From the NCBI GenBank assembly GCA_021775315.1, contig JAJFIC010000096.1, forward strand, positions 1 through 61,669: 61,669 nucleotides of DNA, given 5' to 3'. Positions 1-61,669 of the stretch are shown one piece after another; position 1 is the first letter of the stretch, and every line of letters begins with the position of its first letter. The translations under genes and the position numbers were made by a program. The notes beneath the pieces are model-generated. The model had not been told where the DNA came from and ran no database searches. It saw only the letters and a list, made by a program, of their open reading frames with translations. The DNA is from Paracoccaceae bacterium (GTDB lineage Bacteria; Pseudomonadota; Alphaproteobacteria; Rhodobacterales; Rhodobacteraceae).

Positions 1-178
1 GCAGGCCACTAACTCCAAGTTCCTCTAGTGTTTGGCTACGTAGGTCAGAAAGCGAACTCTCGCTTATGCTGTCCAGATCAAGACAAGACTGAGCACTTAA
101 TTGAGATACGTATCCCGGGATTCCCAAGAATACGATCAAAAGAACAAAAACCCTTAAACTCACTTCATTCGAATCCAC
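1..178 (-). CDS. N-terminal part of a secreted protein, cut off by the window edge
   Basis: An open frame begins at a GTG codon (176-178) on the minus strand and runs off the left edge. A strong ribosome binding site, AAGGAGGAAA, lies about 7 bases upstream of the GTG. The 59 visible residues start with a short polar segment, then a hydrophobic stretch (RVFVLLIVFLGIPGYV) and a small-residue region ending in LSAQS, which reads as a secretion signal with cleavage near Ser31. The mature part begins CLDLDSISESS. I do not recognise the family. Codon use is AT-richer than in the rest of the window. The call rests on the RBS, the signal peptide and the absence of stop codons. Confidence 0.55.
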   Translation of the reverse strand, partial: MDSNEVSLRVFVLLIVFLGIPGYVSQLSAQSCLDLDSISESSLSDLRSQTLEELGVSGL

Positions 179-537
179 TTTGCGTTTCCTCCTTAGACAA
201 TACACGAATATGAGAAATTGCAGCCTTATCTTAGTCAAATTGGCTGCAGCCTATTTCCTTGATCTCATCGAATTTAAGTTAATCCAGAACCGCTCTACGC
301 CAACGTTTGTATGCGCCTAGCTTTCCAAGGCCCTGTAGATTTTCAAGAAGTATGTATTACGATCCCCTGAATTTTCGTGGCAACTAAAGGCATTAAGAAA
401 AAATCTTGGACTTCTTGCTTCCTTCAAATCTTAAATCGTAGATTTTCTGAACCTATGAAGTCCCAATATCTCACTTAAACCTAAACGCGATTAATTTTGC
501 CATTAAACAAGCACAAAATTCAACTGCTAGCAAGATA
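179..537. other. AT-rich intergenic stretch, no gene seen
   Basis: About 360 bases with clearly lower GC than the rest of the window and no convincing reading frame. It holds a perfect 10-base palindrome, GGCTGCAGCC, near 242-251 and presumably the promoter of the leftward secreted protein. Nothing else could be supported. Confidence 0.4.
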
Positions 538-909
538 CTATTCATCAACTAGTACAAAGGGCGTCGTTGTCCGACGCCAGCGCAAAACAAAACGGGTGAA
601 ATGCAATAAAGCTAACAGCCCTAAATGGCCTGACTGAAAAGCCGGATGAAATGATCCTGCAAAATCGGATATTCTGTTAAGGCATATTCCAATGAGAAGA
701 AAGAATGCCAAAATGACCAAACGGCGGAAGTTTTCAGACCAGTTTAAGGCCAATGTTGGGCTTGAGGCGTTGCGGGCCGACCGGACAATCCAGAAGATAG
801 ACGCGAAGCACAGACTACACTCCACCCAGTTCAGCATGTTGTCAAATTGCTGCCAATCATCGTAGGCAAGCTTACAGATAATCATGGATAGTGAAGAGAA
901 TACGAGCAT
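538..909 (-). CDS. Hypothetical small membrane protein
   Basis: A 123-residue frame with three hydrophobic stretches, roughly residues 1-14, 30-43 and 64-80, and a basic tail (RFVLRWRRTTT). I do not recognise a family; the size and topology would fit a small inner-membrane protein. No clear Shine-Dalgarno sequence precedes the ATG. It sits alone in the AT-richer left edge next to a transposase stub, so it may belong to transferred DNA. It could be a chance frame, although its amino-acid composition looks protein-like. Confidence 0.4.
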   Translation of the reverse strand: MLVFSSLSMIICKLAYDDWQQFDNMLNWVECSLCFASIFWIVRSARNASSPTLALNWSENFRRLVILAFFLLIGICLNRISDFAGSFHPAFQSGHLGLLALLHFTRFVLRWRRTTTPFVLVDE

Positions 910-1224
910 TTTTTAATTGGAGCAGATGGTGAAAATCGTTTCAAGATGGTCCTCTTATAGCTTTGGGATCTTCTCCATCGGCATTGGCGGTGTTCAAAAC
1001 CTCAGAAGCCGGATTCGCCGCAGATACTCCAACGCCTACTATACACCGCCAACCTTTGACAGCGGTGGATTGAGGGTACTAGTTGAGGCCTTTGGCGGTA
1101 ATACTTGAGTATCAAGAAAGCGAGTTATGACTGAAACTGGTGTTTGGGCGATTTGAAGGTTGGCGGCGTATCTGGTTGATTTGTTGTTGCAAGACGACAA
1201 CCCAACCACCGGAGAAACGCCACC

Positions 1225-1401
1225 ATGGATACGAGTTACATTGTTGATTTTGCCAGTCGAGACAGGATTTCAGACGCGCTGACGGATTTGCTCAGAACAG
1301 GAGCGCAGCAGTTGATAGCACTAATCCCGATCTCGGCGCCTATTTTGGCCCGCGTTGACTTTAAGCGCCTGACAATTTCACCATTGATTCCCCTGACGTG
1401 A
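1225..1401 (+). pseudogene. 5' stub of an IS256-family transposase
   Basis: The frame starts ATG GAT ACG and encodes about 33 residues resembling the N-terminus of IS256-family transposases of Rhodobacteraceae: IVDFASRDRISDAL followed by TDLLRTGAQQLIA. After roughly position 1323 the similarity stops; unrelated residues follow and the frame closes at a TGA at 1399-1401, so the catalytic DDE part is gone. An 11-base perfect inverted repeat (1046-1056 and 1156-1166, CCGCCAACCTT and its complement) lies upstream and could be part of an old element end. The family assignment is from memory of the N-terminal motif. Confidence 0.6.
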
Positions 1402-1453
1402 TTTGCCACCGTATTTGCACGAGTTTTCAGTATTCAAATTGGGAGAGATGACA

Positions 1454-2278
1454 ATGACGATGCAAAAAATTTCGATGGCGCTGGCGGCGCTGGTGCTGAG
1501 TTCGGGCTCCGCCTTTGCAGCCGACCACTGCGCTGCGGGCAAAACGATTTCGGACGGGGTTCTGACCATCGCAACGGGCAACCCCGCCTATTACCCGTGG
1601 GTGATGGATGATGCCCCTGAAAGTGGTGCCGGGTTTGAAGCCGCAGTGGCCTATGCCGTCGCAGGGGCGATGGGTTTTGCCAAGGAAGACGTTGTCTGGG
1701 CCCGCGCGGGTTTTGACGAGTCGATCCAGCCGGGTGCGAAGAATTTCGATTTCAACATGCAGCAGTTTTCGATCACCGAAGCGCGCGAAGCAGTCATCGA
1801 TTTTTCCGACCCCTATTATTCGGCCTCGATGGCGGTTCTGGTGCGTCAATCGACCGTAGACGCTGGGGCGACGGCGACGCTGGCCTCGCTTAAGGGGCTG
1901 AAATGGGGGGCTGTGGCCTCGACCACGGCGCTGCCGGTGGTGACTGAAATCATCGTGCCAAGTGCCTCGCCGCTACTTTATGACGACAACACCAACGTGG
2001 TTGAGGCAATGAAAGCCGGCCAGATCGATGCGGCTTTGTTTGACCTGCCGACAGCGCTGTACCTGAGTGCGGTGGTGTTGGATGACGGTGCGCTGTTGGG
2101 TCAGTTCCCGGCGGACAGCACAGAATCCCCGGATCAGTTCGGCATGCTGATGGAAGATGGCAGCGCCCTGCGGGCCTGTGTGAATGAGGCTTTGGGCGAA
2201 ATCACTTCCAACGGCACGCTTGCCGCGATTGAGGCTGAGTGGTTGCAGGAAACTACCGGCGTTCCGGTCATCAAGTAA
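1454..2278 (+). CDS. Polar amino acid-type ABC transporter substrate-binding protein
   Basis: Periplasmic solute-binding protein of the SBP_bac_3 type, about 274 residues. A Sec signal peptide is visible (MQKISMALAALVLSSGSAFA, cleavage before ADHC). Typical features follow: YYPWVMDDAPESGAGFEAAVAYAV near the N-terminus, the FDFNMQQFSITEARE segment and FSDPYYSAS. Three ATGs are possible (1448, 1454, 1460); 1454 is best spaced from GGGAGAG at 1441-1447. It is followed after one base by its permease and then its ATPase. The ligand cannot be read from sequence; an adjacent ureohydrolase makes an amino acid or a guanidino compound plausible. Confidence 0.9.
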   Translation: MTMQKISMALAALVLSSGSAFAADHCAAGKTISDGVLTIATGNPAYYPWVMDDAPESGAGFEAAVAYAVAGAMGFAKEDVVWARAGFDESIQPGAKNFDFNMQQFSITEAREAVIDFSDPYYSASMAVLVRQSTVDAGATATLASLKGLKWGAVASTTALPVVTEIIVPSASPLLYDDNTNVVEAMKAGQIDAALFDLPTALYLSAVVLDDGALLGQFPADSTESPDQFGMLMEDGSALRACVNEALGEITSNGTLAAIEAEWLQETTGVPVIK

Positions 2279-2279
2279 G

Positions 2280-3104
2280 ATGTCTGCCCCACCTATGACC
2301 CGGCGTCAAAAGTACGAGGCCGACCTGCGTCGCCGCGCCGGGATCAAGGCGGGGCTGTCGACAGCGGCCGTGCTTTTGGCGATTGCCATTCTGGTGCCTA
2401 TGGCGCCGGGATGGCCCGCCGTGAAGAAAAGCTTCTTCAACGCCGAAATTTTCCTCAAGACCTTTCCGGGGCTGCTTGAGGCGTTTGTTCTGGATGTGGC
2501 GATCTTCCTGTGGTCGGTGCCGCTGATCGCAGCACTAGGCTTGGGATTGGCGCTGATGCGGGATGCGCAGTCGCCCGGCTTGATGCCGCTGCGACTGGCG
2601 GCGATCGGTTTCATTGACGTTTTCCGCGGTGTGCCGGTTATTCTGGTGATTTTCCTGATCGGGTTTGGGATTCCGGGGCTGGGGCTGCCGCGCCCTTACA
2701 ACTCGCCTTATATTTGGGGGACGGTGGCGCTGGTGCTGACCTATTCGGCTTATGTCGCGGAAATCTTCCGCTCTGGCATCGAAAGCGTGCACACAAGCCA
2801 ACGGTCGGCGGCGACCTCGCTTGGGCTGAGCCACGGGGATGTCATGCGTTATGTGGTGTTGCCGCAGGCGATCCGTCGGGTGGTGCCGGCGAACATGAAC
2901 ATGCTGATTGCGCTGCAAAAAGACGTGGCGTTGTTAAGCTTTATCGGCCCGGTCGAGATCTTGCGTCAGGCGGGTGTCTATAAATCCCTGATGGCGAATT
3001 TCACCCCTTACGTTGGCGCCGCGCTAATCTTTCTGGCGGTCACGATCCCGGCGACCCGGTTCGCCGATTATCTGCTGAACCGTCAGCGAAGGGCGCGCTC
3101 GTGA
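2280..3104 (+). CDS. Polar amino acid-type ABC transporter permease
   Basis: Inner-membrane permease of the His/Glu/Gln/Arg/opine family, about 274 residues with a long cytoplasmic N-terminus and about five membrane segments. The coupling (EAA) loop is recognisable: YVAEIFRSGIESV, then QRSAATSLGLSHGDVMRYV, then VLPQAIRRVVPANMN. A start at 2280, directly after the stop of the binding-protein gene, is the natural choice; an alternative ATG lies at 2295. Only one permease gene is present, so the transporter would use a homodimer. It overlaps the ATPase gene by 4 bases (GTGA). Confidence 0.9.
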   Translation: MSAPPMTRRQKYEADLRRRAGIKAGLSTAAVLLAIAILVPMAPGWPAVKKSFFNAEIFLKTFPGLLEAFVLDVAIFLWSVPLIAALGLGLALMRDAQSPGLMPLRLAAIGFIDVFRGVPVILVIFLIGFGIPGLGLPRPYNSPYIWGTVALVLTYSAYVAEIFRSGIESVHTSQRSAATSLGLSHGDVMRYVVLPQAIRRVVPANMNMLIALQKDVALLSFIGPVEILRQAGVYKSLMANFTPYVGAALIFLAVTIPATRFADYLLNRQRRARS

Positions 3105-3832
3105 AGCTGCGCCTTGAAAACCTGCAAAAATCCTTTGGCACCAATCATGTTTTGCGCGGTCTGTCGCTCGATGTGGCTGAGGGGGAGTGTATCTGCCTGA
3201 TCGGTTCATCCGGATCGGGCAAGTCAACCGTGCTACGTACGATCAACTTGCTGGAGCCGCTGGACGACGGGGCGATCTATCTGGATGGGGTCGATATTGC
3301 CGAACCCGGTCTGGACCCACAGCCGATCCGACAGCGCATTGGCATCGTGTTTCAGTCGTTCAATTTGTTCCCACATATGACGGCGGCCGGAAACGTCCGC
3401 CTTGCCCCGCGCCGCCTTGGGCGCGCAAGTGGTGCGGCGTTGAATGAACAGGTGGGTGCCCTGTTTGAAACCTTTGGTTTGTCCCAGCATATGGATCACT
3501 ATCCTGACCAGCTTTCTGGTGGCCAGCAACAGCGGGTTGCCGTCATACGCGCACTGGCCATGCGTCCGGAGATCATGTTGTTTGATGAGGTCACCTCAGC
3601 ACTTGATCCTGAACTGGTGGGCGAAGTTCTGGACGTGATGCACCGACTTCGGTCCGAACGGATGACGATGATCGTGGCGACGCATGAAATGGCCTTTGCT
3701 GCTGAGGCGGCAGACCGGGTCGCGATGCTGGACCAAGGCCGCATTGTTGAGATCGGCAAAGCGCGCGAGGTGCTGACAAACCCACGCGAACAACGCACGC
3801 GGGACTTTCTGCGGCTGGACCGCACGGCATAG
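3101..3832 (+). CDS. Polar amino acid-type ABC transporter ATP-binding protein
   Basis: ATPase subunit of about 243 residues starting at GTG, with GAAGGG about 7 bases upstream, and overlapping the permease stop by 4 bases. Every nucleotide-binding motif is intact: Walker A GSSGSGKST, Q-loop FQSFNLFPH, signature LSGGQQQR, Walker B IMLFDEVTSALD and the switch histidine in ATHEM. It closes the three-gene importer operon. The downstream gene is convergent, so the operon ends here, though no clear hairpin terminator was seen between 3833 and 3960. Confidence 0.92.
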   Translation: MKLRLENLQKSFGTNHVLRGLSLDVAEGECICLIGSSGSGKSTVLRTINLLEPLDDGAIYLDGVDIAEPGLDPQPIRQRIGIVFQSFNLFPHMTAAGNVRLAPRRLGRASGAALNEQVGALFETFGLSQHMDHYPDQLSGGQQQRVAVIRALAMRPEIMLFDEVTSALDPELVGEVLDVMHRLRSERMTMIVATHEMAFAAEAADRVAMLDQGRIVEIGKAREVLTNPREQRTRDFLRLDRTA

Positions 3833-3960
3833 CGTCGAAGGCCAGAAACATAGACTTGTTCAGAACTTTCTGCGCGACATTACATATTAAGGCCTGAATC
3901 CGCCCCGCGCTGAAACCACACCGTTAACTAAATGCATCAATTGGCCTTAACCCTTCGTCC

Positions 3961-4971
3961 CTAAGTGTCGTTCAGACTAATCGAAATCAGCGATAACAGC
4001 TCAAACATCATCACCATAGCAACCTGCGAGGTGATCTGATTGGGGTTGTCTTTGTTTGCCATCAGGCAAACCACATCGGCCCCTATGATGTTCAGCCCTT
4101 TCAACCCCTGCAATATCCGTGTTGCCTGACGGATCGACATGCCGCCAAAACCCGGCTCAAGATTCGACACCCCCGGGGCGACCGACGGGTCCAGACAATC
4201 AAGGTCAAATGTGATGTAAACCGGCGCGTCCCCGACCCGTTTTCGGATGGCTTTGATGGTCTTTTTGACACCCAGATCGTCCACTTCGTCCATGGTCAGC
4301 ATCTCATAGCCCAATGATGCACTGGCACTGCCAACGGCCCCGCCATGCAGGGTGCCCGACGGATGGCCTCGCAGTCCCAACTGGATACTTCGCGTGGCGT
4401 CAACCGCCTGTTCGCGCACAGTATAAGCCGCCCAATGCGCTGCCGAACGTTCCACGCCCAGCCAATGCGGGATATTTTCGTAGCTGTCGGTATGGGCGTC
4501 AAAATGCACCAAGGCACAGGGTTTGCCGTCGGAAAGATGGCTGTCAGGCCCGGCAATCGCCTTGAGGATCGGGCCGGTGATCGAATGGTCGCCGCCGATG
4601 GAAACCGGCCGTGTGCCAGCCACGTCCAGCCGTTTGAAAAAGCCTTCGATGTGGCGCATGCAGGCCTCGTTGTTCATCGCCTCGGGCATCGGCACATCGC
4701 CCATATCGTGGATGCGGCTGTCCTCAAATGGTGCGAACCCGTGCACCCCGTGGGCGCGGCGATAGTATCCCGACACGTTCCTAACCGCGCGCGGACCAAG
4801 ATGCTGGTCGCGCTCGGTCGAGCCATTGCCTGAACTATGTGGTACGCCAACCAACGCGATATCACAGGCGGCGGGATCCTCGTTCCAGTCGCAACGGAAA
4901 AACGTCGGGATGCCCCACCAGTACCAGTTTTGCGAGGCGGCTTTGGCGTTTTCAAACTCTGCTTGATCCAT
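3961..4971 (-). CDS. Agmatinase/arginase-family ureohydrolase
   Basis: Binuclear manganese hydrolase family acting on guanidino groups and releasing urea. From the start chosen here (336 residues) the metal ligands are all present: His129 in GGDHSI, Asp158, His160 and Asp162 in HFDAHTD, and Asp256 and Asp258 in TFDLDCLDP. An ATG 12 bases upstream is possible, but GGAGAAG is well spaced for 4971. The N-terminal extension with NWYWWGIPTFF and the CLMANKDN segment near the C-terminus, where agmatinases usually have an EV-type motif, make the exact substrate (agmatine, guanidinobutyrate or guanidine) uncertain. It lies 95 bases downstream of a flavoprotein gene on the same strand, probably one operon. 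Confidence 0.85.
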   Translation of the reverse strand: MDQAEFENAKAASQNWYWWGIPTFFRCDWNEDPAACDIALVGVPHSSGNGSTERDQHLGPRAVRNVSGYYRRAHGVHGFAPFEDSRIHDMGDVPMPEAMNNEACMRHIEGFFKRLDVAGTRPVSIGGDHSITGPILKAIAGPDSHLSDGKPCALVHFDAHTDSYENIPHWLGVERSAAHWAAYTVREQAVDATRSIQLGLRGHPSGTLHGGAVGSASASLGYEMLTMDEVDDLGVKKTIKAIRKRVGDAPVYITFDLDCLDPSVAPGVSNLEPGFGGMSIRQATRILQGLKGLNIIGADVVCLMANKDNPNQITSQVAMVMMFELLSLISISLNDT

Positions 4972-5066
4972 TTTCTTCTCCATTCACGGTCCTACCTACA
5001 ATTTGGCGCGGTTAGGCTTTTGGTTGTGATTTGCATCAATTTCGGCCGTCAAGCTGCCAACGCAAA

Positions 5067-7040
5067 TCAAACGCGCCGACCCACCATCGCACCTTCTGCA
5101 AAAGCAAGCTCTGCGGTTCGGGGCGCAACACAATCGCCAGCGGTGAAATATTCAACGCCCGCGCCAATGATGTGCTTTTCCAACTGCGTGTTCGCATTGG
5201 ATCCGACCCAGGCCACAATGGTATCGACATCCTGAATGCGCGTTTTGTCTAAAGAATACAGATTTTCAACAATCACGTCCCGTCCATCAACGGCCAGCAC
5301 CCTAGAATTGGCCACAAAAATTGCACCCGATGACAACAACCGTTCGTACATCGGCACGCGAATGATCACGTTAATATCCTCGGCCACCGCAAAGCATGGT
5401 GTGACAATGTGAAATCCACGGACCCGCGAAGCCACGGCATCCTGCGCACCGGCGCCGATGATACCGCCCGCATGATCCCAGACCAGCACGTTGCCCCAGT
5501 GGCTATTGCTGTCCATGATAAAATCATGCGGGTTGATGAGGCGAATTGGTGAGGCGTCTGAACCGTCAATCGTTGCATTTACTGGCGTTGCACCCGTGGC
5601 CATTATTACGGCGTCAGGGTTGAGTGATTTCAACATCTCAGCCTGAAAAATATGTCCCAGTTTTATCGGCACCGACAGGGCGTCTAACTGACCGCGCATC
5701 CAATCCAATGACTTTTGAAATTCGGCCCAGGCAGGAATGGCACAGCGCATTGAAAATTGTCCGCCAATATAGGATTCCTTTTCATAAATTGTCACTTCGT
5801 GCCCACGCAAAGCAGAAATCCGCGCGGCCTCCAACCCCGCCGGACCCGCGCCTATCACCGCAACTTTCTTTGTTTTGCGGACCTTGCCCAGCGCTTTGCG
5901 TTCAAATTCACGCCCGGCTTGGGTGTTGTACAAACACCGTATGGCCTGTCCGTCCAAGGCGCGCGCGATACACACATTGGCCCCATCGCATGGGCGAATA
6001 TCTTTGGCCTTGCCCTCTGAAATTTTTCTTACAATTTCCGGATCAGCGATATGCGCACGTGTCATCCCAACCATATCGGCATGACCATCAATCATTATCT
6101 GTTCGGCCATGTGCGGATCAGTAATCCGACCGGTGACAAAAACCGGAAGAGTTACAACTTTGCGAATAGCGGCGGCCAAAGGCACAAACAAACCATGCGG
6201 TGCTGGTGTCGGGGGCCAATGGGCCGCCCGCATGATTCGATCAAGATTAGTTCCCGCAATTATGTTTAGATAATCCAGTTGTTGGCTTGCCTCCAAAACA
6301 CGCGCAATTTCAAGCATCGCCAACTGATCCAACCCGCCTTCTGTCATTTCATCGCCGGGGATCCGAATTCCGACAATCATGTCCGGCCCAACCGCCTGTC
6401 GAACCGCATTGATGACCTCAAGCGCCAAACGCATTCGGTTTTTGAGCGATCCGCCATATTGGTCACGCCGGTGATTTGCATAAGGCGACATGAACGCAGC
6501 AATCAGCAAGCCGAACGCGCCTAAAACCTCAACACCGTCCAACCCGCCCTTGCGAACGCGAACCGCTGCCTGCGCGAAGGATTCGATAACCTCTTTAATC
6601 TCGCCAATGCTCATTTCATGGGGTGTTTCACGGGCAAGATCAGCAGCGACCGGGGAAGGCGCCCAAAGCGGATGACCAGCCGTGTCAGATTTGTGCATGG
6701 CACCATAATGCGCCAGTTGGGCCAGTATAGTTCCGCCTTCTGCGTGCACGGCTTGGCTCAGCTTTTGATACCCTGGAATGATGCTGTCATCGACATTTTC
6801 CAAAGCCACTGTTTTTGACAACCCGCTTGACGCATGCACTGCTGTGGCACCTGTCACCTGCATCCCTGCCCCACCTGCGGCCCGTTCGCGGTGGTAAGCG
6901 ATGTAGCGGTCACCGGGGTTACCATTTTCCGCCAGCCCCGGCACATGCGCGGTTATCAGAACACGATTTCGGACCGTTTTCGGCCCGATCTGAAGCGGGC
7001 TGAGCAGGTGACTAAATTTGCCCTCTGACAATGCGTTCAT
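5067..7040 (-). CDS. Trimethylamine-dehydrogenase/N-demethylase-like FMN, Fe-S, FAD oxidoreductase
   Basis: A 657-residue two-part flavoprotein. Residues about 1-330 form an Old-Yellow-Enzyme-type TIM barrel (LLSPLQIGPKTVRNR, YHRERAAGGAGM). A short cysteine region follows, then an NAD/FAD-binding half starting with IGAGPAGLEAARI. This order is that of trimethylamine dehydrogenase, dimethylglycine or N-methylproline demethylases and 2,4-dienoyl-CoA reductase. The cluster region reads C351, A354, C357, C369, so one of four expected cysteines is alanine, as I recall for the demethylase branch. The frame extends 26 codons further upstream, but MNALSEGKFSHLLSP is the natural start. Likely role: oxidative N-demethylation of a small methylated amine or amino acid. 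Confidence 0.82.
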   Translation of the reverse strand: MNALSEGKFSHLLSPLQIGPKTVRNRVLITAHVPGLAENGNPGDRYIAYHRERAAGGAGMQVTGATAVHASSGLSKTVALENVDDSIIPGYQKLSQAVHAEGGTILAQLAHYGAMHKSDTAGHPLWAPSPVAADLARETPHEMSIGEIKEVIESFAQAAVRVRKGGLDGVEVLGAFGLLIAAFMSPYANHRRDQYGGSLKNRMRLALEVINAVRQAVGPDMIVGIRIPGDEMTEGGLDQLAMLEIARVLEASQQLDYLNIIAGTNLDRIMRAAHWPPTPAPHGLFVPLAAAIRKVVTLPVFVTGRITDPHMAEQIMIDGHADMVGMTRAHIADPEIVRKISEGKAKDIRPCDGANVCIARALDGQAIRCLYNTQAGREFERKALGKVRKTKKVAVIGAGPAGLEAARISALRGHEVTIYEKESYIGGQFSMRCAIPAWAEFQKSLDWMRGQLDALSVPIKLGHIFQAEMLKSLNPDAVIMATGATPVNATIDGSDASPIRLINPHDFIMDSNSHWGNVLVWDHAGGIIGAGAQDAVASRVRGFHIVTPCFAVAEDINVIIRVPMYERLLSSGAIFVANSRVLAVDGRDVIVENLYSLDKTRIQDVDTIVAWVGSNANTQLEKHIIGAGVEYFTAGDCVAPRTAELAFAEGAMVGRRV

Positions 7041-7158
7041 CGTTTTTCCACTTCTTGGCCCAAAATTACATTTTGCCCGGCCTATCAACCCAGCGCAATT
7101 AGAGGCCGTCGTCATCAACTTTCAGTAGCAATGATGACCATAGTGAGGTTGTCAAAAA

Positions 7159-7177
7159 CAGGCAAACAGGTTGCCTG
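7159..7177. promoter_or_regulatory. Inverted repeat in divergent promoter region
   Basis: CAGGCAA and TTGCCTG form a perfect 7-base inverted repeat separated by ACAGG. It lies between the start of the leftward flavoprotein (7040) and the rightward sulfatase (7355). This position suits an operator for a regulator controlling both units, but no regulator gene is adjacent. A short RNA hairpin is the alternative. Confidence 0.4.
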
Positions 7178-7354
7178 CTTGATTAGGCGAAATGCGCAGG
7201 GGCATGATGAAACACCTCAAATGTGACACCTCTGCGCTAAGCCGAGGGTTTCACCCAATCAACCTCACTCCCTTCGATGGCTTTTCGTCGCTTGCGTTTG
7301 AACGCGAAACTTTGTCTTCTGGAATTCGCTGAGCCGTCAGAAAAGGATTTCGCA

Positions 7355-8833
7355 ATGTCAGAGCGCCCGAACGTCCTGTTTCTGCTTGGCGAAAGCCATG
7401 CGCCTGACCTGATGGCAGCCGCCGGGCATCCGGTCATCCAGACGCCCAATCTGGACAAGCTGATCGGTAAGGGAACGATGTTTGACAACGCCTATTGCGC
7501 CAGCCCGCTTTGTGTTCCAGCACGTGCCGCTTTAGCAACCGGAATGTACCCGCATGAAACCGGATATTGGGACAGCTCAATGGCCTATGACGGTCGGGTT
7601 CCCAGCTGGATGCGACACCTGCGTGACAATGGTTATCTGACGGCGGGCATCGGCAAGATGCACTTTCGCTCCAATGACGACGATGTTGGCTTTTCAACCG
7701 CGCTTGAAACCATGCAGATTGCTGACGGCATCGGTGATCTGGTCAGCGCGCTGCGCCATGAAGGCACCGAACCCAGCTACAAGGGCCTGTGGGATATCTG
7801 GACGTCGCGATATGGCGCGGGGGATGACAGCCCTTACCGGCTGTATGACGAGCGTATCGCCTCAGAGGCCGAAAGTTGGCTGGCCTCGGCACCTGTGGCC
7901 GATCCATGGGCTTTGTCTGTGCATTTCATTTCAGCACATGCGCCCTTTGTGACACCTCGGGCGTATTATGACCTTTATGATGCCAAGGACATCCCGCCCC
8001 CCATCAGCTTTTCAACCAAAGACCGTCCTGATCATCCGTCCGTCGCACATTTGCGCCAAATTGTACCACACGAAGACGACCTGCTTTATGAACAGGTGCA
8101 GGAGTTGCGCGCAGCCTATTTTGCCACTGTCACCTATCTGGACGCCTTGCTTGGCCGGGTTCTGGATGCGTTGGAGGCCTCGGGACAGGCGCAGAATACG
8201 CTGATTGTCTACACGTCGGATCACGGGTTTTCGCTGGGCGATCATTACATCTTTGGCTTGTTCCATATGTACGAGGAATCTCTGAAAGTGCCGTTGGTCA
8301 TGGCTGGCGCTGACGTCCCTCAAGGTCACCGGGTGCAGGCACCTGTTTCGCATTGCGATCTTTGCCCGACATTTCTTGAGGCTTGTGGCATTTCACTTGG
8401 TGACGACGAACTAGGTCAACTGGCTGAAAGCCTTTGGCCGATCCTGACGGGCGTTCAGCAAGATCGAGGTCCGGTCTTTGCCGAATACCACGGGACCGGA
8501 ACACGCTCTGGCGGTTTTATGTTGCGTCAAGGCCAGCACAAGCTGATCCATTTCGTTGATATGTCGCCGCAACTGTTTGATCTTGCCGCCGACCCGCAAG
8601 AGGCTGTCAATCTGGCGGAAGACCCTGCGCATGCCGATCTGCTTGCCGACATGATGGCGGCACTTGAAGCCCGTGTTGATCCGGTCGCCGTGGATGCGCA
8701 GGCAAAAGCGGATCAGGCGGCTTTGATTAAGGCCCATGGCGGCAGAGAAGCGGTTTTGCAAAAGATGGGCGGGTTTTCCTATTCACCACCGCCCGGTGTT
8801 CGATGGCAGGACATGGACGGCAATCAGGGCTAA
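7355..8833 (+). CDS. Type I sulfatase (choline-sulfatase-like)
   Basis: Alkaline-phosphatase-superfamily sulfatase of about 492 residues. The formylglycine motif C-x-P-x-R is intact at Cys53 (CVPAR). Other family marks are NVLFLLGESHAPDL at the N-terminus with the first metal ligands, GIGKMHF, and TSDHGFSLGDH with the later metal ligands. No signal peptide is visible, so the enzyme is probably cytoplasmic like BetC. The start at 7355 has AAAAGGA 8 bases upstream; the in-frame ATG at 7277 lacks such a site. The gene is followed after 6 bases by a DAO-type oxidase, so the two are cotranscribed. Substrate unknown; choline-O-sulfate or another amino-alcohol sulfate would fit. Confidence 0.88.
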   Translation: MSERPNVLFLLGESHAPDLMAAAGHPVIQTPNLDKLIGKGTMFDNAYCASPLCVPARAALATGMYPHETGYWDSSMAYDGRVPSWMRHLRDNGYLTAGIGKMHFRSNDDDVGFSTALETMQIADGIGDLVSALRHEGTEPSYKGLWDIWTSRYGAGDDSPYRLYDERIASEAESWLASAPVADPWALSVHFISAHAPFVTPRAYYDLYDAKDIPPPISFSTKDRPDHPSVAHLRQIVPHEDDLLYEQVQELRAAYFATVTYLDALLGRVLDALEASGQAQNTLIVYTSDHGFSLGDHYIFGLFHMYEESLKVPLVMAGADVPQGHRVQAPVSHCDLCPTFLEACGISLGDDELGQLAESLWPILTGVQQDRGPVFAEYHGTGTRSGGFMLRQGQHKLIHFVDMSPQLFDLAADPQEAVNLAEDPAHADLLADMMAALEARVDPVAVDAQAKADQAALIKAHGGREAVLQKMGGFSYSPPPGVRWQDMDGNQG

Positions 8834-8839
8834 GCAACA

Positions 8840-10186
8840 ATGAACGAACCGATCACGATCAACACGCCGGTCCAATTTCAGGATCCGCTGCCGCAATCCG
8901 TCGATGTTACCATCATCGGTGGTGGTGTAATTGGCGTCTTCGCCGCCCTTAATCTGGCACGCGCGGGCAAGCGGGTTTTGTTGTGCGAAAAGGGCCGGAT
9001 CGCAGGCGAGCAATCTTCGCGCAACTGGGGATGGATCCGGCAGCAGGGGCGAGATGTCGCTGAACTGCCGATCATGATGCGTGCGCTGGCTTTGTGGCAC
9101 GAGGTTAACGCGGAAACTAATGGGGCCTGTGGTGTGCAGACCGGCGGCACTTGTTATATGGCCAGTTCCGATGCCGCTGAAGAAGAGAACGCCCAGTGGA
9201 TAAAGATCGCCGCCGAGCATAATTTGGACAGTCGCCTGATGTCGGGTGGTGAGGTTCACGATCATTTCGAAGGTCATGCGACCCGCCAATGGAAAAGCGG
9301 TTTAATCACGCCGTCAGATGCGCGCGCTGAACCTTGGAACGCTGTGCCCACCGTGGCAAAACTGGCGCAGCAAAAAGGCACGTTGATCCGAGAGAATTGT
9401 GCCGTGCGCGCGCTGGAAATAAATGCGGGATGTGTCACCGGTGTTGTGACCGAGGCCGGGCGTGTCAAAAGCGAGAGGGTCATTCTGGCGGCGGGTGCGT
9501 GGTCATCACTGTTTGCACGCCGTCATGGTATCCGCTTTCCACAATTGACGCTGCGTGGCACGGTTGCACGCACGGCCTCGTTGCCGCAGGTTTTCAACGG
9601 TTCGGCTTGCGACGAAAAACTGGCCATCCGGCGGCGACAGGATGGTGGCTATACGCTGGCACTTGTCGACCGGCACAGCATGTTCATCGGCCCCGATGCC
9701 TTCCGGCACGCAAAGCCCTATTTGCCGTTGCTGAAATCCTCGTGGCGGACCCTTAGCATTTGGCCCGCGCAACCACATGGATTTCCCGATGGCTGGACCA
9801 CGCCGCGCAAGTGGTCGGAAGATGAGGTCACCCCGTTTGAGGTAACGCGTGTGCTGGAACCCAAACCCAGCCAAGCACAGGTCGCGCGCATGGCCAAACG
9901 TTTCGCGGCCCGGTTCGCGGGTCTTGGCAAGCCGGTGATCAAGACCGCTTGGGCTGGTATGATCGACGCCATGCCGGATGTTGTGCCCATCGTGGATCAT
10001 GTACCGGGTTGTGATGGGCTGATTGTAGCCACGGGTATGAGCGGGCATGGCTTTGGCATCGGCCCCGGATATGGCGAGATATTGGCCAAACTGGCAACCG
10101 GTGCCCAGCCGGGTTTCGATCTTTCACGGTTCAGATTCTCGCGCTTTTCAGATGGCAGCACACTCGAAATCGGGCCTGAATTGTAA
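8840..10186 (+). CDS. FAD-dependent DAO-family amine/amino acid oxidoreductase
   Basis: A 448-residue flavoprotein with the dinucleotide motif VTIIGGGVIGVFAALNLAR, then an SSRNWGWIRQQGRD segment characteristic of the glycine-oxidase/D-amino-acid-dehydrogenase group, and a C-terminal flavin motif GLIVATGMSGHGFGIGPG. It should oxidise a primary or secondary amine or amino acid. It is cotranscribed with the sulfatase, which suggests that desulfation releases its substrate or a precursor. This pathway reading is inference. Confidence 0.87.
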   Translation: MNEPITINTPVQFQDPLPQSVDVTIIGGGVIGVFAALNLARAGKRVLLCEKGRIAGEQSSRNWGWIRQQGRDVAELPIMMRALALWHEVNAETNGACGVQTGGTCYMASSDAAEEENAQWIKIAAEHNLDSRLMSGGEVHDHFEGHATRQWKSGLITPSDARAEPWNAVPTVAKLAQQKGTLIRENCAVRALEINAGCVTGVVTEAGRVKSERVILAAGAWSSLFARRHGIRFPQLTLRGTVARTASLPQVFNGSACDEKLAIRRRQDGGYTLALVDRHSMFIGPDAFRHAKPYLPLLKSSWRTLSIWPAQPHGFPDGWTTPRKWSEDEVTPFEVTRVLEPKPSQAQVARMAKRFAARFAGLGKPVIKTAWAGMIDAMPDVVPIVDHVPGCDGLIVATGMSGHGFGIGPGYGEILAKLATGAQPGFDLSRFRFSRFSDGSTLEIGPEL

Positions 10187-10312
10187 GGCTTTGATGATTT
10201 GCACTGGGCATCCTACTGGGTCAGCATTTCCGTCTTCCGAGCATGCTTTCTGGCCAAAACCAATGCCTTTTCACCGGCATGTTCGTTCTTGCAGGTGGTT
10301 CCGCCGGGCAGC

Positions 10313-10681
10313 TTATGTTTTGCGATCGCGCGCCAGTATCAGGATTTCGACACGCTTTAGCGCCCTCAGCACCCGTTCGGTCTGGGCGTGTGGTATCAGG
10401 CTTTGCTTTAGCTGGACGGCAATCAGGATCAGAACGGCCGAGGACAATCCAAATTTAACGGCCGTCAGGACATCTGTTGCGGAAAAAAATTCGATTGCAG
10501 TCCAGACCCCGGCAACTATTGCCACAATTTGCGTTGCTATGTTGGCCCAGACGGTCCACCCAAGTCGGCCACGAAACAGGCGGCGCGCCAACCCCAACCA
10601 GCCCAACGGCTGAGACGACCGAAGCAAATGTTCTTCGGCTTCTGACGTCAGTTCCTTAATTCGTATGTCTAGGTAATCCAT
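10313..10681 (-). CDS. Small two-TM membrane protein, DUF6768-like
   Basis: A 122-residue protein with a short cytoplasmic N-terminus, a basic FRGR segment, two membrane helices (about 41-60 and 69-90) and an amphipathic C-terminus reading RVLRALKRVEILILARD. This layout, including an aromatic-rich loop (IEFFSATD) and a final E(L/I)KR-type helix, resembles the DUF6768 family from memory. Such proteins often sit next to an ECF sigma factor, but none is here. It stands alone, convergent with the DAO oxidase. Confidence 0.65.
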   Translation of the reverse strand: MDYLDIRIKELTSEAEEHLLRSSQPLGWLGLARRLFRGRLGWTVWANIATQIVAIVAGVWTAIEFFSATDVLTAVKFGLSSAVLILIAVQLKQSLIPHAQTERVLRALKRVEILILARDRKT

Positions 10682-11069
10682 TTTAGCTTCCCCCCGCTAT
10701 TTGTGAAACACTGTTCGCATGGTTTACCCATATCCGCAAAACTTCAATCCTCAAACATGTTCATCCCTTGGCGACGACAGCGACCAGCCTGCGCCGCACC
10801 TAAGGACGCACCCTGACCGTGACGATCCGAGCGCTTTATCTTTGCGTCAGCCATGAAGACAAAGTGATGTTTGGGGCGGAATTTGATGCTGAAAACCTTC
10901 ATCATAGAACTGGGACTTTCCGCTTAAGTTGCAAATCATACTGTTGTGACGTACCCTCCGCATTAAGGCTGATGTAACGATTATTTTGACACCGCCTATG
11001 CGTATTTTGCAGCCAAAACGAATTGGAATCCTTTGCGCCTTTTGCCAGGTCGAACGAGCAGGAAACACT
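10682..11069 (+). other. Intergenic region upstream of the PAS histidine kinase
   Basis: About 390 bases between the divergent DUF6768-like gene and the kinase. A TTGACA near 10984 could be a -35 element, but no convincing -10 follows at 16-18 bases. The kinase frame stays open back to 10986, so a longer N-terminus is possible. No RNA gene or repeat was seen. Confidence 0.3.
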
Positions 11070-13631
11070 GTGAAGAACACCCCCTCGCCCGGTAAAGAAC
11101 ATCTGTTAAGTGGACAAAGTCTGGAGGAAAGCTTCCAGATGAGTGTCCTGAACGAGCACGCCATCGTAAGCGTTTGCGACCAGAATGGCGCGATCACCTA
11201 TGCGAATGAAAAGTTTATCGAAATATCAGGTTATTCTGTCGCGGAACTGACAGGGGCGGACCATCGAATTCTTAATTCTGCTTTGCATTCCACCGAATTT
11301 TTTGCGGATATCTGGTCCACCATAAAAAGCGGCAAAACCTGGACAGGCGAGATACGCAATAAACGAAAAGACGGTAGTTTTTACTGGGTAAAAAGCACAA
11401 TGGTGCCTTATCTGGACGAGCAGAAAAAACCAACCAAATTTGTGTCAGTCCAAACTGACATCACCGACATCAAGGCCTCGCAAGAGGCCAAGCAGCTTGC
11501 CGCGACTTTTGAGTTGATAAACGACGAAGTCTACATGTTCGATCCTGATACGCTTAAATTGTTTTACCTCAACAAAAACGCCCTTCGGGAAACCAATTGG
11601 TCGACAGACGATGTGCCGCGAAAAACGCTGATGGATTTGAATGCGCAGTTTTCCGTGCCTCACAAAATGTTCGAGCCTGCGTCCACGCGCAAAGCGGTCG
11701 AAAAGTTGCAAAGCTCTGCGAAGGGTCACTTCACGTATCAGTTCGCAGGAAGAGCCGGAAAATGGTTTGAAGCTAAGTTTCAACTCGTCAAACCTGAATT
11801 CAGAAACGAATATGTGATTGTTAGCTTTTTGGAAATCACCGAGCAAATCACAACAGAACAGCAAGCCCGACGGTTCCACACGACGCTCGATAGCATTCAC
11901 AACGAAGTCTACATGTTTCGCCCCGGCGACCTGAAATTCTTTTACGTCAACAAGGCAGCCATTCGTGAAACGGGATGGAGTATGGACGAGTTGCTGGACA
12001 TGACGCCAGTGGACTTAAAGCCTGAATTCACCGAAAGCGCGTTTCGATCATTAATCGCGCCCTTGGAACTGGGGCAGCAAGCTGGCACAGTTTTTAATAC
12101 GATCCATCGGCGAAAAGATGGTTCCACGACCCAAGTAGAGGTGACGCTCGACTACATCGCGCCAGATGATGAAGAGCCAAGGTTCGTCGCCGTTGTTAAA
12201 GACATCTCTGATCGAATTTCTGTTTTGAACGAGCTTAGTCAGTTAAAGCGTGGCTTTGATTTGGGACACAATCAGATTTACATGTTTTGGCAAGACAATT
12301 TGCAGCTTATTTATATGAACAAAGCGGCGCTACGCGCTGTTGATTTGGATAAGGAAAAATATCTGGGTGAAAGCATTCGGAAACATTTGGAAGAACTACA
12401 ATTTGAAAGGCTGATGGAACGCGCTGCACCTTTGATAACCGGTGAAAAAAGGATTGTCGTTTCCCGCGTTTTTGACAAAGGAAACAACCGGCACCTTGAA
12501 GAAACCCTGCAATTGATCACACCCGAAAACGACCGCGCGCGTTTCATTGTGATATATCAGGACGTTTCCGATCGAATTGAGTCTGACAAGCAAATTCAAA
12601 GGTTAAAATCCTCGCTAGATATTATGGACATCTCAATTCAGATGTACCGACCCGACAGCCTGGATTTCATCTACATGAACAAAGGTGCTTTGCGCATTTT
12701 GGGCTGGACAGAAGACGAATACAAAACGAAATCAGTTCACGACATAAGCCCTCGATTTGACGAAGAACGGTTCCGAAAACATATCGAGCCGCTGAAGCTT
12801 GGGAAGGCCACCACGCTGGTTTATGAAACCACCGACGGAAACAACAATCCCATTGAAATCACCGAGCAACTTTTGGACCCGGACGGCGAAGATGCGCGGA
12901 TAGTTGCGATTGTGCGGGACATTACAGAACGCAAATTAGTTGACAAAAAGAAAAGTGAATTTGTCTCAACAGTCAGTCACGAGCTTCGCACGCCACTGAC
13001 GTCCATTATTGGCGCCTTGGGATTGATCCAGGGTGGGGCAATCGGGGAAGTGCCGGAAAAGGTCGCGACAATGACCCGTTTGGCCTATCGCAACAGCCAA
13101 AACCTGGCGGATCTGGTCGACGACATTCTTCAGCTTGAAAAAATCAGCTCGGGCCAACAGGAATTTGAATTCCTCCGGCTAGATGTTTCGGAGTTCCTGC
13201 ACGAAGCCGTTGATCGCAATCGGATGATTGGCGCGAGATTTGACGTCAAATTCAAACTTGATGACTTGAAATTCGCGTGTTTTGTGATGGCCGATCCAGA
13301 CAGGCTTATGCAGGTCATGTCAAACCTTCTGTCAAACGCCGCAAAGTTTTCCGAAAAAGGCGATGCGGTTAATATCAGTGCGGAATTGGTCGACAAAGCC
13401 GTTCGGATTTCAGTTAAAGATAGCGGCTCTGGCATTCCAAAAGCCGCCCAATCTACCATTTTTGAACGGTTCACACAGGCAGACTCGTCTGACACAAGAA
13501 AAAAGGGTGGCACCGGATTGGGATTGAGTATCGCAAAAGAAATCGTTGAAAAACACGGCGGAACGATTGGTTTTGAAAGCGTTGAGGGCGAAGGCTCAAC
13601 ATTCTATTTTGACCTCGACGTCGAAGGCTGA
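11070..13631 (+). CDS. Cytoplasmic histidine kinase with a tandem array of PAS domains
   Basis: About 853 residues from the GTG at 11070, which has GCAGGAAAC upstream; an ATG at 10986 would add 28 residues. No membrane helix is visible. A first PAS (about 30-145, ending QTDITDIKAS) is followed by four repeats sharing a pattern in which E/Q-VYMF-x2-D-x-L-x-F-Y-x-NK-A-LRE recurs. Then come HisKA (phosphoacceptor His637 in VSHELRTPL) and HATPase_c (NLLSNAAKF, DSGSGIP, GTGLGLSIAK). No response regulator, receiver domain or output domain is adjacent, so it is an orphan kinase. The repeats look like internal duplications rather than independent acquisitions. Confidence 0.92.
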   Translation: MKNTPSPGKEHLLSGQSLEESFQMSVLNEHAIVSVCDQNGAITYANEKFIEISGYSVAELTGADHRILNSALHSTEFFADIWSTIKSGKTWTGEIRNKRKDGSFYWVKSTMVPYLDEQKKPTKFVSVQTDITDIKASQEAKQLAATFELINDEVYMFDPDTLKLFYLNKNALRETNWSTDDVPRKTLMDLNAQFSVPHKMFEPASTRKAVEKLQSSAKGHFTYQFAGRAGKWFEAKFQLVKPEFRNEYVIVSFLEITEQITTEQQARRFHTTLDSIHNEVYMFRPGDLKFFYVNKAAIRETGWSMDELLDMTPVDLKPEFTESAFRSLIAPLELGQQAGTVFNTIHRRKDGSTTQVEVTLDYIAPDDEEPRFVAVVKDISDRISVLNELSQLKRGFDLGHNQIYMFWQDNLQLIYMNKAALRAVDLDKEKYLGESIRKHLEELQFERLMERAAPLITGEKRIVVSRVFDKGNNRHLEETLQLITPENDRARFIVIYQDVSDRIESDKQIQRLKSSLDIMDISIQMYRPDSLDFIYMNKGALRILGWTEDEYKTKSVHDISPRFDEERFRKHIEPLKLGKATTLVYETTDGNNNPIEITEQLLDPDGEDARIVAIVRDITERKLVDKKKSEFVSTVSHELRTPLTSIIGALGLIQGGAIGEVPEKVATMTRLAYRNSQNLADLVDDILQLEKISSGQQEFEFLRLDVSEFLHEAVDRNRMIGARFDVKFKLDDLKFACFVMADPDRLMQVMSNLLSNAAKFSEKGDAVNISAELVDKAVRISVKDSGSGIPKAAQSTIFERFTQADSSDTRKKGGTGLGLSIAKEIVEKHGGTIGFESVEGEGSTFYFDLDVEG

Positions 13632-13649
13632 TGGCCAGTTCAGGGCAGT

Positions 13650-14327
13650 TCAATCACCAAAGCCAAGAAACCGCACGGTGTTTTCGATGGCGCGCCGACG
13701 TGAAACAACCGAGTTTGCCACAAAATCCTCGTCCGGCCAACCAAGGGCGACGCAGGTTAAAATGACCTGATCGTCAGGGATGTTCGCCACGTCCCGCACC
13801 ACCGGGCTTTGCATGATGCCCTGCCCGTTGATGACCGCGCCAAGGCCTTTGCTCCACGCCGCCAACACCAGGCCGTATGTCATCGCACCGGTGTCAAAAT
13901 GCGCGATCGTGTTGTCCAAAAGCGCGCGATTAAAGCAGACAACGACGGAAACCGGCGCATCAAACTGACGAAAGCCGCGCATGACCCAGTCTTGTCGGCG
14001 TTCTTTGTCATGCCGCTCAATTCCCATGGCCTCAAATAACTGCACCGCAATCTCGATCTGGCGGTCGCGGTGTTCGCCTTCATAGGCGGCGTAATCCTCA
14101 ATTTCACGACTGGGTGGTGTGCCGTTGAGCATCCGTTCTGTGTTGCGTTTTCGCACCTGTTCCAAAGGCTGCCCCGTCAGCACATGCAGGTGCCAAGGCT
14201 GGGTGTTCATTGAAGACGGCGCGCGGTTGGCCAGCGCAATGATGTCTTCCAACAGGTCCTGAGAAACCGGTTGGTCGGTAAATCCGCGGATCGAGCGGCG
14301 TTCTTGCATTGCATGTTCAAGGTTCAT
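13650..14327 (-). CDS. Nitroreductase-family FMN oxidoreductase
   Basis: A 225-residue NAD(P)H:FMN enzyme of the nitroreductase fold. Marks include the FMN-binding RRSIRGF near the N-terminus, NRAPSSMNTQPWHLHVL, and ALGWPDEDF near the C-terminus. It is convergent with the PAS kinase, with only 18 bases between the stops. Physiological substrate unknown (nitroaromatic, quinone or flavin). Confidence 0.88.
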   Translation of the reverse strand: MNLEHAMQERRSIRGFTDQPVSQDLLEDIIALANRAPSSMNTQPWHLHVLTGQPLEQVRKRNTERMLNGTPPSREIEDYAAYEGEHRDRQIEIAVQLFEAMGIERHDKERRQDWVMRGFRQFDAPVSVVVCFNRALLDNTIAHFDTGAMTYGLVLAAWSKGLGAVINGQGIMQSPVVRDVANIPDDQVILTCVALGWPDEDFVANSVVSRRRAIENTVRFLGFGD

Positions 14328-14617
14328 CCGTTTCCCTTTATTCGCTGGCGTGGTTGTCCCAAGTGGGGCGTTTAGATAATTTTAGCGAAGTTCCACAACG
14401 GCACAAATCACACAAAATCGCAAGCGACCTAGCGCAGGATGTGCCGCAGTCTTTGTCTTTGGGCCTAAAGGTCAGGGACTCGCATCGTTTTTCGATCCCA
14501 GCCAATTCCACGCGCCTCTTGAAACGCGCCGCTGAGAATAAGGATTGCCGGGCGCGGCCCTTTGGGCAAAGGTGGCTGCAAATTCCACATACAGGTTTTC
14601 AAGCAGGAGAAACTTTG

Positions 14618-16480
14618 ATGGCTGATTTAGGTGATAAGCGCATTCGGACCCACGAAGACCTTGCGCAGTTTCAGGCCGAAATGACGCTTGATCAGCGCCT
14701 GCCAGAGCGCAGCATTCTGGATGTGTTCATGGCCAGCGCGGCGCGGCATCCGACCGCCACGGCGATCACCATGTTGATGACCGGGGCACCTGACGAACAG
14801 CCCCGACGGGTGGATTATGGCCAGTTGCTGGCAATGATCCGGGGGGCCGCTAACATGTTTTCAGAACTCGGCGGTCCGGCACCGGGCGTGGCCTATATGC
14901 TGCCCTCGTTGGTGGAAACCTATGTGACCCTCTGGGGGGCTGAGACAGCGGGTTATGCCGTTCCGATCAATTTTCTGTTGCAGGCCGACAGCATTGCAGA
15001 ATTGCTGAAGGCAGCGGGCGTGAAAATTCTGGTGACCCTTGGTCCTCATCCGCAGCTTGATATTTGGGAAAAGGCGCTTCAGTTACGCGATCAGGTTCCC
15101 GGACTTATCCTTGTGCGTGTCTCTGCCGCTGGAACGCCGCCCGAAAAAGGCGTGGTCGATTTCAACGCGGCCTTGATGGCGCAACCGCACGACCATCTGA
15201 CCTTTGGCGAGCCGCGCAGCGGAGGTGATGTTGCCGCCTATTTCCACACAGGCGGCACGACCGGCGTTCCCAAACTCGTGGCACATACCCATCGCAGCCA
15301 GTTGGTTGCGGGCTTTGGCGGGGCGGTGATGTGCGGCTTCACCTCTGACGATGTGCTTACCGCGACCCTTCCGCTGTTTCATGTGGCGGGCACGATTGTT
15401 GCCGGATTAAGTGCCTTTATGACAGGTGTGGAATTGATCGTGATGACACCCGCCGGTCTGCGCAACCCGGCGATCGTGCGGGATTTCTGGCGCTTGGTGG
15501 CACAGCATAAGGCAACCTTGGTTGGTGGCGTGCCGACCGCGATCGGGGCGGTGTTACAGACCCCAGTGGAAGACAATGACATCAGCAATTTGCGGGCTGG
15601 CCTGACAGGTGCGGCGTTGCTGCCGCCTGCGGTTGGAGCACGTTTCAAAGAGGTGACGGGCTGTGTTCTTTATGAAATTTTTGGCATGACCGAAGCATCG
15701 GGTTTGGTCAGCATTGATCCCTTATGCGGTTCAGGCGGCGTCGGCTCAGTTGGCTGGCCTTTGCCTTACACACAAGTTGACGTGTTGCGTCTGAATTCTG
15801 ATGGCAGTCTGGGCGAGGATTGCGCCCCTGACGAGATCGGTGTTGTGACGGTGCGCGGCGAAAACGTTTCGCCCGGATACCGTGATCCTAAACACAACAA
15901 AGGTGTCTTTAGTGACGGCCTGCTGAATTCAGGTGACCTTGGGTACAAAGATGCGCAAGGGCGGGTTTACATTGCCGGGCGGTCTAAAGACCTGATTATC
16001 CGAAGTGGTCACAACATTGATCCCGCCATGATCGAAAACGCGATGAGCGCACATCCAGCCGTTGCACTTGCCGCCGCTGTCGGCATGCCTGACGCCTATG
16101 CCGGTGAACTGCCGTTATGTTTTGTTGAGCTGCATGAAGGGGCCGTGGTCAGCGATGAAGATCTGCACAAACACGCCCAAGCATCAATTGATGAACGCCC
16201 GGCATGGCCCAAGCAGATCCACATTATCGATACTGTGCCTTTGACCACGGTTGGCAAAATCTACAAGCCAAGTCTGCGGTGCGAGGCCGCCAAGTTGCGT
16301 GTGGTGGAATTGGTTCAGACCGAATTGGGCCTGTCCAACGCTGGCGTTGAAGCTGTGGACGGCGGCGCGCGTGGCATGCGGGTGACCGTGACACTTGCTG
16401 AGGCCGACAGGGCCTTCGTTCCCGCGGTTGAAAAGGCGCTGGCGGCCTATCTGTTCGAGGCAAAAGTGCAGGTGCAATAG
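14618..16480 (+). CDS. Acyl-CoA synthetase (AMP-forming)
   Basis: A 620-residue ANL-superfamily ligase, activating a carboxylic acid with ATP and CoA. The phosphate-binding motif is FHTGGTTGVPKLVAHTH; the adenine and hinge region follows at YEIFGMTEASG and in SGDLGYKDAQGRVYIAGRSKDLI. The sequence resembles the long acyl-CoA synthetase group PRK07529 from memory (IRTHEDLAQFQ at the start, VLVTLGP-type segment). The start at 14618 has GCAGGAGA 7 bases upstream; upstream in-frame sequence looks non-coding. The catalytic C-terminal lysine region is present (LTTVGKIYKPSLR). Substrate unknown; the neighbouring amidohydrolase and PrpD genes suggest an organic-acid pathway. Confidence 0.88.
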   Translation: MADLGDKRIRTHEDLAQFQAEMTLDQRLPERSILDVFMASAARHPTATAITMLMTGAPDEQPRRVDYGQLLAMIRGAANMFSELGGPAPGVAYMLPSLVETYVTLWGAETAGYAVPINFLLQADSIAELLKAAGVKILVTLGPHPQLDIWEKALQLRDQVPGLILVRVSAAGTPPEKGVVDFNAALMAQPHDHLTFGEPRSGGDVAAYFHTGGTTGVPKLVAHTHRSQLVAGFGGAVMCGFTSDDVLTATLPLFHVAGTIVAGLSAFMTGVELIVMTPAGLRNPAIVRDFWRLVAQHKATLVGGVPTAIGAVLQTPVEDNDISNLRAGLTGAALLPPAVGARFKEVTGCVLYEIFGMTEASGLVSIDPLCGSGGVGSVGWPLPYTQVDVLRLNSDGSLGEDCAPDEIGVVTVRGENVSPGYRDPKHNKGVFSDGLLNSGDLGYKDAQGRVYIAGRSKDLIIRSGHNIDPAMIENAMSAHPAVALAAAVGMPDAYAGELPLCFVELHEGAVVSDEDLHKHAQASIDERPAWPKQIHIIDTVPLTTVGKIYKPSLRCEAAKLRVVELVQTELGLSNAGVEAVDGGARGMRVTVTLAEADRAFVPAVEKALAAYLFEAKVQVQ

Positions 16481-16506
16481 GCCTGTTTAGGGGGGCGAGT
16501 TGCGAT

Positions 16507-18735
16507 CTACAATCCGGCAAAACGGCGAATGACATTTTCCAGCATTCGGGAAACCCCGTTGTCGCCGTCATTGTGATTAAGGCTTCCGCAAAAGCAAATG
16601 GACCCGACGGAAAAAAGCGCGCCACCATTGGGTTTGGGGCAATAGACAACCTCTGCCCTGATCAGATCGGCGGGGTCTTCACCGGTTACGGTGTGAATAT
16701 GGGAAAGTAACTCTTCCGGGACGGCCACAAAACTTTCGCTGTGGTTTTCGCTGACCGCCAATATGACGGTTCCGGCTGGGGTGCCAAGCTCTGGATCGGC
16801 CCGGTCGAGTTCAAACCCCGCAGCACCACCGCCACTTAGGCCGTAATCGCCCAATTTATCCTCGGTCACGCCTTCAAATATCCAATCCACATCGGGCTGA
16901 AAACTGGCTTGGGTGCGGCGATAATATGAACTTTCAAACAGTCCTTGTGCTGAGAATCCCACGCCAACCAATTGCTGAGGCGGGCGGCCGTTGCGTCGCC
17001 ACAACCCGCCATATCCACCGTCCAATTGGTGATGGGACTCGCCCGCGATTGGCGACCAGGCCCGGATGCCACCTTCGGCGCGGCGCAACTCGATCACACC
17101 GGGAAGGGTCGGAACACGGGCGATTTTCCAGTAAAAACCGTTGCCGCCCAGATAGACCAGTTTACCACCCCGATCCGTGTAGCCCTGCAAACTGTCCAGC
17201 ATTCCGGTGGTGTGGTATTCTGGATGCGATCCGGTGAGGATGGTCGAATACCCTTCCAGCAAATCCGCGCCTTCATCATCCAGATCTTCGTCAGTGATGA
17301 CGTCAAACGCAATCCCGCGTTGCTCCAGCCAGTAAAGCAGGTGCGTATCTGCCGAAAAATGCCGCAAGCCTGATCCGGCAGCATCCGTGAACGTCAGAAA
17401 GCCCGGTCGGATCGTCAGTGTCGGCCTGAGCCGGGATGAAATGGAAACGCCCGTTCCATCGGGGTGAAAGTTGTAAGTCGAGGGGCCATAAATCGGATAA
17501 TCATCCGGGTTATGGGGGCTTGCGCCCCACTCTGCTATCCGCGCACGCATAGCCGCGTCGCAATTGCCACGGGCGTGGTTGGCATAGGCCTGATGGGTGA
17601 ACGTCGAGGCCAGAAAACACACCTTGCTGCGCGGGCCATCCTTTGCTGGCAACACGTAAAACGGCAGGATGTCCTCTGCCCCATCCTTGCGCAGCCGAAG
17701 GCCATAAACACCGTTTGGTGTGCTTTCAGGAACGGTCAGGTTGAAATTCGTGTCCCAGCCGCAATCATGTAAATCGTCTTGGTGAAAATGAATGGCGGCG
17801 TATTCGCGCGGGGCGTTTTTCCAATTCATCACTTCGCCGGACCAGCAAGACCCGCGCATGCCACGACAGGGGATATTCACCAGCCGACCGGACAGCCCAC
17901 GCGACCCCTTGTCCAGAATGCTTTGGGTTTCGATCCCGACAGAAAAATCCCACCACGCAAGGACCGCGCCATGTGGCGCGCCATCAGGATGGGGTGGCGT
18001 GCTGTCTGCGCCGTTGAGGCCATCAAGAAAAGCCGGGTCTTCGAGCCGCCCATTGAAGTGCGCGCGCGACAGGTTGCCGGTCTTGCGGGCCGCAAGGATA
18101 AGCGCCACGGCCTTTGGAAGCGGCGGCAGGGATGCGGTTTTTTCGGTCGTCTGAACCGTGCCATTTGAAAGGTCCATACAGCCAAGGATCAGGGAGCCGA
18201 CCTTGGCGTCATACCCGGCCCAAACACGTGCCCAGCCTTTGCGTTTCAGCACCTTTGGCAAGCGAACCTGACAAGGCGGATGACCCGACGGTTGATAGGA
18301 AAATTCAAGGCCACCATGGCCACTAGTGCAAAGTTGCCAGCCGTTCCCATCGCAATCCAAAGCACTGGCGATCACGCTATCCTCGTCCGTCAGCAGCCAC
18401 GGCTGAACATTGACCGTGAACAGGATTTTCGCCGCGGTGAAGCAAGGATCAGGTGGTATAAATGCATAGGAACCGAGGTCGATGTCCTGATGACGCGCTG
18501 GATAGCTTGGGGCCAAACCGAAATCCTGAGGCTGATAAATCAGCCCCGGACCCTTGGGATTTGGATCGGCCGAGACTATCCTGACAATGTCGGCTTCGCA
18601 AGAACCGCCCCCCTGCGCACTGATCTTGGCGGCTATCGCCTCGCCGGGTCGGGCCGACACGCGATCCAGATAGCCCGTGATCGGCAGAACATTTTTCAAC
18701 AAATCCTTGCTGACGTGGTTTTGTTTGGCGTCCAT
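16507..18735 (-). CDS. N,N-dimethylformamidase large-subunit-like protein
   Basis: A 742-residue protein resembling the large subunit of dimethylformamidase, an iron amidohydrolase. Family signs: LPITGYLDRVSARPGEA at the N-terminus, a lectin-like middle (AHFNGRLEDPAFLDG), then the core VCFLASTFTHQAYANHARG, YGPSTYNFHPDG, TGSHPEYHTTGM and LGGNGFYWK. The known enzyme has a two-Tyr, one-Glu iron site; Tyr384, Tyr421 and Glu506 are candidates, with Tyr384 and Glu506 spaced as in the Paracoccus enzyme. The small-subunit gene that normally accompanies it is absent. The start is set at 18735 (AAGGC upstream), because the further in-frame N-terminal sequence reads as an aminotransferase remnant. Confidence 0.8.
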   Translation of the reverse strand: MDAKQNHVSKDLLKNVLPITGYLDRVSARPGEAIAAKISAQGGGSCEADIVRIVSADPNPKGPGLIYQPQDFGLAPSYPARHQDIDLGSYAFIPPDPCFTAAKILFTVNVQPWLLTDEDSVIASALDCDGNGWQLCTSGHGGLEFSYQPSGHPPCQVRLPKVLKRKGWARVWAGYDAKVGSLILGCMDLSNGTVQTTEKTASLPPLPKAVALILAARKTGNLSRAHFNGRLEDPAFLDGLNGADSTPPHPDGAPHGAVLAWWDFSVGIETQSILDKGSRGLSGRLVNIPCRGMRGSCWSGEVMNWKNAPREYAAIHFHQDDLHDCGWDTNFNLTVPESTPNGVYGLRLRKDGAEDILPFYVLPAKDGPRSKVCFLASTFTHQAYANHARGNCDAAMRARIAEWGASPHNPDDYPIYGPSTYNFHPDGTGVSISSRLRPTLTIRPGFLTFTDAAGSGLRHFSADTHLLYWLEQRGIAFDVITDEDLDDEGADLLEGYSTILTGSHPEYHTTGMLDSLQGYTDRGGKLVYLGGNGFYWKIARVPTLPGVIELRRAEGGIRAWSPIAGESHHQLDGGYGGLWRRNGRPPQQLVGVGFSAQGLFESSYYRRTQASFQPDVDWIFEGVTEDKLGDYGLSGGGAAGFELDRADPELGTPAGTVILAVSENHSESFVAVPEELLSHIHTVTGEDPADLIRAEVVYCPKPNGGALFSVGSICFCGSLNHNDGDNGVSRMLENVIRRFAGL

Positions 18736-18864
18736 TTCGTGCCTTGCCCCTGCATTCGTGTGGTCGAATGTCGACAGCGCGATTGTCAAACCTGCCGCGA
18801 TTTCGCCCACCTGCGTTTCGGTGACGATCAATGGCGGTGCGATCATCAGCCAATCACCATAGGC
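18736..18864 (-). pseudogene. C-terminal stub of a class III aminotransferase
   Basis: Directly upstream and in frame with the dimethylformamidase-like gene, the sequence encodes AYGDWLMIAPPLIVTETQVG followed by EIAAGLTIALSTFDH. This matches the C-terminal end of class III aminotransferases (a GDS-x-APPLIITE-type motif and a final helix). A TAG lies just before it (18865-18867), and no aminotransferase body is found further upstream. It is therefore a decayed remnant, not a functional domain. The nearest complete class III gene in the window is at 27832-29175 and is not its source by position. Confidence 0.6.
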
Positions 18865-19171
18865 CTAATTCAATCCCTGACCGAAAGCAATTATCCCGAC
18901 GATGGGCGTTGTCGGGAAATCCGCACAAGCAATCGGTCGAAGGATGTGCATGTTGCGTTGAACGACAGGGACCGGTTGCCAAAACAAGTGCTGTTCCGTG
19001 TGGTCGAAAAGGGGTTCGCGAACCTTCCGGGCCGCATCTGGCTTTCTGGCTCAACAGGCATGGCAACGCGACTTCACGTTGACCCAATTGGTTGAAAGCG
19101 ATGCGCGCGGTTGAACATTCTGACCCCTTTATTTGGGGGGAGCCGCGCAAAACGGCAAAGGTTCATCCCGC
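18865..19171. other. Gap with probable gene decay, no intact gene
   Basis: About 300 bases between the aminotransferase stub and the PrpD-family gene. On the minus strand short frames remain open, but none resembles a known protein. Given the stub next to it, this is most likely worn-down coding sequence. Confidence 0.35.
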
Positions 19172-20530
19172 CTAAGCCGTTGTTTGCAGGCACAGGTCTA
19201 GCAACCGCCCAAACCCATCTTTATCCAACGTGTCAAATCGCCCGCAGAGGTCTTCTATTTCTGCTGCGCGGGGCTGCCCCAGCACATCATCGGCCAAAAG
19301 ATGGAACTTCGCACTGATCTCTGCATCGGACGCTGGCAGGTCTGCGTCACCGCGTGGTGTGCGTGGCTCGCCCTGAATGCGCCGCCCATCCCGTAGGATT
19401 AACGCCACTTCGGCCCAACGTTTTTCGACACTCCGCGCTGTCATCTCTGCGTCGTCGATCAACACGGTGGCGCGGCTGATCCGCAGAATATCAGGGTCAT
19501 TTAGCGTCTCAGGTGTCAGTTCGGCTGGGCCAATCGTGCCGCGCACGATCATCGCGGCCACCGGGAAGGCGATTGAATAGCTGAATTCGTCTAGGGTTTT
19601 AGGCTCGTGCCCTGCCAGCCGCGTGGCGTAATGGAAGGTGCGGATTTCCACGCGCTCTACATCGTCATGCACCAGCCCGTTTGCCTGCATCAGGTGTTGC
19701 ACCCCATCGAGTGATGAATGCGCCCAACGACAACAGGGATATAGTTTGTAGTGGGTGTGTTCCAGCGTCAGCCAGCGTGTGCCTAAACCCGCCCAGAATG
19801 GCGTGGCTTCGTCGCCCTCGCAAGTCAGGGCCGGTGCGCCGGTAAAGCCTTCCTTTGCCAGATAGGCCGCCGTCACGCCTGACGGAGCACCCCAGCCAAC
19901 ACCGTCGCGCAACATGGTGGGGAAATCAATACACCGCATCATCTGGCTGCGCGGGCCGTGATACTCGCCGATCCCTGCCGCATGACGGATTTGTTCTGCA
20001 TCGCAACCCAGCATGCGGGCCACGGCGGTGGCCACACCAACGGCGGTCCAGGCACCAGACGTGTGGTAATCCGGACAGGTCGCGTGTTGCACCTGCCCGA
20101 CGCGATAGCTGACCTCATAAGCGACAGCCAACCATGTGGCGAAATCGCGCCCCGTCACGGCCTGCCCGTTTCCCCGCATCGCATCCGCCACCGCCAGAAG
20201 CGCCGGAAACACTGCCGATCCGGCATGCCCTTTATTGGGCGTGGTGCCATCATGGGCGTCTATACTGTCAACCATAAACGCCCCGGCCATTGCCGCACCG
20301 GCAGGGCTGGCCAATCGGCCATCCATCAGCATTCGGGCGCCTCCGGCCGCGCCTGTCCCGAACAGGGCCAGCGCGCCGCGCCGCGCGATTTCGGACATTT
20401 GTGTCGTCGATCCGATTGCTGCCACGCCCATGGTATCGACAAAACTGCGCCGCAACAGCGCCAGCAAATCGGCTGGCAAATCGCCATAGGTCAGTTCGCT
20501 GGAAAAATCAGCAAATCCGCGTTGCGTCAT
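19172..20530 (-). CDS. MmgE/PrpD-family protein (2-methylcitrate dehydratase-like)
   Basis: A 452-residue MmgE/PrpD protein. Recognisable parts are LLRRSFVDTMGVAAIG, the conserved DAHDGTTPNKGHAGSAVFPALLAVAD block, YHTSGAWTAVGVATAVARML and HYKLYPCCRWAHSSLDG. The family includes 2-methylcitrate dehydratase and cis-aconitate decarboxylase but is functionally broad. The start at 20530 has AGAGGGA about 5 bases upstream; an ATG 30 bases further out lacks one. It is divergent from the 3-hydroxyisobutyrate-dehydrogenase-like gene and may act with the nearby amidohydrolase and CoA ligase. Confidence 0.85.
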   Translation of the reverse strand: MTQRGFADFSSELTYGDLPADLLALLRRSFVDTMGVAAIGSTTQMSEIARRGALALFGTGAAGGARMLMDGRLASPAGAAMAGAFMVDSIDAHDGTTPNKGHAGSAVFPALLAVADAMRGNGQAVTGRDFATWLAVAYEVSYRVGQVQHATCPDYHTSGAWTAVGVATAVARMLGCDAEQIRHAAGIGEYHGPRSQMMRCIDFPTMLRDGVGWGAPSGVTAAYLAKEGFTGAPALTCEGDEATPFWAGLGTRWLTLEHTHYKLYPCCRWAHSSLDGVQHLMQANGLVHDDVERVEIRTFHYATRLAGHEPKTLDEFSYSIAFPVAAMIVRGTIGPAELTPETLNDPDILRISRATVLIDDAEMTARSVEKRWAEVALILRDGRRIQGEPRTPRGDADLPASDAEISAKFHLLADDVLGQPRAAEIEDLCGRFDTLDKDGFGRLLDLCLQTTA

Positions 20531-20844
20531 TACATTCCCTCTCTGCTCGGCTTTGCGCAAAAGTATTATTCAAAACACGCTTGGAAGGCCGAAATTGTTG
20601 TTGCCGGTGCCACGCGGGGTTTCACCACCGTTCAGAACCGTATGATACGAAGACCCAACTGTGAAGTACTTTGATCCGACAGCATGAAAATGGGTGAAAT
20701 GATGGCGCACCACAAAACGGCCTCTGGCCTTGCGGCGGTCGGGCCTGCGACGTTTGCCAAATCGCGCGATCAGTGAACTTGGGATGCTGACCGCAATTGA
20801 ATGTGATAGCTGCTTGGGAACGAAGACTAAACGAGGATACTAAA
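20531..20844. other. Divergent intergenic region
   Basis: About 310 bases separating the PrpD-type gene (leftward) and the dehydrogenase gene (rightward). A 30-codon frame (20684-20776) without an RBS is probably noise. No inverted repeat stands out, so any shared operator could not be located. Confidence 0.3.
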
Positions 20845-21750
20845 ATGAAATACGGGTTTGTTGGATTGGGGCAAATGGGGGCCCCTATGGCGCTTAATCT
20901 TGCAGCCGGACACGACGTTGCTGTTTATGACAAGCGCCAACCGATGATGGACACACTGTCGGCGCGTGGTGCCAACCTGATTACCGACCCGGATGATTAT
21001 GGCCATATCGACGTGCTTTTTCTATGCCTACCCTCGGCAGAGGTCGTGAGGCACGTTTTGTTTGATCCGATCGACGGCTTGGCATCGCATCTTAAGCCCG
21101 GTGCGATTGTCGTAGATACCAGTACGATTGAATACCGCGCGACGATGGAGATTGCAGACCAACTTGCCAATGCCGGCTTGGGGTTTCTGGATGCCCCGGT
21201 GTCCGGGATGCAAAAGCGGGCCGAGGACGGAACTTTGACCATGATGGTCGGGGGCAAGGCCAGCCTTTTTGAAAGGCTTCAGCCGGCACTATCAACGATG
21301 GCCACGAAAGTCATGCACATGGGCGATGTCGGCAACGGACAGCTTACAAAACTGATCAATCAGCTTTTGTTCGACATCAACGCCGCTGCCTTGGCCGAAA
21401 TCCTGCCAATGGCTGGCAAATTGGGGATCGACCCCACAAAAGTCGGCGAGGTCATAAATTCCGGAACCGGGCGCAGCTATGCATCTGAGTTCTTCATCCC
21501 GCATATCCTGAACGGCGTCTTTAGTAACGGCTATCCGATGGAAGAGGCCTATAAGGATTTGATAAGCGGTGCCGACATATCTGCCCGGTTCAAAATTCCG
21601 ACGCCGGTATTGGCGGCGGCGACATCCACCTATCAACAGGCCTTGCTGGAAGGGCATGGGGACAAGGATAAGGGTGCCATGATCCTGGTTTTTGAACGAT
21701 TGCTTGGGGTGGCTTTTCGAAACGCCGCAGATGAGGGATCAGACATATAA
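20845..21750 (+). CDS. NAD(P)-dependent 3-hydroxyisobutyrate dehydrogenase-family oxidoreductase
   Basis: A 301-residue beta-hydroxyacid dehydrogenase. The Rossmann start is MKYGFVGLGQMGAPMALNLA; the substrate-binding block is FLDAPVSGMQKRAEDGTLTM; the catalytic lysine region is GNGQLTKLINQLL. The family oxidises 3-hydroxyisobutyrate, tartronate semialdehyde, L-threonate and similar acids, and the substrate cannot be fixed from sequence. The start is set at 20845, which has GAGGA 7 bases upstream, rather than the in-frame ATG at 20797. Confidence 0.9.
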   Translation: MKYGFVGLGQMGAPMALNLAAGHDVAVYDKRQPMMDTLSARGANLITDPDDYGHIDVLFLCLPSAEVVRHVLFDPIDGLASHLKPGAIVVDTSTIEYRATMEIADQLANAGLGFLDAPVSGMQKRAEDGTLTMMVGGKASLFERLQPALSTMATKVMHMGDVGNGQLTKLINQLLFDINAAALAEILPMAGKLGIDPTKVGEVINSGTGRSYASEFFIPHILNGVFSNGYPMEEAYKDLISGADISARFKIPTPVLAAATSTYQQALLEGHGDKDKGAMILVFERLLGVAFRNAADEGSDI

Positions 21751-21887
21751 GCGACTAGGGAGGCATTCGCGCAGGGTTAGTGTAGTGCTTCATATGCACC
21801 GTGCCGACAGCGTGGTGGGTGTAGGCAAAAAATGACTTTGACCTTAATCTTTACTATGAAAGTGTTCGTTTTATCGTTTCCAGAAGG

Positions 21888-22685
21888 ATGCCAGCCGCAA
21901 TGACAATCGACATCGCCGAACGAAACTCTGCCGTTTCAATCGCTTCGCGATCGCGCGCCGGTCTTATCCTCTGGCAGGGAATTCTGATCGTGTTGTTCGC
22001 GCGTTCAATCCTTGCTGTCGTTTTACACCTGCTGCTTGCCGCTTGGTTTTCCGCGCAAGGCCATGTTGATCCGATGGCTGCCGCTGCACCCTGGTACATT
22101 GTCTATGGATCATTAATCGACGTTTGTTGCCTTGTCCTATTGTGGCGACTGACCCGACAAGAAGGCATCGGCTTGCGTGATCTGGTTGGTTTTCAGCGCA
22201 AGAAATTGTGGCGCGATGTTTTGTTCGGCGTGGCATTGATGGTTCTATTTGGCGGTATCGCTTTTTTGCTGTCCGGTTTTGTCTTGGGGCCGATTATCTA
22301 CGGCGCTGAACTGCCGCCTTTGCCGATGAGCCCATTACCCCTATGGGCGGCAATTTACGCCTTGTTGGTGTGGCCGCTTTTATGGTCGGTGACCGAAGAC
22401 ATGGTTTATCTTGGCTATTCGTTGCCACGGCTTGAGGCGTGGTTCGGCAAACGCTGGTTGGCGGTGCTGATTATGAGTGGCGTGTTTGGGTTGCAGCATG
22501 CCGCCCTGCCGATCATTGATGGTCAGTGGGCCGTATACAGGTTCGTGGTGCCATTTGTTTTGGGCATTGGCTGGGCGGTCATATATCTAAAAATTCGTCG
22601 GCTCGCACCATTCTTTCTGGCGCATTGGATGGGCAATTTCATGTCCGTTTTGTTTTTGGTGCTTTTGCCTTTATGGGCAACATAG
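21888..22685 (+). CDS. CPBP/CAAX-protease-like membrane protein with altered motif
   Basis: A 265-residue protein with about seven membrane segments. Pieces of the CPBP (ABI) intramembrane metalloprotease family are visible: an ED-MVYLGY segment where EExxxR is usual, GLQHA, and AHWMGN near the C-terminus. The second glutamate is Asp and the arginine is absent, so peptidase activity is doubtful although both histidine motifs remain. AGAAGG abuts the ATG at 21888; an ATG at 21900 is also possible. Confidence 0.72.
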   Translation: MPAAMTIDIAERNSAVSIASRSRAGLILWQGILIVLFARSILAVVLHLLLAAWFSAQGHVDPMAAAAPWYIVYGSLIDVCCLVLLWRLTRQEGIGLRDLVGFQRKKLWRDVLFGVALMVLFGGIAFLLSGFVLGPIIYGAELPPLPMSPLPLWAAIYALLVWPLLWSVTEDMVYLGYSLPRLEAWFGKRWLAVLIMSGVFGLQHAALPIIDGQWAVYRFVVPFVLGIGWAVIYLKIRRLAPFFLAHWMGNFMSVLFLVLLPLWAT

Positions 22686-23036
22686 CCGCGCGGCCTTGGG
22701 CTTGAATGATCCGGATAACCGACGGTTGGAGGCCAATTGAAGCGCGCTGATCAGACTGAACTGCATCGCTCAACATATGGGATTCCCATGGGTTTTGGCG
22801 TTTATGCGGGGCGTTGAATATGCAACCTAGACGAACTGACACCTTGGAACTACAGTGCCGATACATAGACGATAGATGCCTACTTTTTGACAATGGACTA
22901 CCCAGTTTTGACTATCAAAAACATTCGCAAAACAACCACAGCCATCGCATCTTTTGTCGCATTGTTGCGCAGCGCAACATCAGTGGTTTTTGCAAATCAC
23001 AATCCCGGATGTGCGCCGCTCGACAAAACCATAAAA

Positions 23037-23059
23037 GGGCAAGCCTTCCGGCTTCGCCC
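23037..23059 (+). promoter_or_regulatory. Stem-loop in the leader of the PAN-domain gene
   Basis: GGGCAAGCC, loop TTCC, then GGCTT-C-GCCC form a 9-base-pair stem with one bulged base, ending 16 bases before the ATG at 23076. It lies within a 390-base gap after the CPBP gene that otherwise holds no gene I can support. It is not followed by a U-run, so it may act on translation or mRNA stability. The frame of the PAN-domain gene stays open through it back to 22887. Confidence 0.4.
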
Positions 23060-23075
23060 CCAGTCAGATGAAAAG

Positions 23076-23501
23076 ATGAAAATGAAAAATATTGCTAAAA
23101 AGACGATGATATCCCTGATCACGAGTGCTGTGTTGCTCGGCGGGGTAAGCGCCCCGGCTATGGCGTGTGTGTATGAGGGTATTTCGGTTTATGGTCCACG
23201 GGGTGGCTTTACGTTTTACAATGGCCTGCTTGTCCAGAAAGATCCGCAAAGCGGTAAAAAGCTGACAGCAAATCAGGGTGTGTCGGTGTCGTCGGTGGCT
23301 GAATGCGCACAGGTTTGTCTGGCGGATGCAAACTGCACGGGCGTGTCCTATAGGCCGACCTCAAGCAAGCAATGCCTGACCTTTGCCGGTTATGATTTTG
23401 AAACCAACCGTCACATGGAATTGTGGATCTATTCGTCGGCCGAGTACAAATATAAATCGGCTTTGATCCGGTCCAGTTATCAGGGGTCTGTCTCCAACTG
23501 A
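23076..23501 (+). CDS. Secreted PAN/Apple-domain protein
   Basis: A 141-residue protein with a clear Sec signal, MKMKNIAKKTMISLITSAVL to SAPAMA, cleavage before CVYEG. The mature part carries a PAN/Apple-like cysteine pattern: VAECAQVCLADANCTGVSYR, then SSKQCLTFAGYDF. Such domains bind proteins or carbohydrates outside the cell or in the periplasm. Upstream in-frame sequence reads a second hydrophobic segment (TAIASFVALLRSATSVVFA), so a longer product starting at 22887 cannot be excluded. No partner gene is adjacent. Confidence 0.7.
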   Translation: MKMKNIAKKTMISLITSAVLLGGVSAPAMACVYEGISVYGPRGGFTFYNGLLVQKDPQSGKKLTANQGVSVSSVAECAQVCLADANCTGVSYRPTSSKQCLTFAGYDFETNRHMELWIYSSAEYKYKSALIRSSYQGSVSN

Positions 23502-23569
23502 TCTCGGTGTGATAACGGCGGTTCAGACAGTGCTTTGACTGGCTGCCGCGCATTCCTTGGCTCAGAAAC

Positions 23570-24676
23570 CTAGTCTGTCAGCAGACGGTCCGGCGCAAGC
23601 GCTGCAAGTACGGCCGGCCCTAGGCCCGAAGCCCGTTTCAGGATCAAATCGGCAGTAAGCCCTGACAATGCCGGGGCGGTTTGGATGCCATATCCGCCCT
23701 GCCCGGCCAGCCAGAAAAACCCCATAGCGCGGGGATCCATGCCGACGACCGGGGTGCGGTCCGAGGCAAAGGTCCGCAATCCTGCCCAGTTGCCTTCGAC
23801 CCTTGTGAGCGGCACCGTCACCGCCTGCTCATACCGATCAAGCCCCTCGGCCAGCACCATGTCATCAGCCCAGGCGTCCTGCGGCGCGACCGGGTCTTCG
23901 TCAACCGGCGAGACCATTAACCGCCCTGCATCCGGTTTGGCGTAAAACCCACCAGATGCGTCGGCAAACAGCGGCCAGCGGCTGACATCATGGCCATCTG
24001 GGGCCGGAATCAACGCGGCCGAGCGGCGCATAGGTTGCAGACCTAATGGGCCAAGCCCGGCCATTTTTGCAACCTCGTCAGCCCAAGCCCCGGATGCGTT
24101 GATGATGATCGGTGCCTCAAAACGGCCCTGCGATGTGTCCAGACGCCAGACACCTGACGCCCAGGCAAGGCTAGTCACGGCTGCATTGCTGATAATGCTC
24201 GCCTTATGGTCCCGCGCAAGGCGGGCATAGCCTTGCAACATTCGGTCGACGTCAATTTCCTGCGCGCCACGTTCAAAAATCGCGGCGTCAACCCGCTCGG
24301 GCCGCAGGATCGGAACCAGATCAAGGGCTTCGGCGCGTGTTAACCAGTCGACCCCGGTTGCACCTTCGACATAGGCCTCAAGCTGTGGCAATTCGCTTTC
24401 CATGCCAAACAACATCTCGCCGCGTGGCGACAGCAATGAGCGGTCGGAAATACCCACAGGCGAAACAAATTCCGGTTCGGAAAACCCGTTCAACGCCCTT
24501 AGCGTCGCATTTCCATAGTTGCGAATGAACAGCGCGGCAGAGCGCCCGGTGGAATGATACCCAAGCGAGGTTTCGCGCTCCAACACCGTGACCGACGCAT
24601 GCGGCGCCAGTTTTGCCGCCGCGCTGATGCCCGCCATGCCGCCGCCGACAATGATAATGTCCGCGCGATCACTCAT
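23570..24676 (-). CDS. FAD-dependent DAO-family oxidoreductase, last gene of the ten-gene operon
   Basis: A 368-residue flavoprotein starting ADIIIVGGGMAGISAAAKLA, with the group-specific SLGYHSTGRSAALFIRNYG segment and a C-terminal FWLAGQGGYGIQTAPALSGL. This pattern is common in DAO-type enzymes that oxidise amino acids or secondary amines. It begins 26 bases after the M20 deacylase stop, closing a long operon that starts at 33220. Confidence 0.88.
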   Translation of the reverse strand: MSDRADIIIVGGGMAGISAAAKLAPHASVTVLERETSLGYHSTGRSAALFIRNYGNATLRALNGFSEPEFVSPVGISDRSLLSPRGEMLFGMESELPQLEAYVEGATGVDWLTRAEALDLVPILRPERVDAAIFERGAQEIDVDRMLQGYARLARDHKASIISNAAVTSLAWASGVWRLDTSQGRFEAPIIINASGAWADEVAKMAGLGPLGLQPMRRSAALIPAPDGHDVSRWPLFADASGGFYAKPDAGRLMVSPVDEDPVAPQDAWADDMVLAEGLDRYEQAVTVPLTRVEGNWAGLRTFASDRTPVVGMDPRAMGFFWLAGQGGYGIQTAPALSGLTADLILKRASGLGPAVLAALAPDRLLTD

Positions 24677-24702
24677 ATCCCGCCCCTTTCAAGAAACAGT
24701 CG

Positions 24703-25995
24703 TTACAGGCTTTCCAACCCGCACCAATCCGCGATGAACAGCGCAATCGACTGGGTCGTGCGACGCACGCTGTCAAGATTAACCCGTTCGTTGAAGCCGT
24801 GAATCGCCTCGGACGTCGGGCCATAGACCAGCGCCGGTGTGTCGGCGTAAAGGCCAAAGAACCGCGCGTCGGTCGTTGCCGTGATCGGGGTTTTCTCAAG
24901 ATCGCGCCCGGTCACCCGGCGATGGGCGCCTTCAAGTGCTGTGATTGCCAGACCGGCCTCGGCCTTTTTGTGGTCGGCCAGCACATAGCCTTCGGCCTGA
25001 AAGCCGTGATAGACGATTTCGGGGCGGTTGTTGCGCAGAAAGCTGTTTCCTGCGGCGGCGCTGTGCAGGCATTCTTCGATCTCAGCACATGCTTGTTTGA
25101 GGTCAGCGCCGGGGTAGATCGCCATGCGAACATCAAAGCAGCACCACGACGGGACCGAAGACACCCAGTCGCCGCCGGAAATCTTGCCGACGTTCAGATT
25201 AAGCGGATGATGCACATGCTGGTAAGCCGGGTGCTTGCGATCATCGGCGTTCCAGCGATCTTCAAGCCCATGCAGGGCAGCGATCAGTGGAATTGCAGCC
25301 TCAATCGCGTTGGCGCCTGATCCGGCGCGTTCGACATGTACCGGGATGCCTTTGAGGTGGACCTGAAACCAGATCACGCCGATTTGGGCGATACAAAGCT
25401 TTTCGTCAAAAGGTTCCGGGATGAAGGCAGCGTCGGCCCGATACCCCCGCGCAAGACAGGCAAGCGCGCCGTTTCCGGTGCATTCTTCTTCGACCACTGA
25501 CTGGAAAAAAACATCCGCCGCAGGGGCGAATCCGGTCGCCCTGAGGGCATCCAGCGCAAACAGGTTCGCCGCCAGCCCGGCCTTCATGTCACCAGCCCCG
25601 CGTCCATACATCCAGCCGTCGTCGATACGCGGCTCAAACGGTGGTGTGTCCCACATATCGAGCGGCCCTTCGGGAACCACATCAATGTGACCGTTCAGGA
25701 TCAACGAACGGCCTTTGCCGGTCCGGCTGCGATGGCTGCCGACCACGTTTACCGCGTCGTCATAGTCACCGATGACAGGGGAAAACCCCGGCAAATGGGC
25801 AATATCGTTGACATTGATCTGCCAGCGATCCACGTCATAGCCACGCATGCCAAGTTCCGATGCCATGAAATCCTGCGCGCTTTGTTCATTGCCCCGAGTC
25901 GATGGATGCGCCGTCAACTCAGCCAGAAACGCGGTTTCGGCGTCAAACAGGGCGTCCACTGCGTGAAGAATTTCGGTTTTATGGGTGTCGGTCAT
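24703..25995 (-). CDS. M20-family deacylase (ArgE/DapE-like)
   Basis: A 430-residue zinc amidohydrolase. Metal and catalytic motifs are present: SLILNGHIDVVPEG, MYGRGAGDMKAGLAA, and SVVEEECTGNGALA containing the catalytic Glu pair. The start at 25995 has AAGAGG 7 bases upstream and lies 10 bases after the CoA-transferase B stop. The family removes acyl groups from N-acylated amino acids or diamines. With an acetyltransferase in the same operon, a step that removes an acetyl group put on earlier is a reasonable inference. Confidence 0.88.
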   Translation of the reverse strand: MTDTHKTEILHAVDALFDAETAFLAELTAHPSTRGNEQSAQDFMASELGMRGYDVDRWQINVNDIAHLPGFSPVIGDYDDAVNVVGSHRSRTGKGRSLILNGHIDVVPEGPLDMWDTPPFEPRIDDGWMYGRGAGDMKAGLAANLFALDALRATGFAPAADVFFQSVVEEECTGNGALACLARGYRADAAFIPEPFDEKLCIAQIGVIWFQVHLKGIPVHVERAGSGANAIEAAIPLIAALHGLEDRWNADDRKHPAYQHVHHPLNLNVGKISGGDWVSSVPSWCCFDVRMAIYPGADLKQACAEIEECLHSAAAGNSFLRNNRPEIVYHGFQAEGYVLADHKKAEAGLAITALEGAHRRVTGRDLEKTPITATTDARFFGLYADTPALVYGPTSEAIHGFNERVNLDSVRRTTQSIALFIADWCGLESL

Positions 25996-26005
25996 CGGCA
26001 ACCTC

Positions 26006-26659
26006 TTAGAAACGCGGTATTTCACCTTTTGGAACAATCAGCGGTGCGTCTGTGGCGGCGACCACGTCCTCAACAGACAGGCCTTCGCGGACCTCGCGCA
26101 ACACCGGCCCTTCGGGTGATATGTCAATCACAGCCATATCGGTGAATACCCGGTCGACACAGGCTTTTGCCGTCAGCGGCAGGCTGCATTGGCGCACGAT
26201 TTTTGAACGCCCTTTGCGGTCCTGATGCGTCGTCAGGATGACGACTTTGCGCGCCTTTTGCGCCAGTTCGATGCCGCCACCAGCGCCGGGGGTAAACAGG
26301 CCGGGAATTTTCCAATTGGCCAGATCACCCGTCATCGACACCTCAAAAGCGCCCAGCATGGTCAGGTCCAGCCGCCCGCCACGCACCAGCGCGAACGAGG
26401 TCGCACTGTCAAAATAAGCCGAGCCGGGCAATGGCGAAACATAAGCCCCGCCTGCATCAATCAGGTTCCGGTCAGCCTTGTCGTAAGGCTGTGTCGGCCC
26501 GATCCCGGAAATGCCATTTTCAGAATGCAGACAGACCGGCATGTCGGGCGGCAGTTGATCAATCACCTGCGTTGGCAACCCAATACCAAGGTTCACCACC
26601 ATCCCCGGTTCGATTTCCCGCGCTGCACGGCGGATCATTCTGATCTTAGCGTTGGACAA
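26006..26659 (-). CDS. 3-oxoacid CoA-transferase, subunit B
   Basis: A 217-residue family I CoA-transferase beta subunit. VVNLGIGLPTQVID near the start and the active-site glutamate in CLHSENGISGIGP are visible, then the GGAYVSPLPGSAYFDSATSF block. The TTG start at 26659 is favoured: AAGGA lies 8 bases upstream inside the end of subunit A, giving a 14-base overlap. An ATG at 26638 is the alternative. Together with subunit A it moves CoA between a 3-oxoacid and another acyl-CoA. Confidence 0.9.
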   Translation of the reverse strand: MSNAKIRMIRRAAREIEPGMVVNLGIGLPTQVIDQLPPDMPVCLHSENGISGIGPTQPYDKADRNLIDAGGAYVSPLPGSAYFDSATSFALVRGGRLDLTMLGAFEVSMTGDLANWKIPGLFTPGAGGGIELAQKARKVVILTTHQDRKGRSKIVRQCSLPLTAKACVDRVFTDMAVIDISPEGPVLREVREGLSVEDVVAATDAPLIVPKGEIPRF

Positions 26660-27338
26660 CGGCGTATTCCTTGGTCAGCTCGTTCAGAGTTACCACTTTG
26701 TCAACAAACGGACCCGGCGTGTGAACATGGTTGGGATCAATCGCGCCGATTGGCAGAAGTGTTTCGGTTTCCGCGATCACTTGTGTCGCCGCCATTGCCA
26801 TAAGTGGATTGAAATTCCGCGCGGTGGCCGCGTAAACAAGATTGCCGAAAGGGTCAGCGCCCTCGGCATGGAGGAGCGCGAAATCGGCCTTCAGCGCGGT
26901 TTCTACCATTGAAATCCGGCCATCCAGTTCGACCCTGTGTTTGCCTTCTGCCAGTTCAGTATCAATGGCGATATCTGTCAGGAAACCGTGCAAGCCAGCG
27001 CCCGCAGTGCGAATCCGCTCGGCCAGGATACCCTGCGCACAGAATTCAACCTTCAAGTCTCCGGCATTCATCATTTCAATCGCGCGGGCATTGAGGCCGA
27101 TATGAGTGGTGATCAACCGCGCGACCTGCCCGTTTTTGAGCAGGTGATCCACCCCCATGCCGGTTTCGTTCGCATCGTTCTTGATAATCGTAAGACCCGT
27201 CTGCCCCTGCCAGACCAGTTCGTCGATCAGGCAGAACGGCGTGCCGGGTACACCAAAGCCGCCCAGCATCACACTGGCCCCGTTTGGGATTTCGGCAATC
27301 GCCGCCTCGATCGTCGTGGTTTTGTCCTGAAACCTCAT
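26646..27338 (-). CDS. 3-oxoacid CoA-transferase, subunit A
   Basis: A 230-residue alpha subunit with SVMLGGFGVPGTPFCLID, IIKNDANETGMGVDHLL and VEFCAQGILAERIRTAGAGL, typical of AtoD/ScoA. It overlaps the GNAT gene upstream by 4 bases and subunit B downstream. Substrate range (acetoacetate, 3-oxoadipate or another 3-oxoacid) cannot be told apart from sequence alone. Confidence 0.9.
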   Translation of the reverse strand: MRFQDKTTTIEAAIAEIPNGASVMLGGFGVPGTPFCLIDELVWQGQTGLTIIKNDANETGMGVDHLLKNGQVARLITTHIGLNARAIEMMNAGDLKVEFCAQGILAERIRTAGAGLHGFLTDIAIDTELAEGKHRVELDGRISMVETALKADFALLHAEGADPFGNLVYAATARNFNPLMAMAATQVIAETETLLPIGAIDPNHVHTPGPFVDKVVTLNELTKEYAVVQR

Positions 27339-27835
27339 TGGCCGTTTATGCCCCTATTCAGTATGTCCTGAAACGCCTGACCCTTCAGGGCCATTGGCAG
27401 GTCAGTCGTATGTGCCTCAAAGCCAAGGCGTTGATAAAACCGGGTAGCGCCCGCATTGTCCGCATGCACCGACAGCGCGATATAAGTCGCCCGCCAATGG
27501 GCCGCGCCGTATCTGGAAACCTCGGTCAGCAAGTGCTGACCAACATATACACCGCGCGCTTCCGGGTGGACCCAAAGGTCCTGCACATAGATCCCCGGCT
27601 GCGCCCGGGTGGTCGAGAAATGCCGGAAAAATAGCGCAAAACCGATGCTGCGACCATCTTTTTCAGCAATCACTGATTGGAACATCGCATCGGGACCAAA
27701 GCCATACTGACGGATGGTTTCCGCAGTGCTTGAGAAAATGTCGCCATCGCCCAAATCATCCGCCAGCAGGGCCAGCATTCCGGCGATGTCGGCGGCATCT
27801 TCTGGCGAAGCAAGGCGAGCGGTCACGCCGCTCAC
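27335..27835 (-). CDS. GNAT-family N-acetyltransferase
   Basis: A 166-residue acetyltransferase starting at a GTG that overlaps the aminotransferase stop (GTGA). The acetyl-CoA-binding region VQDLWVHPEARGVYVGQHLL and a C-terminal TRFYQRLGFEAHT are typical of diamine or amino-acid acetyltransferases. Sitting inside a catabolic operon with a deacylase, it probably protects an amino group of an intermediate rather than modifying a protein. Confidence 0.85.
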   Translation of the reverse strand: MSGVTARLASPEDAADIAGMLALLADDLGDGDIFSSTAETIRQYGFGPDAMFQSVIAEKDGRSIGFALFFRHFSTTRAQPGIYVQDLWVHPEARGVYVGQHLLTEVSRYGAAHWRATYIALSVHADNAGATRFYQRLGFEAHTTDLPMALKGQAFQDILNRGINGQ

Positions 27836-29175
27836 ACCGAAGCGCCGTCGCCAAGCCCGTTTTCACGGGCGAACTGGTCAAGAGACGCGCTTAGGCCTGA
27901 GATAATCTCGTCTATGCCATCCGGCATGATGATCATCGGTGGGCAGACCAGAAAATGATCGCCGTCATAGCCACCGCGGGTGCGCCGGGAATAGATGATC
28001 AGGCCGTTTTCATAGGCTATTTCGACCAGCTTGCTGTGGGCATTCATCGCACGGGGCAACGGGGCCTTTGTGACGCGATCGGCCACCAGTTCAAAGGCCA
28101 GCAACAGGCCTTTACCCCGGACATCGCCAATAAACGGATAGCGGTTCATCAACGCGCTAAGACGGGATTTCAACATGTCCCCCATATCGGCGGCATTACT
28201 GATCATTCCCTGGCGTTCAATCTCGTCGATCACAGCCAGACCCGCTGCACAGGCCAGTGGGTTGCCTGCATAGGTAAAGCCATGGACGAACCCACCGCCA
28301 TCCAAAACGGCCTCAACGATATCATCGCGTGCAATCACAGCCCCCAGGGGCACGTACCCGCCGCCAAAACCTTTAGAGATTGTGATCAGATCCGGCACTA
28401 CGTCCCAATGCTCGGCCCCAAAAAACTTGCCGGTGCGCCCACCGCCGGTCATCACCTCGTCATGGATCAGCAACACGCCGTATTGGTCGCAAATTTGCCG
28501 GATCCGCTGCATGTAGCCCACAGGCGGCACCAGCGCGCCGGTTGAGGCGCCACCAACTGGCTCCACAATAAAGGCCAGAACGGTTTCCGGGCCTTCTTCA
28601 AGAATTTTCGCTTCCAGCATGTCGGCGTAATGTTGGCCCGTTGCCGGATCACTGGGATCAAGCCCGTCAAGATAGGCACGCGGCGCGGGAATTTTCGGCA
28701 TCCGCTGCATCATCGGATCAAACGGTGCTGTCATCGGCGCGTAGCCGGTAATCGCCAGCGCGCCAAGGGTGCAGCCATGATAGCTGGGCATGCGCGAGAT
28801 CACTTTGAACCGCTGGGCCTCGCCTTGGGTCAGGGCGTATTGTCGGGCCAGCTTGATCGCACTTTCCACCGCTTCCGACCCGCCTGAGACGAAAAACACC
28901 CGCTCCAGCCCCTCAGGGGCCAGCGACGCGGTCTTTTCCGCCAAGGCTTCGCCTGCTTCTGTCTGAAAATGCAGCCGATAGCCGAAGGTGGACCTGTCCA
29001 TCTGACGGCGCATTGCCTCTAACACGGCAGGATTGGAGTGGCCGATATTGCTGACCATGGCCCCGGACGAGCCATCAAGATAGCGTTTGCCGGATTTGTC
29101 CCACAAATAGATGCCGTCGGCGCGATCAAGCTCGGGACGGGTCAGGCGCGACTGATAGAAAAGTCTGCTGGTCAT
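27832..29175 (-). CDS. Class III PLP-dependent aminotransferase
   Basis: A 447-residue omega-type aminotransferase. FFVSGGSEAVESAIKLARQY, the IHDEVMTGGGRTG aspartate region and the Schiff-base lysine Lys268 in TISKGFGGGYVPLGA are intact. The start at 29175 lies 4 bases after the stop of the transporter ATPase. The family transfers terminal or beta amino groups of diamines and beta-amino acids to an oxoacid, which fits the polyamine-like transporter in the operon. Confidence 0.9.
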   Translation of the reverse strand: MTSRLFYQSRLTRPELDRADGIYLWDKSGKRYLDGSSGAMVSNIGHSNPAVLEAMRRQMDRSTFGYRLHFQTEAGEALAEKTASLAPEGLERVFFVSGGSEAVESAIKLARQYALTQGEAQRFKVISRMPSYHGCTLGALAITGYAPMTAPFDPMMQRMPKIPAPRAYLDGLDPSDPATGQHYADMLEAKILEEGPETVLAFIVEPVGGASTGALVPPVGYMQRIRQICDQYGVLLIHDEVMTGGGRTGKFFGAEHWDVVPDLITISKGFGGGYVPLGAVIARDDIVEAVLDGGGFVHGFTYAGNPLACAAGLAVIDEIERQGMISNAADMGDMLKSRLSALMNRYPFIGDVRGKGLLLAFELVADRVTKAPLPRAMNAHSKLVEIAYENGLIIYSRRTRGGYDGDHFLVCPPMIIMPDGIDEIISGLSASLDQFARENGLGDGASV

Positions 29176-29179
29176 GGAT

Positions 29180-30259
29180 TTACCTGTCAGCCGGAAGGAC
29201 GGCGCAATCCTCAGGGTTAATCTTGACTGTGACTTCGGCCCCCATGTCAAATGGGCGGCCTTCGATCATGTTCATCGCCTGAAATTGCCGGTCCCCGATG
29301 CGCACGAAATACCGCGCAACCTGACCCTGATAGTCAACCGCTTCGACCACGCCTTTGGCACTGATCGCTTTATCGTCTACTGCTTCGTTGGTCAGGCGTA
29401 ATTTTTCAGCCCGGATCACCAGCTTGCCGGATTTCGCTGCGCCAAGATTGACAGCCCGGTCGCGTGGCACCGCAATCGTGCCAAAATATGGCGCATCAAG
29501 CGCAATGGATGTGCTGTCAGAGCCGCTGACGGACACGTCCAGAATATTAGAGGCCCCCAAAAAATTGGCGACAAATTCACTGGCGGGATTGTTATAAACC
29601 TCTTCCGGGGCGCCGATCTGTTCGACCCTTCCAGCGCTCATCACGATGATTTTGTCAGACATCGCCAAGGCTTCGGACTGGTCATGGGTCACAAAAATCG
29701 AGGTCACCCCGATCCGGTGCTGGATCGCCTTAAGCTCGACCCGCATATCTTCGCGCAAATTAGCGTCCAGCGCTGACAGCGGTTCATCCAGTAGCAATAC
29801 ATCAGGTTCGATCACGATGGCCCGCGCCAGTGCGATACGCTGTTGTTGACCGCCGGAAAGCTGGCTGGGATACCGATCTTCAACGCCGGGAAGGCGGACG
29901 ATATCCAGCGCTTCTTTGACCTTTGCGCCAGTATCGGACTTGGACACACCGCGATATTTCAAGCCAAAGGCAATGTTTTCACCGATAGTGCGATGCGGAA
30001 ACAGGGCGTAATTCTGAAACACCAGCCCCAGATTGCGCTTGTGAATAGGGACTTCATTCACCCGCTTGCCGCCAACCATAATGTCGCCGCTGGTCGGTGC
30101 TTCTAGCCCCGCAACCATGCGCAATATCGTGGTTTTCCCGCAGCCGGACGGCCCCAGCAACGTGGTGAAGGAATTTTCTTCAAAGGTCACATTCGCGTCC
30201 TTGACGGCTTTTACCAAGCCAAAGGATTTCTGGATGTTTTTGAGTTCAACGCGCGCCAT
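29180..30259 (-). CDS. PotA-like ABC transporter ATP-binding protein
   Basis: A 359-residue ATPase with Walker A GPSGCGKTT, signature LSGGQQQR, Walker B LLLDEPLSALD and switch THDQSEALAMSD, followed by a TOBE domain (about 270-355). This is the spermidine/putrescine-type importer ATPase. It follows the binding-protein gene after 75 bases that contain a stable hairpin. Confidence 0.92.
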   Translation of the reverse strand: MARVELKNIQKSFGLVKAVKDANVTFEENSFTTLLGPSGCGKTTILRMVAGLEAPTSGDIMVGGKRVNEVPIHKRNLGLVFQNYALFPHRTIGENIAFGLKYRGVSKSDTGAKVKEALDIVRLPGVEDRYPSQLSGGQQQRIALARAIVIEPDVLLLDEPLSALDANLREDMRVELKAIQHRIGVTSIFVTHDQSEALAMSDKIIVMSAGRVEQIGAPEEVYNNPASEFVANFLGASNILDVSVSGSDSTSIALDAPYFGTIAVPRDRAVNLGAAKSGKLVIRAEKLRLTNEAVDDKAISAKGVVEAVDYQGQVARYFVRIGDRQFQAMNMIEGRPFDMGAEVTVKINPEDCAVLPADR

Positions 30260-30292
30260 TTTGCGGACCTGTCTGGGTAAATTTGGGGTTGA

Positions 30293-30315
30293 GCGGGCCG
30301 TGAAACGCGGCCCGC
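30293..30315 (-). promoter_or_regulatory. Intercistronic stem-loop between binding-protein and ATPase genes
   Basis: GCGGGCCG and CGGCCCGC form a perfect 8-base-pair stem around a 7-base loop. On the minus strand no T-run follows, so it is more likely a 3'-end stabiliser than a full terminator. Such hairpins after binding-protein genes are known to raise their mRNA level over the rest of the operon. Confidence 0.55.
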
Positions 30316-30334
30316 CCAGATTTCTTCAGATGGA

Positions 30335-31501
30335 TCAGCCGCCTTTTGAGACGCGGTTCCACTGTTTGGTCTGCTCTTTTTCGTAAGGCGCCCATTTTAC
30401 CGGATCGCGGAAGACCAGTGACTCCAGCTTGCCGGTAGGATCAAACGCCGGAAGTCCTTTGACCATATCGGTCATCGGAACCTTGGTCGGATCAAGCGAC
30501 GACGGGTATTTCTGCCCCTCAGCGACCGCAATCGCGGTTGCCGGATCAAGCATGAAGTTCAACAGTTCTTCGGATTCAGCCATTGGTGAACCTTTCAAAA
30601 CGAACATGCTTTCCATCCATGCCAGACCATTTTTCGGGTCAAGATAGGCAATCGGATGCCCTTGCGCCTGAAGGGCGGCAACGCGGCCTGACCAAGCTTC
30701 GGTGACATAGATTTCTTCCTTAGCAAGCAGGTCCATAAGTTCGGCACCTGACCCCCAATATTTCAGAACCAGATCGCGGTGTTCGCGCGCTTTGCCCCAG
30801 ATGGCATCCCAATCCTGAATGTCGTTTGGATCCTGCCCTGACTGTAGCGCGCCATACCAGGCACGGTTGGCCCAATCGCCACCCCAGCCGCCGATTTTGC
30901 CTTTCAGCTCTTTCTTCAGCAACAGGTTCGCGCCAAGCGCCTCGGCCTCTTCTTTTGAGACATACTTGGTATTATAGGCAATACCAGTCGTGCCGTAGTC
31001 ATACGGAACAGCCGACAGGCTGCCCGGTGTGATTGCCCGGAACGGGTCAATGATCGAGGTCATCACGTTGGCAAGGTTCGGAATATTCGCCTCATTCAAC
31101 GACACGCCGTAACCAGCATCTACCCAGCGCTTGTACCAGCTGACACCGGACGAGTGCAGGATGTTGTGACCATCGGTATTGCCTGCGGCCTTAACCTTTG
31201 TCAGAACCTCTTTTTCACCACCGAAGGTCGCGTCGACGACTGTGTTGCCAGTGGCGGCTTCGTAAGGGTTAAACGCATGCTCGCGCAGCGCTTCGCTAAC
31301 CACGCCGCCCCAGCCTTCAAAGTTCAGCGATGTGCCGGCGGCGCGCGCCTGTGTGGCCATCGTGGACATGATGCCACCAGTCAGACCAGCAGTGATACCT
31401 GCGGCCCCCAGCAATCCCATGAACGAGCGCCGGTCAATATCGCCATTGCCCATTCTTTCGCGCAGCATTTCGTAGCGCTTTGTGCTATCTATTTTTTTCA
31501 T
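30335..31501 (-). CDS. PotD-like extracellular substrate-binding protein with Tat signal
   Basis: A 388-residue binding protein for a spermidine/putrescine-type importer. The N-terminus shows DRRSFMGLLGAAGITAGLTG and then ATQARA, a twin-arginine signal. The mature part (LNFEGWGGVVSEALREHAF, VPYDYGTTGIAYN, EAWSGRVAALQ) matches PotD-type proteins. AAGGAGAG precedes the ATG. Ligand unknown; polyamine, amino acid or a related cation are candidates. Confidence 0.9.
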   Translation of the reverse strand: MKKIDSTKRYEMLRERMGNGDIDRRSFMGLLGAAGITAGLTGGIMSTMATQARAAGTSLNFEGWGGVVSEALREHAFNPYEAATGNTVVDATFGGEKEVLTKVKAAGNTDGHNILHSSGVSWYKRWVDAGYGVSLNEANIPNLANVMTSIIDPFRAITPGSLSAVPYDYGTTGIAYNTKYVSKEEAEALGANLLLKKELKGKIGGWGGDWANRAWYGALQSGQDPNDIQDWDAIWGKAREHRDLVLKYWGSGAELMDLLAKEEIYVTEAWSGRVAALQAQGHPIAYLDPKNGLAWMESMFVLKGSPMAESEELLNFMLDPATAIAVAEGQKYPSSLDPTKVPMTDMVKGLPAFDPTGKLESLVFRDPVKWAPYEKEQTKQWNRVSKGG

Positions 31502-31514
31502 TCTTCTCTCCTTG

Positions 31515-31540
31515 TTGGATTTCGGGGTTGGATTTCGGGG
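31515..31540. repeat. Two tandem copies of a 13-base unit
   Basis: TTGGATTTCGGGG occurs twice without a gap between the stop of the second permease and the RBS of the binding-protein gene. It may be simple slippage; its position just before a strong RBS could affect leader structure. Confidence 0.7.
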
Positions 31541-31552
31541 TTAAGTTTCAGT

Positions 31553-32338
31553 TTAGATTTTCTTGCGGGAAAAATAGCGCGCCAGACCACCCGCAATGAG
31601 GGGTATGCCGACAGTGATAACAATCATCACAAACCCCAGCGCGTTGATTTCCGGGCTGACGGAATGGCGCAGCATGCCAAAGATTTGTGTCGGCACGGTT
31701 TCCATCCCCGAGGGGCGCCAGAATATCGTGGCTGTGATATTGTCAAACGAAATGGTGAAGGCAAACAATGCCCCTGCGAACACCGCTGGTAACAGAAGCG
31801 GCAGCGTGATCTGAAAGAATGTTTGTACTGGGTTGGCACCGAGGCTAAGGGCTGCCTCTTCGTATTCACGTTTGATGCCGACAAGGCGGGCCTGAACCAC
31901 CAGCACGACAAAGGGCAGCGCGATGATTGAATGGCCGACCAGCAGCAATCCAAAAGAGCGTGGCATATGCAGCCAGCGCAGGAAGATCAGCAGCCCCACG
32001 GCCAGCACGGTTTCAGGCACCAGAACCGGCGAAATCAGGACCGTTGTGATCAGATCCTTACCGCGAAACCGGTAGCGCACTAGTGCCAGTGACGCCAAAA
32101 CCCCGATGGTGGTCGACACAAGGGCGGTCAGCAGGCCAAGCACCATCGAGGTCTTAAAGGCCCGGATAATCGCCTCGTTCTCGGCCAGTTTGTAAAACCA
32201 ACGCAGGCTGAAACCGTCGATGGGAAAACCGCCGAATTGCGAGTTGTTGAATGCCAAAAGCAGAACCACCGCAATGGGTGAGAACATGAAAACGTAAACC
32301 AGAATGGCGTATAGCCGGATCAACCCCCAAGCGCGCAT
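31553..32338 (-). CDS. PotC-like ABC transporter permease
   Basis: A 261-residue permease with about six membrane helices. It starts LIRLYAILVYVFMFSPIAVV and has the coupling loop EYEEAALSLGANPVQTFFQI and then TLPLLLPAV. It is placed 9 bases after the first permease gene. It forms the heterodimeric channel with the PotB-like protein. Confidence 0.9.
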   Translation of the reverse strand: MRAWGLIRLYAILVYVFMFSPIAVVLLLAFNNSQFGGFPIDGFSLRWFYKLAENEAIIRAFKTSMVLGLLTALVSTTIGVLASLALVRYRFRGKDLITTVLISPVLVPETVLAVGLLIFLRWLHMPRSFGLLLVGHSIIALPFVVLVVQARLVGIKREYEEAALSLGANPVQTFFQITLPLLLPAVFAGALFAFTISFDNITATIFWRPSGMETVPTQIFGMLRHSVSPEINALGFVMIVITVGIPLIAGGLARYFSRKKI

Positions 32339-32347
32339 ACCGATCCC

Positions 32348-33220
32348 CTAACTGAACGCTTTGGAAAGCTGGTTCATACCCATGAACCGGCTGTAAAGCA
32401 CAACAACCAGCCCCAGCAGGACCAACAGCGTGAACGACAGAGTCGCCCCCATCGGCCAGTTCAGCTCGCTTACCACCGCGTCATAAATCAGATTGCCGAA
32501 CATAAAGTCATTCGGACCACCCAAAATCAGCGGTGTGACGTAGCTGCCGCCGGTTAGCACAAAAACCAACAAGCCACCTGCCGCCAGACCCGGCGTGGAT
32601 AACGGCAGCGTAACTTCGCGAAAAGCCTGCCAAGGTGTTGCGCCAAGCGTGCGCGCCGCAGGTTCAAGGTTTGCGTCAATCCCTTCAAGGCTGACATAAA
32701 CATTCAGGATCATATAAGGCAGGAACACGTGCACAAACCCTAGGATTACCGCGAATTCATTGAACATCATGGGGATCGGCTGCTCGGTCAGACCCAACCA
32801 CATGAACAAACCGTTCAGCGCGCCTTTGTTGCCCAGAATGTGAATCCAGCTAAGCGTGCGAATGATGAAGCTGACCCAGAACGGCAGGATCAGCAGCAAG
32901 AGCAGCAACCATTTGTGCCGGAATTTCGTCATCGCAATGAAATAGGCCGGGATATAGCCCAGCACGGCAGACAGCACGGTCACGATCACCGACAGCCTAA
33001 GGGTTTTCCAGATGGCGATGTGGTAATATCCGTCAGTCAGCAATTCCTGCCAGTTGCCAAGCTGGAATGCGACGCGGTCGACCGCGAGGTCGATGTTCTC
33101 GTAAAATGAATAGACCAGAATGAAGGACATCGGGATCACCACCAAAACGGTGATCGCCAGCAGCGACGGTGCCAACAGCACCCATGGACGCCTGTCAAAC
33201 TCCTTTGCAGTATCCGACAT
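32348..33220 (-). CDS. PotB-like ABC transporter permease, first gene of the ten-gene operon
   Basis: A 290-residue permease; the chosen ATG gives MSDTAKEFDRRPWVLLAPSL, with AGG about 7 bases upstream. An in-frame extension of 35 codons upstream overlaps the LysR promoter region and is unlikely. Six membrane helices and the loop ANLEPAARTLGATPWQAFREV are visible. Its order, permease-permease-binding protein-ATPase, differs from E. coli potABCD. Confidence 0.9.
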   Translation of the reverse strand: MSDTAKEFDRRPWVLLAPSLLAITVLVVIPMSFILVYSFYENIDLAVDRVAFQLGNWQELLTDGYYHIAIWKTLRLSVIVTVLSAVLGYIPAYFIAMTKFRHKWLLLLLLILPFWVSFIIRTLSWIHILGNKGALNGLFMWLGLTEQPIPMMFNEFAVILGFVHVFLPYMILNVYVSLEGIDANLEPAARTLGATPWQAFREVTLPLSTPGLAAGGLLVFVLTGGSYVTPLILGGPNDFMFGNLIYDAVVSELNWPMGATLSFTLLVLLGLVVVLYSRFMGMNQLSKAFS

Positions 33221-33248
33221 GCGGTACCTGTGCCCCCCTATTGAACCC

Positions 33249-33287
33249 CGGGAATTTCCCGACGTCGAATAACTATTGCACAAGTGC
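33249..33287. promoter_or_regulatory. Dyads in the divergent promoter of the operon and its LysR regulator
   Basis: Two perfect inverted repeats lie between the operon start (33220) and the LysR gene (33337): CGGGAATTTCCCG at 33249-33261 and GCAC-AA-GTGC at 33278-33287, with GACGTC between them. An AT-rich stretch follows, including ATTAT and ATAAT. LysR regulators bind such interrupted dyads between divergent genes, so these are good operator candidates. Confidence 0.55.
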
Positions 33288-33336
33288 CATAAATTATTAA
33301 AATTGATAATGAGTATAAACAACATTGGTGAAATTA

Positions 33337-34293
33337 ATGGCTAGTCCAAAAAATAACCGGTTTGTCACCAATCTTGACTGGAACCTTCTGCGGACGTTTG
33401 TCGTGATCGTCGACGAAGGCAGTATCACCCGCGCAGCCAACCGTTTGTTGCGTCGTCAACCCGCGGTCAGTCTTGCGCTGCAACGGCTTGAAGGCGAAAT
33501 CGGCAGCCGGTTGATCGAGCGTGGACGTGGTGCATTTCGTCTGACTGCCGAAGGGCGAAACCTGTATAGTGAATGTGTTGATATTTATTCCGGCGTTTCC
33601 CGATTAAAGGAAATTGTCACATCCACCCAGCAGGAAATATCCGGCGAGGTCAAAATTCTTCTGGCCAGCCATGTGATCACGCCGTTGCTTGATGACCTTT
33701 TGACCAACCACTACCAAGCCCACCCAAAAACCACCTATACGATCAAGACCGCCTCTAGTGCTGACATCGCCTATCAGGTGCAGGAAAAAACAGCGAGTTT
33801 CGGGATATGCCTGATGAACAGGCGCCTGCCCGAGCTTGATTACGAGGTCATCTACCGCGAGTTTTTCGGGTTTTACTGCGGCCCGCTCCATCCGTTGTTT
33901 GGCAAAACCAATCTTCGGCTAAGTGATCTCAAAAACCTTGATGCGGTTTCTTTTGATACCGACGATTTGAACGATGCCTTGCGCCCTGTTGCCCTGCTGC
34001 GGCAGCAATATGAGTTGCAACAAAGGGTCGTCGGTCAATCTTCGCATCTGGAAGAGGTACGCCGGATGATCCAATGCGGGTTAGGCATCGGCCCTTTGCC
34101 GGTCCACGTCGTCAAACGAGATGTCGAGAACGGCCTGCTGTGGCGACTTCCACCCCACAAGGCCCCGCCAGCGGTTGATATCTATTTGGTGGTTAATCCC
34201 AAAAAACGGCTCAACCGGGCGGAATCCATTTTTATCGACGCGCTCCGCAACCGCATTCGGACGACGCCGATACAACAACGGACCTATCACTAG
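33337..34293 (+). CDS. LysR-family regulator divergent from the ten-gene operon
   Basis: A 318-residue LysR-type regulator with an N-terminal winged HTH (LRTFVVIVDEGSITRAANRL, QPAVSLALQRLEGEIGSRL) and a C-terminal effector domain. The ATG at 33337 is used; TTG at 33325 and GTG at 33328 are in-frame alternatives. Its head-to-head position makes it the likely activator of the transporter-catabolic operon, presumably in response to the imported compound. Confidence 0.9.
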   Translation: MASPKNNRFVTNLDWNLLRTFVVIVDEGSITRAANRLLRRQPAVSLALQRLEGEIGSRLIERGRGAFRLTAEGRNLYSECVDIYSGVSRLKEIVTSTQQEISGEVKILLASHVITPLLDDLLTNHYQAHPKTTYTIKTASSADIAYQVQEKTASFGICLMNRRLPELDYEVIYREFFGFYCGPLHPLFGKTNLRLSDLKNLDAVSFDTDDLNDALRPVALLRQQYELQQRVVGQSSHLEEVRRMIQCGLGIGPLPVHVVKRDVENGLLWRLPPHKAPPAVDIYLVVNPKKRLNRAESIFIDALRNRIRTTPIQQRTYH

Positions 34294-34306
34294 GGGCTGG
34301 TGACGC

Positions 34307-35197
34307 TCACCCCAACCCAAGGGAATCCAACAACAAACGGACGGTCGGCATCTCTGCGCGCGCAATGGGAAAGACGCAAACATAGCCCTTTTTCATCGGA
34401 AGTGTGATGTCAGAAGGCGAGATCAAACGACCCGATGCCAGATCAGAATTAACAAGGGTGGAGGAAACCAAAGCGATACCTGCATCTTGTTTTGCGGCCG
34501 AAATCGCCAGTGACACATCGCTGACAACCAATCCCGGATTTAAAATCTCAACCGCTTCGGACCCCGCCGCGCGCCGCCAGTCCGACCACAGCGGTTCACT
34601 GGCGTAACTTGGACCCCATTTATTGTGAATGAGAAGGGCATCAGGCACGTTCGCCAGCTTTCCCTGCGGGTCATAATACTGCGCCCAAAACGCAGGGCTA
34701 CAGACCGGACGCGAAACGTCAAAAAACAACGGTATTTGGCGGTATCCGCCGTAAAGTACTGACCCATAGGTCAGGCGGATATCGATTTCTTCGCGCTCAA
34801 ATTCGACCGGGTCTTCTTGTACGCGAATGTCCAAAGACACGCCGGTTTCATCTTTGAACTTTAACGCTTTGGGAAGAAACCACAGTTCAGACAAGGCTGG
34901 CAACACACTGACGACCAACTGTCGGCTGCGTTTGTTGCTGCGTGCAATCTGCGCGGCGTCTGAAAGCTCGCCAAAGGCGCGCGCCAGTTTCGGGTACATC
35001 TCTTCCCCAGCATCGGTCAGGGAAATCCGGTTGCCCTTGCGCACAAAAAGCTTTTTGCCAAGATGATTTTCAAGGTTTTTGATCTGCAAACTAACAGCCG
35101 CCGAACTGACGCCAAGTTCCGCCCCTGCCAGCACGAAGCTTCCGCATCTTGCTGCGGTTTCAAACGCCCGCAATCCGTTCAGCGAGGGTAGGTTCAT
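34307..35197 (-). CDS. LysR-family regulator, GcvA-like, divergent from the oxygenase gene
   Basis: A roughly 296-residue LysR protein: LPSLNGLRAFETAARCGSFV then LGVSSAAVSLQIKNLENHLG, the HTH pattern of the GcvA/AmpR branch. Several ATGs are possible (35197, 35200, 35209); GGGGAG best serves the two inner ones. It is convergent with the previous LysR and divergent from the Fe/2-oxoglutarate oxygenase, which it probably controls. Confidence 0.88.
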   Translation of the reverse strand: MNLPSLNGLRAFETAARCGSFVLAGAELGVSSAAVSLQIKNLENHLGKKLFVRKGNRISLTDAGEEMYPKLARAFGELSDAAQIARSNKRSRQLVVSVLPALSELWFLPKALKFKDETGVSLDIRVQEDPVEFEREEIDIRLTYGSVLYGGYRQIPLFFDVSRPVCSPAFWAQYYDPQGKLANVPDALLIHNKWGPSYASEPLWSDWRRAAGSEAVEILNPGLVVSDVSLAISAAKQDAGIALVSSTLVNSDLASGRLISPSDITLPMKKGYVCVFPIARAEMPTVRLLLDSLGLG

Positions 35198-35203
35198 CAT
35201 GCT

Positions 35204-35274
35204 CCCCATAGTTTTTCTTATGATACCTAATAAATGAACTGGTTGTGATCGTCCAGCACATGCGGTCTATGGGG
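35204..35274. promoter_or_regulatory. Inverted repeat spanning the LysR-oxygenase promoter region
   Basis: CCCCATAG (35204-35211) near the LysR start and CTATGGGG (35267-35274) near the oxygenase RBS are perfect 8-base inverted copies, 55 bases apart. Two distant half-sites would suit a tetrameric LysR bending the promoter, with the right arm close enough to AAGGAGGG to affect oxygenase expression. Confidence 0.45.
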
Positions 35275-35290
35275 CAAAAGGAGGGCTGTT

Positions 35291-36082
35291 ATGACTCTGT
35301 ATCTTAATCTTGAAATGTACCCGCTGGACCGCCCGGACGGCCCTGAATACGCCGAATTGGTTGAAAAGTGTCAGGCTGACCTTGCCGCTGATGGCATGTT
35401 CAACCTGCCGGAATTTTTCAACCCCGGCGTGGCGCAAGCCGCAGCCGATGCCGCGAAACCGGCTATGGACAGCAGCTCATTCAGGCATGCCCGGCAGCAC
35501 AATGCTTATTTCAAAGATACCATGCCCGGGATCAACGATGATCACCCGGCGATGGTCAAGTTTCAGACTGTTAACCACACGCTGTGCGCCGATCAACTGG
35601 ACGGAAACCCGGTGATTGAGGTTTACAAGTGGGCCCCTTTTGCCGCTTTTCTGGCCGCAACCATGGGTAAGGAAAAGCTGTATCAAATGGACGACAAGAT
35701 GGCGTGCGTGAACGTGCAGGCGACGCGCGATGGCGAAGGGTTGAACTGGCATTTCGACCGATCTGAATTCACCACAACCATATTGCTGCAAGCCCCTGAG
35801 GTGGGCGGTCAGCTTGAATACCGCAAAGACCTTCGCACGCCCAGCGATCAGAATTATGATGGCGTGGCCGCGGTATTGGCCGGGAAAGACCCGCAAACCA
35901 AACGGATCATGCCCGAACCCGGCGCGCTGAACGTGTTTCGCGGTGTGAATACCCCGCACCGGGTTGTTCCGGTTCAGGGCCCAGCGGAGCGGGTGATTGC
36001 AATCTTTTCTTACTATGAAAAGCCGGGCGTCCACTTTTCTGCCGAAGAACTGCTTGGGTTTTATGGGCGTGCTGTTGCCTGA
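35291..36082 (+). CDS. BesD/HalD-like Fe(II)/2-oxoglutarate oxygenase, hydroxylase-type
   Basis: A 263-residue enzyme with AAGGAGGG before the ATG. The iron facial triad is complete: His154 and Asp156 in NWHFDRSEF and His223 in NTPHRVVP, with Arg224 or Arg234 available for 2-oxoglutarate. The surrounding TTTILLQAPEVGGQLEYRKD and NYDGVAAVLAG resemble the family that includes the amino-acid halogenase BesD and free-lysine hydroxylases. Halogenases have Gly or Ala in place of the Asp, so this one should hydroxylate. The likely substrate is a free amino acid; this is inference from the family. Confidence 0.75.
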   Translation: MTLYLNLEMYPLDRPDGPEYAELVEKCQADLAADGMFNLPEFFNPGVAQAAADAAKPAMDSSSFRHARQHNAYFKDTMPGINDDHPAMVKFQTVNHTLCADQLDGNPVIEVYKWAPFAAFLAATMGKEKLYQMDDKMACVNVQATRDGEGLNWHFDRSEFTTTILLQAPEVGGQLEYRKDLRTPSDQNYDGVAAVLAGKDPQTKRIMPEPGALNVFRGVNTPHRVVPVQGPAERVIAIFSYYEKPGVHFSAEELLGFYGRAVA

Positions 36083-36113
36083 TCGAAGGCAGCGTTCGCA
36101 TTCAGGCTAAAGA

Positions 36114-37523
36114 CTACCGGCGTAGGTGGGTGATTTTAAACGACCTTTGGTGTTCGTCAAATGTCGGCTCGACTGGTTCGGCAATTTGCAGGCGTTCACC
36201 GCTTTTCATCAACCGCTCTGCCAGAAAATACGACGCTATGGCGACAAACACCCCGCCTGCCATCTGCCCGATCAGCACGCCCTCTGCGCCAAAATACTGC
36301 GCCCCAAAAAAGACAAAGGGGATAACACCCAATGTGTTGCGACCCCAGTTCACCCAAGTGGAATAAAACGGGTGGCCCAGATTGTTGTAGGCCGCGTTGC
36401 CCACAAAAATCACGCCGTTGAAAATCCATAGCAGCGAAAGCGGCCCACAAAACAAAAAGATCAGATCGCGTGCCAACCCCTGCGCATTGAACATATCCGC
36501 AATCGGTGCGCGCAGGAAATAAAGCACTATGACGACTGGAATGACATAGACCACGATCAGCACCATGCTGCGGTTGAACGCTGTGCGGACGCGGTCATGC
36601 TGACCGGCACCGAAATTTTGACCAATGATCGGCCCGATTGAGCCTGACATTGCAAAGATCAGGGCAAATGCTACCGGCGTGACCCTGCCAATAATCGCCA
36701 TGCCGGCGACTGCGGCCTCGCCGAATTCGGCCACGGCGCGGGTGACATAGGCCCCACCGATCGGGGCGGCGACATTTGCCAGCATCGCAGGCACAGCAAT
36801 CGCTGCGATTGGCCTTAAGTCCCGGCCTATTGCGGCCAGCGAAAGCCCGCAAAACCCGCCGAAACGGCGTGTGATGTACCAAACGCCGGTGATGGCCACC
36901 GATACTCGCGACATGACCGAGGCCCAGGCGGCCCCGTCCAAACCCATGTCCAGAACGAAGATGAAAATGGGGTCCAGAACTGCGTTCACCACGCCCGCTA
37001 TCAATGTCACCATCATCGAAAGACGCGCAGCCCCGTGGCTGCGAAGTGCGGCCGAGGCGACAATTCCGATCAACAGGATCGGCATGGTCGGGATCAATAT
37101 CTTCAGATAAGACACGGCCAGTTCCTGTGTCTCGCCTGTGGCCCCAATCAGGCCTGCCAATTCGGATAGATTGGCGTAAATTAAAGCCGCGAAAAGCACG
37201 GCAAAGACCAAGCCTACGATCAGCACATGGGTCAACATTTCGGTGGCGCGCTCGGGCCTGTTTTCGCCCAATGATTTGGCAACCATCGCCCCGCCTGCAA
37301 TGGCAATACCAATCGAGATCGAGGTGGTCATAAACAGAATGGTCCCGGCAAAACCAACCGCTGCGGCCAATTCTTCGACCCCCAACATAGAGATGAACAA
37401 CATATCGACAAGATCAACCACGAAAAGCGCAACAAAGCCGATTGCAGATGTCAGGGACATTGCAATGATGTGCTGGGTTAGGCTGCCCGTTAGAAACTTT
37501 GCCTGTTCTTGGGATTTGGTCAT
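36114..37523 (-). CDS. MATE-family efflux transporter
   Basis: A 469-residue protein with about twelve membrane segments. FVVDLVDMLFISMLGVEELAA, a duplicated half and GSIGPIIGQNFGAG are typical of MATE (NorM/DinF-type) antiporters. Convergent with the oxygenase gene, 31 bases from its stop. Substrate unknown. Confidence 0.9.
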   Translation of the reverse strand: MTKSQEQAKFLTGSLTQHIIAMSLTSAIGFVALFVVDLVDMLFISMLGVEELAAAVGFAGTILFMTTSISIGIAIAGGAMVAKSLGENRPERATEMLTHVLIVGLVFAVLFAALIYANLSELAGLIGATGETQELAVSYLKILIPTMPILLIGIVASAALRSHGAARLSMMVTLIAGVVNAVLDPIFIFVLDMGLDGAAWASVMSRVSVAITGVWYITRRFGGFCGLSLAAIGRDLRPIAAIAVPAMLANVAAPIGGAYVTRAVAEFGEAAVAGMAIIGRVTPVAFALIFAMSGSIGPIIGQNFGAGQHDRVRTAFNRSMVLIVVYVIPVVIVLYFLRAPIADMFNAQGLARDLIFLFCGPLSLLWIFNGVIFVGNAAYNNLGHPFYSTWVNWGRNTLGVIPFVFFGAQYFGAEGVLIGQMAGGVFVAIASYFLAERLMKSGERLQIAEPVEPTFDEHQRSFKITHLRR

Positions 37524-37589
37524 GTTTTTGGTTTGGCCATGGTGGCTTTCATCTGCGCGGCGACAATTATTTCTATACCCTGACCCACC

Positions 37590-37868
37590 TCATTGCGTGG
37601 CCATTTTGAATGCTAGTGCATGCGTGGTCGCTGGTCCATCGGGATGATGGTTTGGCGCACCTGCTTCCTTTCGGGTGGCCATCTGCATGATCTGCCCGTC
37701 TGTAAACCTTGCGTTGAATGGCCAGTGTTTGCCCCGTTCGCGCTGTTTCCAAACGATCAGGGTGCAAGCCCATGGCATATCCCCAACTTTCGCCCTATCA
37801 AAACATAGATACATCGCCTCCTTACAGGGCGAATTCCAGGTTTCAATCAAGTGGTCGGTTACGGACAA
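37590..37868 (-). CDS. Hypothetical 92-residue protein
   Basis: A frame starting at TTG with GGAAA a few bases upstream. It contains CKEAMYLCFDRAKVGDMPWA and then TLIVWKQRERGKHWPFNARF, which reads like a small alpha/beta protein, but I recognise no family. It lies between divergently placed transporter genes. It may be a real uncharacterised gene or chance; no other frame in this gap looks better. Confidence 0.35.
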   Translation of the reverse strand: MSVTDHLIETWNSPCKEAMYLCFDRAKVGDMPWACTLIVWKQRERGKHWPFNARFTDGQIMQMATRKEAGAPNHHPDGPATTHALAFKMATQ

Positions 37869-37932
37869 GTTGATTTCCAGCTCGCCGTGTTAGTCGCTGT
37901 ATTAGAAATACCTAAACCCTCAGGAGCGTTTT

Positions 37933-38922
37933 TTGCCAACCCATCCCGCCATACCCTCGAACAATGCTTCAGCAGGAATAGCTTTCATTCTGGTTGGAAT
38001 GGCGGCGATTTCTGTCAATGACATGCTGATCAAACAGCTTTCCGGTGGCTACCCGTTGCATCAGATGGTGTTCATCCGGTCGGCAATCGGCATTTGTTTC
38101 AGTTTGGTTTTGGTCCAGTTTGAGGGCGGGTTTGGGATTTTGCGCACCAAGACGCCTTTTCTGCACGTGATACGTGGCCTGTTGGTCGTGGTATCAAACA
38201 TGACGTTTTTTACCGCCCTTGCGGTGATACCTCTTGCTGATGCTACGGCTTTGTTCTTTGTGGCCCCTTTGATGATCACGCTGTTTTCGATTCCCATACT
38301 GGGCGAAAAAGTCGGCCCGTTGCGGTTGGGGGCCGTTGTCGTTGGGTTTATCGGCGCCATCATCATGATGCGGCCCTGGCAATCCTCTGGTGAAAGCGAT
38401 GTCAGCCGCCTTATCCTGTTGCTGCCGATATTATCCGCGACAACCTATGCCTTGAACCAGATCATGACGCGAAAGCTGGGCGTGGTCAGCCGCGCATCTG
38501 CCCTGTCTGTCTACATCCAATCAATGTTCATTGTTGTCAGCCTGGGGTTTTATTTTGTTGCCGGTGACGGGCGGTATGCTGAGGGCCTGACCAATGACAG
38601 CCTCGTATTTTTGCTAAGGGCGTGGGTGTGGCCCGAAGGTGGTGAGTGGTACTATCTGGTAGGGCTTGGCATGAACTCGGCCATTATCGGCTATTCGTTG
38701 TCACAAGCCTACCGACTGGCATCAGCCGCCACGATTGCGCCCTTTGAGTATGTCGGCCTGCCGCTTGCAGTGTTCTGGGGTTGGATCTTTTGGGATGAGC
38801 TGCCGGGGCCCGCAATTGTTGCTGGTATATTGCTGATCACCGGTTCTGGTTTGTTCGTTTTCTTCCGCGAACAACAAAAGAACCGTCCGATGGTCAAGCG
38901 ACGGGTCAACCGTCGATACTAA
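37933..38922 (+). CDS. EamA/DMT-family transporter
   Basis: A 329-residue protein with ten membrane segments in two repeats. FILVGMAAISVNDMLIKQLS at the start and LADATALFFVAPLMITLFS then LGEKVGPLRLGAVVVGFIGA are EamA hallmarks. The start is a TTG with AGGAG 6 bases upstream. Probably exports or imports a small metabolite. Confidence 0.9.
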   Translation: MPTHPAIPSNNASAGIAFILVGMAAISVNDMLIKQLSGGYPLHQMVFIRSAIGICFSLVLVQFEGGFGILRTKTPFLHVIRGLLVVVSNMTFFTALAVIPLADATALFFVAPLMITLFSIPILGEKVGPLRLGAVVVGFIGAIIMMRPWQSSGESDVSRLILLLPILSATTYALNQIMTRKLGVVSRASALSVYIQSMFIVVSLGFYFVAGDGRYAEGLTNDSLVFLLRAWVWPEGGEWYYLVGLGMNSAIIGYSLSQAYRLASAATIAPFEYVGLPLAVFWGWIFWDELPGPAIVAGILLITGSGLFVFFREQQKNRPMVKRRVNRRY

Positions 38923-38985
38923 AACCAACAATTGGTGATGCGTGAAATCTGACAGTCGCCCCCTGCCCGATCACACCGGTTCTGC

Positions 38986-40035
38986 CTATGCCAGCAAGCG
39001 ACCTTCACGGCCTGACAATACCGGGCGTGTCGGCGGGCCATATGCAAACTCATCACAACGCAGTTCAGGAAACAGATCAAAAAGCTCGTCCAGTGCCTCG
39101 GGCGAGACGGATTGTATTGCCGCTGGCCCCGGCAGGAAGCTTTCGGTTTCGATACCGTCGGCAAAAATGATCTCATGGTTATCAAACAGAAAATGAAAAT
39201 AGGTGACCGTATCGACATCAAATGCCGTTCCAATACTGTGATCATTGATCAGATGTTTGGCCGCCACCAAGACTTCGTCTTCACCAAAATACAACTGCGC
39301 CCGCACACCGCGGATCAGGACACGGTGTTGCTGGGATAACAGCATATCTCGGTCAGGCAGATCAGGCCCAAGCGCGTTTCTGCGTAATCTGACAGGCCGG
39401 AATGATGGGTTTGCTTTCAGGGTATCGGTGTTTACGCAGTTTCTGCCGATCCAGCGAATTGGCTGATCGCCGTGATCAAGCGTTCTGACAAGATCGCCAG
39501 ATTTTAAGTCCTCAACCAAGCGCCGCCCGTCGGGCGTTTCAACATAAGTTCCCAACGTCAGGCAAATTGGCGAAGCGTAGTCGGAATAAGCGGTATCACC
39601 TGAACCCGGCCCCTCGGACACGCTGACCACGGTCAACGGCACGCCTATCGGGGGAAACCCGCCGGGGCCGCCGATAAAGGACAGACCTTCAACCGTGCCG
39701 TAAGATGGCGAGCTTTCATTCAGGTTGAAACCGACCATGGTATAAGTGTTCGTGCCATCTGTGACGGTGACCTGATACTCGCCCTCAACCCGGGTGCCGT
39801 CGGTGCCTGCGATCCCGTCAATTGTCTGGTCACCATCCAGCGTTTGGCTGTTGTCGGAATCCTGAAAATCGCCTTCGGAATCGTCGATCAGCACTTCCAA
39901 CCAAGCATTAGAATCAAGGGTGATGGTTTCACCAAGTAGATGCGTCGCATCGCCTTGGGTGACGCCGTCCAGAATGGCCCCGTTTGAGATCGTGATATTT
40001 GATTCTTCAAGAATCCACATCGAATATTGTGCCAT
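38986..40035 (-). CDS. Hint-domain (hedgehog/intein-type) protein
   Basis: A 349-residue protein. The acidic, beta-rich N-terminal part (1-155) has no signal peptide and lists short Asp/Thr/Gly-rich strands, as in secreted adhesin-like proteins. Residues about 157-300 are a Hint domain: Cys158 in PICLTLGTYVETPDG, then LVEDLKSGDLVRTLDHGDQP and IRWIGR, later LLSQQHRVLI. In marine Rhodobacterales such proteins are frequent, and the role of the autoprocessing domain is not settled. A conserved His occurs in the SQQHRV segment. The gene is convergent with the EamA gene. Confidence 0.82.
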   Translation of the reverse strand: MAQYSMWILEESNITISNGAILDGVTQGDATHLLGETITLDSNAWLEVLIDDSEGDFQDSDNSQTLDGDQTIDGIAGTDGTRVEGEYQVTVTDGTNTYTMVGFNLNESSPSYGTVEGLSFIGGPGGFPPIGVPLTVVSVSEGPGSGDTAYSDYASPICLTLGTYVETPDGRRLVEDLKSGDLVRTLDHGDQPIRWIGRNCVNTDTLKANPSFRPVRLRRNALGPDLPDRDMLLSQQHRVLIRGVRAQLYFGEDEVLVAAKHLINDHSIGTAFDVDTVTYFHFLFDNHEIIFADGIETESFLPGPAAIQSVSPEALDELFDLFPELRCDEFAYGPPTRPVLSGREGRLLA

Positions 40036-40202
40036 TGCGCCCCAAACCCCGCGTTGCTGCTGCGTCGACTACTTTCAACTCGCGTGGGTATGGCGGCGAA
40101 TATTGTTCCCAATTTAGCGACAATAAGGAATAAATTGGACGGATAATTTCGCCCGGCCCTTGCGGGAAGGGTTAAGATGCGAGAGATATCCGTCTGATTT
40201 CG

Positions 40203-40943
40203 CTAAAGATAATCGAACAATCGACCCGGCAGGGCCGCGTGGCGGGCAATGCTCAACCCACGCATCACTGCAAACATCATCGCCTGATTTGACGTCACAA
40301 CAGGTTTGCCAAGATGCGCCTCAATATGGCTGATCACCTCGACCGAGCGCATGTCTGTGCAAGACAAAATGATCGCCTGAGCGTCGGGATGGTCTGCCTG
40401 TAAGGCCAGTTCATACACCTCATCCGGGGTCAGTTCGCCTTGGCCATAATTGCCAAGCTCGCGCCCCACATCGGCACATTTCACCGTTTCAATGCCGTTC
40501 GCGGCCATGAAACCCATGGCTTGTTGGTTGATTTCCCCCAGATAAGGCGAAGAAAAACCGACCTTTTTCGCCCCAATCGTCTGGATCGCCGAAATCAGCG
40601 CCCCAGCCGCGGTAAAACACGCAGCCCCGGAACCTGATTTGATTTCTGCCGCCAATGTCGCGTCAAATTCCGGCCCATGCGTCAGCGTCGCAGAGGTGCA
40701 TCCGTAAAGCACGACATCGGGCCGCACCCCGGCGATCATCCGCAGATCGTTGCTGATGTCAGACGCCCCGAGACCAGCCATCTGGTCAGACCCCGGTATT
40801 TCATCAACGTCATATCCGCCCATACGCTGAAAATGCACAGTGCAATCAGGTGGACGCAAAAGCTCCATATCCGGTTCAAGATTGGTGTTGGTGAAAGGCA
40901 CCAGAACACCGATTTTAGCGCGTGTGCGGGTTTCAAAAGTCAT
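40203..40943 (-). CDS. Maleate isomerase/Asp-Glu racemase-superfamily protein
   Basis: A 246-residue protein with the two catalytic-type cysteines, Cys82 in VLYGCTSATLTHG and Cys195 in ILSCTDMRSVEV, and KIGVLVPFTNTNLEPDM at the start. This pattern fits the maleate cis-trans isomerase and arylmalonate decarboxylase branch. The start at 40943 overlaps the aminotransferase stop by 4 bases (ATGA), with AAGGAA upstream. It is the last gene of the hydantoinase operon, where a racemase or isomerase of a ring-opened product would make sense. Confidence 0.85.
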   Translation of the reverse strand: MTFETRTRAKIGVLVPFTNTNLEPDMELLRPPDCTVHFQRMGGYDVDEIPGSDQMAGLGASDISNDLRMIAGVRPDVVLYGCTSATLTHGPEFDATLAAEIKSGSGAACFTAAGALISAIQTIGAKKVGFSSPYLGEINQQAMGFMAANGIETVKCADVGRELGNYGQGELTPDEVYELALQADHPDAQAIILSCTDMRSVEVISHIEAHLGKPVVTSNQAMMFAVMRGLSIARHAALPGRLFDYL

Positions 40944-42007
40944 TGGAATATTCCTTTCAACACAGCCAAAACGCGGTCCATCACCGCTTGTTGGCAAATC
41001 GTCATCCGCAGGCAATCGGGCAGGCCATAGCCCGCCATGCCACGCATCAACAGGTTTTCGGCGCGCAAGGCGGCATCTGCCTTTTGCGCCGTTTCAGCAC
41101 TGCCAAATCGCAGCAACAGGAAATTGGTGTGGCTGTGCGGCACATCTATCCCAAGCGCGCGCAGTGAACTGGCAAATCTATCACGGATATTTGCCGTCTG
41201 AGAAATAGTGGCGCGCATATGCGCCTGATCGCGCATCGCGGCTGTCGCGATTGCCTGCGAGGGGGTTGAGATGTTGTTGGGGCTTAATAACTTGCGCACG
41301 TGGCATGCAATGTCGGGCGGGAAATACCCCCAGCCAACACGGGCACCTGCTAGCCCGTGGGCTTTTGAGAATGTGCGCAAGGCAACCGTATCACCCCGCT
41401 CAACAAGGGCAAAAATCGCGGCGGGATCATGGACGCCATCGGAAAATTCCGCATAGGCCTGATCAATCACCAGCAAGACGTCAGCAGGCATTTGTTTTCT
41501 AAGCCGTAACAGTTCGTCATTTGGGATAAGGGTTCCGGTGGGGTTGGCGGGATTACAGACAAACACAATCCGGGTTTGATCCGTCACTGCGTCAAGGATG
41601 TCATCGACTGACACGGTCAGATTAACCTCGCGGGCTTTGACATAGTTGGCCTGAACTTGCGCTGCCACCGTCGCCACAAAAGCATAGCCGTAATCGGTTC
41701 CCAAAACATGATCGCCGGGGCCTGCAAACGCCCGGATCAGGCAAGCGATCAGCTCCATCGAGCCTGCGCCGCATAGGGTTTTGTCGGCTTTCAGCCCATG
41801 CACCTTGGCAATAGCGACGCGCAGATCACGCCATTCAGGATCGGGATAGAGCGGCATCTGATCAACCGCAGCCTTGCCCGCCGCAATGGCGGCGTCACTG
41901 GCCGGGAATGTACTTTCGTTTTGGGCCAGTGAAACTGTGTCTGGCCCGCCCAAATCTGCAAGTGCATAGGCAGCCATGGCATCAATATGGGCTACGGGGC
42001 GGATCAT
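40940..42007 (-). CDS. HisC-like PLP aminotransferase in a hydantoinase operon
   Basis: A 355-residue class I/II aminotransferase of the histidinol-phosphate type: AQNESTFPASDAA, VFVCNPANPTGTLIPNDEL, DQAYAEFSDG and the lysine in TFSKAHGLAGARVGWG. No histidine-biosynthesis gene is nearby, and the 4-base overlaps on both sides tie it to the hydantoinase genes. A catabolic aminotransfer on the ring-opened product is inferred. Confidence 0.87.
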   Translation of the reverse strand: MIRPVAHIDAMAAYALADLGGPDTVSLAQNESTFPASDAAIAAGKAAVDQMPLYPDPEWRDLRVAIAKVHGLKADKTLCGAGSMELIACLIRAFAGPGDHVLGTDYGYAFVATVAAQVQANYVKAREVNLTVSVDDILDAVTDQTRIVFVCNPANPTGTLIPNDELLRLRKQMPADVLLVIDQAYAEFSDGVHDPAAIFALVERGDTVALRTFSKAHGLAGARVGWGYFPPDIACHVRKLLSPNNISTPSQAIATAAMRDQAHMRATISQTANIRDRFASSLRALGIDVPHSHTNFLLLRFGSAETAQKADAALRAENLLMRGMAGYGLPDCLRMTICQQAVMDRVLAVLKGIFQ

Positions 42008-43659
42008 TGGCCTGCCCCGTAATCTGTGACCGCCCGCTTGGGCGTAACCAGCCCGCGTTTCAGATCAAGCGCAAGCGCGCCCGGTTCGCGTTCGGAGGGC
42101 GGGCCAAAACCGCCGCCCCCGGGCGTGTCAAAGATAAACGTGTCATCGCCTTTGACCCGCAGCTCACCTTTGCCCGGTATATCCTTTTTGCGGCCCCGAA
42201 TTCGGATGCGACCCGGCGCACCGGGCAAGCCGCCCATGCGGCCAAGCGCGGGGAATTTCAGACGCTCAACCGACAGAAACACGATGAACGGCGCGCCATT
42301 GGCCGAGGTTATTTCGATCCTTTGCCCCAACCCGCCGCGATATTTTCCGGACCCGCCCGAGTCTGGCAAAAGTTCGCGTTTCCACAAGACAACAGGTGCG
42401 ACGGATTCTGTGATTTCCACTTGCGAGCCAAACACACCGGACGGGTAAGCCGTTGCCGACAAACCGTCGGAATGCGGTCGCGCGCCGGTGCCGCCGTTAT
42501 GCACAGGCTCGATAGCAAATTCGCGACCGCCATTGGCCGCAACTTCGGGCGCGTGGCGCATCGGCAAATCAAACATGCAACTTGCGCCTTCCGCAGGCAC
42601 CTGATCGGGCAAGGCCTGATGCAAACAGCCAAAAACCAAATCAGGCGTGACCTGCCCCAGCGTGTGACGCATGGCCACTGGCACCGGGCGTTGGGCATTT
42701 AAAATACAACCTTTGGGTCCGGTCACGGTGAACGGATCTAACGAGCCTGCATTGTTGGGAATGTCGCTGCCAACGATACAGCGCATGGCAAACACGGTAT
42801 AAGCCGTGGCGTAGTTCAAAGGCACATTGATACCCTTGCCGGAACAGCCCGAAGTGCCAGCAAAATCCACATGCATCCCGGCCTTGCTGATGGTCAGGGT
42901 GGCGTGCAGCTCAAGTTCATTTTCATAACCATCCATGCGCAGCATGTTTTTGTACGTGCCTTCCGGCACCTCGGCAATCGCCGCTAGCGTGCCGCGTCGC
43001 GACGTGTCGATGATGTAGCGGCTAAGGGCATCCAGATCGTCGATATGGAATTCATCCATGGTGTCCAGCAGGCGGCTCGCCCCGGCCTCGCAACAGGCGA
43101 TCAACGCATAGATATCGCCCTCATTGGCGATCGGTTCACGGCTGTTGGCGCGGACAATGTCCAGCAGCAAAGCGTTTGGAACGCCTTCCTCGACCAGCTT
43201 GCAAGGTGGGATCAGCAGGCCCTCGTCATAGATGTCAGACCCTTCGGGCCCCATGCCAAGCCCGCCGAGATCGACAAGATGCGACGTGCAGGACGTGAAG
43301 CCGACAACTTTGCCGTTCTTGAAAGCAGGCATCATCAAAAGAAAATCGTTCAGATGCCCGGACGCCAGCCAGGGATCGTTGGTCATATAGATGTCGCCGG
43401 GTTTCATGTTTTGCACCTGAAATCGCTCGCGCAGATGCAGCACCGCCTCGGCCATTGTGTTGATATGCCCCGGTGTGCCGGTCACCGCTTGCGCCAGCAT
43501 CCGGCCTTGTGCGTCAAAAATCCCGGCAGAAATATCACCACATTCACGCACGATTGGGCTAAAGGCGGCGCGGATCAGGATTTGGCCCTGCTCTTCAACA
43601 ACGGCAAGCAGACGGTTCCACATGACTTGCATACGGGCAGCGGAAAGATCAGCCATCAT
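42004..43659 (-). CDS. Hydantoinase B/oxoprolinase-family protein (HyuB-like)
   Basis: A 551-residue HyuB-type subunit: IVRECGDISAGIFDAQGRML, TPGHINTMAEAVL, YMTNDPWLASGHLNDFLLM and a C-terminal DTPGGGGFGPPSERE motif, all typical. It overlaps HyuA by 4 bases (ATGA) with AAAGGGGC as RBS. Together with HyuA it opens a cyclic amide using ATP, as 5-oxoprolinase or N-methylhydantoinase does. Substrate unknown. Confidence 0.92.
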   Translation of the reverse strand: MMADLSAARMQVMWNRLLAVVEEQGQILIRAAFSPIVRECGDISAGIFDAQGRMLAQAVTGTPGHINTMAEAVLHLRERFQVQNMKPGDIYMTNDPWLASGHLNDFLLMMPAFKNGKVVGFTSCTSHLVDLGGLGMGPEGSDIYDEGLLIPPCKLVEEGVPNALLLDIVRANSREPIANEGDIYALIACCEAGASRLLDTMDEFHIDDLDALSRYIIDTSRRGTLAAIAEVPEGTYKNMLRMDGYENELELHATLTISKAGMHVDFAGTSGCSGKGINVPLNYATAYTVFAMRCIVGSDIPNNAGSLDPFTVTGPKGCILNAQRPVPVAMRHTLGQVTPDLVFGCLHQALPDQVPAEGASCMFDLPMRHAPEVAANGGREFAIEPVHNGGTGARPHSDGLSATAYPSGVFGSQVEITESVAPVVLWKRELLPDSGGSGKYRGGLGQRIEITSANGAPFIVFLSVERLKFPALGRMGGLPGAPGRIRIRGRKKDIPGKGELRVKGDDTFIFDTPGGGGFGPPSEREPGALALDLKRGLVTPKRAVTDYGAGQ

Positions 43660-45755
43660 AATGCCCCTTTCTGGTCTTGAATGAGGATAAGATTACCAAT
43701 CGCGTCAACATGGGCTGAGAAATCAGCACTGACAAGCGTGGTGGTTTGCGGTTCGGTCACAAGGGCCGGGCCTGTCACCCTATCGCCCGGCTTCAAATCG
43801 GCGCGCGCCACAAAAGCCGCCTGTTTTGTTGTACCGTCCAAGTCGCAAATGATCGGGCGGGTGTCCGTTGGCACGATTGTTGTCAGAGGCGGCGTATCCG
43901 GCACCGTCAGCACATCATCGTCCAATGTCGCAACGCGCACCGACCAGTTCAGGATTTCGATCTGCATGCCGGGCACTGGGCGCGAGAATTGTTTACGGTA
44001 TTCCTCTTCAAACGCCGTGGTCAACGGCTGGATGTCATCCACCGTTAAATCTCGATCCGGCAGCGCGATTTCAATTTCGTGGCCTTGCCCGTTATAGCGC
44101 ATGAACGCGCTGCGCCGGGTTTGGGTTATGGCATCCCCGGCACCCTGGGCCACGACCGTTTTGGCCTCGTCGATCATATGCAGAAACAGCGCGTTTATGT
44201 GATCCATATCCAAGGTGTTCAACATGGAATACCGGCTGCGCACGATCTCAAAACTGACGGGTGCAAAAAGGAACCCAATGGCCGAGCCGACACTGGGGTT
44301 GGGCGGCACCACGATGCGGTTGATACCGGCCGAGCGGGCAACCCGGCTTGCGTGCAGCGGGCCGTTGCCACCAAAGGCAATCATGGCTCGTGATCCAAGG
44401 TCTTTACCGGATTCAACCGCGTGCATCCGGCCTGCTGACGCCATGGATTCAACCACGATATGGCTGACGCCGTCAGCCGCGCCCGTGGTATCTGTTCCCA
44501 GTTTCAGGCCAATGCTGCGGGCCAGCGCATCTTTTGCGGCATCGACATCAATTTCGATATGTCCCTCGGCAAAGTTGTCCGGCACGATATAGCCCAGCGC
44601 AATGTCGCTGTCGGTCACGGTGGGTTCCGTTCCGCCGCGCATAAACGCCACCGGGCCGGGTTCTGAACCTGCACTTTTCGGGCCAACGGTCAATCGGCCC
44701 AGCCGATCCACATCCGCGATGGAGCCACCGCCTGCACCAATCTCGATCATTTCAATCACCGGGATGCGTACCGGCATACCGGAGCCTTTGATGAACCTTG
44801 CCGCGCGGGCGATTTCAAAACTGCGCGATGTTTGCGGACGGGCGTTGTCGATCAGGCAAAGCTTGGCGGTGGTTCCACCAACATCAAAGGATAACACAGA
44901 CTTCAAACCAGATCGCGCCGCCACGCGCGCCGCCAGAATGGCACCGCCTGCAGGACCGGATTCAACCAGCCGAATGGGAAAGCGCGTCGCGGTTGCGATC
45001 GTGCACATCCCGCCCCCGGCCGTCATCATCAGGATAGGGCATCGCACACCCTCGGCTGCGAAACGCTGGGCGAACCGGTTTAGATAGGTTTCCATCAGCG
45101 GTTGGATATAGGCGTTGGCGATCGTGGTGCACAGGCGGTCAAATTCGCGCGCCTCGGGGCTGACATCAGAGGAAATCGACACCGTCAGATCGGGACGCTT
45201 GGCGTTCAGGATTTCGCGCAGACGAATTTCGTGATCCGGGTTCGCATAGGAATGCATCAGACAAATGGCGACCGCTTTGGCCCCGGTTTTGTCCAGCCCG
45301 CCAAGCATCGCCTCGATTGAGGGATGGTCAAGCGCAATCAGAACCTCGCCAGCGGCGGACATCCGTTCGCGCACCGTCAGCGCATTTTCACGCGGCACCA
45401 GTAGATCGGGTTTGTTCAGGTTGATATCATATTGCGAATAGCGACGCTCGTAGGCGATTTCCAGAATGTCGCGAAACCCTTCGGTTGTGATTGTCGCAAC
45501 AGATGCACCGCGCCGCTCGATCAGGGCGTTGGTTGCCAGTGTCGTGCCGTGGATAAATCCCGTCACGTCCGCCAAAGTGCAGCCTGATTGCGCCATCACC
45601 CGCGCCGCACCTTCCATGGCACCATTAGCCGGATTTTCATGCGTTGTCAGGGTTTTGGCCGAGGCCAATTTCCCCTCCTCGCCTGAAACCAAAACTGTAT
45701 CAGTAAAAGTGCCGCCAATATCTATGGCAAGGCGCAGCGGCTTTGATGCCGTCAT
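43656..45755 (-). CDS. Hydantoinase A/oxoprolinase-family protein (HyuA-like)
   Basis: A 699-residue HyuA subunit with the N-terminal phosphate motif RLAIDIGGTFTDTVLV, FIHGTTLATNALIERRGA, and the second nucleotide segment VLSFDVGGTTAKLCLID. The ATP-dependent half of the enzyme. First gene of the four-gene unit HyuA-HyuB-aminotransferase-isomerase, all overlapping by 4 bases. A set of competing hairpins lies in its leader. Confidence 0.92.
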   Translation of the reverse strand: MTASKPLRLAIDIGGTFTDTVLVSGEEGKLASAKTLTTHENPANGAMEGAARVMAQSGCTLADVTGFIHGTTLATNALIERRGASVATITTEGFRDILEIAYERRYSQYDINLNKPDLLVPRENALTVRERMSAAGEVLIALDHPSIEAMLGGLDKTGAKAVAICLMHSYANPDHEIRLREILNAKRPDLTVSISSDVSPEAREFDRLCTTIANAYIQPLMETYLNRFAQRFAAEGVRCPILMMTAGGGMCTIATATRFPIRLVESGPAGGAILAARVAARSGLKSVLSFDVGGTTAKLCLIDNARPQTSRSFEIARAARFIKGSGMPVRIPVIEMIEIGAGGGSIADVDRLGRLTVGPKSAGSEPGPVAFMRGGTEPTVTDSDIALGYIVPDNFAEGHIEIDVDAAKDALARSIGLKLGTDTTGAADGVSHIVVESMASAGRMHAVESGKDLGSRAMIAFGGNGPLHASRVARSAGINRIVVPPNPSVGSAIGFLFAPVSFEIVRSRYSMLNTLDMDHINALFLHMIDEAKTVVAQGAGDAITQTRRSAFMRYNGQGHEIEIALPDRDLTVDDIQPLTTAFEEEYRKQFSRPVPGMQIEILNWSVRVATLDDDVLTVPDTPPLTTIVPTDTRPIICDLDGTTKQAAFVARADLKPGDRVTGPALVTEPQTTTLVSADFSAHVDAIGNLILIQDQKGAL

Positions 45756-45789
45756 AATTTACCCCAAAGTCAGAGAAAGATGTGCAATA

Positions 45790-45821
45790 GCGCCCGACAA
45801 TTCAGTCGGGAAACCGGGCGC
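45790..45821 (-). promoter_or_regulatory. Competing hairpins in the leader of the hydantoinase operon
   Basis: CCCGAC (45793-45798) pairs with GTCGGG (45805-45810) around a six-base loop. The overlapping GCGCCCG (45790-45796) can instead pair with CGGGCGC (45815-45821). The two folds exclude each other, and they lie 35-66 bases before the HyuA start codon on the minus strand. No T-run follows, so any switch would act on ribosome access rather than termination. Confidence 0.4.
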
Positions 45822-45939
45822 GCTAATGCACGACGAGGTCACAACCAGTGGCGCGTCGGCCCAGACATTTGGGAATATATGCGGTTCTCATCAGGCTATT
45901 CTGCGGTCAGTATGGAAATAAGGCGCAGCGAAAAACGAC

Positions 45940-46434
45940 ATGTTTGATCGCAAGCGACACCAAAATCTTTTACGCAACCCGGTCATGCATGGGGGCGATC
46001 AAGGTTTCAGGAAAGCCGAGGCTGGCTATTTCATGACGCAGGAAAAGGATGGGAACGCCGTGCGCCATGCTGCCGCCGGGGCCGTACGTGTTGAGGCTAA
46101 TCGCAGCCGAAAGGCGGGGAAACTACGCCTTCGCGTGACGGTCAAAGAAGGTTGGCACTTCAATTCCAACCAACCGCTTGAGGACTATTACATTCCAACC
46201 GCTTTTGCGGTTGATGGTCAGGCACTTGATGTCAGCCAGTATCCCAAGGCAACCGTCAAAGTTCTGGGCTTTTGCGACAAACCGCTATCGCTGTTTGCGG
46301 GGGGTTTCCCGTTGCAAATTGCGCAACCAGATGTTGCCGAGAGCGCAGAAATTCCGGCCGCCACGCTCAGTTTTCAGGCCTGCAGCAACGAAATCTGCCT
46401 GCAAACCGAAGAAATGCAGTTTACGCTTTGGTAA
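45940..46434 (+). CDS. DsbD N-terminal-like domain protein, probably a C-terminal remnant
   Basis: A 164-residue frame without signal peptide. From about residue 50 it reads as the immunoglobulin-like DsbD N-terminal domain: VTVKEGWHFNSNQPLEDYYI, then LSFQACSNEICLQTEEMQFT with the cysteine pair. The same domain forms the C-terminus of long DUF255 thioredoxin-domain proteins, and AGYFMTQEKDGNAV upstream resembles their end. No membrane part or thioredoxin domain is present and there is no strong RBS. A worn remnant is more likely than an intact gene. Confidence 0.5.
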   Translation: MFDRKRHQNLLRNPVMHGGDQGFRKAEAGYFMTQEKDGNAVRHAAAGAVRVEANRSRKAGKLRLRVTVKEGWHFNSNQPLEDYYIPTAFAVDGQALDVSQYPKATVKVLGFCDKPLSLFAGGFPLQIAQPDVAESAEIPAATLSFQACSNEICLQTEEMQFTLW

Positions 46435-46492
46435 TCATCCTTTGAAAGGCGCCGCCCAGTCGCCGTCACCATTTCCCACCGGCCAGCCAATG

Positions 46493-47110
46493 CTAGTTTT
46501 GGCGCGGCCTTACGGGCTGGCGCAAAATAGTTTTCAGCTTTTCGGGTGCTGTTTTTCTGGGATCGCCCAAATAAATCTCATGATGATGGCCGTTTTCGAC
46601 CAACAGGTTCTCAGGCAGAAACTCGTTGTGCAGTCGCGCGATCGTCGGCCCCTCGTCACTATAAGAACCGATATGCAGGGTTTGGACGCTCAACCCCTCG
46701 TCAAACGCCTCAAACCGCAGTGACGCTGGTTGGTCCCCAAGTTTTTTCCCGGCCTTTTCAACGCATTGAACAAACATATCGGGCGTAATCCAATCGGGTT
46801 GCATGATCATCATCGTCCACAACCATTCTTCTTTTCGATCATCCGTGAAGGCCGTCATATCGCTTGCCCACCATAACCCTTCCAGTGGCGGCACGACGTA
46901 ATCGCGTTCCAACGTGCCTTTTGACAGGAATTTGAGCCCGTAACTGACGCCATAGAGCCAAGAACACGCGGTGGCATATTCCGCATTGCCGGGCACGCCG
47001 GAACCATCAACCATCACAAAGTTCATCTGTGGAATTTCAACAATCGTGAAACCCTTGGCGGAAGGGCCATATTGCGCCTTCAGCGTCTTCTTGAAATCAA
47101 TTTTTAACAT
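46493..47110 (-). CDS. GyrI-like small-molecule-binding domain protein
   Basis: A 205-residue protein of the GyrI-like type: FTIVEIPQMNFVMVDGSGVP near the start, LERDYVVPPLEGLWW, LQTLHIGSYSDEGPTIARL near the end of the domain. The start at 47110 has GGGGGCG upstream; an ATG 12 bases earlier is possible. Such standalone proteins bind or hydrolyse small cyclic molecules in some cases; role here unknown. Confidence 0.82.
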   Translation of the reverse strand: MLKIDFKKTLKAQYGPSAKGFTIVEIPQMNFVMVDGSGVPGNAEYATACSWLYGVSYGLKFLSKGTLERDYVVPPLEGLWWASDMTAFTDDRKEEWLWTMMIMQPDWITPDMFVQCVEKAGKKLGDQPASLRFEAFDEGLSVQTLHIGSYSDEGPTIARLHNEFLPENLLVENGHHHEIYLGDPRKTAPEKLKTILRQPVRPRQN

Positions 47111-47281
47111 TTGCGCCCCCATTTAATCCGGTGGTTCATCATCTGTATACCTATTTATAGATGGATGCACCGCACTCAACCCTTGGCAATCCAACTATCG
47201 CTGGTTTAACTGCAAAAACCATCTTTGGTGGCAGAATAACGCCAGTAGAAACGACATGCAGCATTCAAAAGGAAGCCGACC

Positions 47282-48280
47282 ATGACAGACACATTGATCA
47301 GTTCCGATATTGATTTTGAAGTCGATGGAAAGCACACCGGATACCTGCGACTGCCGCATTCTGTCCATCGCAGCGCTTACGGTCGCATCCTGATACCTGC
47401 GGTGATGATCCGAAATGGCGACGGGCCAACGGCGCTGTTTATGGCTGGCAATCATGGCGATGAATATGAGGCGCAAATCGCGCTTGGCAAGCTTTGCCGA
47501 GAGCTGGAGGCCGCTGACATTCGCGGCCGCCTGATCATCCTGACGATGGCAAATTTCCCGGCGGCACAGGCAGGCACGCGGACATCGCCGATTGATGGCG
47601 GCAACCTCAACCGAACCTTTCCCGGCAATCCACTGGGCACCCCGACCGAGATGATTGCCCATTACATCGAAGAGGTTTTGCTGCCGAAATGCGACTATTT
47701 CTTTGATCTTCATTCTGGCGGCTCATCGCTATATTACCCGCCAACGCTGCTGCGCGGGTTGGGCCATTCGCCCCGCGAACGCGACGAACTGATCAATTTG
47801 CAGGCCGCTTTTGATGCGCCATATGCCTGGGTGTTCACCAGTGGCGGCGGGCGTGAAACCAAGGCGCGAACGGCCATGGGCGGGGCGGGACGCAAGGGCG
47901 TTATCACCCTGATGGCGGAACTTGGCGGTGGCGGCGCGGTATCCCCCGAAGTTTTGGCGCTGACGGAACGCGGTGTTCGCCGCATGCTGCACAGCATTGG
48001 CATGTTGCCCGGATATGAACCCGACGCGACCAATGGCACGCGCGAGCTGACGATCACCGACAGCGTTGTTGCCTATGATAACGGTCTGTTTGAACCGTTT
48101 TGCGACGTCGAGGACGAGGTTAAAGACGGCGATGCAGCCGGGCAAATCCATTTCCCGGAAGAACCATGGCGGGACGCAAAAACTGTGCGTTTCCAGCATG
48201 ATGGCATGGTGTTGTGCAAGCGGGTGCCCGGCCGGGTGGAACGTGGCGATTGCCTGTTTCAGGTTGGCAGCGACCTCTAA
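47282..48280 (+). CDS. DoeB-like zinc deacylase (AstE/AspA family)
   Basis: A 332-residue carboxypeptidase-like deacylase. Zinc ligands are His58 and Glu61 in GNHGDEYEAQ and His144 in FDLHSGGSS; RTSPIDGGNLNRTFPG is the substrate loop. The sequence resembles DoeB, which removes acetyl from N-acetyl-diaminobutyrate in ectoine breakdown. No other clear ectoine-degradation gene lies beside it, so the substrate is open. AAAGGAAG precedes the ATG. It is convergent with arsR, with 15 bases between stops. Confidence 0.82.
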   Translation: MTDTLISSDIDFEVDGKHTGYLRLPHSVHRSAYGRILIPAVMIRNGDGPTALFMAGNHGDEYEAQIALGKLCRELEAADIRGRLIILTMANFPAAQAGTRTSPIDGGNLNRTFPGNPLGTPTEMIAHYIEEVLLPKCDYFFDLHSGGSSLYYPPTLLRGLGHSPRERDELINLQAAFDAPYAWVFTSGGGRETKARTAMGGAGRKGVITLMAELGGGGAVSPEVLALTERGVRRMLHSIGMLPGYEPDATNGTRELTITDSVVAYDNGLFEPFCDVEDEVKDGDAAGQIHFPEEPWRDAKTVRFQHDGMVLCKRVPGRVERGDCLFQVGSDL

Positions 48281-48295
48281 GGTTTGTAACGCCGC

Positions 48296-48625
48296 CTAGG
48301 GGTGATCCAAAAGCGTCAGGATTTCGGCGCAGTTTTCAACCTGTCCGTTGCAGCAATCTTGTAGCATGAAACCGACCAGATCGTTCATGGTCGCTATATT
48401 GGCAGAATAATGAATTTCGCGCTGATGGCGTGTCGATTTCAACAAGCCAGCCCGCTTAAGCACGGCCAGATGGCCCGACAGGGTTGAAGGGACGATGCTC
48501 AGACGGCTTGAAATCTCGCCGACATTCAGGCTGTTGGGTTCCTCGCGCACCAGCATCCGATAAATCGACATCCGGCTGTCTTGCGCTAGGGCCGCGAAGG
48601 ATTCTATGGCTGAAAGTTGGTCCAT
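48296..48625 (-). CDS. arsR: ArsR-family arsenite-responsive repressor
   Basis: A 109-residue winged-helix repressor. The DNA-reading helix is in VPSTLSGHLAVLKRAGLL. The metal site is C-terminal: Cys91, Cys92 and Cys99 in DCCNGQVENCAE, as in the Acidithiobacillus ferrooxidans type of ArsR, not the CVCDLC site in the DNA-binding helix of E. coli ArsR. The start at 48625 is chosen over a frame opening 22 codons earlier, which would run through the operator dyad. It is divergent from the PLP dehydratase-to-arsA operon and should repress both. Confidence 0.88.
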   Translation of the reverse strand: MDQLSAIESFAALAQDSRMSIYRMLVREEPNSLNVGEISSRLSIVPSTLSGHLAVLKRAGLLKSTRHQREIHYSANIATMNDLVGFMLQDCCNGQVENCAEILTLLDHP

Positions 48626-48627
48626 AA

Positions 48628-48643
48628 TTCGGCAATACCCGAA
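48628..48643. promoter_or_regulatory. Putative ArsR operator
   Basis: TTCGG, six bases, CCGAA: a perfect inverted repeat ending 2 bases before the arsR start codon. A further TTCGG half-site lies at 48692-48696 closer to the divergent operon. The 150-base gap would let one repressor control both directions. Confidence 0.5.
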
Positions 48644-48775
48644 ATATCGAACCTTGACAAGGCAGCAGGCGCGATCTATTCGTTTTGACAATTCGGCAGA
48701 TGTCGATTTGATAGACTGACCGGAGCGTCAAACCCGAATGGTCTGAACATAATATTTAGGATAAGACGACACCCA

Positions 48776-49777
48776 ATGCAGCCGAGCCCCGAACAACTGC
48801 TAAACGCGCCAACGCTGGACGAGGTGCGAACCGCCGCCAAAACGCTGGCCGGTGTCATCATCCCAACCCCCCTGCTGCAAAACCCCGAGGTCAACGCCCG
48901 TCTCGGCGGTACCCTTTTGATTAAGAACGAGGCCATGCAGCGCACTGGGGCGTTCAAATTTCGTGGTGCGTATAACCGTATCAGCCAAATGGATCCGGGC
49001 CAAAAAGCGCGCGGGGTTGTGACCTATTCCTCGGGCAATCACGCGCAGGGCGTTGCAATGGCCGCAAATCTTTTGGGCACTTCTGCCCTGATCGTTATGC
49101 CGAGCGACGTTCCACAGGCCAAAATGGATCAGACAAGGGCGCTGGGGGCTGAAATTGTCACCTTTGAGCGTGGCGAGGTTGCCAGCGATGACGTGGTCGC
49201 GCGCCTTAGGGCGGAAACCGGGCGCATCATCGTCCCACCCAGCGAGGATCGGCGTATTCTGGCAGGCGCGGCAACGGTGTCGCTTGAGATTATTCAACAG
49301 GCAGACAGACCGATTGACGCGGTGCTGGTGCCATGTGGCGGTGGTGGTCTGACGGCTGCCAGTGCCATCGTGATGAACGCGCTATCGCCCGCCACACAGG
49401 TTTTCGGCGTAGAACCTGCGTTGTTTGACGACACCCGCAGATCGCTTGCGGCGGGCGAACGGTTGGCGAACCCTAAGGGCCAGAAAACCATCTGCGATGC
49501 GATCATGACGCCCATTCCCAACGCTCTGACGTTTTCCATCAACCAAACCCTGCTGACAGGCGTTCTGACTGTCACGGATGATGAAGTTCGCGCGGCAATG
49601 CTGTTTGCGTTTGAGAATTATAAGATCGTGGTGGAGCCCGGTGGCGCCGTTGGCCTTGCCGCTGTCCTTAGCGGGAAAATTGACATCAAAGGCAAGACGA
49701 TTGCCGTGGTCATCACGGGTGGCAACATTGATCCCGACCGGTTCGCGGCGGCTTTAAGCGCGGCCAGACAATCTTGA
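48776..49777 (+). CDS. Threonine/serine dehydratase-like PLP enzyme in the ars operon
   Basis: A 333-residue fold-type II PLP enzyme: Lys61 in RTGAFKFRGAYN, SSGNHAQGVAMAA, and the phosphate loop CGGGGL. The length and the lack of an ACT domain place it with catabolic threonine/serine dehydratases, hydroxyaspartate ammonia-lyases and EutB rather than biosynthetic IlvA. It is the first gene of the operon facing arsR; the next gene begins 15 bases after its stop. A role in arsenic handling has no precedent known to me and may be incidental. Confidence 0.85.
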   Translation: MQPSPEQLLNAPTLDEVRTAAKTLAGVIIPTPLLQNPEVNARLGGTLLIKNEAMQRTGAFKFRGAYNRISQMDPGQKARGVVTYSSGNHAQGVAMAANLLGTSALIVMPSDVPQAKMDQTRALGAEIVTFERGEVASDDVVARLRAETGRIIVPPSEDRRILAGAATVSLEIIQQADRPIDAVLVPCGGGGLTAASAIVMNALSPATQVFGVEPALFDDTRRSLAAGERLANPKGQKTICDAIMTPIPNALTFSINQTLLTGVLTVTDDEVRAAMLFAFENYKIVVEPGGAVGLAAVLSGKIDIKGKTIAVVITGGNIDPDRFAAALSAARQS

Positions 49778-49792
49778 AGAGGGAACGTTAAT

Positions 49793-50461
49793 ATGTTGCG
49801 AAGATTATTTGCTGAATGGCTGGGGTCATTTTCGCTGCTGGCAACAGTGATCGGTTCCGGCATCATGGCCGAACGATTGGCCGACGGGAATATCGCCATT
49901 GCGCTGCTTGGCAACACCATCCCGACCGGCGCAATTCTGGTCGTCCTGATCTTGGTGTTCGGCCCAATCTCTGGCGCGCATTTCAATCCGGCGGTGACGC
50001 TGGCCTTTGCCATACGCCGCGAAATCACCGCGCGGGATTCGGGCCTTTATGTGCTGACACAGATATTTGGCGGCATTTCTGGCGTGTTGATTGCCCATGT
50101 CATGTTTGACAATCCGCTGATTGATCCATCCACCACCGTGCGCGGCGGTCTTGGGCAATGGGTGGGCGAGTTTGTTGCGACCTTTGGCTTGGTCGGCACC
50201 ATCCTTGGCTGCCTGAAAGCCCGGCCTGAGGCGATACCCTATGCCGTCGGCCTTTATATCACCGCCGCCTACTGGTTCACTTCGTCGACGTCCTTTGCCA
50301 ATCCTGCCGTGACCATCGCGCGTGGGTTTTCCAACACGTTTGCCGGTATCCAGCCAGCGAACGTCGCCGCTTTTGTCGGCGTACAGCTTGTGGCTGCCTT
50401 GCTGGCCACGATCTTTTTTAACTGGCTGCTGGATGAAAAACCGTTGCGAGCCAAAGCCTGA
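49793..50461 (+). CDS. Aquaporin/MIP-family channel (AqpS-like) in the ars operon
   Basis: A 222-residue channel with six membrane helices and two NPA loops: GAHFNPAVTL (NPA 65-67) and SFANPAVTIARGF (NPA 170-172, Arg177 for the selectivity filter). Aquaporins in ars operons of alphaproteobacteria (AqpS) carry arsenite and can replace the ArsB pump by letting it flow out. AGAGGGAACG serves as RBS. Placement between the dehydratase and lyase genes supports an arsenite channel. Confidence 0.88.
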   Translation: MLRRLFAEWLGSFSLLATVIGSGIMAERLADGNIAIALLGNTIPTGAILVVLILVFGPISGAHFNPAVTLAFAIRREITARDSGLYVLTQIFGGISGVLIAHVMFDNPLIDPSTTVRGGLGQWVGEFVATFGLVGTILGCLKARPEAIPYAVGLYITAAYWFTSSTSFANPAVTIARGFSNTFAGIQPANVAAFVGVQLVAALLATIFFNWLLDEKPLRAKA

Positions 50462-50483
50462 TCCAACCCTGAAAGAACACCAC

Positions 50484-51701
50484 GTGCCACATCGGAAAAC
50501 AGTAACACCATTTGACCAACAGATCGCCCGGCGCGATGTGCCTGCGTTGAAGGTGCATCCCATGGTTCTGGGGCAAGACGGCGGAAACCTTTTTGCCGCC
50601 GGGGTGGCCGACATGGATTACAAGGCGCCACCTGCCGTTCTTGCGGCCATGCAAGAACGCCTTGATCACGGTGTTTTCGGCTATGAGGCAGTGCCGGCGC
50701 CGTTGATGCCCGCCCTGACCGATTGGTTGCACACGCGGCACGGTTGGCAAGTTGATGCTGCACATATTTTACGCGCGCCAAATGTCCTCAATATTCTGGC
50801 GATTGCGGCCTCGCTGTTTACGCAACCCGGCGACGGCGTGATTGTGCAACCGCCTGTATTCTTTGACTTTTTCGACATCATTCGGGAAAACAACCGCACC
50901 CTGATCTCAAACCCGCTAATCCTGAAGCATGGGCACTATGAGATGGATTTTGACGGGTTGGAAAAGCTGGCGGCCGATCCACGCGCCAAGATGCTGTACC
51001 TTTGCAATCCCCACAATCCGGTCGGGCGGGTCTGGACCAAGGCCGAACTCCGACGACTGGGTGACATTTGCGCGGCAAACGATGTGCTGGTGGTGTCGGA
51101 TGAAATTCACGGCGATATTGTTTTGCCGGGTCACACCTACACCCCGTTTGCCGCAATTGGCCCTGCCTATGCGGATAACGCGATCACCTGCCTGTCGCCT
51201 GCCAAAAGTTTCAACATCGCCGCGTGTTGTTCTGCCTTCACGGTGATTTCAAACGACGTGCGACGCAAGGCTTTTCAGGTCGAAAACAGCCGTCTGACGG
51301 TCAACAAAAACAACGCTTTTGCCAGTGCCGCGATGGTGGCCGCCTATTCGCAAGGCAGCGCGTGGCTGAACGACGTTTTGCGTTATCTCGACGGCAATCT
51401 GGCATTGGTGCGCACGCATCTGAGCACCATCTCCAAGGTCGATCTGATCGAACCCGAGGGGACGTTTCTGCTGTGGCTGGATTTCCGGCGGCTTGGGCTG
51501 TCGCCTGACGATCTGACCGCGTTTTTACGCCAGCAAGCGGGCTGGGCCGTGACCCGGGGCCAAGCGTTTGGTGTCGAAGGCGAAGGTTTCGCGCGGCTTA
51601 ACATTGCTTGTACACGCGCCGATTTAACCACTGCGCTGGGGCGGCTTTCCAAGGCAGTCGCAGACCATTCTATCATCAAGAAAACAGGAGATTTCCAATG
51701 A
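50484..51701 (+). CDS. PatB/MalY-type PLP C-S lyase or aminotransferase in the ars operon
   Basis: A 405-residue fold-type I PLP enzyme starting at GTG. Family marks: FAAGVADMDYKAPPAV, LCNPHNPVGRVW, VVSDEIHGDIVLPGH and the lysine Lys241 in CLSPAKSFNIAACC. PatB/MalY enzymes split cystathionine or cysteine S-conjugates, giving a thiol, pyruvate and ammonia. Its stop overlaps the arsD start (ATGA), so translation is coupled. A link to thiol conjugates of arsenite is possible but is inference. Confidence 0.86.
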   Translation: MPHRKTVTPFDQQIARRDVPALKVHPMVLGQDGGNLFAAGVADMDYKAPPAVLAAMQERLDHGVFGYEAVPAPLMPALTDWLHTRHGWQVDAAHILRAPNVLNILAIAASLFTQPGDGVIVQPPVFFDFFDIIRENNRTLISNPLILKHGHYEMDFDGLEKLAADPRAKMLYLCNPHNPVGRVWTKAELRRLGDICAANDVLVVSDEIHGDIVLPGHTYTPFAAIGPAYADNAITCLSPAKSFNIAACCSAFTVISNDVRRKAFQVENSRLTVNKNNAFASAAMVAAYSQGSAWLNDVLRYLDGNLALVRTHLSTISKVDLIEPEGTFLLWLDFRRLGLSPDDLTAFLRQQAGWAVTRGQAFGVEGEGFARLNIACTRADLTTALGRLSKAVADHSIIKKTGDFQ

Positions 51702-52099
51702 CTAACATAACCGTTTATGACCCGGCCATGTGCTGTTCCACAGGCATTTGTGGCGCCGAAGTTGACCAACATCTGGTGAATTTTGCCGCTGATCTTGATT
51801 GGCTGAAATCAAAGGGCGTCAACGTCACGCGCTTTAATCTGTCTCAGGAACCAGCCGAGTTTGCGACCAACGACAAGGTCAAATCTGTGTTGGAAAACGC
51901 CGGCGTTGAGGGCTTGCCAATTGTATTGATCGGCGACGTGATGCACTCAACCGGTCGCTACCCGGCGCGCAGCGAGTTGGCGGGTTTAACCGGTGTGGCC
52001 CACATCGCAGACGCCGCCAACGCCCCCAGTGCCAGCGCAGAAAGTGGCTGTTGTGGCGGCAGCACCGAAGCTGAAAAAACCGCATCAGGTTGCTGCTAA
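51698..52099 (+). CDS. arsD: ArsD arsenite metallochaperone
   Basis: A 133-residue ArsD. The arsenite-binding cysteines Cys12, Cys13 and Cys18 in AMCCSTGICG are at the same positions as in the plasmid R773 protein. C-terminal vicinal pairs Cys118-119 and Cys132-133 (SGCCGG and SGCC) are also present. It delivers As(III) to ArsA. AGGAGA precedes the ATG. Confidence 0.95.
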   Translation: MTNITVYDPAMCCSTGICGAEVDQHLVNFAADLDWLKSKGVNVTRFNLSQEPAEFATNDKVKSVLENAGVEGLPIVLIGDVMHSTGRYPARSELAGLTGVAHIADAANAPSASAESGCCGGSTEAEKTASGCC

Positions 52100-52137
52100 A
52101 CCTGTCCCGACCACTTCATTCAAAATCGAGTAGACCC

Positions 52138-53910
52138 ATGTTCAAAGACCTGCCCAAATTCGTTTTCTTCACCGGCAAAGGCGGCGTCGGCAAGACCTCG
52201 CTGGCCTGTGCCACCACGCTTGATCTTGCCAGCAAGGGCCACAAAATCCTGCTGGTCAGCACTGATCCGGCCTCAAATGTCGGGCAGGTTTTTGAGACCG
52301 AGATCGGCAATAAGATCACGGAAATCACCAAATGCCCCGGCGTGGACGCGATTGAGATTAACCCCGAAGAGGCCGCCGCAGATTACCGCGAACGCATCGT
52401 TGGCCCGATGCGGGGCATTTTGCCTGAGGTGGCACTTAGAAGTATCGAAGAACAACTTTCCGGTGCCTGCACGATTGAAATCGCGGCTTTTGACGAATTC
52501 ACGGCCCTGCTGACGGACAACGATCTGGTCGCGCGTTACGATCATGTGATTTTTGATACCGCCCCGACAGGCCACACGATCAGAATGTTGAAGCTGCCGG
52601 GCGCGTGGTCTGGGTTTCTGGAAGAAGGCAAGGGCGACGCGTCCTGTCTTGGCCCGCTGGCCGGGCTGGAAAAACAGCGCGACCGGTATGCATCCGCAGT
52701 GGATCGCCTGTCTGACAAAAATGAAACTCGGTTGGTTCTTGTGGCGCGACCACGGCATTCTGCGCTGGCAGAAGTTGGCCGAACGTCGGTTGAACTGGCC
52801 TCCATCGGTATTAAAAACCAGCAACTGGCGATCAACGGCATGATGCCGCAAAACACTGGTGATGATCCTTTGGCCAAGGCGCTGCTTAAACGAGATCAGG
52901 ACGCCTTGGCCGCGATGCTGCCCGAGGTTGCCGCCCTGCCCCGCACAACCTTTGCGTTGCGCCCGGAAAATCTGGTCGGCCTTGCGGCGTTGAAACGTTT
53001 TGCGGCAGGCGACGTAGATGCAGTTGCCAGTGCGACCGCCGCACCGTTGGAACACGCGGATTTCCCGACACTCGGAAACCTTGTCGATGATGTTGAAGGT
53101 CCCGGCAAAGGGCTGATCATGTTTATGGGCAAGGGCGGCGTCGGCAAAACCACAATTGCAGCCGCTGTCGCCACAGAACTCGCCGCGCGTGGCCATCAGG
53201 TTTTGTTGACCACCACCGATCCAGCGGCGCATATCAGCGAAACGCTGGCAGGCAGCCAGCCCGGCCTGACCGTCAGCAGGATCGACCCCGCAGTGGAAAC
53301 CGCGAATTACCACGCCGAGGTGATGGCAACCAAAGGCCGCGATCTGGATGATCAGGCGCGCGCAATGCTGGAAGAGGACCTGCGCTCACCCTGCACCGAA
53401 GAAATCGCGGTGTTTCAGGCGTTTTCCCGCGTGATCCGCGAAAGCAGCAAAAAGTTCGTCATCATGGATACGGCCCCGACGGGTCACACATTGTTGTTGC
53501 TGGACGCGACCGGGTCATATCACAAGGACGTTCTGCGCCACCAAGACGAGGCCAGCCGCGCCCGGATCACGACGCCGATGATGCGCCTGCAAGACCCCGC
53601 GCAGACCAAAATCATGATCGTCACCCTGCCGGAAACCACCCCGGTGCTAGAGGCGGCACATTTGCAGGAAGATCTTGGCCGTGCCGGGATTGAACCTTAT
53701 GGCTGGATTGTGAATTCCAGCCTTGCCGCTGCCGAAACAAGCCAGGATTTGCTGCGCAAACGCGCCCGATCTGAATTGACCCAAATCGCAAAAGTGCGGG
53801 ACGATCTGTCAAAACGCTACGCCGTTGTGCCGATGCAGGCGGTCGAACCTGTTGGGGTTGATCGGTTGAAAGGTTTGTGTGCCAGCCGTTCAGAACCAGT
53901 TGCTGCGTGA
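52138..53910 (+). CDS. arsA: ArsA arsenite-stimulated ATPase
   Basis: A 590-residue two-domain ATPase. Each half has a Walker A (TGKGGVGKT at 12-20, GKGGVGKT at 331-338) and a DTAPTGHT signature. The metalloactivation cysteines are present as Cys111, Cys170 and Cys419, matching C113, C172 and C422 of R773 ArsA. In known systems ArsA drives the ArsB or Acr3 pump, and no such gene is in this window. The start at 52138 is the natural one; an in-frame ATG at 52090 overlaps the arsD end. Confidence 0.95.
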   Translation: MFKDLPKFVFFTGKGGVGKTSLACATTLDLASKGHKILLVSTDPASNVGQVFETEIGNKITEITKCPGVDAIEINPEEAAADYRERIVGPMRGILPEVALRSIEEQLSGACTIEIAAFDEFTALLTDNDLVARYDHVIFDTAPTGHTIRMLKLPGAWSGFLEEGKGDASCLGPLAGLEKQRDRYASAVDRLSDKNETRLVLVARPRHSALAEVGRTSVELASIGIKNQQLAINGMMPQNTGDDPLAKALLKRDQDALAAMLPEVAALPRTTFALRPENLVGLAALKRFAAGDVDAVASATAAPLEHADFPTLGNLVDDVEGPGKGLIMFMGKGGVGKTTIAAAVATELAARGHQVLLTTTDPAAHISETLAGSQPGLTVSRIDPAVETANYHAEVMATKGRDLDDQARAMLEEDLRSPCTEEIAVFQAFSRVIRESSKKFVIMDTAPTGHTLLLLDATGSYHKDVLRHQDEASRARITTPMMRLQDPAQTKIMIVTLPETTPVLEAAHLQEDLGRAGIEPYGWIVNSSLAAAETSQDLLRKRARSELTQIAKVRDDLSKRYAVVPMQAVEPVGVDRLKGLCASRSEPVAA

Positions 53911-53977
53911 CTGGCTGAACATGACGGGTTCGCAAGGCTTCGCCGTTCAGGCGGCCCGGCATCGGTGTGGGGATTGC

Positions 53978-55219
53978 TTAATCCGAGCCTGACGGGATTT
54001 CCAGCTTTTGCATCTTTTGCCACAAAGTCGTGCGCGATACTTGCAGGATTTTCGCGGCTTTGCCGACCCGTCCGCCCGAGCGGACCAACGCATCGACGAT
54101 TTGCCGCCGCTCGGCGATATCGCGGGCCTCGGCCAAGGTCATGATCCGGTCGTCACTGGTCATGCGTTCGGGAAACAGATCGGCCGGTTGCAGGAATTCA
54201 CCCGTGGCATTTTCTGTCGCGGCCCTTAGGCGGGTGCGCAATTCACGGCCACCGCCGGGCCAATCATAACTGCGCGCCGCCTCTTCACTCAGGCGGCTGA
54301 TGCCTTGCAGCGGGGTTTCACGCCGGTGGTTGAGCGTTTCAAACAACTGCCCCATCAGCCAAACTGCATCAAGTGTTCGTTCGCCTAAAGGTGGTACCAC
54401 GATTTCCATCATGCCGATGAGGTCAAACAATTCTGACCGAAATCCGGACTGGGTCGATGTCGCCTGCTTATCCAGTCCGCAGGTGGCAATGATACACCCG
54501 TCAAATCCCGATTGCAGCACGTCAAGCAATGCCGATTGGCTGGCGTCGGGCAAACGGCTGAGCGTGTGTAGGAACAATGTGCCTTCACCGACCCGCGCCA
54601 CCGCGCCATCCGGGCCGAACAGGGCGGCATGAACATCCGGCACTCGGTCAAGATTGATGTTGACAAACGGCGCAGCACGGCGGTCCGAAGTGTCGTGTAT
54701 TCGCTGTGCAATCAGCGCCTTGCCCATACCCGGCCCGCCACGGATCAGCACCGGGCGACCGGTTTTAGCAGCCTTCAATGCCAAACTGTCAACACGCCTT
54801 GCCGCCGCCGAGATACCGGTTATCGGCGGGAATTCCTGTTGTTCACCACTGGAAAGCAACATGACGAGGCGATCCAGAAAGACCGAAATACTAAACGGTT
54901 TGGTCACGTAATCCACGGCCCCCGCCTGCATCAGGCGCACCGCCTGTTCAACATCCCCGTGGCCGGTGACGAACAAAAACGGCGGCGGGTCGGTGGTTTG
55001 GCATAGGGTGTTATACAATTCCTCGCCGCTGCCATCTGGTAGTTTTATGTCACAGATAACCACGTGAATAGGGGCAACCGGCGTGCGCAACGCCCCGATC
55101 GCGCGCTTAATGCGCTTGAGCCAGACAACCTCGGCGCCTTCCAGCGTCAAACGTTGCTCCAGCGAGTTTCCCATAAACTCGTCATCTTCCACCAGCGCGA
55201 TGCGATAACCTTTCAGCAT
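53978..55219 (-). CDS. NtrC-like response regulator with decayed AAA+ motifs
   Basis: A 413-residue regulator: receiver (Asp12, Asp13, phosphoacceptor Asp57, Lys107), AAA+ region (about 134-360) and a Fis-type HTH (GRVGKAAKILQVSRTTLWQK). The ATPase part is degenerate: Walker A reads GGPGMGKA, the Walker B acidic pair is His218-Thr219 in GTLFLHTLSRLP, and the GAFTGA loop that touches sigma-54 is missing (FGPDGAVARV in its place). It should therefore work without sigma-54, as TyrR- or HupR-type proteins do. It overlaps the kinase gene by 7 bases. Confidence 0.87.
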   Translation of the reverse strand: MLKGYRIALVEDDEFMGNSLEQRLTLEGAEVVWLKRIKRAIGALRTPVAPIHVVICDIKLPDGSGEELYNTLCQTTDPPPFLFVTGHGDVEQAVRLMQAGAVDYVTKPFSISVFLDRLVMLLSSGEQQEFPPITGISAAARRVDSLALKAAKTGRPVLIRGGPGMGKALIAQRIHDTSDRRAAPFVNINLDRVPDVHAALFGPDGAVARVGEGTLFLHTLSRLPDASQSALLDVLQSGFDGCIIATCGLDKQATSTQSGFRSELFDLIGMMEIVVPPLGERTLDAVWLMGQLFETLNHRRETPLQGISRLSEEAARSYDWPGGGRELRTRLRAATENATGEFLQPADLFPERMTSDDRIMTLAEARDIAERRQIVDALVRSGGRVGKAAKILQVSRTTLWQKMQKLEIPSGSD

Positions 55220-56640
55220 TGCGTCACCTCGTCATTGACCGGAATGGGCAAAGTGACCGAAATCCGGGTTCTGCCTGCGGTTTTTTTGGTCCTGATCACG
55301 CCGCTAAGTTCGGCCACCAGATCACGCACCAGCCGCAATCCCTGCCCCCCGCCGGGCGCGATCGGGGCTGCTGACATCAGGCGAAACCGGGCCTCGTCTG
55401 ACAGGCCGGGGCCGTTGTCAACTACCGACAGTTCAAGATGCGGGCCTTGTTGTTCCATCTTCAAGGCGATTTGCCCGGCAGCCGCTGAAGCGTTCAACAG
55501 AAGGTTCAGGATGATTTGGCGCATGGGTCCGGATGAAAACCCCGACATCAACGAACCTTCAACGGAAACCTGCCAGTCAAGATACTGGTGTTTCAGATTT
55601 ATTTCCGGGCTTATCAACAATTTCAGATCATCGAAGTCCTGCAGTGACAAAGCGGCACCTGCCCGATCAAGCCGGTTTTGGTCAAGCGTCGCCCTTACGA
55701 TGTCGCGCAAATGCGCCAATCCACGCGACAGCAATTCGGCGGATTGGCGCACGACCGCTGGCTGGTCGGCAAATTTGTGCAATGTATCTGTGATATTCAG
55801 CATGCCACCCAGCGGATTGTTGACCTCATGCGCCAACGACGAGGACAGGCGCCCGAGGCTGACAAACCTTTCGCGTTCTGCAAGGCGTCGCTCGGTTTCC
55901 GCTTTTGCCTGCACCGCAACGGCCATCTCGTTATAGGTATTGATTAGCCGGGACAGTTCCGAATTGCCATTTGGCAGATCGGAAACCGGCAAGGGTTGTG
56001 GCGCACCAGCGGTTTCATGCATGCGCCGCGCCAGACGTGTGATCGGCATCAGCATTCGGCGCATCATCCAATAGCCGATAAGCGCCAGACCCAACGTGGC
56101 AACGCCGTTGGCCAACACCAGCAACCGCCCGATGCGCATGCGTTCCGATATCAGATCGGAAATATCAAGCTCGGTCAGAACCTGCCCGACATTGCGGCCC
56201 TGATACATCAAGGGTGCCGTTAACAGGATGCTGGTGCTGGACCCGGTCGCGGACAATTCCTGCGGTGAACGGGCACCGCGCGCCAATTCACCGATCATAC
56301 TGTCAACCGGCGCACGCACGGGATCAGATGCCGCCAGAACCCGCCCGTTTTCATTGCCAACGGCGGTAAAAACCAACCGCTGGCCCTGGGTGCCAAGCGA
56401 GGCGCGGGTCAACGTGTCGTAAACCTCCCAAACGTCATCACGCAAAACATGCGGGCCAAGTGCGACCGACAACGCCTCGACATGCATTTTGGCAATCTCG
56501 CGGATGCGCGCGTCCTGCAAATCATCAAGCGTGTTCAGAACCAGTTCTGCCGCCACGACCGCCAGTAAAACCATCAATCCTGCGGCCAGCAACGGCACGC
56601 GAATTGCAAGGGAAATATGTTGCAGGGATGGCATCATCAC
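55213..56640 (-). CDS. Membrane sensor histidine kinase of the three-gene sensory unit
   Basis: A 475-residue kinase starting at a GTG that overlaps the binding-protein stop. It has two membrane helices (about 12-32 and 171-193) enclosing a periplasmic domain of roughly 140 residues, a HAMP-like segment, HisKA with His271 in SLAHEVNNPLGGM, and HATPase_c (NLLLNASAA, DNGPGL, GGGQGLRLVRDL). The SBP-kinase-regulator order parallels AioX-AioS-AioR. The signal probably comes from the periplasmic protein encoded just upstream. Confidence 0.88.
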   Translation of the reverse strand: MMMPSLQHISLAIRVPLLAAGLMVLLAVVAAELVLNTLDDLQDARIREIAKMHVEALSVALGPHVLRDDVWEVYDTLTRASLGTQGQRLVFTAVGNENGRVLAASDPVRAPVDSMIGELARGARSPQELSATGSSTSILLTAPLMYQGRNVGQVLTELDISDLISERMRIGRLLVLANGVATLGLALIGYWMMRRMLMPITRLARRMHETAGAPQPLPVSDLPNGNSELSRLINTYNEMAVAVQAKAETERRLAERERFVSLGRLSSSLAHEVNNPLGGMLNITDTLHKFADQPAVVRQSAELLSRGLAHLRDIVRATLDQNRLDRAGAALSLQDFDDLKLLISPEINLKHQYLDWQVSVEGSLMSGFSSGPMRQIILNLLLNASAAAGQIALKMEQQGPHLELSVVDNGPGLSDEARFRLMSAAPIAPGGGQGLRLVRDLVAELSGVIRTKKTAGRTRISVTLPIPVNDEVTQC

Positions 56641-57503
56641 GTGCCTTTATAATCGTGCAAACGCAGCGCAATGCCGTCAAACAGGCTGGGCGTTGCCGGG
56701 ATCAGACCGTCAAGTTGCAGCATTTGAAGTGCAGCGCGGCCTCTGCCTGTTTGGCCCAATTCCAGCAACACCTTTTGTAAGGCGCGTATCTTGTCGTCGC
56801 CCATCCGGTCGGTACGGGCACAAAACGGCGGAAAACCCAGCCATTCGGATTTGGTGACAATTTTGGTGCGCTGGGTGAGTTTGGGTTCCTCTGAGGTCAG
56901 CACCTCCCAGACATATCCATCGACACTGCCGGACCGCACAAGCCCGTCTGACACCGCCCTGACAACATTCCGGTGACCGTTGGTGAATATGGTACGACTG
57001 AAGAACCCCTCGGGATGCAGTCCTTTACGCACCAGATCAGATGCGGTGACCAGATAGCCCGAGTTTGAATCCGGATCAGAAAAGGCATGTGTTCCACCAT
57101 TCAGGTTTTCAAGCGACTGCGCAGGGTCGTCTTTTTCTGCGATCAGATAGGACTGATAAAGCGGTTTGCCGTTCCAGACCGGAACTGCAAGCAACGAAAG
57201 GGCAGCTTTGTGTTGCAGGTACGGATAGCCACACAGCCAAGCCGCATCGACCGATCCTTCAAGCAACAAACCCGTCACTTCTTGATAGGTCCGGCGCTGT
57301 TCCAACTCGACCGCCATGCCCATGGCCGTGCTGAGGGCGTCGCGCAATTGGTCGATGACCGCCACGTCATTATCCAGAAAAACCGGCGTCAGCCCCAGAC
57401 GAAAACTGCCGCCTGCCCGCGCCTTAAAAGCAGACGGGACAGTTGCGGCAAATGCCGCGGCACTGGCAGAACGGATAATTGTGCGACGTGTAATCGGGGT
57501 CAT
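56637..57503 (-). CDS. PhnD-family periplasmic binding protein, likely sensor partner (AioX-like)
   Basis: A 288-residue protein with a Tat-type signal (RRTIIRSASAAAFAATVPSAF). The mature part is PhnD-like: FRLGLTPVFLDNDVAVIDQL, GSVDAAWLCGYPYLQHKAAL, TNGHRNVVRAVSDGLVRSGS. No ABC permease or ATPase lies next to it; instead it overlaps a histidine kinase gene, so it is a sensory rather than transport component. Cys91 in WLCGYPY is a candidate ligand, since AioX binds arsenite through one cysteine. The start at 57503 has AAGG 8 bases upstream. Confidence 0.82.
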   Translation of the reverse strand: MTPITRRTIIRSASAAAFAATVPSAFKARAGGSFRLGLTPVFLDNDVAVIDQLRDALSTAMGMAVELEQRRTYQEVTGLLLEGSVDAAWLCGYPYLQHKAALSLLAVPVWNGKPLYQSYLIAEKDDPAQSLENLNGGTHAFSDPDSNSGYLVTASDLVRKGLHPEGFFSRTIFTNGHRNVVRAVSDGLVRSGSVDGYVWEVLTSEEPKLTQRTKIVTKSEWLGFPPFCARTDRMGDDKIRALQKVLLELGQTGRGRAALQMLQLDGLIPATPSLFDGIALRLHDYKGT

Positions 57504-57760
57504 TGAGCAAACCTTGAGATAGGATTGGGTACAAAGGCCACTCGTCAAATACCGACACTATGCGCAGATTTTCATCAACCGCAAAGCCTTATTAACGGGC
57601 TAAGCGGTGCGGCATTTTCAAGCGGTAGCGACGGCCTGGCGCAATCGTTCATCACCACATATCTGCTGGTTGTAACGAGGCCGGTTTTCCGATCGCATCA
57701 GGTCTCCAATAATCGCATTGCTGCGTGGCGCGCCGTAAGCGGAATGTATAGGAATGGGCA

Positions 57761-58696
57761 ATGGCCCTGATTCCCGTACTCATCTCAATCGCTCCGATCT
57801 TTTTCCTGATCGTTCTGGGATATCTTTTGCGTCGCAATGGTATTCCGAATGTCGAGTTCTGGAACATGAATGACAAGCTGGTCTATTGGGTGCTGATGCC
57901 GGCCCTTCTGTTTCACAAAACCTCAACCATCGAACTTTCGCCCGCGCTGGTCGGGTCCTATTCGGTGGTCATTATTGGCGGCTTTTTTGCCGCTTTGCTC
58001 TATGGTCTGGGCGTGGCAAAGCTGGCGGGTCTGCCGGGTGACAGCGCCAGTTCTGTGATGCAGGGCTCGGCGCGTCACAACGCCTTTATCGCGCTTTCAA
58101 TCGCCGGGAGCCTGTTTGGCCCAAGCGGATTATCCCTTGGGGCGCTGGCTATGGTACTGTTGATCCCGGTGACAAATCTGGCCGTCGTTCCCCTGATGGT
58201 CGTGATGAACCAGAAGGGCAGAAAAGGCAAAATCCTGCCTATGGTGCTGAGCGATCTGGGGCGCAACCCGCTGATTTTATCGGTGCTGGGTGGCGTTTCA
58301 TTCAACCTTTTGGGCGTCGGCGAGGTGCCGGTTCTGCACGATACGGCGCATCTGTTGGGCAACGCGGCGCTGCCTATTGTCTTGATGTGTGTCGGCGCCA
58401 ATTTGCGTCTGCGGGCGATGCGGGCATCGGCCCTGCCGCTGGTGCTATCGATCAGTGGGAAATTCATCGTTTTTCCACTGATCACCGTGGGATTGGCGAT
58501 GATATTGCAGCTGAGCGAACTGGAAACGATGGTCGCCCTGCTGTTCAGCGCCTCGCCCACCGCGTCGTCGGCCTATACGCTGTCGCGACAAATGGGCGGT
58601 GACGCGCCGTTGATGGCGGCGATCACGACGATTGAAACAGCGTTGGCTTTCCTGACTTTGCCGCTGTCGATTTTACTGGTCAAAATGCTTTTCTAG
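57761..58696 (+). CDS. AEC-family permease
   Basis: A 311-residue protein with about ten membrane segments, starting ISIAPIFFLIVLGYLLRRNG and containing QGSARHNAFIALSIAGSLFG and LPIVLMCVGANLRL, as in auxin-efflux-carrier family proteins of bacteria (malate/malonate type). Divergent from the sensor binding protein. Whether it belongs to the arsenic region is unknown. Confidence 0.88.
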   Translation: MALIPVLISIAPIFFLIVLGYLLRRNGIPNVEFWNMNDKLVYWVLMPALLFHKTSTIELSPALVGSYSVVIIGGFFAALLYGLGVAKLAGLPGDSASSVMQGSARHNAFIALSIAGSLFGPSGLSLGALAMVLLIPVTNLAVVPLMVVMNQKGRKGKILPMVLSDLGRNPLILSVLGGVSFNLLGVGEVPVLHDTAHLLGNAALPIVLMCVGANLRLRAMRASALPLVLSISGKFIVFPLITVGLAMILQLSELETMVALLFSASPTASSAYTLSRQMGGDAPLMAAITTIETALAFLTLPLSILLVKMLF

Positions 58697-58713
58697 ACAA
58701 TCCGATGCGCTGG

Positions 58714-59622
58714 TCAGATCACGCCTTTGCCTTCAAATTCCGACCGCCGGGCCAGAATGCGTTCGGCGAGAAAATCCACAAACAGCCTGATCCTTGCGGT
58801 TTTGCGCAGATCGGCATGCAACAGCAACCACAGGCTGCGGTCCGGTACCGGGGTTTGAAACGGCGCGCGCACGACCTCGGAATGACCGTCCGCAACAAAG
58901 CACGGCAGCAACGCAAGACCGGCACCAGCGGCGGCAAGGGTCAGTTGCGCGTTGCCTTCGGGAACCCGATGCCTAAGCTTTGCCTTGGGGAAATGGCTGT
59001 TTTGTATCCACGGCGCGGTGGTGGCGGTCTCGTCCTCAAACCAGCCGATCCAGCTTAGATCCTCGCCGCCATTGTCGCGCATTTTCGCGCCGTATTCCGG
59101 CGAACAATAGGCCGCATTTGAACAACGCACCAGGCGACGCCCGACCACATCCTGCAAGACCTCATAAGCATAGCGAATAGAAACATCGGCCTCGCGTCGG
59201 TCAAAATCGGCCAGTTGGTCCGTGGCATGCAGATGGATATTGATATCCTCGAATTTCTCACAAAAGGCGGCGATATCGGTGATGATCGACGAGGTGCCAA
59301 GAAACGGAGGCATGCTTAAATGCACCGTGCCTGCCGGTTTCAGATCGCGCCCGGCAATGTTGCGCGAGGCGGCGGCGATTTCCTCTTCCACGTTTTCGGC
59401 GAAAGGCAGCAATTCTTCGCCCAGTTGCGTCAGTTTCAGCCCGGTTTGGCTGCGATCAAACAAACGCGCCTCGATTGTGTTTTCCAGAACCGAAAGGCGT
59501 CGCGCCACGGTGGCGTGATTGGCCGAAATCGCCTGCGCACCGCCCCGGATGGTGCCCATGCGCGCGACCGCCAGAAAAAACCGCAGATCGTCCCAGTCAA
59601 AACCGCCAAGGCGTTGGGTCAT
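58714..59622 (-). CDS. LysR-family regulator
   Basis: A 302-residue LysR: WDDLRFFLAVARMGTIRGGA and NHATVARRLSVLENTIEARL are the HTH, followed by a substrate-binding domain. Convergent with the AEC gene and divergent from the DUF427 gene, which is the more likely target. Confidence 0.9.
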   Translation of the reverse strand: MTQRLGGFDWDDLRFFLAVARMGTIRGGAQAISANHATVARRLSVLENTIEARLFDRSQTGLKLTQLGEELLPFAENVEEEIAAASRNIAGRDLKPAGTVHLSMPPFLGTSSIITDIAAFCEKFEDINIHLHATDQLADFDRREADVSIRYAYEVLQDVVGRRLVRCSNAAYCSPEYGAKMRDNGGEDLSWIGWFEDETATTAPWIQNSHFPKAKLRHRVPEGNAQLTLAAAGAGLALLPCFVADGHSEVVRAPFQTPVPDRSLWLLLHADLRKTARIRLFVDFLAERILARRSEFEGKGVI

Positions 59623-59788
59623 CGGGTTTCCTTTCGTGGGTGTCTCATTATTGATCCACTAAGTGTTGATTTTTCAGAATGGAATATAAAAATGCAACCG
59701 CTATTTTAGATTAAAGAAATGTAACCCAAGATTACTCGGCTGTTCAGGTCACTGAGCAAGAAGAAAAACGGCCAGATAGGACATTCAA

Positions 59789-60190
59789 ATGACGACGCAA
59801 AGCGATACCAAAGCCGCCCACGATCCCTTGGCAGATGCCGTCAGAAACCCAGCAAATCCAGCCCATTTGATGGTGCTAAAACCGATTGCAAACCGGGTTC
59901 GGGTATATGTTGGCGCGTTGAAACTGGCAGACACAACACAGGCGCTGCGCGTGGTGGAAATCGGAAAATCCCTATATGATCCATTGGTTTACGTGCCGAT
60001 CACCGATCTGACGCGTGCGCTGGAAGACGGTGAAAAGACCACCCATTGCCCGCTGAAGGGTGATGCAACCTACAAATACTTGGGCGATCAGGAAATTGGC
60101 TGGCAATACAAGACACTTAGCTTTGCCAACCGCCTTGAGAACCATATCGGGTTTTGGTCAGGCAAAGTTCGCATGGTTGAGGGGGAATAA
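59789..60190 (+). CDS. DUF427-domain protein
   Basis: A 133-residue protein of the DUF427 type, with TTHCPLKGDATYKYLG and VYVPITDLTRALEDGEKT. The function of the family is unknown. It is followed after 2 bases by a DUF1684 protein and is probably controlled by the divergent LysR. Confidence 0.88.
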   Translation: MTTQSDTKAAHDPLADAVRNPANPAHLMVLKPIANRVRVYVGALKLADTTQALRVVEIGKSLYDPLVYVPITDLTRALEDGEKTTHCPLKGDATYKYLGDQEIGWQYKTLSFANRLENHIGFWSGKVRMVEGE

Positions 60191-60192
60191 CG

Positions 60193-60819
60193 ATGTTTGA
60201 CGGCCCCGAAGGTTATGAATTGGCGGATTGGCGACGCCAGATGAACGACATTTATGCCCACATTCGCGAGGTTGACGACCCCTGGCACGGCTGGTGCCAC
60301 TGGCACAATGCGCGTTCTGACCTTTATCGGCATCACCCGATGTCGCCCTTGGCGGATGGCAAGCGGCAACGCCTGAAGCAGATCCCGGTATTCCCCTATG
60401 ATCCTGATTTACGGTTCGAGGTTGCCCTGATCCCGGCCCGTCACCCAACCCAAAAGGCCGACCTGGGGGGCGATGGCGCGCTGTCCTATACCGGATTTGC
60501 CACGACTTCGGGTCTGGCTGGCGCTTTGGGGGCTGAGTTGACAGTCTATTGGATCGAAGGTTACGGCGGCGGTTTGTTCATTCCGTTCGGCGACGCCACG
60601 AACGGCACAGAAACCTATGGCGGCGGGCGCTACATCGTTGATGCAATCAAAGGCAGCGACTTTGGTCCGGGGCCAAGCAACGGTCTGATCCTAGATTTCA
60701 ACTTTGCCTATAATCCGTCCTGCGCATTGAACGAGGCTTATATCTGCCCGCTGTCACCACCGGAAAACAAACTGCCCAACCCGGTTCGCGGCGGCGAGCA
60801 GCTTTTTCGCAATTTGTAA
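60193..60819 (+). CDS. DUF1684-domain protein
   Basis: A 208-residue protein resembling DUF1684: PFGDATNGTETYGGGRYIVD, then FNFAYNPSCALNEAYICPLS and PPENKLP at the C-terminus. Function unknown. Located directly after DUF427, so both likely work in one process. Confidence 0.82.
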   Translation: MFDGPEGYELADWRRQMNDIYAHIREVDDPWHGWCHWHNARSDLYRHHPMSPLADGKRQRLKQIPVFPYDPDLRFEVALIPARHPTQKADLGGDGALSYTGFATTSGLAGALGAELTVYWIEGYGGGLFIPFGDATNGTETYGGGRYIVDAIKGSDFGPGPSNGLILDFNFAYNPSCALNEAYICPLSPPENKLPNPVRGGEQLFRNL

Positions 60820-60876
60820 TTGCGGCCCAGACACACTGAACACTTGCCCCCTCCTCCCCCTTGAAAGGAACCTAAC

Positions 60877-61278
60877 ATGACGTTTACAGCCGCACTGATC
60901 GCCTTTGGCCTGCTCACCATGGTGATGCTGATGATCGAGATATTTTTTACCTATGCGACCCAAGGCTTTGGCTATGGGTTTTCAGCCAACCGCAACACGG
61001 CGTTGGATTATTCACCGCTCGCACTCAGGATCAAACGCGCCTACCAAAACCAGATTGAATCGGCGGCATACGGCGTTCCGGTGCTGGCGGCGGCGGCAAT
61101 TACCGGGTTGCAAGGCAGCGGGGCTGAATTGGCGGCGCTGTTATTTGTGATCGGGCGCGTGGCCTTTGCCGGGCTATATTATTCCGGCATTCCGTTTATC
61201 CGCGTGCCTGCTTTTGGCATGGGCACCTTGTCGATCCTTTACATCGCCTATGCTTTGGCGACCGCAGCACCGATGTAG
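60877..61278 (+). CDS. MAPEG-family membrane protein
   Basis: A 133-residue protein with four membrane helices. RIKRAYQNQIESAAYGVPVL and FVIGRVAFAGLYYSGIPFIR are MAPEG signatures. MAPEG proteins are glutathione or eicosanoid enzymes in eukaryotes and mostly uncharacterised in bacteria. TTGAAAGGAACC precedes the ATG. Confidence 0.88.
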   Translation: MTFTAALIAFGLLTMVMLMIEIFFTYATQGFGYGFSANRNTALDYSPLALRIKRAYQNQIESAAYGVPVLAAAAITGLQGSGAELAALLFVIGRVAFAGLYYSGIPFIRVPAFGMGTLSILYIAYALATAAPM

Positions 61279-61294
61279 ACATTAGCCAAAAGAG

Positions 61295-61327
61295 CCGCAG
61301 GCGTCGCCATCAGTGCGCCGCCTGCGG
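61295..61327 (+). terminator. Terminator-like hairpin after the MAPEG gene
   Basis: CCGCAGGCG and CGCCTGCGG form a perfect 9-base-pair stem around a 15-base loop, followed by TTT. It overlaps the last codons of the convergent MFS gene. The T-run is short, so termination strength is uncertain. Confidence 0.5.
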
Positions 61328-61669
61328 TTTGACCGCTGGTAGCGTTAAAACCAGCATCAATCCGATGCTGGCCAGCGCCAGCAATCCAAGGAAAGCGAAG
61401 GTATAACTGCCTGTGGTGTCAAAAATCACCCCGGCCAGAACCGGGCCAATCGCAGCCCCAATGGTGCCAAAAAACAAAACCGTGCCGAAAATTGCGCCAT
61501 GGGCGCGCATACCAAAATGTGCCGCAATGGTCGGTGAAACCACGGTAAACAGCCCACCATGACTAAAGCCATAAACCGCAACAGCGGCAAACAAGGCCCC
61601 ATGCGAATTTGTGGCCGAGAAGGCCGCTAAACTCGCGATCAACCCGGCAAAGCACAGAATAAACGCCCT
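61310..61669 (-). CDS. C-terminal part of an MFS transporter, cut off by the window edge
   Basis: The frame is open to the right edge (RAFILCFAGLIASLAAF at the border) and ends with four to five membrane segments. YGFSHGGLFTVVSPTIAAHF, FFGTIGAAIGPVLAGVIFD and FAFLGLLALASIGLML are typical of the C-terminal half of MFS permeases, possibly monocarboxylate-type. Substrate unknown. Confidence 0.82.
   Translation of the reverse strand, partial: RAFILCFAGLIASLAAFSATNSHGALFAAVAVYGFSHGGLFTVVSPTIAAHFGMRAHGAIFGTVLFFGTIGAAIGPVLAGVIFDTTGSYTFAFLGLLALASIGLMLVLTLPAVKPQAAH

Follow-up and report, generated by a model that had tools for sequence, protein, structure and literature searches.

The ars operons that most resemble the locus described here are those of the Sinorhizobium meliloti type, in which ArsR is accompanied by a single transporter, the aquaglyceroporin AqpS. 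Their classical gene order is aqpS-arsC-arsH, while the order on the S. meliloti plasmid compared here is arsR-arsC-aqp-arsH. The chaperone ArsD and the ATPase ArsA belong to the arsRDA operons with ArsB or ACR3, ArsA being known as the ATPase of ArsB pumps and, by some evidence, of ACR3 pumps. In the accessible part of a survey of 685 ars operons, all 18 aquaporins are stand-alone transporters, and amino-acid enzymes such as those described below are not mentioned (PMC4435449). The accessible part of a survey of ArsA homologues does not mention aquaporins, the MIP family, dehydratases or lyases (PMC2963123), and the matches listed in the open-licence PMC literature, as excerpted, contained no report of such an operon.

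Organization of the locus

The DNA analysed, hereafter the window, is the whole of contig C107 of the genome of a Paracoccaceae bacterium of the Rhodobacterales (JAJFIC010000096.1, 61,669 nt). Pfam searches covered 50 of its open reading frames (threshold, 1e-12, or 1e-8 in one run), and an NCBIfam run covered 10 proteins. The arsR gene (positions 48296 to 48625, minus strand) encodes a repressor of 109 amino acids (NF033788; best PDB match, 6j05) and diverges from a tight run of five genes on the plus strand. These encode a fold-type II pyridoxal phosphate (PLP) enzyme of the serine/threonine-dehydratase-like kind (PF00291; 48776 to 49777), an AqpS-type aquaglyceroporin (PF00230, MIP; 49793 to 50461), a PatB/MalY-type C-S lyase with a GTG start (TIGR04350; 50484 to 51701), an ArsD arsenite chaperone (NF033727; 51698 to 52099) and an ArsA ATPase (TIGR04291; 52138 to 53910). 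They are separated by gaps of 15 and 22 bases, a 4-base ATGA overlap between patB and arsD, and a gap of 38 bases. The single unit facing arsR that was put forward in the preliminary description was thus confirmed in its gene calls, gaps and families, and chance or misreading as the source of the gene order was ruled out by those calls together with the recurrence in relatives.

The five-gene run stood, but that description had left out a recurrent gene, located at 47282 to 48280 (plus strand), for an AspA/AstE-type (DoeB-like) deacylase (PF24827; TIGR02994 below cut-off). In the window this gene is convergent with arsR, and in several relatives it heads the divergent operon. Recurrence of the deacylase with the operon, and paired putative operators in the control region, make the unit larger than previously described; the cysteine pair of PatB and the neighbouring AioXSR-like sensor, both treated below, had likewise gone unmentioned.

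ArsR has a CC-x6-C motif near its C terminus, which was present in 20 of the 22 ArsR copies listed, the remaining two copies (L118 and L119) being broken; its CC..C aligns with that of ArsR 6j05, the motif of the window being one residue longer. A first putative operator, TTCGG-N6-CCGAA, lies at 48628 to 48643, and its extended 18-base form has exact matches at two places in the genome. A second one, 64 bp from the first (48692 to 48707), was recognized by motif score and gave the second-best score in the 61.7-kb window, though it lies outside the training set. Paired putative operators 64 to 65 bp apart were observed in the control regions of 14 loci, among them a deacylase-dehydratase-PatB unit of Salipiger next to which no ars gene is listed; no such pair was detected in L017, L019, L023, L029, L113, L116 and L118 (at most one site at one mismatch). 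On sequence grounds, the unit has one control region with two like putative sites.

Transporters and arsenic proteins of the operon

ArsD scored 125.9 bits against its family model (cut-off, 90) and contains the Cys12, Cys13 and Cys18 of an arsenite chaperone, which were kept in all 23 operon-type loci read. For its part, ArsA scored 846.3 bits (cut-off, 650) and has two P-loops together with Cys111, Cys170 and Cys419, presumably the counterparts of the known arsenite cysteines, which were kept in the rows listed, 19 of the 20 operon-type ones. The earlier claim that both proteins keep their arsenite-binding cysteines is in agreement with these results. Both resemble the proteins of arsRDA operons in exceeding the curated cut-offs with arsenite cysteines kept; unlike in those operons, however, no permease gene for ArsB or ACR3 adjoins arsDA in the window, and in the tree ArsA falls within a set of its own, comprising 22 ArsA rows of which 21 are PLP-linked (support, 100/99).

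Searches of the window by tblastn (one reference each, two for ArsC) found no ACR3, ArsB, ArsC, ArsH, ArsJ, AioA or AioB, and none of the 50 open reading frames given to Pfam matched an ArsB or ACR3-type model, in concordance with the earlier observation that pump, arsenate reductase and ArsH are absent. The aquaporin is 62% identical to that encoded between arsC and arsH on the S. meliloti plasmid, which bears out its earlier assignment to the AqpS type, and its best PDB match is NIP2-1. Its likeness to AqpS, together with the presence of ArsB in this slot in L009 and of ACR3 in L119, makes the channel the likely route by which arsenite leaves. With a predicted As(III)-type ArsR adjoining an AqpS-type channel as its only transporter, the operon is like that of S. 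meliloti; it differs in having no arsC or arsH, in ending with arsD-arsA, and in the addition of the deacylase, the dehydratase-like enzyme and PatB.

An acr3 gene elsewhere under the same ArsR had also been considered. The genome does contain one ACR3, unlinked to the operon (C56:33865-34851), but no operator matching the ArsR of the operon was found near it. No ArsB was found in this genome and no ArsH above cut-off, and the two ArsC-family matches above the Pfam cut-off are of uncertain kind.

Downstream of the operon, convergent with it and not part of the recurrent unit, are minus-strand genes for an AioR-like sigma54-type response regulator (53978 to 55219; PF00072, PF00158, PF02954), an AioS-like histidine kinase (55213 to 56640; PF02518) and an AioX-like periplasmic protein (56637 to 57548). 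The last gave 281.9 bits to AioX 6esk, its best PDB match, with an aligned cysteine (Cys106 in WLCGYP), the putative counterpart of the arsenite cysteine of AioX, and 66% to the Paracoccus seriniphilus homologue. The order AioX-kinase-regulator and the AioX cysteine are those of Rhodobacterales AioXSR-aioBA loci, but aioBA was not found on the contig by tblastn with AioA and AioB references; what adjoins the operon is a predicted AioXSR-like arsenite sensor without its oxidase. A sigma54 promoter for the AioR-like regulator was discarded, five matches to the consensus being found against 4.3 expected by chance.

The three amino-acid enzymes

PatB scored 399.8 bits against TIGR04350, a C-S lyase subfamily model (cut-off, 340), and passes this broad subfamily cut-off only. 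Its K241 and R371 are invariant in 18 alignment rows, and from alignment to solved PatBs we take them to be the PLP lysine and the carboxylate-binding arginine; score and residues together are those of a predicted C-S lyase. Seven and eight residues past Lys241 lie two vicinal cysteines, Cys248-Cys249 (codons 51225 to 51230), which are also invariant in the 18 rows and were present in 40 of 41 PatB loci. In two solved PatBs, as far as described in the accessible part of the source, the residue eight past the PLP lysine sits at the PLP phosphate (PMC13197776), and the cysteine pair of the window aligns next to that phosphate. Near its active site, PatB departs from the solved PatBs in the conserved residues FFD at 126 to 128 and T357-R358; R358 was kept in every arsenic-linked PatB read, and also in six of the nine unlinked ones.

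The dehydratase-like enzyme has threo-3-hydroxyaspartate ammonia-lyase as its nearest equivalog, at 312.9 bits against a cut-off of 452, and passed no equivalog cut-off among the best 25 of 37 families, which leaves it short of an ammonia-lyase assignment. Similarly, the deacylase reached 246.9 bits against the TIGR02994 equivalog cut-off of 402.7 and is not assigned as a DoeB N-acetyl-diaminobutyrate deacetylase. Ectoine/hydroxyectoine catabolism (EutB, EutE/DoeB) is among the nearest named models for these two enzymes, but was set aside as their function on scores far below both equivalog cut-offs in the NCBIfam run on 10 proteins. In 13 PatB loci the PALP slot is filled by another enzyme, PALP2, which is cysteine-synthase-like and below all cut-offs.

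Three contexts of deacylase relatives, chosen for being annotated out of 32 matching records, comprised an amino-acid ABC transporter with a cystathionine-beta-lyase-like enzyme, such a transporter with a PALP enzyme, and, in Paraburkholderia, a GNAT protein with two LLM monooxygenases. These contexts recall S-alkylcysteine salvage, as outlined in the accessible parts of two reports (PMC9706529, PMC12757645). The Bacillus subtilis scm/yxe, ytn and yha clusters for S-alkylcysteine and S-(2-succino)cysteine salvage, in which N-acetyl cysteine compounds are deacylated and cysteine S-adducts broken, are among the described systems that come close to the trio. Unlike them, the window operon has no N-acetyltransferase or monooxygenase among its genes and appears to be under arsenic control, and the Bacillus deacetylases are, in the same partly accessible source, of the M20 type (PMC12757645) versus the AspA type here. 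We infer from the neighbours of the deacylase relatives that (N-acyl) cysteine S-conjugates may be the substrate of the trio, whose function would be the processing of N-acyl-cysteine adducts.

Recurrence in related genomes

The preliminary description also bore on the conservation of the PLP genes beside arsDA, and this was borne out: PatB adjoins arsDA in 22 of 80 ArsD loci, which were chosen regardless of neighbours but with the ArsD of the window operon as the query, so that near relatives are over-represented. Among these 22, a PALP enzyme was present in 17, a channel in 14 (it is missing from L004, L008, L013, L014 and L019), and a deacylase match in 6, with traces in 2 more. An adjoining ACR3 was seen in none, 7 of the 22 contigs ending in or just past arsA, and ArsB only in L009, where it takes the aquaporin slot. 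The gene order is rearranged in L011 and L012. An ABC transporter adjoining the PLP genes in L029 was rejected as a member of the set, its best models being general amino-acid importers and none like it standing in the run of other loci.

In related operons, the place of arsD-arsA is occupied by arsH or arsC-arsH. Thus, arsC was found in the sister operons L118 to L120 and arsH in L116, L118 (in part), L119, L120 and L128, as in the S. meliloti operon, and a plasmid of Ruegeria sp. YS9 carries arsR facing deacylase-dehydratase-MIP-PatB-arsH. Like this strain, Pseudohalocynthiibacter aestuariivivens BS-W9 is an environmental isolate with parts of the unit; it has the arsDA version, lacks aqp in the operon and encodes an ACR3 at another place.

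In a second survey, of 17 PatB loci found independently of arsenic genes, arsenic genes adjoined 8 loci and none stood next to the other 9, while a deacylase match adjoined 9 of the 17. No operator was found within 300 bases upstream in eight of the nine loci without arsenic genes, the lone deacylase-PatB or lone PatB loci L114, L117, L122 to L126 and L129. Because of these loci, PatB is predicted to have a role outside arsenic stress or to be controlled in trans, and the failure to find operators there counts against a strictly arsenic role. By sequence, the deacylase, the PALP enzyme, the AqpS-type channel and PatB form a recurrent, variable set, and the PLP genes seem to be more than passengers.

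Proposed function and alternatives

The reading that we prefer, to which we give somewhat less than an even chance, is that of an AqpS-type resistance operon, induced by arsenite, which took in a three-enzyme module for cysteine conjugates. In this operon, As(III) would bind the CC-x6-C of ArsR and open the unit; ArsD would pass As(III) to ArsA, sparing cell thiols, and As(III) would exit through the AqpS-type channel, perhaps assisted in this genome by the unlinked ACR3. The deacylase would deprotect N-acyl cysteine-type adducts at their amino group, PatB would cut the C-S bond of the adduct to give a thiol, pyruvate and ammonia, and the PALP enzyme would use the same amino acid or a neighbouring one. 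Through these proposed steps, the trio would restore or recycle thiols, or take apart thiol adducts, during arsenic stress. The cysteine pair near the PLP phosphate might allow As(III) to contact PatB, whether as a ligand, as a product or as an off-switch.

The same enzymes could instead supply sulfide or thiols, a reading that we regard as unlikely. The deacylase and the PLP enzymes would liberate cysteine and H2S, leading from N-acetylcysteine through cysteine to sulfide; sulfide would bind As(III) as thioarsenite or chelate it, and ArsDA and the channel would handle the remainder. Enzymes of the PatB type can have cysteine desulfhydrase activity, and the presence of PALP2 in the PALP slot and of the deacylase next to PatB would be in accordance with this supply; but each sulfide made from cysteine uses up one thiol, thioarsenate is not an obvious cargo for a channel that carries neutral solutes, and the FFD and T357-R358 differences of PatB suggest that its substrate is not plain cysteine. 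It is equally improbable, in our estimate, that ArsD and ArsA simply drive an ACR3 encoded elsewhere, with the channel handling internal arsenite and the amino-acid enzymes representing general metabolism that happens to be under ArsR. The trio members are indeed also found without arsenic genes, and ACR3 was present in this genome and in 6 of 25 searched genomes, 3 of these 6 being among the 22 with PatB-arsDA, and could serve ArsA in trans. However, 18 of the 22 genomes with PatB-arsDA yielded neither ACR3 nor an ArsB above cut-off, although 21 of the 22 are metagenome bins, which may lack pump genes through incompleteness. An AqpS-type channel was found in 16 of the 18, and in these 16 it is the only permease found of the three searched for. 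The lack of an operator at the ACR3 region of this genome, and a co-occurrence that persists through exchanges in the channel slot and through changes of gene order (L011, L012), which is unexpected for passengers, also count against such a pump system.

Less probable still is the breakdown of organoarsenical amino acids, in which an arsenic-bearing amino acid, N-acylated or not, would be the substrate of the deacylase and PatB/PALP, and PatB would eliminate As(III) onto its cysteine pair, from which ArsD would take over. The near-invariant pair at the cofactor would suit this chemistry, as would the conservation of R358, shared though it is with unlinked PatBs; PatB is also often followed by ArsD-ArsA or ArsH, and ArsH acts on organoarsenicals, according to the accessible parts of two reports (PMC6205960, PMC9137774). 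Against it, the arsenate reductase of L118, L119 and L120 points to inorganic arsenic. Moreover, we know of no common natural substrate of this kind and of no precedent for C-As elimination by a PLP enzyme. A closer coupling, in which the trio and arsDA form one arsenic line, is a comparably long shot: the vicinal cysteines of PatB would take As(III) directly from an amino-acid adduct, either cysteine-type or arsenic-bearing, and hand it on to ArsD/ArsA, with ArsA working with the AqpS-type channel in place of ArsB or ACR3.

Implications

The ArsA of the locus belongs to a set of ArsA proteins which stand with PLP enzymes and in whose genomes, in most cases, the search for three arsenite permeases found an aquaglyceroporin alone. 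ArsA working without ArsB or ACR3 thereby becomes testable, as does the idea that amino-acid chemistry, whether removal of cysteine adducts or thiol supply, regularly contributes to the arsenic resistance of Rhodobacterales. The line from PatB to ArsDA, if true, would add both a novel enzymatic step and a novel partner of ArsA, and the recurrent combination may point to a part of bacterial arsenic handling that has yet to be described.

Operon structure and adjoining genes

The five genes facing arsR lay where the preliminary description had placed them, in the order PALP-family (dehydratase-like) enzyme, MIP channel (AqpS type), PatB-type C-S lyase, ArsD and ArsA, the first three being separated by 15 and then 22 bases, patB and arsD overlapping by 4, and arsA following arsD after 38. 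PatB, ArsD and ArsA scored above curated cut-offs. Neither the dehydratase-like enzyme nor the deacylase encoded upstream (AspA/AstE type, 47282-48280) did so for any of the families listed, and their names therefore do not tell what their substrates are. The reported lack of a pump, an arsenate reductase and ArsH also held, as ACR3, ArsB, ArsC and ArsH were not found in the whole 61669-base contig; nor were ArsJ, AioA and AioB. The organism's own genome (3.69 Mb, 111 contigs, completeness 100) contained no ArsB, no ArsH over the cut-off, two ArsC-family matches of uncertain kind and one ACR3, on a contig other than that of the operon.

On the strand opposite to arsA, 67 bases from its end, lies an AioX-AioS-AioR-like arsenite sensor set (sigma54-type response regulator, histidine kinase and AioX-like protein, 53978-57548); aioBA was not found on the contig. 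In three Rhodobacterales plasmids a similar trio is followed by a gene annotated as arsenate reductase (azurin), another name for arsenite oxidase, or as molybdopterin-dependent oxidoreductase, whereas no such gene follows the trio in the window. Since only L065 among the other loci compared (L numbers denote relatives' loci) had an AioX-like match (40%), this set is a neighbour of the operon and not a member. Divergent from the AioX-like gene is an AEC-family permease gene (Mem_trans, 57761-58696), with no like gene in the other loci compared.

Recurrence beside arsDA

The association of PLP genes with arsDA recurred in relatives. An ArsD search of genome contigs gave 159 relatives, and of the best 80 of these, 22 loci (L003-L015, L017 and L019-L026) had a PatB orthologue in one run of genes with arsD-arsA. 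By record title the carriers comprised 16 Rhodobacterales kin, 4 alphaproteobacteria, 1 Robiginitomaculum and 1 SAR324; 21 of the 22 are metagenome bins. The channel was present in 14, a PALP enzyme in 17 and the deacylase in 6 (plus 2 traces). ACR3 was seen beside none, although seven contigs (L003, L005, L006, L013, L015, L020 and L025) stop inside arsA or under 350 bases past its end, and L009 carried ArsB in the exact channel slot. The order in L011 and L012 was arsR-arsD-arsA-PALP-aqp-patB, and therefore the set stays together through rearrangement.

The PALP slot was occupied by either the dehydratase-like type or PALP2, a cysteine-synthase-like enzyme found in 13 loci with PatB; the two occurred together in none of the 43 loci compared. 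PALP2 (e.g., L010:4907-5956) had a C-x3-C motif (CVFPCPD) near the C terminus in 12 of the 13 copies listed, the 13th (L015) being a fragment. In L016, arsD-arsA was accompanied by PALP2, and PatB was lacking. In L029, genes for PatB, the deacylase, ArsR and the dehydratase lay upstream of an ordinary arsD-arsA-acr3, at a distance of ∼4 kb.

In an ArsA tree of 75 rows (L029 and L088 being the same locus), from which stretches of 400 residues or fewer were excluded, among them L005, L020 and L025, operon-type ArsA formed one set of 22 rows with support of 100/99, 21 of them PLP linked. The exception, L018, is a gammaproteobacterial contig that stops ∼320 bases past arsA, in a frame glutaredoxin-like by eye (CPFC). 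The PLP-labelled ArsA of L029 fell outside the set, among ACR3-linked rows. None of 500 label shuffles was equally clustered, a result that near-copies alone can give. Cys581 of ArsA (53878-53880), close to the C terminus, was found in 18 of 19 operon-type rows among those listed and had a counterpart in 2 of 34 other rows listed, 21 of which had no aligned residue there.

Permeases were searched for in the 25 genomes carrying L003-L026 and L029. ACR3 exceeded the cut-off in six and ArsB in one (with weaker matches in three more), and an AqpS-type channel of at least 56% identity was present in 19. For the 22 PatB-arsDA genomes, ACR3 was found in three (L004, L011 and L014) and ArsB in one (L009); the other 18 had neither, and 16 of these had the channel. 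None of the three was found in the L003 and L013 genomes. As genome completeness was not given, absence in any single carrier is weak evidence.

Control region

The CC-x6-C of ArsR was kept in 20 of the 22 copies listed; the remaining two copies are broken. The best match to this ArsR among solved proteins is the ArsR 6j05, in which CC and C align with one residue fewer between them. Paired putative operator sites, TTCGG-N6-CCGAA, 64 to 65 bp apart, were found in 14 loci: the window (48628 and 48692), L004, L005, L008, L013, L014, L020, L022, L024, L026, L115, L119, L128 and L130. The second site was weak in L010, and L023, L029, L113 and L116 had a single one. No such site was found in the control regions of L017, L019 and L118, none above shuffles in L011, L012 and L016 (ArsR of another cluster), and none in eight loci where PatB stands alone or with the deacylase. 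In L130 (Salipiger sp. CCB-MM3), deacylase-dehydratase-PatB occurs together with the site pair, although the gene table for the 19 kb covered, incomplete per its makers, names no arsenic gene. This combination suggests that the trio of deacylase, PALP enzyme and PatB is itself under an ArsR of this kind.

An acr3 under the same ArsR had been considered in the preliminary description. The single, unlinked ACR3 of the own genome had no matching site near it: its region gave none at one mismatch, and upstream of the gene none rose above shuffles. Elsewhere in that genome the extended operator pattern recurs exactly at a single place, G000:C105:2730-2747.

PatB loci found without reference to arsenic

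PatB at an E value of 1e-110 or better occurred in 14 of 394 genomes of the family and 4 of 385 of the class, both counts including the own genome, compared with ArsD in 2 of 198 genomes of the family (again including the own one); at 1e-90 it occurred in 3 of 72,556 plasmid records. After removal of the own genome and repeats (L004 and L003), 17 loci were left. Arsenic genes adjoined PatB in eight (L113, L115, L116, L118-L121 and L128) and in none of the other nine. A deacylase match stood beside PatB in nine (fragments in L118 and L119) and a dehydratase match in eight (fragments in L113 and L119; contig end in L120). The fullest form, arsR facing deacylase-dehydratase-aqp-patB-arsH, was found in L116 and L128, the latter being the Ruegeria sp. 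YS9 plasmid NZ_CP102411.1, whose record carries this annotation; arsC is added in L118, L119 and L120. These operons have arsH or arsC-arsH at the place held by arsD-arsA in the window. The operons of L118, L119 and L113, conserved in other respects, contain partial matches that resemble decayed copies of the arsR, deacylase or dehydratase gene, and in L129 (Rhodobacteraceae bacterium SC52 plasmid) a lone PatB of the window's type adjoins phosphonate-type ABC transporter genes phnC, phnD and phnE.

PatB residues and the deacylase

In alignments, the window PatB had the residues that serve catalysis in solved C-S lyases; K241 and R371 were invariant in 18 PatB sequences. After the lysine motif, this family has A-C-C, in contrast to GLQ in the four solved relatives listed (of 84 matched), and the CC pair was found in 40 of 41 PatB loci (CA in L124). 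In two solved PatBs, the position eight residues past the lysine, occupied by Gln238 or His241, is next to the phosphate of PLP (PMC13197776); by alignment, Cys249 would be the counterpart. FFD at 126-128 was present in all 39 loci covering that stretch. Arg358 was found in 38 of 41. The three loci without it (L117, L124 and L125) also lack arsenic genes, and the other six PatB loci without arsenic genes keep it.

The best solved relatives of the deacylase are the AspA/AstE-type enzymes 3cdx and 3na6 and DoeB 6twl. Matches occurred in 32 plasmid records (20 listed), from which three annotated relatives at 48 to 49% were chosen. Those of Nitratireductor and Mesorhizobium each lie beside an amino-acid ABC transporter, joined by a cystathionine-beta-lyase-like enzyme in the former and a threonine-synthase-like PALP enzyme in the latter; the one of Paraburkholderia has a GNAT, a transporter and two LLM monooxygenases as neighbours. 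Because of these neighbours, we infer that deacylase and PatB may break down N-acyl cysteine S-adducts.

Conceivably, PatB may bind or process arsenic directly, or ArsA may have the aquaporin as its partner. Our best guess, a tentative one, is that cysteine-type adducts are the substrates of the trio of deacylase, PALP enzyme and PatB, and the aquaporin is likely the exit for arsenite. The operon is a real, recurrent variant of AqpS-type arsenic operons and, as far as literature searches show, an undescribed one.
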